Assembly: GCA_947629515.1 (NCBI GenBank)
Contig: CANRDY010000004.1
Span: 1-64,000 of the forward strand
Length of the DNA stretch: 64,000 bases
Reading direction: 5' to 3'
From: an uncultured Clostridia bacterium
GTDB lineage: Bacteria; Bacillota; Clostridia; Christensenellales; Borkfalkiaceae
The position numbers and the translations under genes were made by a program. Position 1 is the stretch's first letter, and each line of letters starts with the position of its first letter. The notes below the pieces were generated by a model that saw nothing but the letters and a program-made list of their open reading frames with translations, ran no database searches and was not told the origin of the DNA. Positions 1-64,000 of this stretch are shown here, piece after piece.

Positions 1-2
1 GC

Positions 3-461
3 AAAGAGGATAAGCTGCCCGAATGTCTTGCCGAAGTCCCCGTTGTCCGCAAGGACTGCGGATATCCGCCCCTTGTAACGCCTTCGAGCCAAATTGTGGG
101 AACGCAGGCTGTCTGGAACGTCCTTATGGGCAGATACAAGACCATAACGGCGCAGTTCAAAGATTTGATTTTGGGGAAGTACGGCGCGGTCACGGGCGAA
201 AAATCTGAGGAAGTAGTCAAAATGTGCACCGCTAACGGCGAAAAGATCGTAACTTGCCGTCCTGCCGATTTGCTTGCCGACGAAATGGATGAGCTTACCG
301 CCAAGGTAAAGGACATGGGATTCTACGAACAGGAAGAGGACGTTCTCTCTTACGCGCTCTTCCCCGAAGTTTCGGTCAACTTCTTTAAGTGGCGCAAGGC
401 TAACCAAACAGGCGTCGACAGCGACATGGCGGCAAACCCCGACAAGGTTTATCCCGTTTAA
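3..461 (+). CDS. C-terminal part of oxaloacetate decarboxylase alpha / pyruvate carboxylase subunit B-type protein (truncated by window start)
   Basis: Frame 3 is open from the window edge: KEDKLPECLAEVPVVRKDCGYPPLVTPSSQIVGTQAVWNVLMGRYK... typical of the post-barrel region of carboxyltransferase subunits. Confidence 0.85.
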   Translation, partial: KEDKLPECLAEVPVVRKDCGYPPLVTPSSQIVGTQAVWNVLMGRYKTITAQFKDLILGKYGAVTGEKSEEVVKMCTANGEKIVTCRPADLLADEMDELTAKVKDMGFYEQEEDVLSYALFPEVSVNFFKWRKANQTGVDSDMAANPDKVYPV

Positions 462-507
462 TTGATTATAACGGCGTGGACTTGCAGTTCACGCCGTAAG
501 GTTATTT

Positions 508-1728
508 ATGAAAAGAGTTGCCATAATCGGCGCGGGAGCTTCGGGACTTGTTGCGGCGTATTTTGCCGCAAAGAACGGAAACGGAGTGACCGTATTCGAA
601 AAAAACGAAAAATGCGGAAAAAAGATATACATAACGGGCAAGGGGAGGTGTAACCTCACCCACGTGTGCGACGAGCAGGAGTTTTTGCAAAACGTCGTTA
701 CGAACGCAAAATTTTTAACTTCCGCCATATATTCGTTCCCGCCCGAAAGCACGATGAAGTTCTTTGAGGACGGCGGGCTTAAACTCAAAACCGAGCGCGG
801 CTCTCGCGTTTTTCCCGTTTCCGACAAGGCGAGCGACGTTACAAAGTGCCTCGAAAATTATTGCAAAAGCGCAGGAGTTACTTTCAAATTTAGCGAAAGA
901 GTGCTCAATTTAGACGTTTTGCAAGGTACTATGCGTGGCATAACTACACAAAACGGCAGTTATTTATTCGACGCGGTCATAGTTTGTACGGGCGGAATGA
1001 GCTATCCTTCCACAGGTTCTACGGGCGACGGCTATTCGTTTGCTATTTCGGCGGGGCACAGCATAATTCCCTTAAAACAAGGTCTTTGCGGACTTGAAGT
1101 TAAAGGGGAGTATTGTGCCGAAATGCAGGGGCTTTCGTTAAAGAACGTCCGCCTCGACGTGTTTTTCCGTGAGAAGCCCTTAAAAAGTTTCTTCGGCGAA
1201 ATGCTCTTTACGCACTACGGCGTTTCAGGTCCGATGATCCTTTCGGCTTCGAGCATTATAAACCGCATCGACCTTGACGGCGTTCGGCTTTCAATTGACT
1301 TAAAACCCGCGCTCACCCGCGAACAGCTTGACAAAAGAGTTTTGCGCGACTTCAACGAGTTCAGCAACAAGAGCATTTCGAACGTCTTAAAGGAACTTTT
1401 GCCGTCCGCAATTATTTCGGAAGTGCTCAAACGGAGCGGAATTTCACCCGAAAAGCAAGTAAATTCAATAACTCGGGAAGAGCGAAGCCGACTGTTGACA
1501 ACAATCAAGAAATTTGATATTATCGTTAGTGCACTGCGTGGGTTCGACGAAGCCGTTATCACTTGCGGCGGGGTCGACGTAAAGCAGATAAACCCCTCGA
1601 CTATGGAGAGCAAACTCGTAAAAGGGCTGTATTTTTGCGGGGAAGTTTTGGATCTGGACGCCTTCACGGGCGGGTTTAACCTCCAAATCGCCTTTTCAAC
1701 GGGCTATCTTGCGGGCAACTCCGTGTGA
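508..1728 (+). CDS. NAD(P)/FAD-dependent oxidoreductase, HI0933/BaiN-like flavoprotein
   Basis: N-terminal GAGASGLVAAYFAAKNG dinucleotide fold, GKGRCNLTH motif, C-terminal TCGGVDVKQINPSTMESKLVKGLYFCGEVLDLDAFTGGFNLQIAFSTGYLAG. Confidence 0.9.
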   Translation: MKRVAIIGAGASGLVAAYFAAKNGNGVTVFEKNEKCGKKIYITGKGRCNLTHVCDEQEFLQNVVTNAKFLTSAIYSFPPESTMKFFEDGGLKLKTERGSRVFPVSDKASDVTKCLENYCKSAGVTFKFSERVLNLDVLQGTMRGITTQNGSYLFDAVIVCTGGMSYPSTGSTGDGYSFAISAGHSIIPLKQGLCGLEVKGEYCAEMQGLSLKNVRLDVFFREKPLKSFFGEMLFTHYGVSGPMILSASSIINRIDLDGVRLSIDLKPALTREQLDKRVLRDFNEFSNKSISNVLKELLPSAIISEVLKRSGISPEKQVNSITREERSRLLTTIKKFDIIVSALRGFDEAVITCGGVDVKQINPSTMESKLVKGLYFCGEVLDLDAFTGGFNLQIAFSTGYLAGNSV

Positions 1729-1868
1729 TTTTTCGCCCGCTCGGTTAAAAGGGTCGAATGGTTAAAGGGTTCGAATGGTTCAAAAGGTTTGAAAAATTCA
1801 AAAAGTCCAACAAAAAATTTATTTTACAAATAAATAATAATTTCAACATTTTATAAAAAGGTCATAAT

Positions 1869-2876
1869 ATGAAAGCGATACGCGGCGCAACGACCGTGAG
1901 CGAAGATTCGCCCGAACAAATCAAACAAGCTGTAAAGGAGCTTTTGACCGAAATTGCCCAAAAAAACGGGCTTTCGGACGAAAATCTCGTCTTTTTGCTG
2001 TTTTCAAACACGTCGGATATCAAATCCTATTATCCCGCAAAGGCGGCAAGAGAGGCGGGTTTTTATTCGTGCGCGCTCTTTTCTGCGGCTGAACCGGAAA
2101 TTTCGGGATCGCTTAAAATGTGTATTCGCGTAATGGCGGTCGTTGAAACCGAAAGCCAGCCCCAACACGTGTATCTCAACGGGGCGGGCGATTTAAGAAA
2201 GGATATTTCCAAAATAATCAATATAGCCATCGACGGACCGGCGGGCAGCGGAAAGAGCACGATCGCCAAAATAATCGCCAAACGCCTTAATATGCTCTGT
2301 CTCGATACAGGCGCAATGTACCGCGCTGCGGCGATGAAGTGCCTGAGCCTCGGACTTACGACAAAAGACGAGGAAGCCGTCGCAAAAGTCATGGAAAATA
2401 TCGACCTCAAAGTCGAACTGAAAGACGGCGCGCAGAGAACCCTGCTCGACGGCTCGGACGTCTCCGATAAGATAAGAACGCCCCAAATTTCTATGGCGGC
2501 TTCGTCCTTTTCGACTCTCGGTTGCGTTCGTCAAAAAATAGTTGAACTTCAACGCGGCATCGCTTCGGGGATTTCGTGCGTGCTCGAGGGGAGGGATATA
2601 GGCACTAACGTTCTCCCCGCCGCACAGTTCAAATTTTTCCTTACGGCTTCGCCCGAGGTTCGCGCCCAAAGGCGGTTCGAAGAAAACAGAGCAAAGGGGT
2701 TTATCGAGGACTATCAAAAGATATTAAAGGACATTACCGAGCGCGACGAACAAGACAAAAACCGCAGGATCGCGCCCCTTGTAAAAGCCGCGGACGCAGT
2801 TGAAATCGATACTTCCGACTTAAATATCGAACAAGTTACAGCAATAATCGAAAAGAGAATTCAAGAAAAAATATGA
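1869..2876 (+). CDS. Fused monofunctional chorismate mutase (AroH class) - cytidylate kinase
   Basis: N-term MKAIRGATTVSEDSPEQI...CIRVMAVVET...HVYLNGAGDLRKD (AroH-like) followed in the same frame by NIAIDGPAGSGKSTIAKIIAKRLNMLCLDTGAMYRA (Cmk). Confidence 0.93.
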   Translation: MKAIRGATTVSEDSPEQIKQAVKELLTEIAQKNGLSDENLVFLLFSNTSDIKSYYPAKAAREAGFYSCALFSAAEPEISGSLKMCIRVMAVVETESQPQHVYLNGAGDLRKDISKIINIAIDGPAGSGKSTIAKIIAKRLNMLCLDTGAMYRAAAMKCLSLGLTTKDEEAVAKVMENIDLKVELKDGAQRTLLDGSDVSDKIRTPQISMAASSFSTLGCVRQKIVELQRGIASGISCVLEGRDIGTNVLPAAQFKFFLTASPEVRAQRRFEENRAKGFIEDYQKILKDITERDEQDKNRRIAPLVKAADAVEIDTSDLNIEQVTAIIEKRIQEKI

Positions 2877-3580
2877 GTAAAAAAGTAAAAGAACCCAAAA
2901 AAAAGCCGACCAAACTGCAAAAATGGTTCAACTTTATGCACCGTATACACCACGTTGTGATACGACCCTTTTTCCCATTCAGAAAGGTGGGGCACACCGA
3001 GCTGTTTGACGACAGGGCGTACATCATCGTCGGCAACCACAGAAGCGTGCTCGACGTAGTTCCCGCCGCAGTTTCGATGAGCAAACCCGTCCACTTTATG
3101 GCGAAGATCGAGCTTTTTCAAAAGGGCATGAGCAAGTGGTTCACCAAAAAGTGCGAATGTATCCCCGTGAACCGCGACGGCAACGACGTTAAGGCAGTCA
3201 TGCTCGCCATGAAGTACCTTAAAAACGGCGAGACTGTCTGCATTTTCCCCGAGGGAACGCGCAACAAGACCGAAGACGTATTTCTGCCGTTCAAGAGCGG
3301 CGCGGCTGCGCTTTCGATAAAGACGCGCACGCCCATACTTCCAATTGTGCATGTCAAAAAATTAAAGCCATTCAGAATGACTTATTTTTACTATGGAGAA
3401 CCGTTCGAGCTTTCGGAGTACTACGGCAAAAAGCTGACCGAAAAGGAGATAGCCGAAGCCGACGAAAAACTCCGTGCGCACCTTTTTGCAATGCACGAGG
3501 AGCTTGCCGAAACTCTCAAAGACAAGAAAAAGCTCAAAGCGATGAGAAAGAAGTCAAAAAATGCAAGTCATTCAGGCTAA
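2873..3580 (+). CDS. plsC: 1-acyl-sn-glycerol-3-phosphate acyltransferase
   Basis: NHRSVLDVV (HX4D) and FPEGTRNK motifs; 4-nt overlap with upstream cmk. Confidence 0.92.
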   Translation: MSKKVKEPKKKPTKLQKWFNFMHRIHHVVIRPFFPFRKVGHTELFDDRAYIIVGNHRSVLDVVPAAVSMSKPVHFMAKIELFQKGMSKWFTKKCECIPVNRDGNDVKAVMLAMKYLKNGETVCIFPEGTRNKTEDVFLPFKSGAAALSIKTRTPILPIVHVKKLKPFRMTYFYYGEPFELSEYYGKKLTEKEIAEADEKLRAHLFAMHEELAETLKDKKKLKAMRKKSKNASHSG

Positions 3581-5651
3581 AAACAGCGGGTTCTGCGTTG
3601 GGGTAAAACGCGCGGTCGACACGGCGATGAACCTCGATTCCGAAAACGCATACGTCCTCGGCGAGATAATTCACAACCCCGAAGTAGTAAAAGCCATTGC
3701 CGAAAAAGGGATAAAAGTAGTCGACGACCTCAACGAAGTCCCGAGCGGAGCTACGGTAATTTTCAGATCGCACGGCGTTCCCGAAAGTTTTTACGGTGAA
3801 TGTCAAAGGCGTGATATCAAAGTCATCGACTGCACTTGCGATTTCGTCAAGCGCACGCAGTCGATAGTTAAGGAGCAGTACGCGCTCGGAAAATTTATCG
3901 TGATAGTCGGGGAATACGCTCACCCCGAGGTCACGGGTCTGCTCGGGTGGTGCGGCGGCAACGCCGTGGTTTTGAACGACCCCGACGAAATTCCCGACGA
4001 TTTAAGGGAAAAAGACGTGTGCGTAGTGTGCCAAACTACGTTTTCGGCGGAAAAATTTGAAAAAATAATAAAAAATATTAAAAAAGTCTGTGAAAAAACG
4101 GTTGCGGTTTTCAAGACTATTTGTTATACTACTATTAAGCGTCAGAAAGAGGTCGAAGAACTTTCTGAAAAGTGCGAGGCGATCCTTGTGATCGGCGGTT
4201 TGAACAGCAGTAATACAAACAAGCTGTACGAGCTTGCGACCAAGCACTGCAAAAACGTATTCCGTCTTGCTGACGCAAACGATTTGGATTATTCCAAACT
4301 TAAAAATTTTAAAAGCGTAGGTATTGTTTCGGGGGCTTCCACTCCGAATTGGCAAACCCGGGAGGTTCTCTTAAAGATGGCAGAAAACACAGAAGTAAAA
4401 TCAGCTATGCAGGAAGTAGTTGATAAAATTGACAGCGATTCGAAGTTCAAAAAGGGTCAGACCGTATCGGCCACTATTTCACAGGCTACGGAAGACGGTT
4501 TACAGATCCTTTTACCTTTCTCGAAGAAAGAAGTTTCGTTGAGCAAAGACGAGCTTGACTGCGAAGAATACAGCGTTGCAGACTATGAAGGAAAGATCGG
4601 CGAATCAATCGAATTGCTTGTCGTAGAGCTTAAACCAACCCTTAAACTTTCGCAGAAAAGAATTAAGCTCTTGCAGGAAGAGGAAGCTATGCTCGCCGAT
4701 ATAGAAGCGGGCAAAGAATTCACCGTAACCTGCACGGGTTCGAATAAGGGCGGCTTGGTTGCACAGCTCGGAACTTACTCGGTTTTTGTTCCCGCAAAAG
4801 AGATCAAACCCGGCTTCGTCAAAGATCTGACAAAGAACGTAGGCAAAACTCTCCGTTTGCGCGCGCTTGAAATCAAAAAGACTGGCAGAAAAGAGATAAT
4901 CGCTTCGCAGAGAGTAATTTTGCAGGAAGAACGCGACGCCCGCGAACAGGAGCGCAAGGCAAGGGAAGAGGAGTTCTTCGCGAACATAGCCGTAGGCGAC
5001 GTGGTAACGGGCAAGGTCGAGCGTGTAACAGGCTTCGGCGCGTTCGTATCGGTAAACGGGTTCGACTGCCTCGCGCACATTTCCGACCTTTCGTGGACGG
5101 GTGTTGATGCTGTTACCGACGTGCTCGAAATAGGCAAGTCCTACGAGTTCAAAGTACTCAAAATCGACGCGGAAAACAAAAAGGTCTCGATAGGCTACAA
5201 GCAGTTGCAGCCCCAGCCTTGGGATCTTGTAAGCGAAAAATATGAAGTCGGTCAGGTCATTCACGGCAAAGTTGTAAGAATAGTTCCCTTCGGAGCTTTT
5301 GTGGAAGTTGAAAAAGGCATCGACGGCTTGGTTCATGTTTCGCAGATCAGTCAGGACAGGATCGAAACCCCCGCTTCCGTACTCAGCGTCGGCGAAGAGG
5401 TTGACGCGAAGATAATCGCCATCGACCCCGACGCAAGAAAGATGAACCTTTCGATAAAGGCTCTTTTGCCCGAGGGCGAAAGAAGAAAGCCCCGCAGAGC
5501 AGAGGGCGAAGAGGGTGAAAGACCCGAACGCCGCGGTCGCGCTCCCAGAAGAAACGTCGACGAAGAGCTTTCGGATTGGTCCGACAGCGGCAGCGGTTCT
5601 GTCGGAACGTCGCTTGCAGACGTTCTTGCCGATGCACAGAAAAAGCAGTAA
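3561..5651 (+). CDS. ispH-rpsA: Fused 4-hydroxy-3-methylbut-2-enyl diphosphate reductase (IspH) - ribosomal protein S1
   Basis: N-term MQVIQAKNSGFCVGVKRAVDTA...; C-terminal half with repeated S1 domains (GDVVTGKVERVTGFGAFVSVNGFDCLAHISDLSW; GQVIHGKVVRIVPFGAFVEVEKGIDGLVHVSQIS). Confidence 0.96.
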   Translation: MQVIQAKNSGFCVGVKRAVDTAMNLDSENAYVLGEIIHNPEVVKAIAEKGIKVVDDLNEVPSGATVIFRSHGVPESFYGECQRRDIKVIDCTCDFVKRTQSIVKEQYALGKFIVIVGEYAHPEVTGLLGWCGGNAVVLNDPDEIPDDLREKDVCVVCQTTFSAEKFEKIIKNIKKVCEKTVAVFKTICYTTIKRQKEVEELSEKCEAILVIGGLNSSNTNKLYELATKHCKNVFRLADANDLDYSKLKNFKSVGIVSGASTPNWQTREVLLKMAENTEVKSAMQEVVDKIDSDSKFKKGQTVSATISQATEDGLQILLPFSKKEVSLSKDELDCEEYSVADYEGKIGESIELLVVELKPTLKLSQKRIKLLQEEEAMLADIEAGKEFTVTCTGSNKGGLVAQLGTYSVFVPAKEIKPGFVKDLTKNVGKTLRLRALEIKKTGRKEIIASQRVILQEERDAREQERKAREEEFFANIAVGDVVTGKVERVTGFGAFVSVNGFDCLAHISDLSWTGVDAVTDVLEIGKSYEFKVLKIDAENKKVSIGYKQLQPQPWDLVSEKYEVGQVIHGKVVRIVPFGAFVEVEKGIDGLVHVSQISQDRIETPASVLSVGEEVDAKIIAIDPDARKMNLSIKALLPEGERRKPRRAEGEEGERPERRGRAPRRNVDEELSDWSDSGSGSVGTSLADVLADAQKKQ

Positions 5652-5664
5652 ATCATAAATTTTC

Positions 5665-5700
5665 CCGCCGAAGCGTTTGCGCTTCGGCGGTTTATGTTAT
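5665..5700 (+). terminator. Rho-independent terminator after ispH-rpsA
   Basis: CCGCCGAAGCG-TTTG-CGCTTCGGCGG followed by T-rich tract. Confidence 0.85.
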
Positions 5701-5723
5701 TTTTTGATTTGCGCTTTGTTTGG

Positions 5724-5752
5724 TTGCGTTAAAAAAATTTATATTATATAAT
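5724..5752 (+). promoter_or_regulatory. Sigma-A-type promoter upstream of htpG
   Basis: TTGCGT - 17 nt - TATAAT. Confidence 0.65.
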
Positions 5753-5838
5753 AGTGAAAAACAGTCCAAATGGTTTAACCGACTTTTTCAAAGGGTATTA
5801 AATATAGTTGTAAGACATAATTTCGGAGGAATTTTCTT

Positions 5839-7725
5839 ATGAAAAAAGAAGGAACTATAAAAATATCGAGCGAAAACATGATGCCGATCATCAAAAAATG
5901 GCTCTATTCCGACAAGGATATTTTCCTTAGGGAAATAGTGGCGAACGGCGTCGACGCTATTACCAAATACAAAAAGCTCGTCTCCATGGGCGAAGCGCAG
6001 GAGGACGCGGGCGGTTATAACGTCAAAATCACAGTCGACAAAAAGGCAAAGACTTTGACCGTTGAGGATAACGGTCTTGGAATGACCGCGGAAGAGGTCG
6101 AAAACTATATAACTCAAATTGCCTTTTCGGGGGCTTCGGACTTCCTCGAAAAATACGAAAAGGCGGGCGGCGACGGCATTATCGGGCACTTCGGGCTGGG
6201 TTTTTATTCGGTCTACATGGTTTCCGAAAACGTCGAAATTTTTACTAAATCATATAAGGACGAACCCGCCGTTCACTGGGAATCGGACGGCAATTCGACT
6301 TACAGCATAGAGGAGTGCGAAAAGCCCGACCGCGGAACGCGCATCGTAATGCACATTGCTCCCGAAGAAAAGGAGTTCCTCGACGAAAACAACATAAAAA
6401 AGCTTGTGGATAAGTACTGCTCGTTTATGCCGTACGATATCTATGTGAACTTCAAGGGCGACGGCAAAGACAAGCCGCTCAACTCAACGACCCCTCTTTA
6501 CACAAAGAATCCCAAAGACTGCACCGACGAGGAGTATAAGAAGTTCTACACGGATACCTTTATGGACTATAACGAGTCTATTTTTTGGGTTCATCTCAAC
6601 ATGGATTATCCCTTCAAAGTCAAGGGTATTCTGTACTTCCCCAAGGTCAAAAACAAGCTCGAACTCGAACGCGGCAAAGTAAAACTTTACTGCAATCAGG
6701 TGTTCATCGCCGACAACATAAAAGAGGTAATTCCAGAGTTTTTGATGCTGTTGAACGGCGTTATTGACTGCCCCGACATTCCCCTTAATGTTTCGCGCAG
6801 TTTTCTGCAAAACGACAGTCAGGTTCAAAAAATCAGCAAGCACATAACCAAAAAAGTTGCCGATAAGCTCATTTCGCTTTTCAAAACCGACAGACAGAAG
6901 TTCGAGGACAGCTGGGGCGACATAGCCAACTTCATAAAGTTCGGCTGCATAAAGGACAACGACTTCTACGAAAAAATCAAAGACGTTATAATTTACAAGG
7001 ATATCAACGGTAAATTTATCACCGTTTCCGAACTCATAAAGGGCGACAAACCTCAAAGCGCAGATGGCGGAAACGCCGAGGGCGAAAGCGACGGCGAAAG
7101 TTCCCAAAGCAAACCCGACGGAGCGCAAGAGGGCGAGCAAAAGGAAAACCCCGCACCAAAGACAGTTTATTACGTCTCGGACGAGGACCAACAGGCGCAG
7201 TATATCAAAATGTTCAAAGACGAGGGGCTGAACGCCATACTCTGCGATAACTTTATCGATCCGCATTTTTTGAGCTTCCTTGAATACAAAACGCCCGAAC
7301 ACGTGAAGTTCATGAGGATCGATTCGGATATCGACGCGGCGTTGAAAACGGGAGAAGAGAGCGACGACGAGGTTCTTAAAGACATCTTCAAAAACGCCAT
7401 ACAGAACGACTCTGTAGTAATTAAGTGCGAAAAGCTCAAAAACGACAAAACGCCCGCCGTCATTCTTGTTGACGAGTATATGAGGCGTTACACCGAAATG
7501 GGTCAGTTTTACGGCATGAGCGACGGCGGCTTGAACAAGACGCTCATCTTAAACACCGCCTGCCCCATAATTCAAAAGATAAAACAGCTTGAACCCGACA
7601 AGCAGAACTTCACCGCAAGGTACGTTTATTCCCTTGCGTTGGCGGCGTTCAAAAAGCTGACGCCCGAAGAGCTTGAAAAGTTTAACGCCGATAATTTGAC
7701 TTTACTTGAATACTTTATAAAATAA
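5839..7725 (+). CDS. htpG: Molecular chaperone HtpG (Hsp90)
   Basis: IFLREIVANGVDAITKYK, DNGLGMTAEEV, GHFGLGFYSVYMV, GVIDCPDIPLNVSRSFLQND; GGAGG RBS. Confidence 0.96.
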   Translation: MKKEGTIKISSENMMPIIKKWLYSDKDIFLREIVANGVDAITKYKKLVSMGEAQEDAGGYNVKITVDKKAKTLTVEDNGLGMTAEEVENYITQIAFSGASDFLEKYEKAGGDGIIGHFGLGFYSVYMVSENVEIFTKSYKDEPAVHWESDGNSTYSIEECEKPDRGTRIVMHIAPEEKEFLDENNIKKLVDKYCSFMPYDIYVNFKGDGKDKPLNSTTPLYTKNPKDCTDEEYKKFYTDTFMDYNESIFWVHLNMDYPFKVKGILYFPKVKNKLELERGKVKLYCNQVFIADNIKEVIPEFLMLLNGVIDCPDIPLNVSRSFLQNDSQVQKISKHITKKVADKLISLFKTDRQKFEDSWGDIANFIKFGCIKDNDFYEKIKDVIIYKDINGKFITVSELIKGDKPQSADGGNAEGESDGESSQSKPDGAQEGEQKENPAPKTVYYVSDEDQQAQYIKMFKDEGLNAILCDNFIDPHFLSFLEYKTPEHVKFMRIDSDIDAALKTGEESDDEVLKDIFKNAIQNDSVVIKCEKLKNDKTPAVILVDEYMRRYTEMGQFYGMSDGGLNKTLILNTACPIIQKIKQLEPDKQNFTARYVYSLALAAFKKLTPEELEKFNADNLTLLEYFIK

Positions 7726-7786
7726 TTGGAATTTTTTTGAATTGCGTCTTGAAATATCCGTAATATTATGATAAAATATATTAGGT

Positions 7787-9637
7787 ATGATAAGGCGTTG
7801 CGTAAAAGACCCCGAGCTTGAAAAGTTCCATAAGGGAATGAGTTTTAAGTCTTACGGTTTTTTCGGCTGTCACAAATGCGCGGACGGTGAGTACGCGTTC
7901 CGCGTTTGGGCGCCCCGCGCGAAGAGCGTCGAGCTGGTTCTGAACGGAATGATCTTTCCCGCCGAACTGCTTGACGACGGTCAGTCTTTCGCAGTTTATG
8001 CTTCGGCAAAAGAGGGCGACCTTTACTATTACCGCATAATCACTTACGATGGCAGAACGCTTGAAAAGTGCGATCCTTACGCGTTCCGCACCGACTTCCC
8101 CAACTCGTTCAGTTCTGTAGTTTACGATCTGCCGAAGCCCGAAGATTATTCGGGTTTATACGAGGCTTCGGGATACGACGTTCCGATGAGCGTGTTCGAG
8201 GTCAATCTGCTTTCGTGGAAGAGGAAAGAGGACGGCTCGTATTTGAGCTATAAAGAGCTTGAAGAAGAGCTTGTGCCCTATGTACGGGATATGGGCTACA
8301 CTCACGTGGAGTTTATGCCCGTTACGGAATTTCCGTTCGACGGATCGTGGGGGTATCAGGTCACGGGCTATTTCGCCCCGACCGCCCGTCTCGGTTCGCC
8401 CGCAGATTTTCAAAGCCTTGTTGCGGCTTTCCACAAAAACGGCATAAAAGTCATTCTCGATTGGGTCCCCGCACATTTTCCCAAAGACAGCTTCGGCTTG
8501 TACGAATTCGACGGACAACCCCTTTACGAATGTCCGCTGTGGGACAGAATGGAGCACAGCGGTTGGGGCACGCGGAGGTTCGATTTCGGCAGGGGAGAAG
8601 TAGACAGCTTTTTGCTTTCGTCGGCTTGTTTCCTCTTCGAGCAGTACAGAGTGGACGGGCTTAGAGTCGACGCGGTCGCCTCGATGCTCTACCTCGATTA
8701 CGACAGAGCGGCGGGAGATTTCACCCCAAACGCGTTCGGCGGCAACGGCAACCTCGAGGCGACGGACTTCATAAAAAAGCTGAACCAAACGGTTAAGCAA
8801 TTGTACCCCGGCTGTCTGATGATAGCCGAAGAATCGACGAGCTATCCCGCCGTGACCCGCAAAACGCAAGAGGGCGGGCTGGGGTTCGACTTCAAATGGA
8901 ATATGGGCTGGATGAACGACGTGCTGTTCTATTGCCGTCAAGACCCGTATTTTCGTAACCATCACCACGGCAAGATAACCTTTTCGCTCATGTACGCCTT
9001 TTCCGAAAGGTACATTCTTCCCCTTTCGCACGACGAGGTAGTGCACGTAAAAGGCTCGATCGTAAATAAAATGCCCGGCGAGTACGCCGATAAATTTGCG
9101 GGTGAGCGGGAGCTGTTGGCTTATATGTACGCCCACCCCGGCAAAAAGCTCAATTTTATGGGCTACGAAATAGCGCAGTTCAGCGAATGGAACTATAAGA
9201 GCGGCGTAGATTACTTTCTCGAAAAGTTCGAGTTACACGCAAAAATGAGAGTTTTTGCGCGTGAAATAAATTTATTTTACAGAAACTGCCCGCAACTTTA
9301 CGAAATTGACGAAAGCTGGAACGGGTTTGAATGGCTCGTCGTAGACGACAGGTTCAACAACGTGATAGCGTTCAACAGATATTCGAAATCGGGCGAAAGC
9401 CTTACCGTCATAGTCAACTTTTCGGGCGTGGATATAAAGGGCTACGGAATAGGAGTGGCTGAACGCGCGAAGTACAGGATCGTCTTTTCCACAGATAAAA
9501 AGGCGTTCGGCGGAAGAGGAGCTTTGCGCAAAAAGGTTTTTTATACTCGGAAGCAAACAAGTCACGGAAAACGGCACACGCTATTTGCCGATATTCCCAA
9601 ACTGACTTGTATGTATTTAATAAAAGAAAATAAATAA
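7787..9637 (+). CDS. glgB: 1,4-alpha-glucan branching enzyme
   Basis: [78 protein letters not shown]. Confidence 0.96.
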
Positions 9638-9657
9638 ATTTTTTGGGGGAATTGACA

Positions 9658-10860
9658 ATGCTCAGAAAAAAGGAATGTGTAGCAATGTTGCTTGCCGGCG
9701 GACAGGGTTCAAGACTCTATGCGCTTACAAGCAATATCGCAAAACCCGCAGTTTCGTTCGGCTCGAAGTACAGAATAATCGACTTCCCGCTGTCTAACTG
9801 CATCAACTCGGGGATAGATACCGTCGGCGTACTTACGCAGTATCAACCCCTCGTGCTTAACGAGTACGTAGGCAACGGTCAGCCTTGGGATCTCGACAGA
9901 ACTTTCGGCGGCGTTCATATTCTTTCGCCCTACGAAGCGAAGAAGGACACCAGCTGGTACAAAGGCACCGCGAACGCGATCTATCAGAACATAAGGTTCA
10001 TGAAGATGTACGATCCCGAATACGTGCTCATTCTTTCGGGCGACCACATTTATAAAATGGACTACGACAAGATGCTTGCGGCTCACAAAGAGGCGCATGC
10101 CGATTGCACGATAGCCTGCATGAAAGTGCCCATGAAAGAGGCTTCGAGGTTCGGTATACTCAACACCAATCCCGACGGAACTATATACGAGTTCGAAGAG
10201 AAGCCCAAACAGCCCAAGAGCGATTTGGCTTCGATGGGTATTTACATATTCACGGCTTCCAAGCTCTTCAAGTATCTCGAAGAGGACGACAAGAACCCCG
10301 ATTCCGAAAAGGACTTCGGCAAGAACGTGCTTCCCGCAATGCTCAACGCGGGCGAAAAGATGTATTCTTACCGCTTCGAGGGCTATTGGAAAGACGTCGG
10401 AACGATAAGCTCGCTGTGGGAAGCGAACATGGATCTGTTGGGCGTAGTTCCCAACTTCGAGCTTGCCGACAGAGACAGAGTTATACATTCGAGAAGCCCG
10501 CTCGCGCCTCCCGCGTTCGTAGAGGGAGAAGTTATCAACTCGATAGTAGCGACGGGTTGCGAAGTAGAGGGCAAAGTTGTCAATTCCATAATAGGCACTA
10601 ACTGCGTCATCGAAAAGGGCGCGGAAGTTTGCGACAGCGTTCTCATGGGCAACATAGTCGTAAAGGCGGGCGCAAAGATAAATTACGCCATAGTCGACGA
10701 AGAAGTAACCATTTGCGAAAAGGCGGAGATCGGCGCAACCATCGAAGAAGCTAAAAAAGTCGAAAGCAAAACTTCGGGTATAGCCGTACTCGGCAGGGGA
10801 ATTACCGTCAGCAAAAACGGCAAGGTTCCCGCAGGCGAAATAATCGATAAGAACGTATAA
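9658..10860 (+). CDS. glgC: Glucose-1-phosphate adenylyltransferase
   Basis: [53 protein letters not shown] before ATG at 9658. Confidence 0.96.
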
Positions 10861-10873
10861 GGGGGAATTAATA

Positions 10874-11980
10874 ATGGCTACAACAGTTGGTGTTATATTT
10901 TCAAGCATAAACGAAGAAAACATACCCGAACTTACCAAAGTTCGCTCCACTGGTTCTGTGCCTTACGGCGGAAGATATCGCCTTGTTGACTTTGCTCTTT
11001 CGAACATGGTCAACTCGGGCATAACCACGGTGGGTATCATAACCAAAAACAATTATCAGTCGCTCATGGATCACCTCGGCTCGGGGAAATTCTGGGACCT
11101 TGCCAGAAAGGAGGGAGGACTTATTTTGCTTCCCCCTTACAGCGACGAAACCGAAACGCTCTATAAAAACCGCCTTGAAGCTCTCAAAGGCGCAACGGCT
11201 TTCCTGCGCAAGGCAAAAGAGGACTTTGTCGTCCTTGCCGACAGCGACGCCGTTTACAAACTCGATTACAGCAAAGTTATCGAAGCGCACATAAAGAACA
11301 ACGCCGATATAACCCTTGTTTATCACGAGCACGAGCTTAAAAAGTCGCGTTATTATATGGCTTTCGAAACGGACGAAAACGATAAAATCACCGATATTCA
11401 GATAAATCCCTCGGCGGGCGGAGTTAAAAAGAACTACATAAACGTTATGGTAGCGCGCACTTCGTTCCTTTTAAGACTCATTCAGGACGCTATCCAGCAC
11501 GGTTATACGAGTTTCGGCAAGGATATCCTCAGCCCCGGCGTAAAGACCTATAACCTCTATGCCTATAAATTCGACGGATATTACGCCGATATAACTTCGC
11601 TTAACGCGTACTTCAACGCCAATATGGACTTGCTCAACAAGGAAGTAAGGCAAGAGATCTTCGGCGACAGAGACGTTTACACAAAGGTAAACGACAGCGC
11701 GCCCGCGAAATTCACCGAAACCGCAAAGGTCAAAAATTCGCTCATCTCCGACGGCTGTATAATCGAGGGTACGGTTGAAAATTGTATTCTCTTCCGCGGC
11801 GTTAAGATAGGTTTGGGCACGGTCGTTAAAAACTGCATACTCATGACGGACAACATAGTAGGCGAAAACTGCAATCTTTCGTATGTGGTAAGCGATAAAA
11901 ATTCTGTAATTCGCGATAACAGAGTGCTCGCGGGATGCGAAATTCAGCCCTATTTCATAAATAAGGGTTCACTCATATAA
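10874..11980 (+). CDS. glgD: GlgD-type glucose-1-phosphate adenylyltransferase paralogue
   Basis: Paralogous to GlgC, adjacent; VPYGGRYRLVDFALSNMVNSGITTVGIITKNNYQSLMDHLGSGKFWDL. Confidence 0.94.
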   Translation: MATTVGVIFSSINEENIPELTKVRSTGSVPYGGRYRLVDFALSNMVNSGITTVGIITKNNYQSLMDHLGSGKFWDLARKEGGLILLPPYSDETETLYKNRLEALKGATAFLRKAKEDFVVLADSDAVYKLDYSKVIEAHIKNNADITLVYHEHELKKSRYYMAFETDENDKITDIQINPSAGGVKKNYINVMVARTSFLLRLIQDAIQHGYTSFGKDILSPGVKTYNLYAYKFDGYYADITSLNAYFNANMDLLNKEVRQEIFGDRDVYTKVNDSAPAKFTETAKVKNSLISDGCIIEGTVENCILFRGVKIGLGTVVKNCILMTDNIVGENCNLSYVVSDKNSVIRDNRVLAGCEIQPYFINKGSLI

Positions 11981-12000
11981 ATCAATTCAGGGGGAAAAAT

Positions 12001-13521
12001 ATGGCTACTGCAAAAACAGTTAAATCGGCTAAATCGCCTAAATCCGCAAGTGCGGACAAGGCGGTAAAAAAGCAGAAAAAAGCGACGGAAGTAAAGGAAG
12101 TTGCCGAAAAGAAGAAGATACTTTTCGTTGCTTCCGAGGCGGCTCCTTTCATTCAGACGGGCGGTCTTGCCGAAGTGACGGGTTCGCTTTCGAAAGCCCT
12201 TGCGGCAAGCGGGAAGTTCGACGTGCGCGTCGTACTGCCGCTTTATTCGGACATCAAAAAGGAGTACAGAGACCAGTTCTCGTATATAGGCAACCTCTAT
12301 GTACACCTTGCTTGGCGTAACCAATACTGCGGGATATTCTCGTACGTTAAAGACGGCGTAACTTTCTACTTCATCGACAACGAATTTTACTTCAAACGTC
12401 CCGGGTGCTACGGCTATTACGACGACGGCGAAAGGTTCGCATTCTTCTCGAGGAGCGTTCTCGAAATAATGCCTTTCTTAAACTTCTTCCCCGACGTTAT
12501 GCACTGCCATGATTGGCAAGCGGCTCTTGCGGCTATTTATCTCAAAACAAATTATTGTTTCAGAGAGGAGTACCAATACATAAGAGCACTTTTTACCATT
12601 CACAACATAGAATATCAGGGACAGTATTCGCTCGATCTGTTAAGCGATCTATTCGACATTTACGGTAGCTATCAGTACCTTGTCGAATACAACAACTCTA
12701 TCAACCTTATGAAGGGCGCAATTGAGTGCTGCGAAAGGTTTTCGACGGTCAGCCCTCGCTATGCCGAGGAGATTAAAGACCCGTATTATGCACACGGGCT
12801 CGATCCCATAATCAGAAACAACGAGTTCAAACTTACGGGTATTCTCAACGGTATTGACGACGTCGGCTATAACTGCGCGCTCGACAGTCACCTTTTTGCC
12901 AACTACACGCCCGACGATTTCACCAACAAAGCAATATGCAAAAAAGAGCTTCAAAAGATGCTTAATTTGCCCGAAAAGCCCGATACGCCCATCATTTCGA
13001 TGGTTTCGCGCCTTGTTTCACACAAGGGTCTCGACCTCGTTACCGCGGTAATAGAGGATCTGTTACGCGACGACGTTCAGGTGGTCATACTCGGCACGGG
13101 CGATTCGCACTTCGAGGGATATTTCCGCGATTTAGCTTACAGGTATCCCGACAAATTGAGCGCGAACATAGTTTTCAACGGAGACCTTTCCCGCAAGATA
13201 TATTCGGGTTCGGACATATTCCTTATGCCTTCGAAGTCGGAACCCTGCGGACTTTCGCAGATGATAGCTTGCCGTTACGGCACCGTTCCCATCGTAAGGG
13301 AGACGGGCGGTCTTTACGACAGTATCAAACCCTTGCAAAACGGCTACACGTTCGCCAATTACAACGCGCACGACATGCTCTACGTCATACGCGAAGCTAT
13401 CTCCGATTATAAAAACAAAGAAGAGTGGAAAAAACTTATGTACAGAGCGGCAACGACCGATTTTAGCTGGAGTCACTCTGCAAAGGACTACGAAGCTCTT
13501 TATTTGGATATGCTTAAATAA
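12001..13521 (+). CDS. glgA: Glycogen synthase with Lys/Ala/Ser-rich N-terminal extension
   Basis: KKILFVASEAAPFIQTGGLAEVTGSL, HCHDWQAAL, PSKSEPCGLSQMIACRYGTVPIVRETGGL. Confidence 0.95.
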   Translation: MATAKTVKSAKSPKSASADKAVKKQKKATEVKEVAEKKKILFVASEAAPFIQTGGLAEVTGSLSKALAASGKFDVRVVLPLYSDIKKEYRDQFSYIGNLYVHLAWRNQYCGIFSYVKDGVTFYFIDNEFYFKRPGCYGYYDDGERFAFFSRSVLEIMPFLNFFPDVMHCHDWQAALAAIYLKTNYCFREEYQYIRALFTIHNIEYQGQYSLDLLSDLFDIYGSYQYLVEYNNSINLMKGAIECCERFSTVSPRYAEEIKDPYYAHGLDPIIRNNEFKLTGILNGIDDVGYNCALDSHLFANYTPDDFTNKAICKKELQKMLNLPEKPDTPIISMVSRLVSHKGLDLVTAVIEDLLRDDVQVVILGTGDSHFEGYFRDLAYRYPDKLSANIVFNGDLSRKIYSGSDIFLMPSKSEPCGLSQMIACRYGTVPIVRETGGLYDSIKPLQNGYTFANYNAHDMLYVIREAISDYKNKEEWKKLMYRAATTDFSWSHSAKDYEALYLDMLK

Positions 13522-13542
13522 TTTACAAATTAGGAGAATTTA

Positions 13543-15984
13543 ATGAGTAACACTGCTATTACCGAAAAGGAAGTCAAGGATCAAATCAAGGGAAAGCTCG
13601 CCCGCTATTTCGGCGTAGCCCCCGCCGAGGCTTCCAAAGACCAGATTTACAAAGCCGTAGTGATGGTGGTAAGGGATATACTCCTCGAAAAGCGTCAGCG
13701 GTTTTCTAAAAAGGTCAAGGCAAAGCGCGCAAAGAGAGTTTATTATCTTTGCATGGAATTCCTTTTGGGGCGTTCACTTAAAAACAGCTTATACAACCTC
13801 AGCGTAACGCCTGTGTTCGAAAAGGCAATTTCGTCTTACGGGCTTAAACTCGACGACTTATATGAACTTGAACCCGACGCCGGCTTGGGTAATGGCGGTT
13901 TAGGCAGACTTGCCGCATGCTTTATGGACGCCCTTGCGACGGGCAATTATCCCGCAATGGGGTATTCTCTCCGCTATGAATACGGGCTTTTCAAGCAGAA
14001 AATAGTCGACGGCTGGCAGATAGAACTGCCCGACGCATGGCTTCCCGGCGGCGAAGCATGGCTTACTCAAAGAACCGATAAAAACTTTATCGTAAAATTC
14101 AACGGACAAATCGAAGAGCGTTGGACGGAGAACGGACTTCAAACCAACTACGTAAACAGCACCGATATTCAGGCTGTTGCCTATGACATGATGATCTCGG
14201 GCAAAGACAGCGACGCAGTGTCGGTTTTAAGACTGTGGAAGGCGAAACCCGTTCAAGACTTCAACATGAAGCTCTTTTCGCAGGGTGAATATTATCAAGC
14301 GATGTCCGACGACAACGAGGCTGATTTACTCACCAAAGTGCTCTATCCCGCCGATAACCACAATGCGGGTAAGTCGCTCAGACTTAAACAGCAGTATTTC
14401 CTGTGCTCGGCGTCAATTCAAAACATAGTGGAGGACCACAAACACCGTTACGGCGATTTGAGGGATCTTCCCAAGCTGGCGGCGATCCACCTCAACGATA
14501 CGCACCCCGCAATGGCTATTCCCGAGCTTATGCGAATTTTAATCGACGAATACTTCTACGATTGGGATCAAGCGTGGGCTATAACAACGGCAACTTGCGC
14601 GTATACCAACCACACGGTTCTTGCGGAAGCCCTTGAAACGTGGAACGAGGATTTAATAAAACGCACCGTTCCCCGTATACATTCGATAATTAAGGAAATC
14701 AACAGACGTCTTTGCGAAGAGCTGTGGGGTAAATTCCCCGGCGAATGGGCAAAGATTTCGAGAATGTCTATTATCGAACACGAACGTGTTAAGATGGCAA
14801 ACCTCAGCGTTTACGGCGGACACAGCGTAAACGGCGTTTCCGCGCTCCACAGCGAGATAATCAAGACCTCGGTTTTCAAAGATTTCTACGATTTTACCCC
14901 CGAAAAGTTCACCAACGTAACGAACGGCATCGCGCACAGACGCTGGCTCAACCAGTCGAACCCCGAGCTTGCCGAGCTTTTGAACGAGTGTATCGGCGAC
15001 GGTTACGTTCTTAACGGTTCGGTTCTTGCCGAATTCAAAAAATTCGAAGACGACGAAAGCGTGTTGAAACGCCTTCAAGAAATCAAACTTATAAAGAAAA
15101 AGCAATTTGCCGAATACGCAAGGAAGAAGCAAAACGCGATAATCGACCCCGAAACCATTTTCGACGTACAGGCGAAGAGGCTTCACGAGTACAAGCGACA
15201 GCTTTTGAACGTGTTGAACATTATCGACACATATCTCGATCTGCTTGACAACCCCAACCTCGACATCGTTCCCAAAACATACATTTTCGGCGCAAAAGCC
15301 GCGCCCGGGTACGACATGGCGAAGAAGATAATCAAGCTCATCAACTACCTTGCCGAAGATATCAAGCAGCACCCGCAGATCAACGAAAAACTCAATATTA
15401 TCTACATGGAGGACTACAACGTCACCATGTCCGAAAAACTTATGCCCGCAAGCGAAGTTTCCGAGCAGATCTCCCTTGCAGGAAAAGAGGCAAGCGGCAC
15501 GGGCAATATGAAGTTTATGATCAACGGCGCACTCACCATAGGCACGCTTGACGGCGCGAACGTCGAAATGGCGGAAGCAGTGGGAGACGAAAATATCTTC
15601 ATATTCGGTTACAAGTCGAACGAAGTCGACGAAATTTGGCGCAACGGTTACAGTTCGAGCAAGTATTATAACGAATCCCCCAGACTGCGCAGAATTATCG
15701 AAGCGCTCATAATCGGCTTCAATAACGAATCGTTTGCCGAAATTGCGAACTATTTGCTCACGGGTTCGCCCGTTGCCGACCCGTACATGTGTATGGCGGA
15801 CTTCGCGGCTTACACCAAAACCCAACACAGAATTTCGGATCTGTATGTATCCGACAAGACCAAATGGAACCAGATGTCGCTCAGAAATATAGCGGCGGCG
15901 GGAATTTTCGCCGCAGACCGCAGTATTGCCGAGTATGCAGAAAATATCTGGAATCTCAAAAAATTGAGTCTTGAAACAAAGTAA
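13543..15984 (+). CDS. glgP: Glycogen/starch/alpha-glucan phosphorylase
   Basis: GNGGLGRLAACFMDALATGNYPAMGYSLRYEYGLFKQ; LAGKEASGTGNMKFMINGALTIGTLDGANVEM (PLP site). Confidence 0.97.
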   Translation: MSNTAITEKEVKDQIKGKLARYFGVAPAEASKDQIYKAVVMVVRDILLEKRQRFSKKVKAKRAKRVYYLCMEFLLGRSLKNSLYNLSVTPVFEKAISSYGLKLDDLYELEPDAGLGNGGLGRLAACFMDALATGNYPAMGYSLRYEYGLFKQKIVDGWQIELPDAWLPGGEAWLTQRTDKNFIVKFNGQIEERWTENGLQTNYVNSTDIQAVAYDMMISGKDSDAVSVLRLWKAKPVQDFNMKLFSQGEYYQAMSDDNEADLLTKVLYPADNHNAGKSLRLKQQYFLCSASIQNIVEDHKHRYGDLRDLPKLAAIHLNDTHPAMAIPELMRILIDEYFYDWDQAWAITTATCAYTNHTVLAEALETWNEDLIKRTVPRIHSIIKEINRRLCEELWGKFPGEWAKISRMSIIEHERVKMANLSVYGGHSVNGVSALHSEIIKTSVFKDFYDFTPEKFTNVTNGIAHRRWLNQSNPELAELLNECIGDGYVLNGSVLAEFKKFEDDESVLKRLQEIKLIKKKQFAEYARKKQNAIIDPETIFDVQAKRLHEYKRQLLNVLNIIDTYLDLLDNPNLDIVPKTYIFGAKAAPGYDMAKKIIKLINYLAEDIKQHPQINEKLNIIYMEDYNVTMSEKLMPASEVSEQISLAGKEASGTGNMKFMINGALTIGTLDGANVEMAEAVGDENIFIFGYKSNEVDEIWRNGYSSSKYYNESPRLRRIIEALIIGFNNESFAEIANYLLTGSPVADPYMCMADFAAYTKTQHRISDLYVSDKTKWNQMSLRNIAAAGIFAADRSIAEYAENIWNLKKLSLETK

Positions 15985-15992
15985 AATTGCAC

Positions 15993-16015
15993 GAGCCGAG
16001 GCTTTGCCTCGGCTC
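15993..16015. other. Perfect stem-loop after glgP (possible terminator without clear T tract)
   Basis: GAGCCGAGGC-TTT-GCCTCGGCTC. Confidence 0.5.
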
Positions 16016-16189
16016 TGTAATAAGTACTATGTCAAACATAGTACTATCAAAATTACCGATATTTCAGCCAAAAACGGCTAAAAAACAGCTAAAAAATCGC
16101 CCGAAATCAATTAAACGCTTTGACAATGCGGGAAGTCGGTTTTAATTCAATATTAAAAATTTCAGCGAAAATATAATAGAATCGACCGC

Positions 16190-16242
16190 ATTTTAACGCA
16201 ATTTTAACGCAATTTTAACGTATTTTAAGCGATTTTCAGCGG
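16190..16242. repeat. Short array of (T/A)TTTTAACGC units with 10-11 bp period
   Basis: TTTT tracts start at 16191, 16202, 16213, 16223, 16233. Confidence 0.8.
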
Positions 16243-16522
16243 AAATTACTTGAATTTATCCGATAAACCGACTTATTTAACAGAAGTTACAAAGCGCAAA
16301 AAATCACACGGCAATACAACGAAAATCTATCATAAACGCGATTACTTAAAAAATATTTGTTAAATCGAATTACGAAAAAGCAAAATAACTGCAAAACAAA
16401 ACGGCGAGATTTTCATAATTTTTTATTAAAATTTTATTAAATCAGCATAAATTTACCAAATTAATAAAATAAAATTTTTTATAAGAAAATGAAATTAAAT
16501 TTTGAAATCCATAATAATTTAA

Positions 16523-16551
16523 TTGACTTCGCCCCCACCATCGTGTAAAAT
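16523..16551 (+). promoter_or_regulatory. Promoter upstream of tyrosine recombinase
   Basis: TTGACT - 17 nt - TAAAAT. Confidence 0.6.
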
Positions 16552-16680
16552 GGTACTAACGTTACGTAAAAGCTGTGTTTTACGAAGCGTTTAATGCACT
16601 CTCATATTCCAAAACAAACCAAAAAAGCAAATAATGGGACTTCTCCCCTTACAAAAGAACAACAGTATCGGAGAACATAA

Positions 16681-17796
16681 ATGGGTACAAATTTCTACGT
16701 TCAGCGGAACAATAAGAATCTTGAAACTATCGAAAGGTTGTTAAATGAAGAACTGCCGTCATTCTGTTCTGATTATTTTATGGCGATCGACAGTCAGACT
16801 TCCCCGCTTACACGCTTGAACTATGCTCATGATTTAAAGATCTTCTTTTACTACCTTCAGGAACGCAAATTCAGAGGTTCTAAAAAAATCAAGGAAATGA
16901 CGCTCGAGGACATGGAATCGGTCACGAGCACCGACGTCGAGTATTTCCTCAGCTTTCTCTCCCACTACAATTACAGCGGCAAATTACACACCTGCAACGA
17001 ACGGGCAAAGGCTCGCAAACTTTCGTCGGTTCGCGCAATGTTCAAATACTTTTTCAATAAAGGTTATATAAGCGTAGACAACTCCTCAAAGGTCGCCACG
17101 CCCAAACTGCACGAAAAGCCGATAATAAGGCTCGACACCAACGAAATGTTCGACATAATAAAGACTGCAGAAAACGGCACGGGGCTTACCCCCCACCAAA
17201 TGGCGTATCACGAAAAGAACAAGGAACGCGATTCCGCCATTTTGATGCTCTTCCTCGGCACGGGTATCCGTATCAGCGAGCTGGTCGGCTTGAACAACGA
17301 GGATTTGAACTTTAAGGACAACTCCTTTGTCGTTACCCGCAAGGGCGGCAACAAGGCTGTGCTGTATTTTGACGATGACGTCGCCGCCTCTTTGCAGCGT
17401 TACATTGAATATAAAGAGAAAAACGCCGAAAAAATTACCGAAACCACTGCTCTTTTTGTCTCGAACAACGTCAACAGAATTTCGGTGCGTGCGGTCGAAA
17501 ACCTTGTGCAGAAGTATGCAAAAATCGTGTCGCCACTCAAAAAAATTTCCCCGCACAAACTGCGTTCGACCTACGGCACACAGCTTTACAGGGAAACGGG
17601 CGATATTTATATAGTTGCGGACGTGCTCGGGCATAAGGACGTCAACACGACCCGCAAACACTATGCGGCTATCTCCGACGACAACCGCCGCGCGGTAGCG
17701 GGTTTGGTTCATTTAAGACCCACCGAAAAAAACAGCGAAGCCGCCGAAGAAACTCCCTCAACCGACCCCGACGAACCCGAAAACGACCATTCTTAG
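16681..17796 (+). CDS. Tyrosine-type site-specific recombinase (XerC/D-like)
   Basis: LFLGTGIRISELVGLNNED (catalytic R), PHKLRSTYGT, LGHKDVNTTRKHYAAI (H...Y). Confidence 0.92.
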   Translation: MGTNFYVQRNNKNLETIERLLNEELPSFCSDYFMAIDSQTSPLTRLNYAHDLKIFFYYLQERKFRGSKKIKEMTLEDMESVTSTDVEYFLSFLSHYNYSGKLHTCNERAKARKLSSVRAMFKYFFNKGYISVDNSSKVATPKLHEKPIIRLDTNEMFDIIKTAENGTGLTPHQMAYHEKNKERDSAILMLFLGTGIRISELVGLNNEDLNFKDNSFVVTRKGGNKAVLYFDDDVAASLQRYIEYKEKNAEKITETTALFVSNNVNRISVRAVENLVQKYAKIVSPLKKISPHKLRSTYGTQLYRETGDIYIVADVLGHKDVNTTRKHYAAISDDNRRAVAGLVHLRPTEKNSEAAEETPSTDPDEPENDHS

Positions 17797-17882
17797 TTCA
17801 CGCTTAATTTAATATTTCATTTGGTGAACGGTGTTTTTTTGCGATCCTTCCCCCCCCACAGCCATTGTTATTAATGATACGT

Positions 17883-17919
17883 GCGCGCCCGACCTTTTAA
17901 GCTAAAAGGTCGGGCGCGC
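17883..17919. terminator. Long perfect hairpin between recombinase and the convergent small ORF; putative terminator
   Basis: 17-bp perfect stem GCGCGCCCGACCTTTTA-AGC-TAAAAGGTCGGGCGCGC. Confidence 0.65.
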
Positions 17920-18034
17920 TTTCCAAAATCACAACTTATTATTTCATATTATATATAACACCCTATGTAACGGCTTGCAAAGCGTATTGTCCAAAAGCTA
18001 CCGAATTGTGAGGGTTTTGCCTTATTAGATCCGC

Positions 18035-18214
18035 TTATTCTTTTTTGCCGTCGTCGAGGATTATGCCGTCGATTTTGATAACGGCGTCGTCTTTGATATC
18101 GAGGCACTTGCCGCAGTTGTCGCAAATTTTGTCGGGGTCGAGGTCGCACACTTCACATTCCATACAGCCTATGCACTCCCTATCGTACAAAACACATTCC
18201 TTGGTGAACTTCAT
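18035..18214 (-). CDS. Small Cys-rich protein (59 aa, 8 Cys; candidate metal/Fe-S binding), not in ORF track
   Basis: Reverse strand reads TAAGGAGACGGAAATT-ATG; MKFTKECVLYDRECIGCMECEVCDLDPDKICDNCGKCLDIKDDAVIKIDGIILDDGKKE*; good SD. Confidence 0.85.
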   Translation of the reverse strand: MKFTKECVLYDRECIGCMECEVCDLDPDKICDNCGKCLDIKDDAVIKIDGIILDDGKKE

Positions 18215-18277
18215 AATTTCCGTCTCCTTAGGCTATTATACTTCAAATAAAATCATAAATCAATCAAAAATACAAAA

Positions 18278-18313
18278 CAAACGTTTGATTTTTTAATTTT
18301 AATATGTTATAAT
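18278..18313 (+). promoter_or_regulatory. lexA promoter overlapped by a palindrome (candidate LexA operator)
   Basis: CAAACGTTTG palindrome 18278-18287 overlapping -35 TTGATT (18285-18290), 17 nt, TATAAT (18308-18313). Confidence 0.6.
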
Positions 18314-18330
18314 GCTATATGAGGTGAAAA

Positions 18331-18918
18331 ATGAAGAGAATTAACCGCGACGACGAAGTGTATGAATTCATACAGAATTTCATCAGCGAGAACGGCTACG
18401 CGCCTACCGTGCGCGATATTTGTAAGGGCTGCAATATCCGCTCCACCGCTACCCCCTACCAGATAATCAACCGCCTTTCGGAGCGCGGTCTTTTGGTTAA
18501 AACGGGCAACCGCAACCGCGCCATTTCGCTTGCCAACAAGGGTTCGACAGTCAATGTTCCCTTAATTGGTACTGTTGCCGCGGGCGAACCGATTTTTGCG
18601 AGCGAGAACTACGAAGATTTCTTCACTCTACCCGGCAACTTTTTCGGCGGCGAAGATCTGTTTATGCTCAACGTTCACGGCGATTCCATGATAAATATCG
18701 GAATGTTCGACGGCGATAAAATTGTGGTGAGAAAGCAAGACACAGCCGAAAACGGCGAAATTGTGGTCGCCTTGGTCGACGACTCCGCCACCGTCAAGCG
18801 TTTTTACAGGCGCAACGGCAAATTCATTCTCCACCCCGAAAACGACGACATGGACGACTTTGTGTTCGACGACGTCACTATCCTCGGCAAGGTCGTCGGT
18901 CTTATGCGGAACATTTAA
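18331..18918 (+). CDS. lexA: LexA repressor
   Basis: Winged-helix N-term YEFIQNFISENGYAPTVRDICKG; GTVAAGEPIFA cleavage site; GDSMINIGMFDGD catalytic Ser; VALVDDSATVKRFYR. Confidence 0.95.
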   Translation: MKRINRDDEVYEFIQNFISENGYAPTVRDICKGCNIRSTATPYQIINRLSERGLLVKTGNRNRAISLANKGSTVNVPLIGTVAAGEPIFASENYEDFFTLPGNFFGGEDLFMLNVHGDSMINIGMFDGDKIVVRKQDTAENGEIVVALVDDSATVKRFYRRNGKFILHPENDDMDDFVFDDVTILGKVVGLMRNI

Positions 18919-18924
18919 CTCAAA

Positions 18925-18971
18925 TAAAAAGGCGGTCGGGCTTTTAATTCAGCCCAAACCGCTTTTTTTAT
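18925..18971. terminator. Bidirectional terminator between lexA and CDF transporter
   Basis: AAAAAGGCGGTCGGGC...GCCCAAACCGCTTTTTTT. Confidence 0.75.
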
Positions 18972-19960
18972 TTATCTTCGGGTCGTTCTTGCGGCTCCGA
19001 TTTTGCTTCACCCTTTTCGCGTTCGTCGCTTTCTCCCTCTTCTATTATTTTATGGGGAACCATGACGGGCACCGAATCCTTAAAATATGGGTTGACATGA
19101 ACGGTAACGTGTTTGACAAGGGGAAAATTACTCTCGATGCCCTTGTGCACTCCCTCCGCTATCGCATGGGCTTCAGAAAGGGGCAAATCCGCCTGACAGG
19201 CAATTTCGGCTATTACGTAAATTCTGTTGCCGAACATTCGCGTGAGCAGGCTGTCGACCTCGATGACGCCCTCACACGAAGAAATGAACGCCGATATTTC
19301 GTTTTGGGTCTTTTCGTCGCACGCTTCGTCGGTCATTTTTTCAATTGCGTTCCAAAAAATTCTGACCGCCGCAACGAGAATGAACACGCATATGACTATG
19401 CACGCGATACTGTCGAGAATGGGAACGCCGCACATTGCGCCCGCAACGCCGATAAGACTGCCCACTGAAGAGAGCGCGTCGGAACGGTGATGCCATGCGT
19501 CGGCGCGCAACGCGTCGGAATTTATCTTTTTTGCAACGGCGCGGGTGTACCAGAACATTGCCTCTTTAACCACGATCGAAACGGCGGCGGCGCAGATCGC
19601 CAACGCCCCGGGCGAAGCTATTTGCTTGTACGCGCCCGTTACAATATTTTCAATGCCAGTATAACCAATGCCCACGCCCGTCGCAAACAGCACAACGGCG
19701 AGCAGAATTGCCGCCACGCACTCAAACCGCTCGTGTCCGAACGGGTGCTTGTCGTCGGCTTTCTTTGAGGAGATCTTTATTCCTATTATAACAATTACGG
19801 TGGAGAAAACGTCTGAGGCTGAATGGACCGCGTCGGAAATGAGCGCGTAGGAAAGCGAGAATATTCCCACGAGCAATTTGAACAGCGTAAGCGCAAAGTT
19901 CAATGCAATTGTAACGACCGACGTTTTGACGGCGGCTTTTTCCATTGCGGTTGCGGACAT
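18968..19960 (-). CDS. Cation diffusion facilitator family transporter
   Basis: YALISDAVHSASDVFSTVIVIIGIKISSKKADDKHPFGHERFE and DAWHHRSDALSSVGSLIGV. Confidence 0.94.
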   Translation of the reverse strand: MSATAMEKAAVKTSVVTIALNFALTLFKLLVGIFSLSYALISDAVHSASDVFSTVIVIIGIKISSKKADDKHPFGHERFECVAAILLAVVLFATGVGIGYTGIENIVTGAYKQIASPGALAICAAAVSIVVKEAMFWYTRAVAKKINSDALRADAWHHRSDALSSVGSLIGVAGAMCGVPILDSIACIVICVFILVAAVRIFWNAIEKMTDEACDEKTQNEISAFISSCEGVIEVDSLLTRMFGNRIYVIAEIACQADLPLSEAHAIAEGVHKGIESNFPLVKHVTVHVNPYFKDSVPVMVPHKIIEEGESDEREKGEAKSEPQERPEDK

Positions 19961-20046
19961 TTTTACTCCGAATTTTCAATATAAACGTCAAAAAGAATTG
20001 ACAATATATTCATTTTAAAATATAATATTCAAGGTAATTAAATTTT

Positions 20047-20122
<76 letters not shown>

Positions 20123-20222
20123 TTTTGGCTTTTCGCTTATCCGCGGGAAGCCTTTTTTCACTCACCGATAAGCATTTTATTAATTCATTAAATTTATTAA
20201 TTCTTTAAATAATTTTAAAGTA

Positions 20223-20249
20223 CAAGCGGGCACAGAATTTGCCCGCTTG
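20223..20249. terminator. Hairpin with T-tract, putative terminator
   Basis: CAAGCGGGCA-CAGAATT-TGCCCGCTTG followed on + by GAAACAGGTTTTTTT. Confidence 0.6.
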
Positions 20250-20261
20250 AAACAGGTTTTT

Positions 20262-20738
20262 TTAACCTTTTCTTCTTGCCGTTGCAATTCTTATAACTCG
20301 TTTGGGCTTTGCGGGGGGAACTTCCTCCGCCTCGCTTCCCGCTGTCTCCGCGCTATCGGGCGCCTCAACGGGAACTTCCCCCGTCTCCGCGTTCTCGGGT
20401 TGAGCGTTGTCTGTTGGAACGCCGTCGGATTGGACGTTTTCCCCGCCCTCTTCTTCAACGCTTTGGGTCGTTTCTATATCTGCGGAGGGTGCAATTTCAA
20501 CGTAAACGCCCTCCAACTGCTTCATTTTGATATACGCCACGGCGCAAGGGTATTTTTTGCGCTTGTTGCAGGTATCGCAAAAAGGCGCGTATTCGCCGCA
20601 CAGATCTCTTCCGAGCGCGACGCTGCAAACGTACTTATCCTTGTCGATAGTCTCCTGAATGAGTTTAAGATTATCTTCGTTCAGCGTTGCGGGCATATTT
20701 TCGAGTAATTCCAAAGGCGCGTTGCTATCCCAATTCAT
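20262..20738 (-). CDS. Hypothetical protein: short Cys-containing domain plus Ala/Glu/Pro-rich tail
   Basis: MNWDSNAPLELLENMPATLNEDNLKLIQETIDKDKYVCSVALGRDLCGEYAPFCDTCNKRKKYPCAVAYIKMKQ...; tail compositionally biased. Confidence 0.7.
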   Translation of the reverse strand: MNWDSNAPLELLENMPATLNEDNLKLIQETIDKDKYVCSVALGRDLCGEYAPFCDTCNKRKKYPCAVAYIKMKQLEGVYVEIAPSADIETTQSVEEEGGENVQSDGVPTDNAQPENAETGEVPVEAPDSAETAGSEAEEVPPAKPKRVIRIATARRKG

Positions 20739-20800
20739 ATTAGTTCTCCGAATCTGACCATTTAATTATACTTATTTTTGCAATAAATTACAAGCGATTT

Positions 20801-21724
20801 TTATATCTCTTCAACCGTAAGCTGGGAAAGGATATCCTCGTATTTGCTCTTCATGAACGAAATGCTGTCGGGGGTGGTGACCGCCGCCGTGCCCGCCGCA
20901 ACGCCGTGCCTTAAAATCTCTTTAAGGTTATGACCCGAAGCAAGCGAACAAGTCGCCGCCGCAACCATAGCGTCGCCCGCGCCGAGCGTGGAGTTCATTG
21001 CAACGTTAACGCTCTTGCTGTAATAGCTTTGAACGCCGTCGGTGATGATCGCCCCGCCCTTGCCGAGCGAAAGCAACACGCGCTTTGCGCCCTTTTTGAT
21101 AAGCTCGTTGCAGCCCTCGAGCATTTCCCGACGGCTCGTAAAGCTCTTTTTTAAGGTTCGATCAAGCTCGTCTATATTTGGTTTAATAAGGTCTACGCCG
21201 CATTTTAGCGATTCAAGCAGCCTTTCGCCCTCGCTGTCGACTATTTTTTTGACGTTTTGGGGAACGGCGTTGAGTATCTTTGCATAATAGTCGGGCGACA
21301 TTCCCTTGGCAAGCCCGCCCGAAATTACCACCGCCTCGCACGCGGAAGAAAGGTTCTTTACAAGGGCGATAAGCTCCTCCTGCTTTTCTTCGCTAACGGC
21401 GGGGCTTACGTCGTCCACTTCGGTTAGCATCGACTTGTTGTCGATAAATTTATAATTTTCGCGCACCCGTCCTTTGCACCATACAAACTTGTAGGGCACG
21501 CCCTCTTTATGTAATTCCTGCTCGAAGCGGTTGCCGTTCTCCTCATACATAAAGCCCGTTGCAAAAACGTCCTTTTTAAGGCGCGCAATGCCCGTTGCAA
21601 CGTTCAACGCTTTCCCCGTAAAAAATACGCTTTTGTTGATAATTTTATGGGCTTTGCCCACGCTGAGGGAGTCGACCTCGATATTTACGTCTATGCAGGG
21701 ACTTAAACAAACTGTTAAAATCAT
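20801..21724 (-). CDS. 1-phosphofructokinase / PfkB-family sugar kinase
   Basis: MILTVCLSPCIDVNIEVD..., C-term NSTLGAGDAMVAAATCSLASG (GAGD). Confidence 0.88.
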   Translation of the reverse strand: MILTVCLSPCIDVNIEVDSLSVGKAHKIINKSVFFTGKALNVATGIARLKKDVFATGFMYEENGNRFEQELHKEGVPYKFVWCKGRVRENYKFIDNKSMLTEVDDVSPAVSEEKQEELIALVKNLSSACEAVVISGGLAKGMSPDYYAKILNAVPQNVKKIVDSEGERLLESLKCGVDLIKPNIDELDRTLKKSFTSRREMLEGCNELIKKGAKRVLLSLGKGGAIITDGVQSYYSKSVNVAMNSTLGAGDAMVAAATCSLASGHNLKEILRHGVAAGTAAVTTPDSISFMKSKYEDILSQLTVEEI

Positions 21725-21781
21725 ATCAAAACACCAAAAATTCAAATTAAAAGCCGCTTTAAAAGCGGCTCTTTGGTAACG

Positions 21782-22744
21782 TTACATTGAAATCATTTGA
21801 AGAGTCTCGTATAACTCGTAGTTAAACTTCTTCTTCATGCTTACAGCCTCTATGATATCCATATCGATAATTTCGTTTTTGTGAATACCGACGACCCTGT
21901 TGCCGATCCCGTCGTTCAAAAGCCTTACCGCTTTATTCCCGAACTGTGCCGCAAGCATTCGGTCGGCCATCGAGGGAGAACCGCCGCGCTGTATGTGTCC
22001 TATCGTAGTGGGTCGAACCGAATATGTCGTTACGGATTGAAGCTGTTTTGCAAATTCTTCAGCCGTGCAAACGCCCTCGGCAACAACAATTATATTGGAG
22101 TGCTTGCCGTTTGCCCTTGAACGGTTGATTTTCATAACGATATCGTCGAGGTCGAAAACGACTTCGGGAACAACTATGATCTCCGCGCCGCTTGCGATAC
22201 CCGCATAGAGCGCGATGTCTCCGCATCGTCTGCCCATTACCTCAACTACCGAAATTCTTTCGTGCGAGGTCATTGTATCGCGGAGCTTGTTGATAACGTC
22301 TATGCACGTGTTTACCGCCGTGTCGAAGCCGAGCGTGTAGTCGGTGTATTCGAGATCGTTGTCGATAGTTCCGGGAATACCTATGGTGGGAACGCCGTAT
22401 TCTTCGGAAAGGCATTTCGCCCCTCTGAACGAACCGTCGCCGCCTATGACCACAAGCCCGTCGATACCGCGAGATTCAAGCGTTTGCACAGCGCGCTTCT
22501 GCCCCTCTTTTGTGAGCATTTCCAAACAACGCGCCGTTCTCAGCTTTGTGCCGCCGCGTTGAACTATGTCCGAAACAGAGCGCATTTCAAGCGGTATCAT
22601 TTCGTCGTCGATAAGCCCTTGATAGCCGCGTTCTATTCCGTAAACTTCCATACCGAAATAAATCGCAGTGCGAACGACCGCCCTGATGCATGCGTTCATG
22701 CCGGGTGCGTCGCCGCCGCTTGTCAATAAGCCTATTCTCTTCAT
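21782..22744 (-). CDS. pfkA: ATP-dependent 6-phosphofructokinase
   Basis: MKRIGLLTSGGDAPGMNACIRAVVRTAIYFGMEVYGIERGYQGL; GTIDNDLEYTDYTLGFDTA. Confidence 0.97.
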   Translation of the reverse strand: MKRIGLLTSGGDAPGMNACIRAVVRTAIYFGMEVYGIERGYQGLIDDEMIPLEMRSVSDIVQRGGTKLRTARCLEMLTKEGQKRAVQTLESRGIDGLVVIGGDGSFRGAKCLSEEYGVPTIGIPGTIDNDLEYTDYTLGFDTAVNTCIDVINKLRDTMTSHERISVVEVMGRRCGDIALYAGIASGAEIIVVPEVVFDLDDIVMKINRSRANGKHSNIIVVAEGVCTAEEFAKQLQSVTTYSVRPTTIGHIQRGGSPSMADRMLAAQFGNKAVRLLNDGIGNRVVGIHKNEIIDMDIIEAVSMKKKFNYELYETLQMISM

Positions 22745-22806
22745 AGCAACCTCCGAACCTTTCTGCAAAACGCAATATTTGAAAGATCCATATCATTTCA
22801 CATTTA

Positions 22807-22835
22807 ATTATAACAAATTCTCTTTTAAATTACAA
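22807..22835 (-). promoter_or_regulatory. pfkA promoter
   Basis: Reverse strand TTGTAA - 17 nt - TATAAT. Confidence 0.65.
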
Positions 22836-22884
22836 CAGTTTTTGGTTATAATAATGTGAAAAGTTAAAGAATGTAAAAACACCG

Positions 22885-25800
22885 TTATTCGACGTATTTA
22901 ACGTCTTTTTGTTCGAGAAACGAGTACAACTCAGCCAAAAGTCCCCTGCAATAATTAAGCCCGTAAGGCAGTTTATATCTTTCGGAACCGCGGACTATTT
23001 TGCAGGTAACGTCGCCCTCGTAGTTGGTGAGCATATTCAAAAGCTCGTTGAACTCGTCGTCGCTCAGCGCGCCCGCGTTCAGCCAAAGCACAGGCTCGCG
23101 CACTTCCTCGCGGGGCTTATCGGCAGAACCCGCGTTTACTTCCTCGATATCGTCGATTATGCACGAAGCTCCCTTTTCGTCGTCAAGTTCGAGTTTTGCG
23201 CGGATCTTAACTATTTTATCGTTCGCGATAATTGCCTTATACCTTTCGAAAACCTGCGGGAAGCATACACATTCGATGCTTCCGTACACGTCCTCGAGAT
23301 TGAAGAACGCCATATACGCGTTTTTCTTGGTCGTGGCGCGCCGATACGAGGCTATTATGCCAGCCATAGTAATACGCATACCGTCATTTATTTGATTATA
23401 AACGCGGTTTCCGTCCTCATCTTCGACATAATCGTCTAAAAGCGAACAGTTGAACGTACATTCGGGGAACGCCGAAATATACTTTTCGAAGGGGTGACCG
23501 CTTACATAAACGCCGAGCACTTCTTTCTCTTTTGCAAGTTTTTCGTTAAGTTCGTATTCGGGAACGTCGGGATAGGTAACTTCAAGTTCTTCCTCTTCGA
23601 GGATATCGCCGAAAAAGCTCATCTGCGCACTGTTCTTCTGCTTGCCGATTATCTTTGCCCTTGCGCAGAGCGGCTCGTAAATTTCGGCAAGCTGGGCGCG
23701 CTTAACGCCCATTTCGTCGAACGCGCCCGAAAAGATAAGCCCTTCGACGAGCCTTGAATTGAGCGAACCCGCCGAAATGCCGTCCACCTGCTTTCCCGTA
23801 AGGGCGTTCGTACACCTCAACACAAAATCGGGGAAGTCCTTAAACAGCCCGTTCTGCGTTCTTTCTTCGATAATTACGTCGATTATTCCCTGCCCAACGC
23901 CTTTCAACGCCGAAAGCCCGAAGCGCACGCCGTCCTTTTCAACTTTGAACGCCGAACGGCTTTTGTTAATGTCGGGCGGGAGAACCTTATACCCCTTTTC
24001 TTTGAGATAAATAACGTATTTGGTTATTTCGTCTATTTTATTAAGGCGGTTATTCAAAAGTCCGCAGATAAATTCCTTACAGTAATACTTTTTGAGCCAT
24101 GCCGTCTGATAGGCGAGCGTTGCGTAAGCCGCCGCGTGCGACTTATTGAATGCGTAAGACGCAAAACTTTCCATATTGGTAAAGATATCTTTTGCGACAT
24201 TTTCGGGTATACCGTTAGCCACACAGCCCTTTATCGCGCTTCCGTTCGTATCGCTTACGCCGCCGTTAATAAATTTTTCCCTTTGAGCCATAAGCGTTTT
24301 TTTGTCTTTTTTGCCCATGGCGCGGCGCACAAGGTCGGCTTCCCCCAACGAGAATCCCGCAAGGTCCTGAAATATCTGCATGACCTGTTCCTGATAAACG
24401 GGTATGCCGTAAGTGACTTTGAGTATTTTTTCTTCGAGCGGGGTCGAGTAATTTATGGGTTCTTCGCCGTGCTTACGTCTGCAAAACGTGTCGATATTCT
24501 TCATAGGACCGGGACGGTAGAGAGAAATTCCCGCTATAAGATCTTCCAGACAGTCGGGCTTGAGCGTTCTCATAAACCTCTTCATTCCGCCCGCTTCAAG
24601 CTGGAACACGCCGTCGGTGTCGCCCTCCGAAATGAGGTTATACGCCCCCTCGTCCTTATAGCCGATTTGAGTGAAATCGATATCTCTGCCGAAGTCCTCT
24701 TTGATATAGTCGACGCATTTTTTAATGTCGGTAAGGGTGACGAGCGCAAGGAAGTCCATTTTCAACATTCCCAACGCCTCTATTTCCTTTGCAACGAACT
24801 GCGTGGTAATGTCCTCGCCGTTGCGCGAAAGAGGAACGTTGTCTGCTATCCTCTTTTGGCAAATAACAACTCCCGCGGCGTGCATACCCGTTTGTCTGGG
24901 CATACCCTCGATTTTGAGAGCCATATCGATGACCCTGTGCAGAGTTTCGTCCGTCTCGTATATTTCGCAGAACTCTTTGTTCCTCAACCCAGTAAGTTCA
25001 TCTAATTTAGCTTTGAGTTCGGTCTTTTTGTCCTCGTCGGTCTCGGCTTTATATTTTTGTTCGGCTTTGGGTATATTCCGCCCCAAAAGGTCGCTTATGG
25101 AGCTTTTTCCGTCCATTATTTTGGTCAATCTGTCGGTTTCGGAATATGGAACGCGCATAACTCTGCCGACGTCTTTTATTGAGTTCTTTGCCGCCATTGT
25201 TCCGAAAGTAACTATCTGGCAGACGTTCTCCTTTCCGTATTTGCGCCGAACATAATCAATCGTCTCCTCGCGCCTGTCCGTGCAGAAGTCGATATCGAAG
25301 TCGGGCATCGACACTCTGTCGGGGTTTAAAAAACGCTCGAACAGAAGGTCGTATTGTAACGGTTCAACGTCGGTTATTCCTATAGAATACGCAACAATCG
25401 AACTTACGCCCGAGCCTCTGCCCGGACCTACGGGTATCCCCTGCTCTTTCGACCAATTTATAAAGTCCCATACAACAAGGTAATAATCGGCATAGCCCAT
25501 GCCGCAAATTATTCCAAGCTCGTACTCCGCCCGATCAAGTTCCTTTTGCGTGGGCGTGCCGTACCTCTTTTTAAGCCCCTCGGCGGTGAGTTTGCGAAGG
25601 TACTCTTCCGAAGTCGAGCCGTCCTCGGGCGTGTACACGGGAATGAGGGTCTTGTCCTTTTCGGGATAGCCCTTTGCGTTGAGGTTGAACGCGGGTTCGT
25701 AAACTTTATCGGCGATCGCTCGCGTGTTGGCGATGGCTTTGGGATAGCTTTTGAAAAGCTCCGCCATTTGATCGCCCGTTTTGAAATAAAATTCCTGCGT

Positions 25801-26502
25801 CTGGAACTTCATTCTCTTGGGGTCGTCGAGCTGTTTTTTCATCTGTATGCACATAAGAACGTCCTGCATTTCTGCGTCGGACTTGTCGATATAGTGCACG
25901 TCGTTGGTAGCGACGAGTTCCACCCCGATTTCGTCTGCGAGCTTGACGAGCAAGGGCAAAACCCTTATCTCCTCTTCGATGTTGTGGTTCTGGATTTCGA
26001 TATAAAAATCCTCGCCGAACACGTCTTTGAGGTAGAGCGCAAGCTCTTTCGCCCCGTCGTAATCGCCGTTCAGAAGTCTGCGGGGAATCCCTCCCGCAAG
26101 GCACGCCGAAAGGCAGATCACCCCCTCGGAGTGCTCTTTCAAGACCTTGTAATCTATTTTCGGTTTGTAGTAAAAGCCGTCGACGAACGCCATCGAATCG
26201 AGCTGAACAAGGTTCTTATAGCCCGCTTTATTCTTTGCAAGCAATATAAGATGCTCGGCAGTGTTCGCCGATTTATCGTGCATATCCTTAGTAAGATAGA
26301 ATTCACAGCCAATTATGTACTTAATTCCCGCCGCAACGGCTTTTTCGGCAAGCTGGAGCGTGCCGTACATGTTGCCGTGATCGGTTATGCAAACGGTGTC
26401 GACGCCGTTCTTCTTGCAGTGTTCGATAAGATTATCGATCTTGCACGCGCCGTCGAGCAGCGAATATTCGGTATGAAGATGTAAATGCACAAAATCCGTC
26501 AT
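22885..26502 (-). CDS. dnaE: DNA polymerase III subunit alpha (DnaE type)
   Basis: FVHLHLHTEYSLLDGACKI PHP start; GPGRGSGVSSIVAYSIGITDVEPL; PDFDIDFCTDRREETIDYV. Confidence 0.97.
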   Translation of the reverse strand: MTDFVHLHLHTEYSLLDGACKIDNLIEHCKKNGVDTVCITDHGNMYGTLQLAEKAVAAGIKYIIGCEFYLTKDMHDKSANTAEHLILLAKNKAGYKNLVQLDSMAFVDGFYYKPKIDYKVLKEHSEGVICLSACLAGGIPRRLLNGDYDGAKELALYLKDVFGEDFYIEIQNHNIEEEIRVLPLLVKLADEIGVELVATNDVHYIDKSDAEMQDVLMCIQMKKQLDDPKRMKFQTQEFYFKTGDQMAELFKSYPKAIANTRAIADKVYEPAFNLNAKGYPEKDKTLIPVYTPEDGSTSEEYLRKLTAEGLKKRYGTPTQKELDRAEYELGIICGMGYADYYLVVWDFINWSKEQGIPVGPGRGSGVSSIVAYSIGITDVEPLQYDLLFERFLNPDRVSMPDFDIDFCTDRREETIDYVRRKYGKENVCQIVTFGTMAAKNSIKDVGRVMRVPYSETDRLTKIMDGKSSISDLLGRNIPKAEQKYKAETDEDKKTELKAKLDELTGLRNKEFCEIYETDETLHRVIDMALKIEGMPRQTGMHAAGVVICQKRIADNVPLSRNGEDITTQFVAKEIEALGMLKMDFLALVTLTDIKKCVDYIKEDFGRDIDFTQIGYKDEGAYNLISEGDTDGVFQLEAGGMKRFMRTLKPDCLEDLIAGISLYRPGPMKNIDTFCRRKHGEEPINYSTPLEEKILKVTYGIPVYQEQVMQIFQDLAGFSLGEADLVRRAMGKKDKKTLMAQREKFINGGVSDTNGSAIKGCVANGIPENVAKDIFTNMESFASYAFNKSHAAAYATLAYQTAWLKKYYCKEFICGLLNNRLNKIDEITKYVIYLKEKGYKVLPPDINKSRSAFKVEKDGVRFGLSALKGVGQGIIDVIIEERTQNGLFKDFPDFVLRCTNALTGKQVDGISAGSLNSRLVEGLIFSGAFDEMGVKRAQLAEIYEPLCARAKIIGKQKNSAQMSFFGDILEEEELEVTYPDVPEYELNEKLAKEKEVLGVYVSGHPFEKYISAFPECTFNCSLLDDYVEDEDGNRVYNQINDGMRITMAGIIASYRRATTKKNAYMAFFNLEDVYGSIECVCFPQVFERYKAIIANDKIVKIRAKLELDDEKGASCIIDDIEEVNAGSADKPREEVREPVLWLNAGALSDDEFNELLNMLTNYEGDVTCKIVRGSERYKLPYGLNYCRGLLAELYSFLEQKDVKYVE

Positions 26503-26512
26503 AAGTCCTTCC

Positions 26513-27481
26513 TCAATCCTGACCGAGCGATCTCGCTATTTCAAGAATTTTCCTCATTCTGTGGTTTAAGCAGCTTTTTGAAATTTTAAGCCTTTCGGCA
26601 AGCTCTTGCATAGAGGCGTTTTTGTCGGCAAGTCGGCAGACCGCCACGTCGAAGAGCAGTTTATCAAGGCTTTTTAAGCCTATCGTGCGTGAAATGACTT
26701 CGATCGCTCGCACCTGATTTACAGAAGCGGTCAGCGTTTTGTCGATATTTGAAACCGAACAATTATTGACTCTGTTCGCGTTGTTCTGTTTATCCTTCAT
26801 CTCCGCCAAATTGTTGAGTTTTTCGACCGAACGCGTACAGCCCATTATTGCGAGAAGTTCGGAAATAACCTCGTTACGCTTGACGTAGACGACGGCGGAA
26901 TCCTTGCGGGTGACGAGTTTTGCAAGAATATCGAAGTCCAACAGCAATTCACAGAACTCGCCCGCCGTTATTTTATTTTGAAAAACGACCTCGAAATGAT
27001 AGCCCGTGCGGCTGTACAGACCTTCGTCGGGTAAGGTACAGCTTCCGCCGCCCAAAAACGCGCCCTTCAAAAAAGCCGATTTAAGGTTCGGGACTTCGAT
27101 AAGTCTGTCGGCTATGCCGAACTCGGGCAGCTTTTGCGCGCCGTCAACTTTCAAAAGCCCCGCTTTTATCAAAAAATTCTCGGCTTCCGTGCCCAAACAT
27201 TCGAACGCGAGCTTGTCCCTCCCGCTCATCAAGTCGAATTTCGCGCCCGAAACTGTGAGATTGAGCGAAAAATTGCTTTCGAGAAGGTCGGTCGCAAGCT
27301 CTGCGGTTCTCTCGTTTTCGGTGATAATTTCGAAGCCGAACCTGCCTTCGCGTGAAAAAACCCCGCCCGAGGTTCTTATAAACGCCGAAAGCAAACTCAG
27401 CTTTTCTTCGTCCGAAAGCCCCGAACGTGCGGAGACGTTGGCTATTATTTCTTTTTTTATCTCTTCGGTAAAGCTCTGCAT
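26513..27481 (-). CDS. whiA: DNA-binding protein WhiA
   Basis: SFTEEIKKEI..., GAFLGGGSCTLP, RVNNCSVSNIDKTLTASVNQVRAIEVI, C-terminal HTH. Confidence 0.93.
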   Translation of the reverse strand: MQSFTEEIKKEIIANVSARSGLSDEEKLSLLSAFIRTSGGVFSREGRFGFEIITENERTAELATDLLESNFSLNLTVSGAKFDLMSGRDKLAFECLGTEAENFLIKAGLLKVDGAQKLPEFGIADRLIEVPNLKSAFLKGAFLGGGSCTLPDEGLYSRTGYHFEVVFQNKITAGEFCELLLDFDILAKLVTRKDSAVVYVKRNEVISELLAIMGCTRSVEKLNNLAEMKDKQNNANRVNNCSVSNIDKTLTASVNQVRAIEVISRTIGLKSLDKLLFDVAVCRLADKNASMQELAERLKISKSCLNHRMRKILEIARSLGQD

Positions 27482-27482
27482 T

Positions 27483-28259
27483 TTACAAATTTTTTTCCTT
27501 GTATTCGGAAAATCTGAACTTCGGCAGTCTGCCGTCGATGTTCTCTATGCTCTCCAAGGGCACTTCCGCCTCTTTCAAAAGCTCTTCGGCTATCTTAGTA
27601 TCTCCCACTCTGTCGGCGGAATGGGCATCGGAATCTATAACGAACTTAGCCCCGACCGAAGCCATAAGGTTGAGTTCTTCGGCGGAAACGTGTCGTTTTT
27701 TGGTGTTTATCTCGATATAAGTCCCGTAGTCGGCACAGCACTTCGCGACCTCTTCCAAATTGCAATAGCACTTGTAATTGATATGCGTAAGAATGTCGAC
27801 GGGGTTGTTTTTAATGAGGTTGATATACGCGCGGGTCGTGTTGTCGATTACCTTTTGCGAGGGCTTTTTCCCGAGCTTGTACGCGGCGTAGTTCTTCATC
27901 ATAATGTTGAACATGTCCGAAAAGCTCTTATATTTCAGCACTTCGTGGATACCGCAAAGAAAAATGTCGAAAAACTGCAAGTCATCGGGCTTCATATCGG
28001 TGTCGCCGTCGAGGGAAATGAGGTTGCTCTCCATTCCCATAAGCACTTTAACGCCCGTAAGTTTTTCTGCTTCAACGCATTCGTCGCGCAAATCGCCTAA
28101 ATTTTTTCGCTTTAAGCCGAAAAGCAAATGGTTGAACCCGTGGTCGGTGATGCCGATCTGCTGCAAACCTGCCTTTTTAGCGGCTTTAGCGTTCTCCAAA
28201 ACCGTATTTTTACCGTGTGAATACGGCGTGTGAGTATGAAAATCAGCCGTAAGTTTCAT
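27483..28259 (-). CDS. PHP-domain phosphoesterase (YcdX-like)
   Basis: MKLTADFHTHTPYSHGKNTVLENAKAAKKAGLQQIGITDHG; VIDSDAHSADRVGD. Confidence 0.88.
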   Translation of the reverse strand: MKLTADFHTHTPYSHGKNTVLENAKAAKKAGLQQIGITDHGFNHLLFGLKRKNLGDLRDECVEAEKLTGVKVLMGMESNLISLDGDTDMKPDDLQFFDIFLCGIHEVLKYKSFSDMFNIMMKNYAAYKLGKKPSQKVIDNTTRAYINLIKNNPVDILTHINYKCYCNLEEVAKCCADYGTYIEINTKKRHVSAEELNLMASVGAKFVIDSDAHSADRVGDTKIAEELLKEAEVPLESIENIDGRLPKFRFSEYKEKNL

Positions 28260-29142
28260 TAAAATCACCTATGTAAACGACCTCTTCTTCAAGCAAAACG
28301 CCCTTAATTTCGTAAACGCGCCTCTTGACGAAGCTGATAAGGCGGAAAATATCGTCGGAACTGCCGTTATTATTTATAATAAAGTTGGCATGTTTTTCGC
28401 TTACCTGCGCCCCGCCGAATTTATAACCTTTCAGTCCGCATTCTTCGATTAGCTTGCCCGCATATCCGCCGCGCGGATTTTTGAAAACGCAACCGCACGA
28501 TCTGCCTTTCGGCTGTTTGCTCCTTAGTTTCAAAACCTTTTTGATTTTGCTTGCAACCTTTTGACTTTCGCACTGCTCAACTTTGAGTTCAACGCTCAAA
28601 ATTAAGCAATTTATGTTACGCATAGTACTATGTTTATAGCCAAAATCACATAATTTTTGCGGGATTTTGCGTAATTTTCCGTCATAAAGCGTAACGCTGA
28701 CTATTTTATCGCCAATATAAGAATTTAACGCTCCTCCGTTCATAAAGGCAAGTCCGCCCACCGTTGCGGGTATTCCCGCCAAAAATTCCAACCCGCCAAG
28801 CCCGAAGTTTTTACAAAACTCCAAAAGACTTGCCACGGTAACGCCGCTCTGCGCCGTCAGCACTCCGCCGTTATAAGAAATGCTTTTTAAGTATTTGGTT
28901 GAAATTACACAACCGTCAAACCCCTTGTCGGAAGCGAGGATATCCGAACCCCGACCGAGCACAAAGAACTTGCGGTTTTGATTTATAAGGCTTTCAAAGA
29001 CCTTTACCGCCTCTTCTTCGCTTTGGGGGAAATACGCTATATCGGCGTTACCGCCCGCGCCGTAAGTGGTATTTTGCGATAAATCGAAGTTGCGCTCTTG
29101 CCTTATATCGCCGAGTTCGTCGCCCGAAAAACCGCCGCGCAT
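28243..29142 (-). CDS. murB: UDP-N-acetylenolpyruvoylglucosamine reductase
   Basis: NTTYGAGGNADIAYFP, GLEFLAGIPATVGGLAFMNGGA, RSCGCVFKNPRGGYAGKLIEECGLKG. Confidence 0.95.
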   Translation of the reverse strand: MRGGFSGDELGDIRQERNFDLSQNTTYGAGGNADIAYFPQSEEEAVKVFESLINQNRKFFVLGRGSDILASDKGFDGCVISTKYLKSISYNGGVLTAQSGVTVASLLEFCKNFGLGGLEFLAGIPATVGGLAFMNGGALNSYIGDKIVSVTLYDGKLRKIPQKLCDFGYKHSTMRNINCLILSVELKVEQCESQKVASKIKKVLKLRSKQPKGRSCGCVFKNPRGGYAGKLIEECGLKGYKFGGAQVSEKHANFIINNNGSSDDIFRLISFVKRRVYEIKGVLLEEEVVYIGDFNETYG

Positions 29143-29184
29143 ATTTCCACCTCATTTAATATCATTTTTTGCAACCTTTGTCAA

Positions 29185-30108
29185 TTATTTCAACAAACTT
29201 TTTAATAAATTAAGGTCTGAATTTGCTATTGCAGAATCCAACTGCCTTTTGAAGTCCTCGCTTATCGGCGTTTTAAGGGCGTATTCGTAAGTGATCCCCT
29301 CCAACTTCCCCATCTCGTCGGCGTAAACATGTTCGTCACCGAGCATGCCGATATCGGCAAGCCCCGCTCCGTTTTCTTTAAGCGCGGATATAAACTTCTT
29401 AGCGCAGTGTATCTGCCTTTCGTCGGTTGCCGTTATCGAAATGTTCTGATACAAGTCGTTGAACTCGTTTACGGCTTTGACCGAAAAAGCCGCCCCGCGT
29501 GTTTTTAATCGATAAATATCGCGCTGTGTGCCCAATAAATACTTATAATCGCCGTCTAAGAGCTTAACGTAAGCCGCCGTAGGCTTCTCCCGCGCCGCGC
29601 TTTCAAGCCCGCAGAACAACGCCGCCGCGCCCGTAAGGTTTTCCGTGCCGATGTTTATTACCGTGTTCTGCGGCGTAACGTCCGAAAAGTCGGCGTTCTC
29701 GCCGAGCGTCAAAACGCAGTAACCGCCGCGTGCCCAACAGACGTAAGGCGGCTGACCTTTAATATAACTTTCCAGCCCGTACACACCCGCCCCGTATGAA
29801 ATCATATCGGGCAGAACGCCTTTCGAAAGATTTTCACGAACCGCGTCGGCAGAGAGTGCGATCGCCTTTACGTAAATTTTTTCGTCGGCGAACCTCTTTC
29901 CCACCTTTTCAAGATAACTCGCCCGCGATCCTTTTCCACCCTCAAAATAATCTATTTGCCAGATCGTAAGTACGCAAGGCGATATTTCTTCGTCTTTTTG
30001 GCTCTGCGCAAGGACTGCGGGAAAGGCTACGATCGGCGCAAGCACAATAATGAGCGCACACATCAGCAACAGCGCACCCCGCAAAAGAGTTTTCAACCTA
30101 AATTGCAT
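29185..30108 (-). CDS. Putative secreted protein resembling an extracellular solute-binding protein
   Basis: N-terminal signal-like hydrophobic segment; LTIWQIDYFEGGKGSRASYLEKVGKRFADEK; no recognised transporter neighbours. Confidence 0.55.
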   Translation of the reverse strand: MQFRLKTLLRGALLLMCALIIVLAPIVAFPAVLAQSQKDEEISPCVLTIWQIDYFEGGKGSRASYLEKVGKRFADEKIYVKAIALSADAVRENLSKGVLPDMISYGAGVYGLESYIKGQPPYVCWARGGYCVLTLGENADFSDVTPQNTVINIGTENLTGAAALFCGLESAAREKPTAAYVKLLDGDYKYLLGTQRDIYRLKTRGAAFSVKAVNEFNDLYQNISITATDERQIHCAKKFISALKENGAGLADIGMLGDEHVYADEMGKLEGITYEYALKTPISEDFKRQLDSAIANSDLNLLKSLLK

Positions 30109-30445
30109 ATACTATTTTACTTGCTTAAAGCCCCGAAAATGCGCCTTTGGCTACCGATATTTATATTTGTTGTTCGATATTTATCTTTGTTGCCGATAAC
30201 GGAAAATGATTTACCGAAAACGCGGGAAGCGCGTTTGCACTCCCCGCGGCTTATCTGTTTAACTTTCGCCCTAAACAGATAAGCATATATATTAAAGCGT
30301 TTTACCGCTTGTAAAAATATCTTGCGCAAACCTCGTTGATTATATGCGCTGTTTTATTTTATTTAAATTTATTAAAAAAAGTGCATAGCCGCACGCGATT
30401 TTTCCGCCGTTTTTTAAAACGATTTTAATATTATTTTATATAAAA

Positions 30446-30470
30446 GCGGCGCAACTTTCAGTTGCGCCGC
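30446..30470 (-). terminator. Terminator after yebC
   Basis: GCGGCGCAACT-GAA-AGTTGCGCCGC followed by TTTTATATAAAAT on reverse strand. Confidence 0.8.
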
Positions 30471-30495
30471 CCCCGTAAAGACCTTAAAACTTCTC

Positions 30496-31233
30496 TTATT
30501 CTTCCTCGTCCTCGGGAAGTTCGACGTTGTGATAAACGTCCTGAACGTCGTCAAGCTCGTTCAATCTGTCGAGCATCTTCAAAAATTGGTCGAGTTTTTC
30601 GCCCTCGAGCGTTATATAGTTCTGCGGGATCATTTTGATTTCGGCTTCGAGGAAGGTCACGCCCTTGCTCTCAAAATACTTTCTCGCTTCCGACCAATTT
30701 TCGGGTGTCGTGAACACCTCGTAAACGTCGTCCTCGGCAATGTAGTCCTCGGCTTCGGCTTCAAGGCAGTACTCCATCATCGTGTCTTCGTCGAGTTCGA
30801 CCGTCCTTTCGATAACAAACACGCCCTTGTCGTCGAACATGTACGAAACACAGCCCGTGTTCCCCATCTGCCCGCCACACTTCGCCATTGCCGAACGCAC
30901 GTCGCCCGCTGTTCTGTTTACGTTATCGGTGAGCGTTTTTATAATAACCGCCGCGCCGCCCGCGCCGTAGCCCTCGTAAGTCAGCTCTTTATAGTCCTTT
31001 CCCGCAAGCTCACCCGCCGCCTTGGCTATCGAACGCTTTATAGTATCGTTGGGCATATTTGCAGCTTTTGCCTTGGCTATAACGTCGGCAAGTTTCGAGT
31101 TGGTATCGGGGTTTGGGTTGCCCTTTGCCGCCACGGCGATCTCTCTGCCGAGCTTGGTAAACATTGCGCCCCTTGCGGCGTCCGTCTTGCCCTTTTTAGC
31201 CTGTATATTGTGCCATTTTGAATGTCCTGACAT
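30496..31233 (-). CDS. YebC/PmpR family regulator / translation factor
   Basis: MSGHSKWHNIQAKKGKTDAARGAMFTKLGREIAVAAK...YEGYGAGGAAVIIKTLTDN. Confidence 0.95.
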   Translation of the reverse strand: MSGHSKWHNIQAKKGKTDAARGAMFTKLGREIAVAAKGNPNPDTNSKLADVIAKAKAANMPNDTIKRSIAKAAGELAGKDYKELTYEGYGAGGAAVIIKTLTDNVNRTAGDVRSAMAKCGGQMGNTGCVSYMFDDKGVFVIERTVELDEDTMMEYCLEAEAEDYIAEDDVYEVFTTPENWSEARKYFESKGVTFLEAEIKMIPQNYITLEGEKLDQFLKMLDRLNELDDVQDVYHNVELPEDEEE

Positions 31234-31242
31234 TTGATTACC

Positions 31243-31974
31243 TCACATAAATTTGCGCCTTACAAGCGCGTACATAGCAATTCCCGCCGATACGGCGGCG
31301 TTTAAGCTCTCGGTGCTGTTGTCCATGGGAATTTTAACCCTGAACTTCGCCCTTTCCATTATTTTATCGCTTATTCCCGAACCCTCGTTGCCGATGCAAA
31401 GGCAGAACTTTGGGGGCGGATCGAACTTAAAAACGTTTTCTCCGTCCATATCGGCGCATATTACGGGAACGCCCGAAAGCGCGGATAAAACTTCGTTCTC
31501 GCTTCCGTCGAATACCTTTACGAAAAATATCCCGCTCATGCTCGACCGAACCGCTTTGGGCGAATACGGGTCGGCGCAGTCTATCGTGTATATCTCGCGA
31601 TAACCCGCCGCGTTCGCCGTTCTTATGATAGCTCCGATATTCCCCGGGTCACGTATTCTGTCGAGCAAAAGGCAATTGCCTTGCGGCGCGCACAGTGCGT
31701 TTTGGGGTATTTTTATGACCGCCATAACGCCCTGCGGGCTTTTTTCGTCGGAAAGATAGGAATAAACTTCCTCGCTTATCAGCGTTGCCTCGGGATAGCT
31801 TTCGGCAAACCGAGGCGTGCAGACGAGTCTTTCGACAGCGCACCCCGCTAAGGAGCTTTCGTTCACAAGTTTAACGCCCTCGGCGATATAAAGCCCCCGC
31901 TCTTTGCGGAACTTTTTATCTTTCAGCTTATATATATCCCTCACCAAGGGGTTCGATTTAGACGTTATTACCAT
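31243..31974 (-). CDS. SpoU/TrmH family RNA methyltransferase
   Basis: LLLDRIRDPGNIGAIIRTANAAG; CIGNEGSGISDKI; IPMDNSTESLNAAVSAGIAMY. Confidence 0.93.
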   Translation of the reverse strand: MVITSKSNPLVRDIYKLKDKKFRKERGLYIAEGVKLVNESSLAGCAVERLVCTPRFAESYPEATLISEEVYSYLSDEKSPQGVMAVIKIPQNALCAPQGNCLLLDRIRDPGNIGAIIRTANAAGYREIYTIDCADPYSPKAVRSSMSGIFFVKVFDGSENEVLSALSGVPVICADMDGENVFKFDPPPKFCLCIGNEGSGISDKIMERAKFRVKIPMDNSTESLNAAVSAGIAMYALVRRKFM

Positions 31975-31982
31975 AAAAAATT

Positions 31983-32008
31983 AAGCCTTTCGATTAAAAA
32001 AGGCTTAA
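31983..32008 (-). terminator. Terminator after rplT
   Basis: AAGCCTTT-TTTAATCG-AAAGGCTTAATTTTTT on reverse strand. Confidence 0.75.
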
Positions 32009-32016
32009 AATTATAA

Positions 32017-32367
32017 TTATAATGCTTGCTTAGCCTTGTCTGCGAGCGCGGCAAATGCCTGAGCGTCGTTTACGGCAAGATCGGCAAGGATCTTTCTGTT
32101 GAGATTGATCCCCGCGTTTTTAAGCCCGAACATAAATTTGGAATACGAAAGTCCGTTGATCCTCGCCGCCGCGTTGATACGCGCTATCCAAAGACTGCGC
32201 ATATCGCGTTTGCGGAGTCTTCTGCTTACGAACGCGTAGTTCAAGGACTTCATAACAGCCTGACGGGCTATTCTGTAATTCTTCGACTTATAGCCGTAAT
32301 ATCCTTTTGCAAGACGTAATATCTTTCTGCGCTTTTTCAAAGCGTTTACAGTTCTTTTAATACGCAT
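32017..32367 (-). CDS. rplT: 50S ribosomal protein L20
   Basis: [46 protein letters not shown]. Confidence 0.97.
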
Positions 32368-32381
32368 TTTTCAGTCCTCCG

Positions 32382-32582
32382 TCAATCTTTGTAGGGAATC
32401 ATCGCTTTTACGTTGGATTCCGTTGCGCTCGAAACGAGTGTGGTCTTGCGCAAATTTCTCTTTCTCTTTCTGTTCTTGGTTTCAGCCTTATGGTTCTTGC
32501 CGCCATGAGGTCTTTTAACCTTACCTGTTGCGGTAAGCCAGAAACGCTTTTTGCTTCCGCTGTGTGATTTCTGCTTAGGCAT
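32382..32582 (-). CDS. rpmI: 50S ribosomal protein L35
   Basis: MPKQKSHSGSKKRFWLTATGKVKRPHGGKNHKAETKNRKRKRNLRK. Confidence 0.97.
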   Translation of the reverse strand: MPKQKSHSGSKKRFWLTATGKVKRPHGGKNHKAETKNRKRKRNLRKTTLVSSATESNVKAMIPYKD

Positions 32583-32610
32583 ATCTATGTCCTCCAATAT
32601 GATTTACGAT

Positions 32611-33123
32611 TTAATTTTTTACGGGTGAAAGCATCATTATGATGTTTCTGCCCTCTGCGGTGGGTTTTTTATCCTGAACGGCTTTGCCGCCTAACCCTTC
32701 AAAGAAGTCCTGCATTACCTGAATGCACTGGTAAGCCCTCGAATTTTCGCGACCTTTCATTCTTATGGTAACTTTGACCTTGTTGCCCGCTTCGAGGAAT
32801 TTGAGGCACTGCTTTGTTTTAACGGCGATATCGCCCACGTCGATAGTCATCGAAAGCCTTATCTCTTTTATCTCGACGACCGTCTGGTTTCGGCGGTTCT
32901 CTTTATCGCGCTTTGCCTGCTCGTATTTGAATTTGGAATAATCCATTATTTTGCATACGGGCGGAACGGCGTTGGGGGAAATTTTAACAAGGTCGAGGTC
33001 GGCTTCTTCGGCAAGTCTGAGCGCGTCGAAACTGCTCATAACTCCTATCATCTCTCCGTCGCTTCCTATAACTCTCACTTCCCTGTCGCGTATCTGCTCG
33101 TTTACGGAATACAAGTCTTTTAT
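32611..33123 (-). CDS. infC: Translation initiation factor IF-3, probable AUA start
   Basis: (A)KDLYSVNEQIRDREVRVIGSDGEMIGVMSSFDALRLAEEADLDLVKISPNAVPPVCKIMDY; AGAGG SD 9 nt before ATA codon at 33123; the TTG at 33153 lies inside a terminator T-tract. Confidence 0.93.
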   Translation of the reverse strand: MKDLYSVNEQIRDREVRVIGSDGEMIGVMSSFDALRLAEEADLDLVKISPNAVPPVCKIMDYSKFKYEQAKRDKENRRNQTVVEIKEIRLSMTIDVGDIAVKTKQCLKFLEAGNKVKVTIRMKGRENSRAYQCIQVMQDFFEGLGGKAVQDKKPTAEGRNIIMMLSPVKN

Positions 33124-33151
33124 AGCTTTATACCTCTTTATAATTTTTCGC

Positions 33152-33184
33152 AAAAAAATTCGGGCTGCAACAAGGCAACCCGAA
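33152..33184 (-). promoter_or_regulatory. infC-leader intrinsic terminator/attenuator (L20-leader-like position)
   Basis: Reverse strand TTCGGGTTGC-CTTGTT-GCAGCCCGAA (10 bp incl. one G-U) followed by T7, between the promoter and infC. Confidence 0.8.
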
Positions 33185-33273
33185 ATAATGCGACCCTTTA
33201 AGGGCTTAAAACATTATTGTGCCGGACAAAATCTCCGTACGGCGAAAGGGGTTGACCTTTACTTTGCTTAATT

Positions 33274-33302
33274 ATTTTATTATAGTCTGAACCAAATGTC
33301 AA
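33274..33302 (-). promoter_or_regulatory. Promoter of infC-rpmI-rplT
   Basis: Reverse strand TTGACA - 17 nt - TAAAAT. Confidence 0.7.
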
Positions 33303-33311
33303 CTGATTTTA

Positions 33312-35267
33312 TCAGAAAATTACCTTATTTGCGTTTTCAAACACAACTTTGCGGGCAAATTCTTCAAAATTGACCGTTTCTTTCTCTTCCTGTCCGCGTC
33401 TGTTAACGTTGACCGTGCCGTCCTCGGCTTCCTTGTCGCCCACGACAAGCACGTAGGGAACTTTCTCCATTTTGGCTTCGCGTATCTTGTAGCCGATTTT
33501 TTCGTTGCGGCGATCGACTTCGCATCTTATTCCCATTGCCGAAAGTTTTGCGGCGGTGTCCTCGGCGTAGGCAAGCGTTCTGTCGGTTATGGGAAGAACC
33601 TTTACCTGTGTGGGGCACATCCACAGCGGGAACGCTCCGCCGTACTTTTCGATGAGGAACGCAAGCGTTCTCTCGTAACAGCCTATCGAGCTTCTGTGAA
33701 TGACGTATGGCGTTTGCCTTGTGCCGTCGAGGTCGACGTACTGCATATCGAAGCTGTGCCCCGCGGCAAAGTCTATCTGAATGGTTATAAGGGTATCCTC
33801 TTTGCCGAAAACGTTGCGTATCTGAATGTCGAGCTTAGGTCCGTAAAAAGCCGCCTCGTCGTCCGCCTCGACGTAATTTATTTTAAGGTCGTCGAGAATG
33901 TTCTTCATCATGCTCTCGGTGGTGTTCCACGCAACGTCGTCGTCGATATACTTATCGGACTTCGCCTTGCCCCTCTTCGAAAAGCGGAACGTAACGTCGT
34001 CGCGCATGCCGAGCGCGTCCAAAAGATAATAGCTAAGGTCGAGGCAGCGTTTGAACTCCTCCTCGATTTGCTCCTTGGTGCAGATTATATGACCGTCCGA
34101 AAGGGTGAACTGCCTTATTCTTATAAGACCGTGCATTTCGCCCGAAGCCTCTTTACGGAACTCCGTCGCCGTTTCGGAATACCTGCAAGGCAGGTCGCGG
34201 TACGATTTTAAGCCGTTTTTGAATATCTGATACTGGAACGGGCAAGTCATGGGTCTTAACGCCATGATCTCTTCGCCCGAGGGGCTTTCGCCGTTATCGT
34301 CGACTTCGCCCAAAATGAACATCTTGTCGCGGTAGTGCGACCAGTGCCCCGAAATTTTGTAGAGGTCGGACTTCGCCATAAGGGGCGTTTTGGTTATCAT
34401 AAAGCCCCTCTTTTCCTCTTCGTCCTCGACAAAGCGAGAAAGTATCTGTATCATCTTCGCGCCCTTGGGCATCAGAATGGGCAACCCCTGACCTATTACG
34501 TCGGAAGTCATAAATATTCCCAAATCTCTGCCCAGCTTGTTGTGATCGCGCTTTTTAGCCTCTTCAACGGCTGTAAGATACTCGTCGAGCTGGCTCTTCT
34601 TTTCGAACGCCGTGCCGTAAATGCGGGTGAGCATCTTGTTTTTCTCGTTCCCGCGCCAATACGCACCCGTAAGCGAAGTGAGCATAAACGCCTTTATCTT
34701 GCCCGTGTTGGGAAGATGAGGTCCTCTGCAAAGGTCGGTAAACGTACCCTGCTTGTAGAACGAAATTACGGCGTCGTCGGGCAGATCGTTAATAAGTTCC
34801 ACCTTATAGGTCTCGCCGTACTTTTTCATAAGCTCTAACGCCTCGGCGCGGGGAAGCTCGAACCGCTCGATGGGCGTTTTTGCCTTTATTATCTTCTCCA
34901 TCTCCTGTTTGATTTTGGGGAAGTCGTCCTGCGTGATGGGCGTTTTAAAATCGATATCGTAATAAAAACCGTTCTCTATAACGGGACCTATCGCAAGTTT
35001 ACTTGTTGGATAGATATTTTTGATTGCTTGCGCAAGCACATGCGCGCAGGTATGGCGGTAAACTTCAAGCCCTTCTCTGTCTTTGAGGGTGACGATATCG
35101 AGCCGATCGCCGTCAGAAAGTTTTGCCGAAAGGTCGCAAAGTTTTCCGTTTATCTTTGCCGCAACTGCGGCGCGCGCCAGACTCTCGCTTATTTTAAGCG
35201 CGGCGGCGGCGCAGTCCGCCCCTTCCTCAACTTCGATTTTTTCGCCGTTTTTGAGTAAGATCTCCAT
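33312..35267 (-). CDS. thrS: Threonyl-tRNA synthetase
   Basis: HTCAHVLAQAIKNIYP, TSLTGAYWRGNEKNKMLTRIYGTAF, FQYQIFKNGLKSYRDLPCRYSE, C-terminal anticodon-binding domain. Confidence 0.97.
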   Translation of the reverse strand: MEILLKNGEKIEVEEGADCAAAALKISESLARAAVAAKINGKLCDLSAKLSDGDRLDIVTLKDREGLEVYRHTCAHVLAQAIKNIYPTSKLAIGPVIENGFYYDIDFKTPITQDDFPKIKQEMEKIIKAKTPIERFELPRAEALELMKKYGETYKVELINDLPDDAVISFYKQGTFTDLCRGPHLPNTGKIKAFMLTSLTGAYWRGNEKNKMLTRIYGTAFEKKSQLDEYLTAVEEAKKRDHNKLGRDLGIFMTSDVIGQGLPILMPKGAKMIQILSRFVEDEEEKRGFMITKTPLMAKSDLYKISGHWSHYRDKMFILGEVDDNGESPSGEEIMALRPMTCPFQYQIFKNGLKSYRDLPCRYSETATEFRKEASGEMHGLIRIRQFTLSDGHIICTKEQIEEEFKRCLDLSYYLLDALGMRDDVTFRFSKRGKAKSDKYIDDDVAWNTTESMMKNILDDLKINYVEADDEAAFYGPKLDIQIRNVFGKEDTLITIQIDFAAGHSFDMQYVDLDGTRQTPYVIHRSSIGCYERTLAFLIEKYGGAFPLWMCPTQVKVLPITDRTLAYAEDTAAKLSAMGIRCEVDRRNEKIGYKIREAKMEKVPYVLVVGDKEAEDGTVNVNRRGQEEKETVNFEEFARKVVFENANKVIF

Positions 35268-35508
35268 AATTTCCTCCAAAAAAAATGCCTTAAACAATAG
35301 CTTTGTCTATCGTTTAAGGACGCATAAACTTGTGCGCGGTTCCACCTTAATTGCCCTTGGGGGCGATACTGCCCCCAAAAGACCTCTTTTTAACGTGCTC
35401 CGCTAAGTGCGAGTGGTTTCCCGTTCCCCTTAAAATTATGCGCCTCACAGCTTACGGCGCACTCTCTGCGAATTCTTCGGCGGTACTTGTCTCGCGCGGA
35501 ATATCAAC
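35268..35508 (-). promoter_or_regulatory. T-box riboswitch leader of thrS
   Basis: T-box AAGGTGGAACCGCG (35335-35348), terminator CCTTAAACGATAG..CTATTGTTTAAGG + T8 (35279-35319), Stem I base AGTGCG/CGCACT, specifier candidate GAA-ACC-A (ACC = Thr, 35415-35417). Confidence 0.93.
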
Positions 35509-35514
35509 ATACTT

Positions 35515-35543
35515 ATATTATTACAAGAAAATCATTTTGTCAA
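35515..35543 (-). promoter_or_regulatory. thrS T-box promoter
   Basis: Reverse strand TTGACA - 17 nt - TAATAT. Confidence 0.75.
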
Positions 35544-35574
35544 CAACTTTAAAAGGCTTTTCCGCTTAAAATAT

Positions 35575-35603
35575 TTGCCAATGCGCCATTAATTATGTAT
35601 AAT
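35575..35603 (+). promoter_or_regulatory. leuS promoter, divergent from thrS
   Basis: TTGCCA - 17 nt - TATAAT. Confidence 0.7.
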
Positions 35604-35635
35604 TTATGGTGAAATTCAAAAAGAAGGTTACTTTT

Positions 35636-38044
35636 ATGGCTTACACAAATTTCAACGCGGTCGAAAAGAAATGGATTAAGTATTGGGACGAACACAAAAC
35701 TTTCCACACGGATCTTCACGACTTTTCGAAGCCAAAATACTACGTGCTCGATATGTTCCCCTACCCCTCGGGTGCGGGTCTGCACGTCGGTCACCCCGAG
35801 GGCTATACGGCAACCGACATTCTCGCAAGAATGAAGCGCATGCAAGGGTTCAACGTTCTGCATCCCATCGGGTTCGACAGCTTCGGACTTCCCGCCGAAC
35901 AATACGCCATAAAGACGGGTCACAACCCCGAGGGCTTTACGCAAGCAAACATTAAAACCTTTACTTCCCAGCTGAAAATGCTCGGGCTTTCGTACGATTG
36001 GGATCAGACCGTTTCGACCTGCGACCCCTCGTACTACAAGTGGACGCAGTGGATATTCAAACAGCTCTGCAAGGCGGGGCTTGCGCGCTATGTCGAAACG
36101 CCCGTAAATTGGTGCGAAGAGCTTGGCACTGTGCTTGCAAACGACGAAATTATCGACGGAAAGAGCGAGCGCGGAGGCTACCCCGTTGTCCGCAAGAACA
36201 TGAAGCAATGGGTAATTGATATAAATAAATACGCCGAAAGACTTTTGGAAGGGCTTGACGAACTCGATTGGCCCGAATCTTCCAAAATCGCACAGCGCAA
36301 CTGGATAGGCAAATCGGTGGGCGCGAACGTCGACTTTAAGGTAGACGGAACCGATAAGCAGTTCACCGTGTTTACCACGCGTTGCGATACCCTCTTCGGC
36401 GCGACCTACTGCGTGCTTGCCCCCGAGCACAAGCTCGTTGCCGAAATCACAACTCCCGCACAGAAAGCCGAAATCGAGGCTTACATTAAATTGTGCGCAA
36501 GCAAGTCCGACCTTGAACGCACCGAACTCAACAAGGAAAAGACGGGAGCGTTTACGGGCGCGTATGCCGTAAACCCCGTAAACGGCAACAAAATCCCCAT
36601 TTATATATCAGATTACGTGCTCACCTCTTACGGCACGGGCGCGATAATGGCAGTTCCCGCGCACGACACGCGCGACTATGAGTTTGCCAAAAAGTTCAAC
36701 ATTCCCATAATCGAGGTTTTGGAGGGCGGCGACATTACAAAGGAAGCCTACACGCAGGACGGCGTTCACATAAATTCGGGCTTCCTCAACGGTCTCAACA
36801 AGCAGGACGCAATAGACAAAATGGCAAAATGGCTCGAAGAGCACGGTTGCGGAAAAAAGACGGTAACTTACAAACTTCGCGAGTGGATTTTTGCCCGTCA
36901 AAGATATTGGGGCGAACCGCTCCCCGTCGTTCACCTTGAAAACGGTGAAATCGCACTGCTCGACGACAGCGAACTTCCCCTTGTTCTCCCCCACATGACC
37001 GACTACAAAGCCCACGGCGGGAACGCCCCGCTCGAAAACGCGGCGGAATGGGTCAACATTTCGATAAACGGCGTTAAGGGCAAGCGCGAGACAACGACGA
37101 TGCCCGGTTCGGCGGGTTCGAGCTGGTACTTTATGCGCTATTGCGACCCTCACAACCAAAACGCCTTTGCCGATTACGAGCTTTTGAAGCACTGGCTGCC
37201 CGTGGACTTTTACCTCGGCGGCAAGGAACACCTTGTCGGACACCTGCTCTACTCCCGCTTCTGGACGAATTTCCTCTACGATAAGGGCTACTGCCCCTGT
37301 AAAGAACCGTTCAAAAAATTGTTCCACCAAGGAATGATTTTGGGCGAGGACGGAAACAAAATGTCGAAGAGCCTCGGCAACGTCATCAACCCCAACGACA
37401 TAGTGCGCGATTACGGCGCGGACGTTATGAGAATGTACGAAATGTTTATGGGACCCGTTGCCGACACAAAGCCGTGGAACACTTCGAACATAGAGGGCGT
37501 AAAGAAGTTCATCGACCGCATTTACAGAATTTACTGCGAACTCGACGCCATTTCAACAAAGCCCAACGCAAATTTAGAGAAAATTTACAACCAGACCGTC
37601 AAAAAAGTCACCGAAGATTACGAGGCAATGAAGATCAACACGGCAATTTCGCAGATGATGATCTTCTTCAACTCGGTAACCAAAGAAATTACCGAGGGCA
37701 GAAACTATCCCAAGGAATACGCCGAGGGGCTTATAAAGCTGTTGAACCCCATTATCCCCTTTGTCACCGAAGAGATCTGGAACACCGTGCTCGGGCACGA
37801 CGGCACGATAGCTTACGAAAAGTGGCCGACCTTCGACCCCGCCAAATGCGGCGACGACGATTTTGAATACGCCGTTCAGGTCAACAGCAAAATCAAGACC
37901 AAAATCACCCTGCCCGCCGACATGCCCGAAGAACAGATAAAAAAGACCGTTCTCGAAAACGGCGATATAGCTCCCCTTATCGCGGGCAAGACTATCAAAA
38001 AGTTTATCCTCGTTCCCAAAAGACTTATTAACATTATTGTATAA
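35636..38044 (+). CDS. leuS: Leucyl-tRNA synthetase
   Basis: [64 protein letters not shown]. Confidence 0.97.
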
Positions 38045-38089
38045 TAAAGTGAAGTGAAGTTAATTTAAATAGTTAATATAAAAACACCC

Positions 38090-38120
38090 CGCCGCGGCGC
38101 GTCTTAAACGCGCCGCGGCG
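38090..38120. terminator. Bidirectional terminator between convergent leuS and acpP
   Basis: CGCCGCGGCGCGT-CTTAA-ACGCGCCGCGGCG. Confidence 0.8.
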
Positions 38121-38174
38121 AGGTTTTCAAATGCCAAAGCATAACGGCAACTTAACTTGCCGCCTTTGATTTGA

Positions 38175-38396
38175 TTAAAGGCTTTCGATCATCTTTACAA
38201 CGTCGCCAACGGTTTTGAGATCGGTAACTTTGTCCTCGGGAATGGTCTTGCCCGTGTTGTCCTCCAAAGTCATCAATAACTCAACCACGTCGAGAGAATC
38301 CGCGCCGAGGTCTTTTACGATATCGCTTTCGGCGGTGATTTCGGACTGCGCGATCCCCAGCTGGTCGGCAAGAATTTTAGCTACTTCTTCAAACAT
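38175..38396 (-). CDS. acpP: Acyl carrier protein
   Basis: MFEEVAKILADQLGIAQSEITAESDIVKDLGADSLDVVELLMTLED (DSL phosphopantetheine site). Confidence 0.97.
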   Translation of the reverse strand: MFEEVAKILADQLGIAQSEITAESDIVKDLGADSLDVVELLMTLEDNTGKTIPEDKVTDLKTVGDVVKMIESL

Positions 38397-38476
38397 TATA
38401 ATTATCCTCCGAATTTCCTTAAAACGTCAATTAAAAGTTTACATTAAAGTAAGCCTTTTGTCAAGCGAATACCGCC

Positions 38477-40630
38477 TCAATTGGCTTTCTTTTGAACCCT
38501 CTTGATTGAAAGTCCTATTCTGTGCTTGGCTTTATCGAGGCTTATTATAACAGCTTTGACCTGCTGTCCGACTTTAAGAACGTCGGAAGGGTGTCTTATA
38601 TACCTTTCGGTTATCTCCGAAATATGCACAAGCCCGTCCTCGTGTATGCCAATATCGACGAACGCGCCGAAGTCAATGACGTTGCGAACCGTTCCCTCTA
38701 CTTCCATTCCCACGGCAAGGTCGTCTATGCTCAAAATGTCCTTTCGTAATTGTCTTGCGGGAAGCCCGTCGCGGATATCTCTCCCCGGCTTTACAAGTTC
38801 GCCTACGATATCTTTGAGGGTGGCAACGTCGAGTTCGCACTCCTTTGCCGCCTTTTCTTCGCCGTACTCTTTGACCTTTGCGGGAAGTTCCCCCAAACGG
38901 CGTGATTTTACGTCGTCGTCGGTGTAGCCGAAGAGCTGTAAAAGTTTTTCCGCCTTTGCGTAGGACTCGGGGTGAACGGCGGTGTTGTCGAGAATGTTGC
39001 TGCCGTCGGTAATTCTCAAAAAGCCCGCGCACTGCTCATAGGTCTTTGCGCCGAGCTTGGGAACTTTAAGAAGTTGCGCCCTTGTGGCGAACTTGCCGTT
39101 GCCCTCGCGGTAGGTGACTATATTCTTCGCAATACCCGCGTTCAGACCTGCGACGAACTTCAACAGCGAAACGCTCGCCGTGTTCAGGTCGACCCCAACG
39201 CTGTTCACGCAGTCCTCGAGCACGCCCCCTAAAACGCTGTCGAGCCGCTTGGGGTCCATATCGTGCTGATACTGCCCGACGCCTATCGACTTGGGATCGA
39301 TTTTAATGAGTTCGGCAAGCGGGTCTTGCAATCTGCGCGCTATCGAAACGGCAGAACGCTGAGTAACGTCGAAGTCAGGGAATTCTTCCACGGCAACTTT
39401 GCTTGCCGAATAAACGCTTGCGCCCGCCTCGCTTACAACGGCGTAACTTACGCCCTCAAACTCTTTCAAAAGGTCTGCAACAAAAATTTCCGTCTCCTTG
39501 CCCGCCGTGCCGTTACCTATGGAAATTATGTCGACTTTGTATTTGGTGATAAGCTCGCGCATTATCTTCTTTGCCCCCTCAATATCGTTTTTGGGGGGAA
39601 CGGGATAAATTACCGAAGTTGCAAGCACTTTGCCCGTTTCGTCGACGACGGCAACTTTGCAACCCGTGCGGAAGCCGGGATCAAGCCCAAGGGTGATTTT
39701 GTTTTTTACGGGCGGCTGTAAAAGGAGCGGACGAAGGTTGACTTCGAACATTTTTATAGCTTGTTCGCTCGCTCTGTCGGTGAGGATAGAGCGCACTTCG
39801 CGCTCAACAGACGGCTCTATAAGTCTGTCGTAGCCGTCGGAAGCCGCCTCTTCAATGAGCTTTGCGCACTCGCCCTTGCTCTTTATGTATTTCGCAACGC
39901 ACACGCGCTTTGCTATTTCGGGGTCGAAGTAAATTTTTGCCTTTAAGAACTCTTCCTTTTCGCCGCGGTTGATAGCCAGAATGCGGTGACTGCGGATCTC
40001 CGAAACAAGCTCCTCGTAGTCGGCGTACATGGAGTACGTGCCCTTTTCGTCGTCCTTGACGAGTTTGACCTGAAATTCGCCGTGCTTTTCGAACAGCTCG
40101 CGCAATTTTTTGCGGAGTTCGGCGTTATCCGAAATGATCTCGGCTATTACGTCCTTAGCCCCGTCGATTGCCTGTTGAACGTTCTCAACGCCCTTTTCGG
40201 CGTCGACAAACTTTTCGGCTTCCTTGTAAGGGTCTCCTTCCTGCGCAAGAATGAACTCGGCAAGCGGCTGTAAGCCCTTTTCGATGGCGACCGAAGCCCT
40301 CGTCTTTTTCTTCTGTCTGAACGGGCGGTAGATATCTTCAACCTCGGTGAGAGTGCTCGCCGTATCGAGAGCCGCCGAAATTTCGTCGGTCATTTTCTCC
40401 TGCTCGGTAATGGCGTTCGCAACCTCTTCTTTGCGCTTTTGCAGATTTTTAAGATATTCGTATCTGTCGTTGAAAGCGCGAAGAACCTGATCGTCGATAG
40501 CTCCCGTCATCTCCTTGCGGTATCTTGCGATGAACGGGATCGTGTTGCCGTCGTCGAGCAATTTCAAAATATTCTCGGCGTGGTCGGGGCGGAGGTTGAA
40601 CTCTTTAATAAGCTGTTCTTTGATTTCCAT
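38477..40630 (-). CDS. tex: Tex family RNA-binding transcriptional accessory protein
   Basis: LRPDHAENILKLLDDGNTIPFIARYRKEMTGAIDDQVLR; GLDPGFRTGCKVAVVD; C-terminal S1 domain. Confidence 0.95.
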   Translation of the reverse strand: MEIKEQLIKEFNLRPDHAENILKLLDDGNTIPFIARYRKEMTGAIDDQVLRAFNDRYEYLKNLQKRKEEVANAITEQEKMTDEISAALDTASTLTEVEDIYRPFRQKKKTRASVAIEKGLQPLAEFILAQEGDPYKEAEKFVDAEKGVENVQQAIDGAKDVIAEIISDNAELRKKLRELFEKHGEFQVKLVKDDEKGTYSMYADYEELVSEIRSHRILAINRGEKEEFLKAKIYFDPEIAKRVCVAKYIKSKGECAKLIEEAASDGYDRLIEPSVEREVRSILTDRASEQAIKMFEVNLRPLLLQPPVKNKITLGLDPGFRTGCKVAVVDETGKVLATSVIYPVPPKNDIEGAKKIMRELITKYKVDIISIGNGTAGKETEIFVADLLKEFEGVSYAVVSEAGASVYSASKVAVEEFPDFDVTQRSAVSIARRLQDPLAELIKIDPKSIGVGQYQHDMDPKRLDSVLGGVLEDCVNSVGVDLNTASVSLLKFVAGLNAGIAKNIVTYREGNGKFATRAQLLKVPKLGAKTYEQCAGFLRITDGSNILDNTAVHPESYAKAEKLLQLFGYTDDDVKSRRLGELPAKVKEYGEEKAAKECELDVATLKDIVGELVKPGRDIRDGLPARQLRKDILSIDDLAVGMEVEGTVRNVIDFGAFVDIGIHEDGLVHISEITERYIRHPSDVLKVGQQVKAVIISLDKAKHRIGLSIKRVQKKAN

Positions 40631-40631
40631 A

Positions 40632-41303
40632 CTATCTCTTTAAACCTTTTATATAATTTTTACGGTCGTTAGAAAGCCTGAAACTCTCCAACGCCTTTGT
40701 AATTGCCTTGTTGTGCGTCTTTTTGTCGAGCGTGCAATCGCTTAAAAATCCCACGGTTCTCGAATAATACTTCGCCAAACATTCGGCGACGAGCCATGCG
40801 ACCGCCATATGTACGTAATACTTTGAAGTATCAGCCCTTTCGCAAAGTGAAAATATAACTTCGAGATAGCGTTCTTCAACATAAAAATGCAACAGTGTTG
40901 TAAAAGCGAACCTTTGAACGAACTCCCGCCCGTCGGCGGCAAACTTGCGCACAAAGGGCAAAAACTCTTCTTTGCGATCCTTTACACAAACGGGTGCAAA
41001 GCAATCGCAGGTCGCCCAATTGTCCAAAAGCCCCACGCACTTCTCAACCTTTTTTACAAACTCTTCATAGGGCAACATCGCGACGACTAAAAGTTTGACA
41101 AAAGTCACTTCGTAATAATCGTCGGGGAAAGTCAAAAGATTTTCGGCTTCGCCGCGGTACTTTGCGGCGAGTTTCCTCAAAATCGGAACACGAACGCCGA
41201 GCACGTTGATTTTATCGTTTTTTAAGAGTTTACCGTGAAAAGCCGCATACTCTTCCTCGGCATAGCCTTTAAGTTCTTCCAAAAACTCGGGATAAGGCGT
41301 CAT
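40632..41303 (-). CDS. DNA alkylation repair protein (AlkD-like HEAT repeat)
   Basis: INVLGVRVPILRKLAAKYRGEAENLL; LLDNWATCDCFAP; AWLVAECLAKY. Confidence 0.85.
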   Translation of the reverse strand: MTPYPEFLEELKGYAEEEYAAFHGKLLKNDKINVLGVRVPILRKLAAKYRGEAENLLTFPDDYYEVTFVKLLVVAMLPYEEFVKKVEKCVGLLDNWATCDCFAPVCVKDRKEEFLPFVRKFAADGREFVQRFAFTTLLHFYVEERYLEVIFSLCERADTSKYYVHMAVAWLVAECLAKYYSRTVGFLSDCTLDKKTHNKAITKALESFRLSNDRKNYIKGLKR

Positions 41304-41751
41304 ACCATTCTTCCTTTTTGAAGTAAACGTTTCTGCTGCTCGTCGAGGTAAGCTCGACGACGGGCGTTTCAACGCTGATATGTTTGCGGAATATCTCTGC
41401 GCACTTTCTGCCATTTAAAATTATAAGTTCAATTTTCGAGTTGTCAAGCACTTTTCTTATGGGCGCGACGGCGTAATTTGATATACTTTCGTCGCGCGAG
41501 CCTGAAATTCGGCATTTTTCCGCCACGTCCCACAGCGCAATATTGTGCTTTTGTAAAAATTTTTTCTGCTCGGCGGGGTCGTTCGGTCTCGGTTCGCCGA
41601 AAAATTCGCTCAGCGTTCCCCAAAAGCGGTTCTGTCTGTTGCCGTAATAAAACCCGACTTGTCGGCTCTTCACCGACGGAAAGCTGCCCAAAATGAGCAG
41701 ACGGCTTTGACTGTCGTAAAAGGGCGGAAAACCCGTAAATTGTTGTTCCAA
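41269..41751 (-). CDS. DNA-deoxyinosine (hypoxanthine-DNA) glycosylase, UDG superfamily
   Basis: FPPFYDSQSRLLILGSFPSVKSRQVGFYYGNRQNRFWGTLSEFFGE; LWDVAEKCRISGSRDESI; LTSTSSRN. Confidence 0.85.
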   Translation of the reverse strand: MEQQFTGFPPFYDSQSRLLILGSFPSVKSRQVGFYYGNRQNRFWGTLSEFFGEPRPNDPAEQKKFLQKHNIALWDVAEKCRISGSRDESISNYAVAPIRKVLDNSKIELIILNGRKCAEIFRKHISVETPVVELTSTSSRNVYFKKEEWYDALSRVFGRT

Positions 41752-41787
41752 CTGAATACCTTATCGAATGTAAATAAATTAAAGAGT

Positions 41788-43032
41788 TTAGAATAATTTT
41801 AATGGCTTGTCCGCCGCCCCAACGAGCGAGCACGCCGCCTTTGAGCTATCGAAGTTTATCTCTACCGCGGCTTTCACGTCGTCAAGGGTCACGTCGGTTA
41901 TCTGCTGTACGCGCTCTTCGAAGTTATAAACTCTGTCGTTGTATATCATCTCTTTGCCGAAAAGGAGCATTTGCGAACTTGTGCTCTCCTGCGCATAGAC
42001 CGACGAGGAGATCAGCTGTTCCTTTCCCCTTACAAATTCGTCCTCGGAAATATTCTTTTTCTTCAAATCTTCTATACAGCCGAGTATGGCTTCGGCGGAT
42101 TCGACGTATTTGCCCGCATTGACACCCGCGTAGACCGACAGCGCGCCCGCCTCTGCATACGCCGTAAGGTATGAATAGACGGTGTAAGCAAGCCCCAGCT
42201 TCTCGCGCACGGTCTGGAAAAGGCGCGACGACATGCTTCCGCCGAGTATGGCGTTCAATATCTGCGTTGCGTCGTAATACTCGCCGTAGCGCGCAACCGA
42301 GGGAAAAGCAATTCCTATGTGCACCTGCTCGATGTCCTTTTTCTTAATGAGCGACTTTGCGGCAAGTTCCACCTTTACCTGCTTGTGGGCGGAGGGCTTT
42401 GCCTTTAACCCGCCGAAAAACTTTAACACAAGCTCCTCGGCAAGTTTTACGTTGATGTTCCCTGCCATTGAAATAACTATGTCGTCGGGCACGTAGTGCT
42501 TGTCCATGTAGTCTTTGATATCGTCAACGGTAAACCCCGCCACGTTCTCGCGACTGCCGAGAATGGTTCTTCCGTATCCCCTTTCGCCGAAATATGCGTT
42601 GGCAAGCAGATCGAGGCAGAGGTCGTCGGGCGTGTCCTCGTTCATGTTTATCTCTTCGATGACGACGCCCTTTTCCCTTACCATTTCCTCTTCGGGGAAC
42701 ACGCTCTCCAAAAACAGATCCGAAAGAATTTCGAACGCTTCGCTCGCATGCGCCGTAGTGGATTTGGCGTAATAGCACGTAATGTCCTTTGCGGTAAAGG
42801 CGTTCATCTGACCGCCGATCCTGTCCATTTCGTCCGAGATCTGATAGGCGGTACGCCTTTTTGTGCCCTTGAACAGCATGTGCTCGATAAAATGCGAAAT
42901 GCCGTCCTCTTTGTCGCTCTCCTGCGCCGCTCCCGTCCGCACGATTATGCCCATTGTCACCGAAAGAAGCGCGTTCATCTTGTTGACAACAAGCCTTACG
43001 CCGTTGTCGAGTTTTTTGTAATAGACCATCAT
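41788..43032 (-). CDS. M16 family zinc peptidase
   Basis: ISHFIEHMLFKGTKRRTA (HXXEH), YAKSTTAHASEAFEILSDL. Confidence 0.95.
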   Translation of the reverse strand: MMVYYKKLDNGVRLVVNKMNALLSVTMGIIVRTGAAQESDKEDGISHFIEHMLFKGTKRRTAYQISDEMDRIGGQMNAFTAKDITCYYAKSTTAHASEAFEILSDLFLESVFPEEEMVREKGVVIEEINMNEDTPDDLCLDLLANAYFGERGYGRTILGSRENVAGFTVDDIKDYMDKHYVPDDIVISMAGNINVKLAEELVLKFFGGLKAKPSAHKQVKVELAAKSLIKKKDIEQVHIGIAFPSVARYGEYYDATQILNAILGGSMSSRLFQTVREKLGLAYTVYSYLTAYAEAGALSVYAGVNAGKYVESAEAILGCIEDLKKKNISEDEFVRGKEQLISSSVYAQESTSSQMLLFGKEMIYNDRVYNFEERVQQITDVTLDDVKAAVEINFDSSKAACSLVGAADKPLKLF

Positions 43033-43733
43033 TCTCCTATATTGCGGGAAACCGTCGAGGCGGTCAACCCGCGTTCTCGTATGTATTTCAGAATATCGGG
43101 CAAAACTTCCGCCGTGTGCGCCTTGGGGTGCATCAGTATAATTTCGCCCGCTTCAAGATCCTCTGTTGCGCGTTTATATAAAGTCTTTTTGTCGCTGTCG
43201 CGCCAATCTATAGTATCTCTGCTCCACATAATAACGTTCAGCCCCAGCTCCGCGCAAGCTAAAAGGGTGTTGTCGTTGAACGCTCCCGAGGGCGGCGCAA
43301 ACAGCCCGACTTTATTCATACATATCATTTCAAGCAGTTTAACGCTCGGTCTTATTTCTTCCAGATTACCCGCATAGCTGAGCCGCGAATGGTCTTTGTG
43401 AAAGTAGCCGTGACTGCCTATTTCGTGTCCGCGCCTATAAATTTCGCGCACACAGTCAACGTTGTCGTCCGCCCACGAACCGCCTATAAAAAAGGTAGCT
43501 TGCGCGCCGTATTCGTCGAGCACAGACAAAATGTCGTACACCACATCCGTGCCCTCATAGACGTTGAACGTCAGACTGACGCAGTTGCCCGACTTTTCTC
43601 CGCCGTAAAAGAGGTTCTCCCCCTCAGCCGAAACGGCTGCGGTTCCCCCGCTTAAAAATCCCACAAGGCTTACCGCAAGCACTATTGAAGCAAGAAAGAC
43701 GTTGATTATAACTGTTTTAAGTTTACTTTTCAA
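43029..43733 (-). CDS. Polysaccharide deacetylase family protein, membrane-anchored/secreted
   Basis: CVSLTFNVYEGTDVVYDILSVLDEYGAQATFFIGGSWADDNVDCVREIYRRGHEIGSHGYFHKDHSRLSY. Confidence 0.9.
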   Translation of the reverse strand: MKSKLKTVIINVFLASIVLAVSLVGFLSGGTAAVSAEGENLFYGGEKSGNCVSLTFNVYEGTDVVYDILSVLDEYGAQATFFIGGSWADDNVDCVREIYRRGHEIGSHGYFHKDHSRLSYAGNLEEIRPSVKLLEMICMNKVGLFAPPSGAFNDNTLLACAELGLNVIMWSRDTIDWRDSDKKTLYKRATEDLEAGEIILMHPKAHTAEVLPDILKYIRERGLTASTVSRNIGE

Positions 43734-43850
43734 TAGTTTACCCCTAAAATAATTAACTATTTATATAATATTAATTATCCGCGGGGTTAATTCTTTTATC
43801 TGCGCGGGGTCGATTCTTTGCGCCGTGCGGTCGGTTATTTATTTGTGTTT

Positions 43851-43966
43851 GTAACTTCACGGGCTTGGTCTGTGCCTTACGGGCGGGTTTGGTTATTTGC
43901 AAAATATAGTAACTTCACGGGCTTTGTCTGTTCATTACGGGCGGGGTTATTTATAGGCAAAATTTA
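43851..43966. repeat. Imperfect tandem duplication, about 58-bp period
   Basis: GTAACTTCACGGGCTTGGTCTGTGCCTTACGGGCGGGTTTGGTTATTTGCAAAATA vs GTAACTTCACGGGCTTTGTCTGTTCATTACGGGCGGGGTTATTTATAGGCAAAAT. Confidence 0.85.
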
Positions 43967-46327
43967 TTTGAGTTTGACAAATGTAACGCCCGTTTCGCCC
44001 TCGCCGTACTTGCCGAGCCGCAGGCTATCGACGTTTTTATGGCGTTTGAGGTGCTCCCATATGGCGGCTTTGAGCTTGCCCGTGCCCACTCCGTGAATTA
44101 TCTTAACTTCGGGAAGATTGTCGGTTACGGCTCTGTCGATAAAGTTATCGACCTCGTAGAGAGCTTCAACGACTGTCAGCCCCAAAACGTTGATTTCAAG
44201 CAAGGGCTTTTCCCTCGGGATCGAGCGCACGACCTTTACGAACTGCGGCTTTTTGCTCCGCTCTTCGCCCACGATCGACAGCTCCGACGTCTTTAAGTGC
44301 ATTTTTATGCTTCCGCACAGAATTTCTGCTTCGCCTTTTTTGGGGTTGAACGAAACGACCGTCCCGCGCGTTTGCATGGGTTTTATGAAAACCGTCACGC
44401 CCGATCGCAGATTTTCGGCGGTGGCTTGTTCAAGCTCTTCAACTTTGCTCCGCTCGCTCTCTTCCTCGTATGCCTCGTCTTTCAGCTTGTTTTTGAGCGT
44501 GCGCGCCTCGATAAGATCTTTTTGCGAAAGTTCGGCTTTTCCGAAAATTTCTTCGATTTTGGCAAGAATTTCCTCCGCGCGTTCGGTGCGTTCGGCGATT
44601 ATCCGCCGCGATTCGCTCCTTGCCCCGCGTGAAATTTTTTCACGTTCGCGGTTGACTTCTTCGATTTTTTGATTGACTTCGGAAAGTTTTTTCTGCCATT
44701 CGGCTTTCATTGCCGCCGCCCTCGAAAGCTCTTCCTCGGCTTTTACGCGGCTCTCTTCAGCCCTTTGCAGTATATTTTCAAAACTCCTCGCCCCCACGGA
44801 TAAAAAGCCCATGGCGTCCGAAAGGATTTGGGCGTCCATTCCGAGGCGACCCGCTATGGCAAGCGCGTTGCTCGCCCCTGGGAGACCTATTTTAACGCTG
44901 TAAAGCGGTCTCAACGTAGCCGAATCAAACTCCATACTTGCGTTTTCAATGCCGTCGCGCGTGTATGCAAACTCCTTTAACGCCGTAAAATGGGTGGTAA
45001 TTATGCCCTTTGCACCCTTTTCGAGCAGAAATTTGACAACGGCTTTTGCGATTGCCTGCCCCTCGTCGGGGTTGGTGCCGCCGCCAAGCTCGTCGATGAG
45101 CACAAGGCTGTTGCCGTCCGCCTCGCGGCAAATTTCGGTTACGTCGGCAATGTGCGACGAGAAGGTCGAAAGGCTCTCTTCAATGCTCTGGCTGTCGCCC
45201 AACCCGCAAAAGATATTGCCGAAAACGGCTATTTTACTTCCGCTTGCGGCGGGAATAAACAACCCGCATGCCGCCATAAGGCAAAACAGACCGCACATCT
45301 TCATGGTAACGGTCTTTCCCCCCGTGTTCGCCCCGCTCAACAGTAAAAAGTTGTACTTTTCGCCGAGTTCGAGATTAACGGGCACAACTTCGTCGGCTTC
45401 AATAAGCGGGTGTCTGCCCTTGTTTATCGATATTATCCCCCGAGCGTTTACTTCGGGCTCGGTGCATTTTTTGTAATAACAGTACTCCGCAACGGCGTAC
45501 GCGCAATCGAGCGAATACAAAAGCCCGACGGTGTTCCAAAGCTCCGCGGCGATTTGACCGACGCGCCCCGAAAGGGCTTTTAAGATAGCCTCGACCTCTT
45601 CCCGCTCGTCTATTTGAAGCGAAACAAGTTCGTTGTTGAGTTCGAGCACGTACTCGGGTTCGATAAAATAAGTAGCTCCCGTCTTCGAGCGGTCGTGCAC
45701 AAAGCCCTTGACTCTGCTCTTATACTCGGCTTTTACGGGAATTACATACCTGTCGTTGCGCATGGTGACAATGGAATCCTGCAAAAACTCCGCGCTCTTG
45801 CCCGAAACATATTCGTTGAGTTCGGAGCGGATACGCTCGTTCAGACTTTTGATTTTGGAACGTATGGAATAAAGTCTGTCGCTTGCGCGGTCGGAAACGC
45901 TATCGACCGAAATTATCTTTTCAGAAATATCGGCTTCGAGATTTTGGTTAAAGCAAAGCCCGTCGGCAATTCTTCGTGTAAATTTCAATTGCCCGTCGTC
46001 GTATTTAACAATGCTCTGATATGCGCAACGCGACGAACGCAAAAGCGCGCACACGTTCAAAAGTTCGGCGCAGTTGAGCGAACTGCCCTTTTCGGCTCTC
46101 TTCAACACCTCTTCGGGCTGACCGAAATTTTCTATCTTACCCGCGCCGAACACATAAAGAAGTTTGTCGCACTCGCGAGTAAAAGCCAGCCTGTCGCGAA
46201 CCTCGGCAATGTCGTCCGAGGGCGCAAGATTCAAGGCAAGCCTTTTTCCGCCGTCAAGCGAACAATACTCTGAAACGGCGGAAAGAATTTTATTAAGTTC
46301 AAGCCTTTGCAGTGTTTTAGCGTTCAT
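43964..46327 (-). CDS. mutS2: MutS2 endonuclease
   Basis: LLSGANTGGKTVTMKMCGL Walker A; SLVLIDELGGGTNPDEGQAIAKAV; C-terminal Smr domain LEINVLGLTVVEAL...KIIHGVGTGKL. Confidence 0.96.
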   Translation of the reverse strand: MNAKTLQRLELNKILSAVSEYCSLDGGKRLALNLAPSDDIAEVRDRLAFTRECDKLLYVFGAGKIENFGQPEEVLKRAEKGSSLNCAELLNVCALLRSSRCAYQSIVKYDDGQLKFTRRIADGLCFNQNLEADISEKIISVDSVSDRASDRLYSIRSKIKSLNERIRSELNEYVSGKSAEFLQDSIVTMRNDRYVIPVKAEYKSRVKGFVHDRSKTGATYFIEPEYVLELNNELVSLQIDEREEVEAILKALSGRVGQIAAELWNTVGLLYSLDCAYAVAEYCYYKKCTEPEVNARGIISINKGRHPLIEADEVVPVNLELGEKYNFLLLSGANTGGKTVTMKMCGLFCLMAACGLFIPAASGSKIAVFGNIFCGLGDSQSIEESLSTFSSHIADVTEICREADGNSLVLIDELGGGTNPDEGQAIAKAVVKFLLEKGAKGIITTHFTALKEFAYTRDGIENASMEFDSATLRPLYSVKIGLPGASNALAIAGRLGMDAQILSDAMGFLSVGARSFENILQRAEESRVKAEEELSRAAAMKAEWQKKLSEVNQKIEEVNREREKISRGARSESRRIIAERTERAEEILAKIEEIFGKAELSQKDLIEARTLKNKLKDEAYEEESERSKVEELEQATAENLRSGVTVFIKPMQTRGTVVSFNPKKGEAEILCGSIKMHLKTSELSIVGEERSKKPQFVKVVRSIPREKPLLEINVLGLTVVEALYEVDNFIDRAVTDNLPEVKIIHGVGTGKLKAAIWEHLKRHKNVDSLRLGKYGEGETGVTFVKLK

Positions 46328-46452
46328 CTTAAAATCTTACAATTGAACTACAATATGCGTTAAAACGTTTAGTAAATAGGTTAAAATCGGGGTTTTAGGC
46401 AAATTTTATTTACTTAAAACAATTTACAACGATCCTATACACATGCGAAAAT

Positions 46453-49014
46453 TCAAAACACGGGCGAATTGGAATGACCAGACGTGCGGTTGGGGAAAAG
46501 CTCTTTCAAACTATTAATGTCGTCGCAACAATTAACTACGTTTGAAACCTCTTTAAGTTGTGATTTTCCGAATAAAGTGCAGTCGATGAGCGAACCGACG
46601 GGCGAAACCGACACAAGATCGGCGCAATTGTACAGCTCGAACCGACAAAAATCGGAGGTTTTATATCTTACGAGCGGGAATTTTCTGCCGTTTTCGTCGG
46701 TAAGGCAATACACTCTTTTGCCGTCGCAGTCAAAACAGCGTTTTCCAAACGGGCAGTAAATAAGGTCCATAACCTTGATATTGCCTACAGACAGCGCAAA
46801 AGCGTTGGGTTTTGAAAGTTCTTTTTGCTCAAAAACAGTCAATTCTTTCGAAATTGCAAAGTACTCTGTCTGACATAAATCGATATCTACGACATTCGAA
46901 ATATTAAATCCGCACCCCGCAAAAAGGGGTTTTTGTATGCTCTCGCAGAACTTTACCGCCCAAATTCCGTCGCAATAAACGCCATGCGCCTCCCTTGCCG
47001 CCGCGGTTATTTTTTCGATATCCTTACCGCTCATAAACGGCGGAAGATACAAAAACAACTTTTTGGGGGCAATTTCCGCTGCTATTCTGCCCAAATCGGG
47101 AATTTCGCAATAGTTTTCGGGCTTAAAAATAATTATATCCGCGTCGGGAATTTCAGGCGATCGCCCGTCTGCGCCTGCTCTTGCCTTGTCCGAACCGACT
47201 TTCGCGGCGGAAAAACTTGCTCTTGCCTTGTCCGAACCGACTTGCGCGTCGAACAAACCCGCCTTTACTGCTTCGGCTGAACCGACCACTGTGACCGAAG
47301 AACCGACATTTTCCGAAAAATTACCGACATTTGCGGCTGATTCGCCCGCATGTTCAACGCCTTTTTCGGCGTTTTTGCGTTCGGTCGATACCCCAATTTT
47401 ATCATAAGGAAAACACGAAGAACTTAAAATTACTGCTTTTTTATGATTTGCGGCGGGTCGGTTTTGGGCTTCCGCTTGGTCGTTGGTTTGGCTTTGGCTT
47501 TGGTTTTTATTTTGCTTTTGGACTTGTTGTTTATTTTGAACTTGGGCTGGAATTTGGGGCAACTCAAAATCGCCCTCCGCCCGCTCGTTCTTGCTTTCGG
47601 TAATGTTGCGGTAAAAATCCCCGTAGGCTTGCCGCCGAACCGCGTTTAAGTTCGCCGAAGTCACAAACACTCCGTCCGTTATCACCTCGCCGAACTGCAC
47701 GTCAAACGGATATTTATCAGTCTTTTTGAAGCAATTTTGTATATCTTCTGCAGTAAGCGGGCGATTTTTCGCACTTTCGAGCGCATCGCCGCCCTTAAAA
47801 GTAAAGCCGTTTATTTCGATTTCGGCGGGTTTGCCTTGCAAAAAACGCGCCGAAACTTTAATTTTTAATTTCCGCTCAACGCTTAACAAGCGTGAATTTA
47901 CCGACGTGTCGGTCGTGATAAACAGCTTGTCGCCGTTCAGAAGCCGTGTTTTCGAGGTAACTTCCATTCCGCCCTTTGCGGTTTTGAAGAAGTCCGCCCC
48001 GTCAATTTCCTTTCCGCCTCTCAACACTTTAAAGCTGTCGCCGACTTGGCATTTTGTTGAAGTCAAGCACAAAAATTTGCCGTTTTCGACCTTGACCGTT
48101 CCGACAAACTCGCCTATATGCCCCTGCACTTTATACGAAATAAAGTCCTTTTCTTGCCCGAAAGCAAGCCCTTTTGTGTAATTTCCGCGGTTAAACGTAC
48201 GTTTCAAGTCGCTCAAACCGCTTCCTAAAACTTCCGCCGCCGCGCCGTCCAAAATATCGCGGTAGTATTTGACAGAAGCCGCAACATACTCCGCTCGCCG
48301 CATGCGCCCCTCGATCTTAAACGACGAAACGCCCGCCTCGGCAAATTTTTTTATGTCCTCGCCCACCGAAAGATCTGAGAGCGAAATTCTGTACGCCTCT
48401 TCCCCGAACCCGTTGCGGTCGATAGAGTAACGCTTTCTGCACGGCTGTTTGCATCTGCCGCGGTTGCCGCTGTTGCCGCCCGCAAACGACGAAAGATAGC
48501 ATTGTCCCGAAAGGCAAGTGCACAGCGCGCCTTGCACAAAAACCTCGGTTTCGATGATTTTTGCAATGGTTTTTATGTCCTCAAACGCCGTCTCGCGCGC
48601 AAGAATGACCCGTTCAAACCCATATTCACGCGCCAACAACGCGCCGTAAACATTGCAAACGCCCGCCTGCGTCGAAAGATGCAGTTTTATCTGCGGGAAC
48701 CGTGATTTTACGAACTTGCCCAAAAACACGTCTGAAAGAATAATTGCGTCCGCTCCGCCATTCCACGCCCTTTTGAGCGAGCAAAGAAAACCATCAAGTT
48801 CGCTGTTTTTAATGAGCGTATTCATGGCGACGTACACTTTTACGCCGAACGCATGGGCATAGCGGACTATTTCATTAAAAGACTGCTCGTCAAAGTTCTC
48901 GGCAGAACTCCTTGCCGAAAATTGCGAAAGTCCCAAATAAATCGCGTCCGCGCCCGAATTTATAGCCGCAAGCGCGCTGTTTTTGCCGCCCGCAGGGGCT
49001 AATATTTCACACAT
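46453..49014 (-). CDS. U32 family peptidase (RlhA/YdcP-like) with internal low-complexity insertion
   Basis: MCEILAPAGGKNSALAAINSGADAIYLGLSQFSARSSAENF; QGALCTCLSGQCYLSSFAGGNSGNRGRCKQPCRKRY; FKIEGRMRRAEYVA. Confidence 0.92.
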   Translation of the reverse strand: MCEILAPAGGKNSALAAINSGADAIYLGLSQFSARSSAENFDEQSFNEIVRYAHAFGVKVYVAMNTLIKNSELDGFLCSLKRAWNGGADAIILSDVFLGKFVKSRFPQIKLHLSTQAGVCNVYGALLAREYGFERVILARETAFEDIKTIAKIIETEVFVQGALCTCLSGQCYLSSFAGGNSGNRGRCKQPCRKRYSIDRNGFGEEAYRISLSDLSVGEDIKKFAEAGVSSFKIEGRMRRAEYVAASVKYYRDILDGAAAEVLGSGLSDLKRTFNRGNYTKGLAFGQEKDFISYKVQGHIGEFVGTVKVENGKFLCLTSTKCQVGDSFKVLRGGKEIDGADFFKTAKGGMEVTSKTRLLNGDKLFITTDTSVNSRLLSVERKLKIKVSARFLQGKPAEIEINGFTFKGGDALESAKNRPLTAEDIQNCFKKTDKYPFDVQFGEVITDGVFVTSANLNAVRRQAYGDFYRNITESKNERAEGDFELPQIPAQVQNKQQVQKQNKNQSQSQTNDQAEAQNRPAANHKKAVILSSSCFPYDKIGVSTERKNAEKGVEHAGESAANVGNFSENVGSSVTVVGSAEAVKAGLFDAQVGSDKARASFSAAKVGSDKARAGADGRSPEIPDADIIIFKPENYCEIPDLGRIAAEIAPKKLFLYLPPFMSGKDIEKITAAAREAHGVYCDGIWAVKFCESIQKPLFAGCGFNISNVVDIDLCQTEYFAISKELTVFEQKELSKPNAFALSVGNIKVMDLIYCPFGKRCFDCDGKRVYCLTDENGRKFPLVRYKTSDFCRFELYNCADLVSVSPVGSLIDCTLFGKSQLKEVSNVVNCCDDINSLKELFPNRTSGHSNSPVF
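47176..47243. repeat. 26-bp exact direct repeat, 42-bp period, within U32 peptidase insertion
   Basis: TGCTCTTGCCTTGTCCGAACCGACTT at 47176 and 47218. Confidence 0.9.
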
Positions 49015-49018
49015 AGTA

Positions 49019-49840
49019 CTATGCAAACCCGTATTTTTCTATTATTTCTGCAACTGCGCCCTCGTTATTCGTCACCGAAACAAGGTCAGCACTTCTTTTT
49101 AATTCTTCGTCGGCATTGCCAGTCGCAACTCCAACCGCCGCCGCTTCTACCATTGAAAGGTCGTTTAAGTTGTCGCCTATCGCAACTGTCTTGCTCATCG
49201 GTATGTTGTAGTGCGCGGCAAGGTATTTGAGTGCTTCGCCCTTTGTGTCGCCGAGGGGCGACACTTCAACCAACACTTTCGCACTGCAAGTTACGTCGAA
49301 CCTCTCCCCCACCTTTTCTTTTAAGAAGCGATAAAGCCAATCTCTGTCTTCGGGGGAAATAAGGCTTGCGATTTTTTGACATTTGAGTTTATTTTTGCGG
49401 ATATGTTCCGAAATGGGCTTAACGCTCACCGCGTCAATTCCGACTATCCTTTCGTATTGCCGCAAATAAATGTTGTCTTTGGGAATGTCGGTGAACAGCG
49501 TATCGCCGCAATAGGCGTTGACAAACTGCCCCGTTCCCTCAATAAGTTCGCAAATTTCTGCGGCTTCTTCCCATAAAAAACCGCCGTCTTTTATGAGTTC
49601 TCCGCTCTCGATATCGCTGATCTGCGTGCCCTGATAGGCAATAACAAGCCCTTTTAAGCCCAAACTCCGCACTCTCGGCAAAATCGAAGCCGTCATTCTG
49701 CCCGTGCAAACGGCAAATATCCCGCCCGCGGCAACATATTCTTCAATTGCTTTTTTGACTTTTTGGGGAACGCGTTGGTTGTCGTCGATGAGCGTTCCGT
49801 CAAAGTCGGAAACGATCAGCCCGTAATTGATTTTTCTCAT
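49019..49840 (-). CDS. HAD superfamily (Cof-type) hydrolase
   Basis: MRKINYGLIVSDFDGTLIDDNQRVP; GDTKGEALKYLAAHYNIPMSKTVAIGDNLNDLSMVEAAAVGVATGNAD. Confidence 0.93.
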   Translation of the reverse strand: MRKINYGLIVSDFDGTLIDDNQRVPQKVKKAIEEYVAAGGIFAVCTGRMTASILPRVRSLGLKGLVIAYQGTQISDIESGELIKDGGFLWEEAAEICELIEGTGQFVNAYCGDTLFTDIPKDNIYLRQYERIVGIDAVSVKPISEHIRKNKLKCQKIASLISPEDRDWLYRFLKEKVGERFDVTCSAKVLVEVSPLGDTKGEALKYLAAHYNIPMSKTVAIGDNLNDLSMVEAAAVGVATGNADEELKRSADLVSVTNNEGAVAEIIEKYGFA

Positions 49841-51648
49841 AAATTTTCTTCGAGGTACGTCTTTATCTTCTTTGCAAGCGCGGGGCTGATGCCCTCGCAC
49901 TCCGCAAGCTCCTCTTCCGAAGCCTTCAAAATGCGTTCAAGCGTGCCGAACTTCTCTAACAGCGCAAGCCTTTTCACCTTGCCAATTCCGTCGATTTCGG
50001 TCAAAACCGAGCTTAAATTGCGTTTTGAGTGGATATTTCTGAAATAAGTTATGGCAAAGCGGTGGGCTTCGTCGCGGATCCTCTGCAACATTTTCAAGGC
50101 ATAATCGCGGTGCGGAATTTTAACGCTCTCGTCGAAGTTCAGCGTGAATACCTCTTCCTCGCGTTTGGCAAGCGAAATGAGTTCGATGTCGCTCACGCCC
50201 ATTTTGTCAAAAATCTCCTTTACCGACGAAAGCTGTCCCTTGCCGCCGTCGATTATAATGAGGTCGGGTTTGGGGAACTTGTCCTCTTCGTCCGTGCAGA
50301 GCTTCGCAAGCCTGCGCGTAAGCACTTCCTGCAACGAGGCAAAGTCGTTCGCCCCCTCAACGGTTCTTATTTTGAACCGTCGGTAGCTGTTTCTGTCCGC
50401 CTCGCCGTCGGTAAACACGACCATCGATCCTACCTTGTCCACGCCGCTTATGTTCGAAATATCATAGCACTCCATTCGGCGGGGGTAGCGTTTAAGTCCG
50501 AGAATACTTTGCAAACGCTTGCACGCGTTTACAGTCATATCGTCCTTGTGCTTGATTTTGTCGACAGATTTTTCGAGGAACTCCGCGGCGTTCTTTTTAG
50601 CCATTTGCAAAAGTTTGAACTTGTCGCCCTGCTTTGCAAGCGTAATTTCAACGTTTTTGCCGACTTTTTCTTTGAAATAGCTCTCCAAAAGTTCCTTTTC
50701 GCAGAAGTCCTCAACAATAATTTCGGCGGGTGCTTCGTGCCGCGAATAGTATTGAGTTATAAAAGCCGTCAACGCTTCGCCGTCGGAGAAGTTCGCCTCG
50801 TCCAAGGCAAAACTGCTTCCGCCCTGCATTATGCCCTTTCGGGTAATCAAAACGTTCACCGCAGAATACAAGTTGTTCGTTGCATAGGCGATAATATCGG
50901 CGTCGATTGCCTTGTTGAGCGAAGTTATCCGCTTTGCCTCGAGCTTGTCGAGCATTTCCAGCTTGCGCTTGTAGTCGAGCGCAAGCTCAAAATTTTCGCT
51001 CTCGGAAGCCGCATACATCTTTGAAGTTAAAAGCTCCTGCGCCTCTTTTAAGTTACCCTCCAAAAAGCCTATCGCCTTTTTTATCTGTTCGGCGTATTCC
51101 TCTTTGGTAACCTTCCCCGCACATGGCGCAGTGCACCTGCCTATGTGGAAATTAAGGCACTCGCGCTTGGGCTTCGACGTAATCGAAGTGTGGCACAGCC
51201 GAACGCAAAAAGTCAGTTGCAGAGTGTTGAGAATGTCGTTGCAGTTTATGCCGCCCATAAACGGACCGAAATATTTGCACCCGTCCTTCTTGATTTTGCG
51301 GGTCAGATAAAAATTTGGAAACTCCTCTCTGAGGTCGACCTTGATATAGGGATAAGTTTTGTCGTCCTTCAAAAGAATGTTGTACTTGGGCTTGTACTTT
51401 TTGATAAGGTTATTTTCAAGCGCAAGGGCGTCAATTTCGGAATCGGTGATAATATAGTTGAAATCGGCTATGTTTTCCACCATTCGCATAACCTTTTCGG
51501 GCTTTGGCGAATTATGGAAATATTGGCGAACCCTGTTTTTGAGAACGCGAGCCTTGCCCACGTATATAACGTTGGAATACGCGTCGAGCATTATATAAAC
51601 GCCCGGGCTATCGGGCAAAAGTTTGAGTTTTTCACTTATAACGTCCAT
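49837..51648 (-). CDS. uvrC: UvrABC system protein C
   Basis: KLKLLPDSPGVYIMLDAYSNVIYVGKARVLKNRVRQYF (GIY-YIG); IIIDGGKGQLSSVKEI; C-terminal HhH. Confidence 0.96.
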   Translation of the reverse strand: MDVISEKLKLLPDSPGVYIMLDAYSNVIYVGKARVLKNRVRQYFHNSPKPEKVMRMVENIADFNYIITDSEIDALALENNLIKKYKPKYNILLKDDKTYPYIKVDLREEFPNFYLTRKIKKDGCKYFGPFMGGINCNDILNTLQLTFCVRLCHTSITSKPKRECLNFHIGRCTAPCAGKVTKEEYAEQIKKAIGFLEGNLKEAQELLTSKMYAASESENFELALDYKRKLEMLDKLEAKRITSLNKAIDADIIAYATNNLYSAVNVLITRKGIMQGGSSFALDEANFSDGEALTAFITQYYSRHEAPAEIIVEDFCEKELLESYFKEKVGKNVEITLAKQGDKFKLLQMAKKNAAEFLEKSVDKIKHKDDMTVNACKRLQSILGLKRYPRRMECYDISNISGVDKVGSMVVFTDGEADRNSYRRFKIRTVEGANDFASLQEVLTRRLAKLCTDEEDKFPKPDLIIIDGGKGQLSSVKEIFDKMGVSDIELISLAKREEEVFTLNFDESVKIPHRDYALKMLQRIRDEAHRFAITYFRNIHSKRNLSSVLTEIDGIGKVKRLALLEKFGTLERILKASEEELAECEGISPALAKKIKTYLEENL

Positions 51649-51724
51649 AAAAACCTATTTTATATTATAGCACGCTCTTATTCGTTTTGCAACGGTTATG
51701 GACAATTTTGCACGGCAAGCGTAA

Positions 51725-51760
51725 AAAAAGAGCCGACCGCACAGGTCAACTCTTCTTGAA
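51725..51760 (-). terminator. Terminator after pectate-lyase-like lipoprotein gene
   Basis: AGAGTTGACC-TGTGC-GGTCGGCTCT + T7 on reverse strand (two G-U pairs). Confidence 0.75.
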
Positions 51761-51788
51761 TTTTGCGATAAACAGGTTTTTGGGAACC

Positions 51789-54386
51789 TTAATTTTTGTG
51801 AACGCCCGCAATCTGCGGTATCTTATCCTTTACTTGGGCGGGGGCAAGCATTTCGGTCACGTTTGATTTTGCGCCGTCATAATAGAACTTGCTTGTATCC
51901 GTGTCGAAATTCTGCCCGAACTGGCAATTGCCGTTATTTATGTTATTATAAGTTACAGCGTTTAGCGCCTCTGTTCTGCCGGATACAACTTTGATAAAGC
52001 CTGCCGTAACAGCCCATTGTTGGGTAATTTTGAAATTCGACGCAGTTAATGCGCTTCCGTTCCACATGCAGTTATAAAGTTTTGCATATCCGAGTTTTTT
52101 GCTGCTTGAAAACTCGGTCTCTTTATAAGTATCTATAATATTCGCCCCATGAGCCGTGGTATCGAAGTAGCAGTTCTCAACGAACACAAACGCGGTGGCG
52201 CGAACGGAAATGAAGTAACTTGTTTGACCGCCCGCCTTATAATAGTTGTTGTACATGTGCATATTAGCCTGTCTGCCGAGCGGCAACCTGCTCCATGCCA
52301 AATCATAGTAATTATGGTGGAAAGTAATATTTGCGGTTTTATTACTATCGTTACCGCCTACAAGCCCCGTCTTGTGGTTGTTATAGTAGTGATTGTACGA
52401 AACGGTTACATAGGAACAACGTTTAAAGTCGGTTGAACCGTCGCCGTCGTGCTTATCCTGCTCGGCTGAAACATCCCAATAGTTCATTCCCTCGAGGAAG
52501 GTATTATGGTGAAGCCAAATTCTCTTAGAATCAAACTCATCTGCACTGTTTTTATCCGAACTGCCCTCAAAACTGCAAGCGTCCTCGGTGTAATCATCGA
52601 AAGTAAGATTGCGCACTTCAATGGAGTTACTGTTTTTCCATGTAAAGCCCCATTGGAAAAGCCCCGCTTCGGTCCCTATGCCCTCTACCGTCACGCTCTT
52701 CGCACCATCAATATCGCACATATTCCAATAAGAATCCCATTCGTTTCCGCTAAGCGACATTCTGCTTGTAAGACCTTCAAGCAAGGTATATTCGTCCTGC
52801 AAGTCATTATATCCTTTGGTTGTGATATCACTTTGGTTTAATTTACTTGAACTTGTGGGGATTTGCTTGCCATTCTTATCTACAATTTGATCTGCCGTTA
52901 AATTATATTTATTATTATCACCAGGTTTATACTTCTCCTTATAATCAATACCCTTTTTCCATGTCTTTGTGGTTATTGTATCGAGTATACGGACAATAAC
53001 GGGTGTGCTGTCGCTCTTGGCGTTCTGCAAAATGGACACAAGCCCCGTATACGTTTTACTGCCGATTTTTGCCGTAACCGTGTTCTTTGTTGCGTCGGTA
53101 ACGTAAATTATCACAGCGTTCGACTTGGGCGTGCCGTCCGCATTATAACCCCCAACTCCCGCGCTTGCCTTAAAATGCGCGTAACCCGAGCGATCGTACG
53201 CCGTAACCGCAACGTTTGTTTCGGTAGCCGACTTCGAGCCTGCGGTCACCTTAATATCGTAGCTTCCCGCCTTTATGCCGACTATGTCGGCGCGTATCTC
53301 GCCCAACTTATTTTTTCTTATCAACTGCGAGTCTATCGCCGTCCACGCCGCCGCGCCGCCCGAAGTTCTGTATTCAACCTTATAGCCGTTGTCGGCAACT
53401 CCGCTCACGGGGTCGAGCAAAACGTACGCGCCCTCTTCATAGCCGCCGAATTGCTTTATCGTAAGGTCGTTTACCGCAACCGCGTTCCACTTGGCGTAAT
53501 AGGTCTTGTCGCCCGTAGCCGTTGCGGGAATTTTAACGACGGCTGATCCGCTGAAATTGCTCTGTTCGAACCACCCGCCGAAGTCGGAATCAGGCTTTGT
53601 GGGAATGGGTAACGTAAGTCCGACGCCCTTTGTGTATTTGGTGGGATAGCCCGCGGGCAAAGTTCCCCCGTTCAAAACATAGTCGATATCATAGGTCGTC
53701 TGCGTGGGTTCGCCGCTCTGCACGAAATCCCACTTGGCGTAATAGGTCTTGTCGCCCGTCGCCGTTGCGGGAATTGTAACGACGGCTGAACCGCTGAAAT
53801 TGCTCTGTTCGAACCACCCGCCGAAGTCGAAGTTGGTCTTTGTGGGAATGGGTAATGTCAGCTCGACGCCCTTTGTGTATTTTGTGGGATAGCCGGCGGG
53901 CAAAGTTCCCTCGTTCAAAACATAGGTGATATTATAGGTTTGGGTCTGCTCGCCGCCGCCAGAAGGGGGATTTTGTTCCCCGCCGCCCGAGGGAGGGTTC
54001 TGCTCCTCTCCGCCCGAAGGAGGATTTGTAGTCGAAGTCTCTTCCCACTTCGCCCAGAATTCCTTGTCGCTTTTTGTTTGCGACGAACTTATTTCGTCAT
54101 AGGAATAGCCCGTAAAACCTGCATTTTCATACCACCCGCGGAAAACATTTTCGGACTTCGTGGGTTTGGGAAGTTCATAGGTTTTGCCCTCTTCGAACTT
54201 GCGCGTAACAACATCGGTCGAGGTTTCGCCCGCGATCGTTCCGCCGTTAAGGTGCAAAGTTAATGTGTGCTCAACTTTTTGATTTTCCGAATTGTTGCCG
54301 TCTTTATTGACAACGGGCGCGCACGCAATAGATCCCGCCATCGTTATTGCAAGCAGAACCGCAAGCGCGATCTTAAAAAATTTCAC
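51789..54386 (-). CDS. Secreted lipoprotein with InlB B-type repeats and a C-terminal pectate-lyase-like right-handed beta-helix domain; GTG start
   Basis: Reverse strand ATAGGAGTCTGACC-GTG; VKFFKIALAVLLAITMAGSIACAP lipobox; three repeats ending in ...AKW; NSIEVRNLTFDDYTEDACSFEGSSD, IWLHHNTFLEG, DGDGSTDFKRCSYVTVSYNHYYNNHKTGLVGG. Confidence 0.85.
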   Translation of the reverse strand: MKFFKIALAVLLAITMAGSIACAPVVNKDGNNSENQKVEHTLTLHLNGGTIAGETSTDVVTRKFEEGKTYELPKPTKSENVFRGWYENAGFTGYSYDEISSSQTKSDKEFWAKWEETSTTNPPSGGEEQNPPSGGGEQNPPSGGGEQTQTYNITYVLNEGTLPAGYPTKYTKGVELTLPIPTKTNFDFGGWFEQSNFSGSAVVTIPATATGDKTYYAKWDFVQSGEPTQTTYDIDYVLNGGTLPAGYPTKYTKGVGLTLPIPTKPDSDFGGWFEQSNFSGSAVVKIPATATGDKTYYAKWNAVAVNDLTIKQFGGYEEGAYVLLDPVSGVADNGYKVEYRTSGGAAAWTAIDSQLIRKNKLGEIRADIVGIKAGSYDIKVTAGSKSATETNVAVTAYDRSGYAHFKASAGVGGYNADGTPKSNAVIIYVTDATKNTVTAKIGSKTYTGLVSILQNAKSDSTPVIVRILDTITTKTWKKGIDYKEKYKPGDNNKYNLTADQIVDKNGKQIPTSSSKLNQSDITTKGYNDLQDEYTLLEGLTSRMSLSGNEWDSYWNMCDIDGAKSVTVEGIGTEAGLFQWGFTWKNSNSIEVRNLTFDDYTEDACSFEGSSDKNSADEFDSKRIWLHHNTFLEGMNYWDVSAEQDKHDGDGSTDFKRCSYVTVSYNHYYNNHKTGLVGGNDSNKTANITFHHNYYDLAWSRLPLGRQANMHMYNNYYKAGGQTSYFISVRATAFVFVENCYFDTTAHGANIIDTYKETEFSSSKKLGYAKLYNCMWNGSALTASNFKITQQWAVTAGFIKVVSGRTEALNAVTYNNINNGNCQFGQNFDTDTSKFYYDGAKSNVTEMLAPAQVKDKIPQIAGVHKN
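53488..53950. repeat. Two near-identical 243-bp coding repeats (InlB B-type units)
   Basis: CACTTGGCGTAATAGGTCTTGTCGCCCGT(A/C)GCCGTTGCGGG... begins at 53488 and 53731. Confidence 0.85.
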
Positions 54387-54570
54387 GGTCAGACTCCTAT
54401 CATATATTCTATAATATTTTAACACAAAATTTTAATATATGCAATAGTTTTTAAGATTTTTGATACGGAAAAACCGAAGCCGCTACCCCGCGCCGCCTCG
54501 GTTTTATATCCGACATTATTGAGTTTTTCGTGCAAAATTTACATTCGGCAGACCAAAGAAAAAAAACAGA

Positions 54571-54909
54571 CTAACAGCCCAAGAACTCCACGCCTTTTAA
54601 CATAACGTCGTTCACGGTCTCGTTCACCAAAGAGTAAAAAATTATCTTGCCGTGACGTTCGCACTTTACAATACCGAGGTTTTTCAAAAGCCTCAGCTGG
54701 TGCGAAACGGTCGTTTGATTTATATCGAGAACCCTCGAAATATCGGTTACGCACATTTCCGATATAGCCAACGCAGACAACATTCTCACGCGCGTGGGGT
54801 CGGCAAAAATCGAAAAAAAGCAAACTATGCTGTCGAGCACGTCGCCGTCGGGCACATACTCGCGCACCAAATCCTTAGTACGTCTGTCTAAAAGCATCGT
54901 ATCCTGCAT
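54571..54909 (-). CDS. ArsR-family winged-helix transcriptional regulator
   Basis: FADPTRVRMLSALAISEMCVTDISRVLDINQTTVSHQLRLLKNLGIVKCERHGKIIFYSL. Confidence 0.92.
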   Translation of the reverse strand: MQDTMLLDRRTKDLVREYVPDGDVLDSIVCFFSIFADPTRVRMLSALAISEMCVTDISRVLDINQTTVSHQLRLLKNLGIVKCERHGKIIFYSLVNETVNDVMLKGVEFLGC

Positions 54910-54999
54910 AGGTTACCTCCGCTTTTAATTATAATGCCCCGTATGCTGATATGTCAAAGCGTAATAAGCGCGTATTTTGTCACAAAACCCTTTTGTTTG

Positions 55000-57483
55000 T
55001 CACTTGCTCTCGATTGCGGTAACGGTGTAGCCCGCTTCGGTAACTGCGGCTTTGATTTCCTCGTCCGAAACCTCTTCGCGGCTGCGTATAACGGCGCATT
55101 TCTTTTTGAGTTTAACGTCCGCCGAGACAACGTTCTTTACAGCCGCAAGGTGTTCTTCGACCCTCTTTGCGCAGTGTTCGCAACACATTCCGTCGATCGA
55201 TACGATTTTTTTCATAAAAATTTCTTCCTTTATATTTTCATTTTTAATTTTTTTGTTTTTATAAAGCAACAGCCGCAGGGCGTTACCCACCACAAACAGC
55301 GAGCTTAAACTCATGCACGCGGCGGCAATTGTAGGAGTGAACACAAAATTCAATGCCGAAAAAGCTCCCGCCGCAACGGGTATCATAATTACGTTGTAGA
55401 AAAACGCCCAAAAGAGATTTTCTTTGATATTGCGAACCGCCGCACGGCTTAAATCGAACGCCGTGTCGAGCGTTCTCAGATCCTCGCGCACGAGCACTAC
55501 GCCCGCAGAATCTATGGCGACGTCGGTTCCGCTGCCTATGGCGATACCCACGTCGGCTTGCTTCAGGGCGGGGGAATCGTTTATCCCGTCGCCCACCATG
55601 GCAACGCAACCGCCAGCGTTTTGAACGTTTTTGACGGCGTTCAGCTTATCCTCTGGAAGAACGTCGGCAACAAACTCGTCAAGCCCCACTCTTTCGGCAA
55701 CGGCTTTTGCCGTGGACTCGCTGTCGCCCGTGAGCATTGCAAGCCTCATTCCGCGCTCTTTCAAAAGGCTGATTGCCTCTGCACTGCCCTCTTTTACGGT
55801 ATCGGCAACGGCTATGAGCGCAAGAACCTTTTTTTCGTCCGAAAGGTAAATAACCGTGTTTCCCTGAGCCGAAAGTTCGCTCGCCTTTTTGGCGACCTCG
55901 GAGGGAATTGCGGCTTTGCCCACGTTTTTGGAATTGCCCAATCGCCAGACCTTGCCCTCGAACTCCGCCGAAGCCCCCTTGCCAGCCGTATATTCAAAGT
56001 TGGTAACTTCCGCTCCCTCTTCGCAGTAGTCGGTAACGCACTTTGCGAGCGGGTGATTTGAATTTTTTTCGATGCCGCTTGCAATGAACAGCGCGCGGTC
56101 GCGGTCTATGCCGAACGCGTAAACGCCCGTTACGCGGGGTTTACCCTCGGTTATCGTAGCCGTTTTATCGAGCAGAACGGCGTTCACCGAACAGAGGTTC
56201 TGCAAAGTTTCGGCGTCTTTGTAGAGTATGCCGAGCGAAGCCCCCTTTCCCGCCGCCGTCATAATTGCGACGGGCGTTGCCAGCCCCAACGCGCACGGGC
56301 ACGACACAACAAGCACGTTTATCGCATAAGTCACGCAGTGCTGAGGGTTGAACCCGCGGTCAATTAAAAGCCAGATTATAAAGGTAAGAACGGCAAACGC
56401 CGTTACGAGCGGTACAAAAACACCCGCCACCTTGTCGGCAAATTTCTGAATGGGGGCTTTGCTTTCGCCCGCCTCGCGCACCATTTTTATTATTTTGGAA
56501 AGGGTGGTCTCTTCCCCCACCTTTTCGGCGCGCATTTTTATAACGCCGCTCTTGACGAGCGCGGCGGAGGTTATCATATCCCCCGCAAAAACTTCAACGG
56601 GCACGCTCTCGCCCGTGACGGCGCACTTATCGACAAACGAAGTTCCCTCGGTAATTACCCCGTCGACGGGAACGTACTCCCCTTGCTTGACCACAAGGAT
56701 ATCGCCCTTTTTTACGTCTTTGACCGAAATTGTAATTTGCTTTCCGTCGACCTCTTTCGTAACCGTGTCGGGCGCAAGTTTCAAAAGTTTTTCAATTTCG
56801 CCGCCCGTGCGCCTTTTCGACTTCTCTTCGAGCCATTTACCGACAGTTACGAGCGTGAGGATCGTTGCCGCGCTTTCGAAGTGCAGGCTCATGTGGAGCG
56901 CGACGAACTCCGCGTTCCCCTGCGCCTTTCCAATAAATATAAGAACCGTAAGCACGAGCGCGTACGTGAACGAAACGCCCGAGCCTAATGCAACGAGCGT
57001 ATCCATATTGGGAACGCGCTTAAAAAGTGCGACCGCGCCGTTCTTGAAAAAGGCGTAGTTTATGCCGATTATCGCCGCCGAAAGTATGAGCTGATAGAGC
57101 GAAAACCACTGCTCGTTGCCCTTTGCGGGGTCGATGAAAAAGGGAAGCGGAAAATTAAAGGGCTTCATGTGCCCCATCGATACGTACAAAAGGGGCAAAA
57201 GCACGATTACCGATATTATAAATCTAATAAAAAGTTTTTTATCCTGCGGCTTTTCCTTTGCCTCGGGAAGTTCGCCCTCGTTGAAAATGCCGTAGCCGAG
57301 CGATCTTACCACTTCGAACACGCGCTCTTCGCCGATCACGCTTTCGTCAAAGTCGATTTTCATCGACTTTCCCATAAGGCTGACTTCGCAAAGCGACACG
57401 CCGTCGAGCTTTCCCACCGCTCTCTCTATGCCGGACGAGCACGCCGAACACGTCATGCCCGTGACCGAATATCTCTTTTCCAT
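55000..57483 (-). CDS. copA: Copper-translocating P-type ATPase with N-terminal HMA domain and in-frame C-terminal CopZ-like HMA domain
   Basis: GMTCSACSSGIERAV; VVSCPCALGLATP (CPC); DKTATITEGKP; VGDGINDSPALKQAD; C-term MKKIVSIDGMCCEHCAKRVEEHL. Confidence 0.95.
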   Translation of the reverse strand: MEKRYSVTGMTCSACSSGIERAVGKLDGVSLCEVSLMGKSMKIDFDESVIGEERVFEVVRSLGYGIFNEGELPEAKEKPQDKKLFIRFIISVIVLLPLLYVSMGHMKPFNFPLPFFIDPAKGNEQWFSLYQLILSAAIIGINYAFFKNGAVALFKRVPNMDTLVALGSGVSFTYALVLTVLIFIGKAQGNAEFVALHMSLHFESAATILTLVTVGKWLEEKSKRRTGGEIEKLLKLAPDTVTKEVDGKQITISVKDVKKGDILVVKQGEYVPVDGVITEGTSFVDKCAVTGESVPVEVFAGDMITSAALVKSGVIKMRAEKVGEETTLSKIIKMVREAGESKAPIQKFADKVAGVFVPLVTAFAVLTFIIWLLIDRGFNPQHCVTYAINVLVVSCPCALGLATPVAIMTAAGKGASLGILYKDAETLQNLCSVNAVLLDKTATITEGKPRVTGVYAFGIDRDRALFIASGIEKNSNHPLAKCVTDYCEEGAEVTNFEYTAGKGASAEFEGKVWRLGNSKNVGKAAIPSEVAKKASELSAQGNTVIYLSDEKKVLALIAVADTVKEGSAEAISLLKERGMRLAMLTGDSESTAKAVAERVGLDEFVADVLPEDKLNAVKNVQNAGGCVAMVGDGINDSPALKQADVGIAIGSGTDVAIDSAGVVLVREDLRTLDTAFDLSRAAVRNIKENLFWAFFYNVIMIPVAAGAFSALNFVFTPTIAAACMSLSSLFVVGNALRLLLYKNKKIKNENIKEEIFMKKIVSIDGMCCEHCAKRVEEHLAAVKNVVSADVKLKKKCAVIRSREEVSDEEIKAAVTEAGYTVTAIESK
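55213..55232 (-). promoter_or_regulatory. Internal Shine-Dalgarno and ATG for possible independent CopZ-like product (55000..55215)
   Basis: Reverse strand AAAGGAAG-AAATTTTT-ATG; SD 8 nt before an in-frame ATG that begins an intact 71-aa HMA domain. Confidence 0.65.
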
Positions 57484-57516
57484 ATTATTAATTATGCCCT
57501 TTTATTGTATGTTAAA

Positions 57517-57559
57517 ATTATACGCTTTAATTCCTATTTTGTCAATAGGAATTAAAGCG
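57517..57559 (-). promoter_or_regulatory. copA promoter inside a perfect inverted repeat (candidate operator)
   Basis: 16-bp arms CGCTTTAATTCCTATT/AATAGGAATTAAAGCG with 5-nt loop (57523-57559); reverse strand TTGACA (57540-57545) - 17 nt - TATAAT (57517-57522). Confidence 0.9.
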
Positions 57560-57603
57560 CATTCAAATAAGTATAAAAACTTTTCTGCTTTATGGCTCGA
57601 AAT

Positions 57604-58623
57604 TCAGTTTATCTTTTCAAAAAAGTAGTTCTTCTCAAGCTCTTCAACGATGTCTTTGCCCGAACCGAGCGCGAGCATAACTTTAATCACGGTCATCTCG
57701 AAGCTCATGTCGTAACCTATGACGCACTTGTCTTTAAGTTCGAGCGCGCTCGAATAAACGCGGGCTACGCTGTCGACGGGCGCAAGAATTACCGTTATTC
57801 CGAGTTCGCGGCAATATTCGATGAAGTTTAATACGTTGGTCTCCTCTCCCGCCGTGCAGACCGTTCCGCTGTGATAGAGTTCGATTAGTGCCGCGCGCGG
57901 TTTTTTCGCCCCGAAATTATAGTAACTGAAATCGAGGAACGAACGGGCGCGAATGGTGACGATGTCCTTGCAGAGCGCGTATGCGCCGTAGGGGTTGCGC
58001 TTTTGGAGCAGTTGCTCCTTTGAGGGCATGTGCGCCCCCGAGGTGTAGACAAACTGTCCGTCGATAAGTTCGCAAAGGGGCAAATCGAGCACGCTCTCGC
58101 ATCGCCCGCTTATCTGTTCGGCAAAAATCACCCTGCTTGCAAGGTGAATTTTAAGGTTTTCGCCCTCGTTTTTGAAAGATACGTACACCCCGCCGAGCTG
58201 TTCATGCTCGATAAAATCGACCGCCCCCGCAAAATTTTCAACGCCTTTGCTCCTTGCGTCGTTCAACGGGTGAAGCGCAGAAACGAACACCACGGGTATT
58301 TCGATATCGCAGAATATCTGACTGAACAGCCCTGCCGTAAAGCAAAGCGTGTCGGTGCCGTGGGTCATTATAACGCCGTCGTACTTCTTTTTGTTGACCG
58401 CACGCAGACACGCCGCCATTGCGTCGAGGTCGGTGAACTGCACGTTTTCGCTGAGAATGTCGAGCGGGCGGAATTCGTCGAACTCTATTTCCGACCCGTA
58501 CTTTTCGCGGTAAAGTTCAAGCAAGATACTCTTGTTCTCGTGCCTTAAATCGACGGTCTTGCCCTCGGCAAACGAACCAATCGTTCCGCCCGTAAATATT
58601 ACGCAGATCCTGTTTTTCATCAT
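57604..58623 (-). CDS. Asparaginase
   Basis: ICVIFTGGTIGSF; GVIMTHGTDTLCFTAGLFSQI; PVVFVSALHPLNDARSKGVENF. Confidence 0.92.
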   Translation of the reverse strand: MMKNRICVIFTGGTIGSFAEGKTVDLRHENKSILLELYREKYGSEIEFDEFRPLDILSENVQFTDLDAMAACLRAVNKKKYDGVIMTHGTDTLCFTAGLFSQIFCDIEIPVVFVSALHPLNDARSKGVENFAGAVDFIEHEQLGGVYVSFKNEGENLKIHLASRVIFAEQISGRCESVLDLPLCELIDGQFVYTSGAHMPSKEQLLQKRNPYGAYALCKDIVTIRARSFLDFSYYNFGAKKPRAALIELYHSGTVCTAGEETNVLNFIEYCRELGITVILAPVDSVARVYSSALELKDKCVIGYDMSFEMTVIKVMLALGSGKDIVEELEKNYFFEKIN

Positions 58624-58638
58624 TATATAATGCTCTTA

Positions 58639-60015
58639 TCAGAGGCTTCCCACCGTGCGGGGGAAAAGCAAGGTATCTCTTATGTTCTGAACGCCCGTTA
58701 CGTACATTATTATCCTCTCCAATCCCAGCCCGAACCCGCTGTGGGGAACGGTGCCGTACTTTCTTAAATCGAGGTATTGCTCATACGCTTCAAGGGGCAT
58801 TTTACGCGCCAGCATGGCGTTTTTGAGTTTTTCGGGGTCGGCTTCGCGCTCACTGCAACCTATTATTTCCCCTATGCCTGGAACAAGCAGATCGGTTGCG
58901 GCAACGGTCTTGCCGTCGGGGTTCTGCTTCATATAGAAGGCCTTTATCGAAGCGGGGTAATCAACGACGAACACGGGCTTTTTGTAATATTCCTCGGTGA
59001 GATACCGCTCGTGTTCGGTTTGAAGGTCTGCGCCCCACTCCACGGGATATTTGAATTCCCTGCCCGATTTTTTGAGAACTTCGACGGCTTCGGTATAGCT
59101 TATCTTTGCAAAATCGCTCGAAACGACCGATTTGAGCTTTTCTATCAGCCCTTTCTCTGCGCGCTCGTCGAAGTACGCCAGCTCGTCCTTGCAGTTTTCG
59201 AGCACGTCGCTTATTATAAATTTAATAAATTCTTCGGCGATCTCTATAATATCGTGAATGTCCGCAAAGCAAACTTCTGGTTCTATCTGCCAGAACTCCG
59301 CCGCGTGCCTTGTGGTGTTGCTGTGCTCCGCGCGGAACGTAGGTCCGAACGTGTATATCTTGCCCAGCCCCGTAGCCGCCATCTCGCCCTCGAGCTGACC
59401 CGAAACGGTGAGGTTTGCACGCCTGCCGAAGAAGTCCGAAGCAAAGTACTCCTCTTCGGTTTTGCAGTCGGTTTTCCACGGCATGGTGGTTGCGCGGAAC
59501 ATCTCTCCCGCGCCCTCGCAGTCGCTCCCCGTGATTATGGGCGTGTGTACGTACTTGTAGCCGTGTTCCTGAAAATACTTGTGAATGGCAAACGAAATTC
59601 TGCTTCTTACCGCAAAAACCGCCTCGAAGTACTTGGTTCTCGGTCTTAAATGGGGAATGGTCCTCAAAAATTCAAGCGTGTGATGCTTTTTCTGCAAGGG
59701 GTAATCCTGCGGGCATGAACCGAGAACTTCCACAAAAGTAACGTTCATCTCGCAGCCGTTCCTCTCGGAGGCTATCAACTCGCCCTCGGCTTTCAACGCC
59801 GCGCCCGTAACAAGCGCGTCCTTAAACGAGGCTTCGCTCATCTTCTGTTTGTCGAATACGAGCTGTAAATTTTTAAGGCACGTGCCGTCGTTCAGCTCGA
59901 TAAAGGCAATGCTCTTCGAATCGCGCCATGTGCGCACCCAGCCGCAGACCGCAACGGTCGTGCCGACGTACTTAGCCGAAGAATTAAAAAGTTCGCAAAT
60001 ATCGGTATGCTTCAT
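58639..60015 (-). CDS. asnS: Asparaginyl-tRNA synthetase
   Basis: VCGWVRTWRDSKSIAFIELNDG; class II motifs FRAEHSNTTRHAAEFWQIEPE; GFGLGLERIIMYVTGVQNIRDTLLFPRT. Confidence 0.95.
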   Translation of the reverse strand: MKHTDICELFNSSAKYVGTTVAVCGWVRTWRDSKSIAFIELNDGTCLKNLQLVFDKQKMSEASFKDALVTGAALKAEGELIASERNGCEMNVTFVEVLGSCPQDYPLQKKHHTLEFLRTIPHLRPRTKYFEAVFAVRSRISFAIHKYFQEHGYKYVHTPIITGSDCEGAGEMFRATTMPWKTDCKTEEEYFASDFFGRRANLTVSGQLEGEMAATGLGKIYTFGPTFRAEHSNTTRHAAEFWQIEPEVCFADIHDIIEIAEEFIKFIISDVLENCKDELAYFDERAEKGLIEKLKSVVSSDFAKISYTEAVEVLKKSGREFKYPVEWGADLQTEHERYLTEEYYKKPVFVVDYPASIKAFYMKQNPDGKTVAATDLLVPGIGEIIGCSEREADPEKLKNAMLARKMPLEAYEQYLDLRKYGTVPHSGFGLGLERIIMYVTGVQNIRDTLLFPRTVGSL

Positions 60016-60080
60016 AATTTTCTTCCTTGATTATTCACTAAAATACGGACTGCCTATTCAGACAGTCCGCAATAAATTGT

Positions 60081-60269
60081 TTAGTCTTTCTTTGCGTCTT
60101 GGGGTATTACTTCTTTTTTGTCGTAATAACCGCACTTTGCGCATACCCTGTGCGCCGGAGTCAACTGATGACAATGAGGGCACTCCACGAGCGTGGGATT
60201 GGTTGCCTGATAGTTTGCGAACCTTTTGTCGGTTCTGCTTTTTGATTGCTTTCTCTTGGGTACTGCCAT
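60081..60269 (-). CDS. rpmF: 50S ribosomal protein L32
   Basis: MAVPKRKQSKSRTDKRFANYQATNPTLVECPHCHQLTPAHRVCAKCGYYDKKEVI. Confidence 0.96.
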   Translation of the reverse strand: MAVPKRKQSKSRTDKRFANYQATNPTLVECPHCHQLTPAHRVCAKCGYYDKKEVIPQDAKKD

Positions 60270-60284
60270 ATTCTAACACCTCTT

Positions 60285-60692
60285 TTACTTTTTAATTACG
60301 TCAATACCCTCGCAACCCTCTTTACACAACAGAATTTCAGGCTGGCTAATAAGTATTGCATCGTGCACGGCGGGAACAAGATCGACTCGCCTTCCGTCGT
60401 AAATATAATTTTCGTCGTCGGAATTTGTAACGAACAGAACGTCCGATTGAAATTCAACGCTCTTTTCGGCGGGGTTCAGACAATAAGAACAACTGCCGCT
60501 CAGCTTATACTTCACCGTAAAGGTTACGCCCACGCTGTCGTCATCGTAAATTTCAAAATTTCCGAAAACCTTAACGGTTCCGTCAATTTTGCAAAGCGGT
60601 ATAAGACATTCGTCGTCGCTCGCTTCGTAATCGTACGAAAAGCCGCCCGTGTACTCGCCCTTGGCGCAGAGTTTTCTTACATCTATTTCCAT
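60285..60692 (-). CDS. DUF177/YceD family protein
   Basis: Adjacent to rpmF; SGSCSYCLNPAEKSVEFQSDVLFV; C-terminal ...LCKEGCEGI. Confidence 0.85.
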   Translation of the reverse strand: MEIDVRKLCAKGEYTGGFSYDYEASDDECLIPLCKIDGTVKVFGNFEIYDDDSVGVTFTVKYKLSGSCSYCLNPAEKSVEFQSDVLFVTNSDDENYIYDGRRVDLVPAVHDAILISQPEILLCKEGCEGIDVIKK

Positions 60693-60768
60693 ACCGAAAG
60701 TTGACTATCAAATTATATTATAAGGGTAACGCTTTGTCAACTCGTTTTGCGCCCGAATAGTTATTTTT

Positions 60769-61965
60769 TTATAAAAGTTCAGCCGTTTCTCTTGCAATAA
60801 CGAGTTCTTCGTTGGTGGGAATGACAAGAACCTTGACTTTTGAATCCTTAGCCGAAATTTCGCGGATAGCGCCCGTGTTCTTGCCCGCGTTGGCCGCTTT
60901 GTCGAGCTTGACGCCGAGGAATTCAAGTCCCTCGCAAACTCCCGCGCGAACGACGGGCGTGTTTTCGCCTATGCCCGCGGTGAACACTATGCAGTCAAGA
61001 CCGCCCATCGCCGCCGCAAACGCACCGACGAACTTCTTGGTTTGATATGCGAACATATCGAGAGCAAGCGCACAACGCGCGTTGCCTTGCTCCGCACCGG
61101 CTATAAGGTCGCGGAAGTCGCTTGAAACGCCCGAAATTCCCGCAACGCCACACTTCTTGTTGAGGTAATTTATAACTTCAGCATGCGACATTCCCTTCTT
61201 CCTTGCAAGGAATTCAACGGCGGAAGCGTCGATATCGCCCGAACGCGTCCCCATGAGAACGCCCGCAAGAGGCGTAAAACCCATGGTCGTGTCGACGCAC
61301 TTGCCGCCGTCTACCGCAGTTATCGAAGAGCCGTTGCCGAGGTGGCAGGTCACGATTTTAAGTTCCGAGGGCTTTTTGCCGAGGTACTTTGCCGCTTCTG
61401 CCGAAACGAACTTGTGGCTTGTGCCGTGGAAGCCGTATTTTCTTACGCCGAAGTTTTTGTAATCTTCGTAATCGATACCGTAAAGATAAGCCTTCTCGGG
61501 CATCGTTGCGTGGAACGACGTATCGAAAACGAGCGCCATAGGGGTTTTGGGCATAACTTCCATGCAGGCGCGCAAGCCCGTTGCCGCCGCGGGATTATGC
61601 AAGGGCGCAAGTTCGAAGGTCTTTTCTTCGAGAGTTTTAAGCACTTCGGGGGTGACGAGGGTCGTCTTTTTGAAGTATTCGCCACTCGCAACAACGCGGT
61701 GACCTACCGCGCCTATTTCGTCCATAGACTTAATAACGCCTATTTCTCCGTCGTGCAAAGCGTGAAGCACAAGCTCTATCGCAACCTTGTGGTTGGGCAT
61801 GTCCTGCTCGTAAACTTTTTCTTTGCCGTTGCCCTTTGCTTTAAGGATCGAACCGGGTATTCCTATTCTCTCGCACCCGCCCTTGGCAAGCACTTGTTCG
61901 GTTTCCATGTCGATGAGCTGGTATTTAAGCGAAGAACTGCCCGCATTAACAACAAGTATTTTCAT
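60769..61965 (-). CDS. ackA: Acetate kinase
   Basis: MKILVVNAGSSSLKYQLIDMETE; VFDTSFHATMPEKAYLYGIDYE; GFHGTSHKFVS. Confidence 0.97.
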   Translation of the reverse strand: MKILVVNAGSSSLKYQLIDMETEQVLAKGGCERIGIPGSILKAKGNGKEKVYEQDMPNHKVAIELVLHALHDGEIGVIKSMDEIGAVGHRVVASGEYFKKTTLVTPEVLKTLEEKTFELAPLHNPAAATGLRACMEVMPKTPMALVFDTSFHATMPEKAYLYGIDYEDYKNFGVRKYGFHGTSHKFVSAEAAKYLGKKPSELKIVTCHLGNGSSITAVDGGKCVDTTMGFTPLAGVLMGTRSGDIDASAVEFLARKKGMSHAEVINYLNKKCGVAGISGVSSDFRDLIAGAEQGNARCALALDMFAYQTKKFVGAFAAAMGGLDCIVFTAGIGENTPVVRAGVCEGLEFLGVKLDKAANAGKNTGAIREISAKDSKVKVLVIPTNEELVIARETAELL

Positions 61966-61984
61966 TATTGACCTCTTTTAAAGT

Positions 61985-62989
61985 TTATTCCGCCTGAAGC
62001 GCGGTAACGGCTACGGTGGCAACTATGTCCTCTACGTTGCAACCCCTCGAAAGGTCGTTCAAAGGCTTGGCAAAGCCCTGACATACGGGACCTATCGCCA
62101 TGTACTTGCCGAAGCGTTGCGCGATTTTGTAACCTATGTTGCCCGCGTTGATATTGGGGAACACAAACACGTTTGCGTGACCCGCAACCTTTGAACCGGG
62201 AGCTTTGAGCTGGCCTACTTCGGGCGCGACGGCGGCGTCGAACTGGAATTCGCCGTCGAGCGCAAGGTCGGGCGCGGCAGCCTTTGCAAGGGCGGTCGCC
62301 TGCTGAACCTTGGGTACGGTCTGATAGAATTTATCATCGTTTCCGCTGCCCTTTGTCGAGAACGAAAGCATAGCGACCCTCGGTTCTATCCCCGCTATAT
62401 CCTTTGCGGTCTTAGCCGAAGTTATTGCAATATCGGCAAGCTGTTCTGCCGTGGGTTCGATATTTATCGCGCAATCGGCAAAAACGGCTACGCCGTCGGG
62501 GTTGTAGGGATTATTTTTATCGGGAGCTATCAATATAAAACAGCTTGAAACGGTTTTGATACCGGGAGCGGTCTTGACGACCTGCAAGCCGGGACGGAGC
62601 GTATTTGCCGTGGAATGGCACGCGCCCGAGACATAGCCGTCGACGTCGCCCGCTTTGAGCATGAGCGCGCCGAACATCGTTCTGTCCTTTGCCTGAACCT
62701 TTGCCTCTTCTTCGGTCATTCCCTTTGCCTTTCTCGCTTCGTACAGGATAGCCGCGTATTTTTCGGCCTTATCGGAAGTGAGCGGGTCGATAAGGGTCAC
62801 GCCCGTAAGATCGACTTCGGGCGCAACTTTTTTGCACTCCGCCTCATTGCCGATGAGCACTATCTTTGCGATCCCCTCTTTGGTTATCTGCGCCGCCGCT
62901 TCGATAACGCGCTTATCCTCGCCCTCGCAAAGAACTATTGTCTTGTGACGGGCAGCCGCCTTTGCCTTGATTTCGTCAAGTAATGACAT
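61985..62989 (-). CDS. pta: Phosphate acetyltransferase
   Basis: GAYVSGACHSTANTLRPGLQ-like motif (VDGYVSGACHSTANTLRPGLQVVKT); VFVFPNINAGNIGYKIAQRF. Confidence 0.97.
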   Translation of the reverse strand: MSLLDEIKAKAAARHKTIVLCEGEDKRVIEAAAQITKEGIAKIVLIGNEAECKKVAPEVDLTGVTLIDPLTSDKAEKYAAILYEARKAKGMTEEEAKVQAKDRTMFGALMLKAGDVDGYVSGACHSTANTLRPGLQVVKTAPGIKTVSSCFILIAPDKNNPYNPDGVAVFADCAINIEPTAEQLADIAITSAKTAKDIAGIEPRVAMLSFSTKGSGNDDKFYQTVPKVQQATALAKAAAPDLALDGEFQFDAAVAPEVGQLKAPGSKVAGHANVFVFPNINAGNIGYKIAQRFGKYMAIGPVCQGFAKPLNDLSRGCNVEDIVATVAVTALQAE

Positions 62990-63101
62990 ATCCTTTCTCC
63001 TTAAATTACTTTATTTTTCCGACAAATTAATATATAATATAGCCGTCGGATATCTACCGTAGATTATTATATAACAGATTTTTGAGAAAGTAAAGGTTAA
63101 A

Positions 63102-64000
63102 ATGAAAATTTGTGCGATAATTTGTGAATTCAACCCCTTTCATAACGGTCATAAATATTTGATAGAACGCGCAAAGGTGCTTTCGGGGTGCGACGCGGTG
63201 CTGTGCGTTATGAGCGGAAGTTTTACCCAACGCGGCGAAATATGCGTTCAGAACAAGCTCGACCGCGCCCGTCACGCCGTGTTGAACGGTGCGGACTGCG
63301 TTATAGAACTCCCCACCGCTTTCTCGGTCGCACCCGCCGAAATTTTTGCAAAAGGCGCAATAAAACTAATAAACGCGATAACTTCCGCCGAAGTTCTGGC
63401 GTTCGGCTGCGAGGACGACGACCCCCAACTCATTATGCGGTCTGCGAAAATCCTTCTTTCCGAGGGCGAAAAATTCCGCAATGCGCTTGCGGAAAAACTC
63501 GGCTCGGGGGAAAGTTATATAAGGGCGTATACCGCGGCTTTCGGGGAATGCGGCGGCAACGCGCGTTTTCTTTCCCGCCCCAACAATCTGCTCGCCGTAG
63601 AGTACGCAAAAGCCGTGCTCTCCTTTAAGTCGCGGGGCGGCTACGGGCGAACCGATGATTTGCGAACCGATAAGGTGCGAACATTCACCCAAACCGACAA
63701 GGCGAAAACTTGCGAGGAGCAAAGCCGAACTTTGGATATTTTACCCATAAAACGCGTCGGCGCGGAACACGGCGAAACAGAGCTTAAAAACGGCATTTCT
63801 TCTGCCGAAGCCATACGTAAAAACCCCCGCGACCCGTTGGCAAGGGCTTGCGTTCCGCCTTGCGTTTTTGACGATTTAGGCGACATTTCCGCACAAAATA
63901 AGCTGTTTTACGCCTTTTTGAACTTCAAATTGCTTCAAACCCAACCGCAAACGCTCGCAAGAATTTACGGCTGTTCTGAGGGTTTGGAAAACAAAATCAT
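63102..64000 (+). CDS. tmcAL: tRNA(Met) cytidine acetate ligase-like nucleotidyltransferase (truncated by window end)
   Basis: MKICAIICEFNPFHNGHKYLIERAKVLSGCDAVLCVMSGSFTQRGEICVQNKLDRARHAVLNGADCVIELPTAFSVAPAEIFAKGAI; open to window edge. Confidence 0.93.
   Translation, partial: MKICAIICEFNPFHNGHKYLIERAKVLSGCDAVLCVMSGSFTQRGEICVQNKLDRARHAVLNGADCVIELPTAFSVAPAEIFAKGAIKLINAITSAEVLAFGCEDDDPQLIMRSAKILLSEGEKFRNALAEKLGSGESYIRAYTAAFGECGGNARFLSRPNNLLAVEYAKAVLSFKSRGGYGRTDDLRTDKVRTFTQTDKAKTCEEQSRTLDILPIKRVGAEHGETELKNGISSAEAIRKNPRDPLARACVPPCVFDDLGDISAQNKLFYAFLNFKLLQTQPQTLARIYGCSEGLENKI

Follow-up and report, generated by a model that had tools for sequence, protein, structure and literature searches.

A copA gene of Clostridia with an in-frame nested copZ and its probable second product, a free copper chaperone

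INTRODUCTION

The Escherichia coli copA gene undergoes a programmed frameshift that gives rise to a second product, CopA(Z) (Meydan 2017; Drees 2017; as described in PMC9548414, PMC7558416 and PMC5009743). According to these descriptions, E. coli has no separate copZ gene and obtains both its pump and a free copper chaperone, about 70 residues long, from copA; the chaperone corresponds to the N-terminal domain and is produced by −1 frameshifting at a slippery site with a pseudoknot. In other systems, CopZ is a protein that loads CopA (PMC7558416). In the copA-copZ operons of Firmicutes the same two functions are encoded in the same order by two genes, with copZ having its own start. Short products can also be made from within longer bacterial genes: RpnL/RpnS and Cas10d/Cas11d are genes within genes, in which RpnS and Cas11d come from internal starts (PMC10327210).

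Here we describe a copA locus in a 64,000-nucleotide stretch of DNA from an uncultured Clostridia bacterium (contig CANRDY010000004.1, positions 1 to 64,000), referred to below as the window. A preliminary description of the locus had drawn the parallel with E. coli copA. The likeness in function is upheld, in that a pump and a free chaperone of about 70 residues would again come from one gene; the likeness in mechanism is not, in that the E. coli product is N-terminal and depends on a slippery sequence, whereas here the domain is C-terminal, in frame and equipped with its own Shine-Dalgarno (SD) sequence and start, with no conserved slippery site. The arrangement differs from the Firmicutes operons in having no separating stop, so that CopA also bears a tethered CopZ. 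It resembles RpnL/RpnS and Cas10d/Cas11d, which likewise have a widely conserved C-terminal domain with an internal in-frame start inside a longer gene; those are other proteins with another role, and they were shown by experiment, while the nested copZ is inferred from sequence. A literature search, with subscription journals mostly outside its reach and novelty hence unproven, returned no earlier report of internal initiation of CopZ or of a copZ nested in copA.

RESULTS AND DISCUSSION

Structure of the fused gene

The copA gene is a single uninterrupted frame on the reverse strand (55000–57483) encoding an 827-residue P1B-type Cu+-ATPase with an HMA domain at both termini; copA does indeed read through into CopZ without a stop, as had been noticed earlier. 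The N-terminal HMA domain, identified by a domain match at 57292–57471 on the reverse strand, contains the motif GMTCSAC, and between it and the C-terminal HMA domain lie the E1-E2 ATPase and hydrolase domains. The protein passes the curated model for copper-translocating ATPases (TIGR01511, 544.9 bits against a cut-off of 397), and its motifs are complete, namely CPC in TM6, YN in TM7, MSLSS in TM8, and TGES, HP and GDGIND. The phosphorylation signature at residues 445–449 is DKTAT and not DKTGT, such that the Asp and Lys are kept and Gly is replaced by Ala. DKTAT is also found in 48 copies from the genus and at loci L064, L146 and L214, and DKTGT is present in a distant CopA paralogue of the genus. 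The protein is thus classified by the curated model as a P1B-1 Cu+-ATPase with a variant signature, for which pumping activity is predicted.

The last transmembrane segment is joined to CopZ by a linker (55216–55260, reverse strand), which contains a run of seven A residues (A7, 55248–55254, reverse strand) and an internal SD sequence, AAGGAAG (55230–55224, reverse strand), of a kind conserved across the class. The ATG at 55215–55213, which is Met757 of CopA, follows with a spacing of 8 nt and opens a nested in-frame copZ (55000–55215, reverse strand), in agreement with the preliminary description. The encoded segment is a 71-residue HMA domain with the sequence GMCCEHC, which fits MxCxxC. It matches PF00403 with 46.7 bits (cut-off 24.8), and its PDB matches include CopZ structures. 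Its best score against the curated NCBIfam CopZ models, 56.6 bits for NF033794, is below the cut-off of 95, and because this cut-off is missed the segment is named CopZ-like.

Distribution of the fusion

Almost all of the 60 congeners share this fused frame, over linkers of 12–43 residues. It was followed further in two samples. The distant set consists of 79 loci from named genomes (Lachnospiraceae, Oscillospiraceae, Ruminococcus, Acetobacterium, Borkfalkia, Olsenella, Treponema and others), 63 of which are fused. Since the scan for the distant set had used the full protein, a class-wide sample was drawn independently, by searching 243 genomes from the class using a CopZ-less query that ended before the linker; this gave 87 copA loci, of which 58 are fused. 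The linker, counted from the conserved ..NALRL to CopZ, reaches 105 residues class-wide and 123 in the distant set, in every case in frame. Culturable species with a fused copA include Acetobacterium tundrae, Ruminococcus flavefaciens, R. albus and Butyrivibrio sp. FCS014. These comparisons show that the copA-CopZ fusion is real, rather than an error or chance, and that it occurs both in this gut bacterium and across a large part of its class.

A sequencing indel or assembly error had earlier been proposed as a possible source of the fusion. It is ruled out, because over 160 of the sampled loci share the fusion.

A tree built from 180 CopA cores requires a minimum of 14 switches between the fused and the unfused state. 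In some relatives that are unfused (for example L149, L208 and L220), copZ lies immediately downstream of copA.

Start codon and Shine-Dalgarno sequence at the CopZ boundary

SD sequences were scored by match length, and the expected numbers were obtained by redrawing the ten upstream codons synonymously according to each gene's own codon usage. An identical best-start rule was applied to test sites and controls. All 53 genus copies have a start codon at the CopZ boundary (52 ATG and one TTG), and 51 of them have an SD match of at least 4. Matches of at least 5 number 38 against 20.0 expected (z 5.7; here and below the z values overstate independence, the sequences being related), while matches of at least 6 (13 against 8.9 expected) are not clearly above expectation, AAGGAAG being a moderate SD sequence. 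A start codon is present in 60 of the 63 distant fused loci, with SD matches of at least 6 in 42 against 13.3 expected (z 10.3). In the class-wide sample, 57 of the 58 fused genes have ATG or GTG at the CopZ boundary, 55 have an SD match of at least 5 (23.4 expected, z 9.6) and 40 a match of at least 6 (11.0 expected, z 11.1). At the threshold of 5, matches were found in 7% of gene-body windows and in none of ten second (internal) N-terminal HMA domains, which served as controls. The nested copZ has a stronger SD sequence than copA itself, with matches of at least 6 in 69% against 50%.

A test based on duplex energy, using a pooled codon null, gave a mean of −7.7 against −5.6 kcal/mol, with no single locus reaching rank 0.05. 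Near the start, Lys before Glu is encoded by AAG in a ratio of 26:3, compared with 94:87 elsewhere (p = 8e-5). The start region is AT-rich and more weakly structured than the gene body in 96–100% of cases, which may reflect composition alone, and it should be noted that purine-rich Lys-Glu linkers by themselves raise the number of SD-like matches. The four fused genes that have no start codon (L083, L108, L114 and L185) also have no SD sequence; in a further four (L068, L233, L047 and L060) a start codon is present and the match rule finds no SD sequence. L148 has two C-terminal HMA domains and a start only at the last. Taken against the synonymous null, the data indicate that an in-frame internal start with an SD sequence is conserved in fused copA beyond the constraint of coding.

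Two C-terminal HMA domains are also seen in CopA of Catenisphaera adipataccumulans (L067), where the last is preceded by AAGGAGG and ATG.

Free copZ genes in fused and unfused genomes

A strong free CopZ was found in 3 of 20 fused and 18 of 20 unfused genomes (Fisher p = 3.4e-6), where strong is defined as an open reading frame of less than 130 residues with an HMA match at E < 1e-12, a cut-off chosen after the lists had been seen. HMA proteins with weaker matches are present in fused and unfused genomes alike, and additional small HMA reading frames occur in some congeners whose copA is fused. No free copZ gene was found in the assembly to which the window belongs, which does not prove it missing because the assembly is 92.6% complete.

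In two congeners copA has been lost or has decayed and copZ has been kept. In G017, copA is gone from the syntenic locus (L058, G017:C14), which is flanked by an asparaginase-like gene upstream and an ArsR gene downstream, and copZ remains with its SD sequence and ATG. In G006 (L057, G006:C5), copA has decayed to an open frame of 455 residues with GEGIGD in place of GDGIND, and the copZ that follows is intact and lies in a different frame. Both genomes retain a distant CopA paralogue, fused and with an internal start. At these two loci, copZ and its start outlive copA.

Proposed expression and alternative explanations

The copA gene most probably has two products in one frame, CopA with a tethered CopZ-like domain and free CopZ made by internal initiation. 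Ribosomes initiating at 57483 would make the 827-residue Cu+-ATPase, always ending in the tethered domain, while on the same mRNA 30S subunits binding the internal SD sequence would initiate at ATG 55215 to give the free 71-residue CopZ. The nested copZ would then substitute for the stand-alone copZ of unfused relatives, and free CopZ would load CopA with Cu(I). That initiation takes place here, and that CopA is loaded in this way, we infer from sequence, as we do anything concerning the amounts of the two products. The fusion most likely goes back to a copA-copZ operon in which the stop codon of copA was lost and the start signals of copZ stayed in place, an origin suggested by unfused relatives in which copZ directly follows copA.

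In an alternative reading, the 827-residue protein is the sole product, and the internal ATG and SD sequence are either remnants of a copZ that was once separate or a pause site assisting the linker or the C-terminal domain to fold. Cu+-ATPases with a metal-binding domain at the C-terminus are known, Archaeoglobus CopA being an example; SD sequences can be mimicked by purine-rich linkers; and the repeated changes of state on the tree mean that some fusions may be recent. Against this, the linker has diverged in both length and sequence within one genus while the SD sequence and ATG have been retained, and the SD sequence is above synonymous expectation class-wide. A pause signal has no need of a start codon at a fixed distance. 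Most fused genomes are without a strong free copZ, and copZ survives the loss of copA in two genomes, making a fusion without a second product unlikely. A separate short transcript, arising from an internal promoter or from processing and using the same internal start, is more doubtful still as the source of free CopZ. The E. coli chaperone is described as arising partly from differential transcripts (Drees et al. 2017, cited in PMC9548414 and PMC7558416), but our promoter scan found strong sigma-70-like promoters only upstream of copA and of the ArsR gene, and none on the correct strand within copA upstream of copZ.

Of the four mechanisms put forward in the preliminary description, internal initiation is thus strongly supported by the conservation of SD sequence and ATG beyond protein constraint, and the indel has been dealt with above. 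The remaining two, slippage on A7 (by RNA polymerase, ribosome or replication) and phase variation, would toggle between fused and unfused products. The A7 run is present, and a shift of one base in either direction does end CopA inside the linker, after 746 residues if an A is added and after 750 if one is lost. Such stops are however uninformative, because stops in the other two frames within 40 codons of the last transmembrane segment are found in 94–98% of relatives and are to be expected in AT-rich linkers of this kind. Across the junctions of relatives it is the fusion that is kept and not the A run: A7 occurs in 3 of 48 genus orthologues, A5 being the commonest state, and the frame stays open over many linker lengths. 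The window copA contains four A7 runs. Slippery heptamers in phase, as expected for frameshifting of the E. coli type, are found in only 34 of 171 linkers, and by direct reading the AAC AAA AAA ATT of the window contains none. An internal start would in any case still be required to make CopZ. The A7 run is incidental, and slippage or phase variation has a very slight probability.

Internal in-frame initiation on the copA mRNA is also the simplest account. More widely, we think it likely that across a great part of the class around Clostridia copA has taken up copZ in the same frame without erasing it as a gene: the nested copZ retains a ribosome-binding site of its own, and a single gene thereby provides the cell with its free chaperone as well as with a pump to which a chaperone is tethered. 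This would be a second bacterial route to the same end, unrelated to the frameshifting of E. coli. If so, a pump and chaperone from one copA have evolved by different routes, and the routine annotation of a fused ATPase stands for two proteins in very many gut bacteria. It would also explain the apparent absence of copZ from fused genomes, and extend the short list of genes within genes in bacteria by a metabolic and deeply conserved example.

Promoter, operator and neighbouring genes

The copA promoter (TTGACA-17-TATAAT, 57545–57517 on the reverse strand, within 57517–57555) is overlapped by a palindrome, AATTCCTA-N9-TAGGAATT, at 57529–57553, which is a likely operator. The sole other exact copy in the genome is in the promoter of nifS, which encodes a cysteine desulfurase (L235 1501–1525, G000:C6:2876–2900), and a control search with the reversed pattern gave no matches. 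No genome among 30 congeners has more than two exact sites, and each exact site for which the surroundings were fetched precedes copA or nifS. A gene for an Rrf2/IscR-like regulator lies near nifS in the genome of the window, as it often does in congeners. It is likely that copA and nifS form a two-gene copper/Fe-S regulon, and copper export may be tied to a regulator of Fe-S cluster assembly; the protein binding at the palindrome would presumably be of the Rrf2 family.

Just downstream of copA is a gene for an ArsR/SmtB-family regulator (54571–54909), which has a perfect TTGACA-18-TATAAT promoter of its own. An ArsR/SmtB-family gene is retained downstream of copZ at both L057 and L058.
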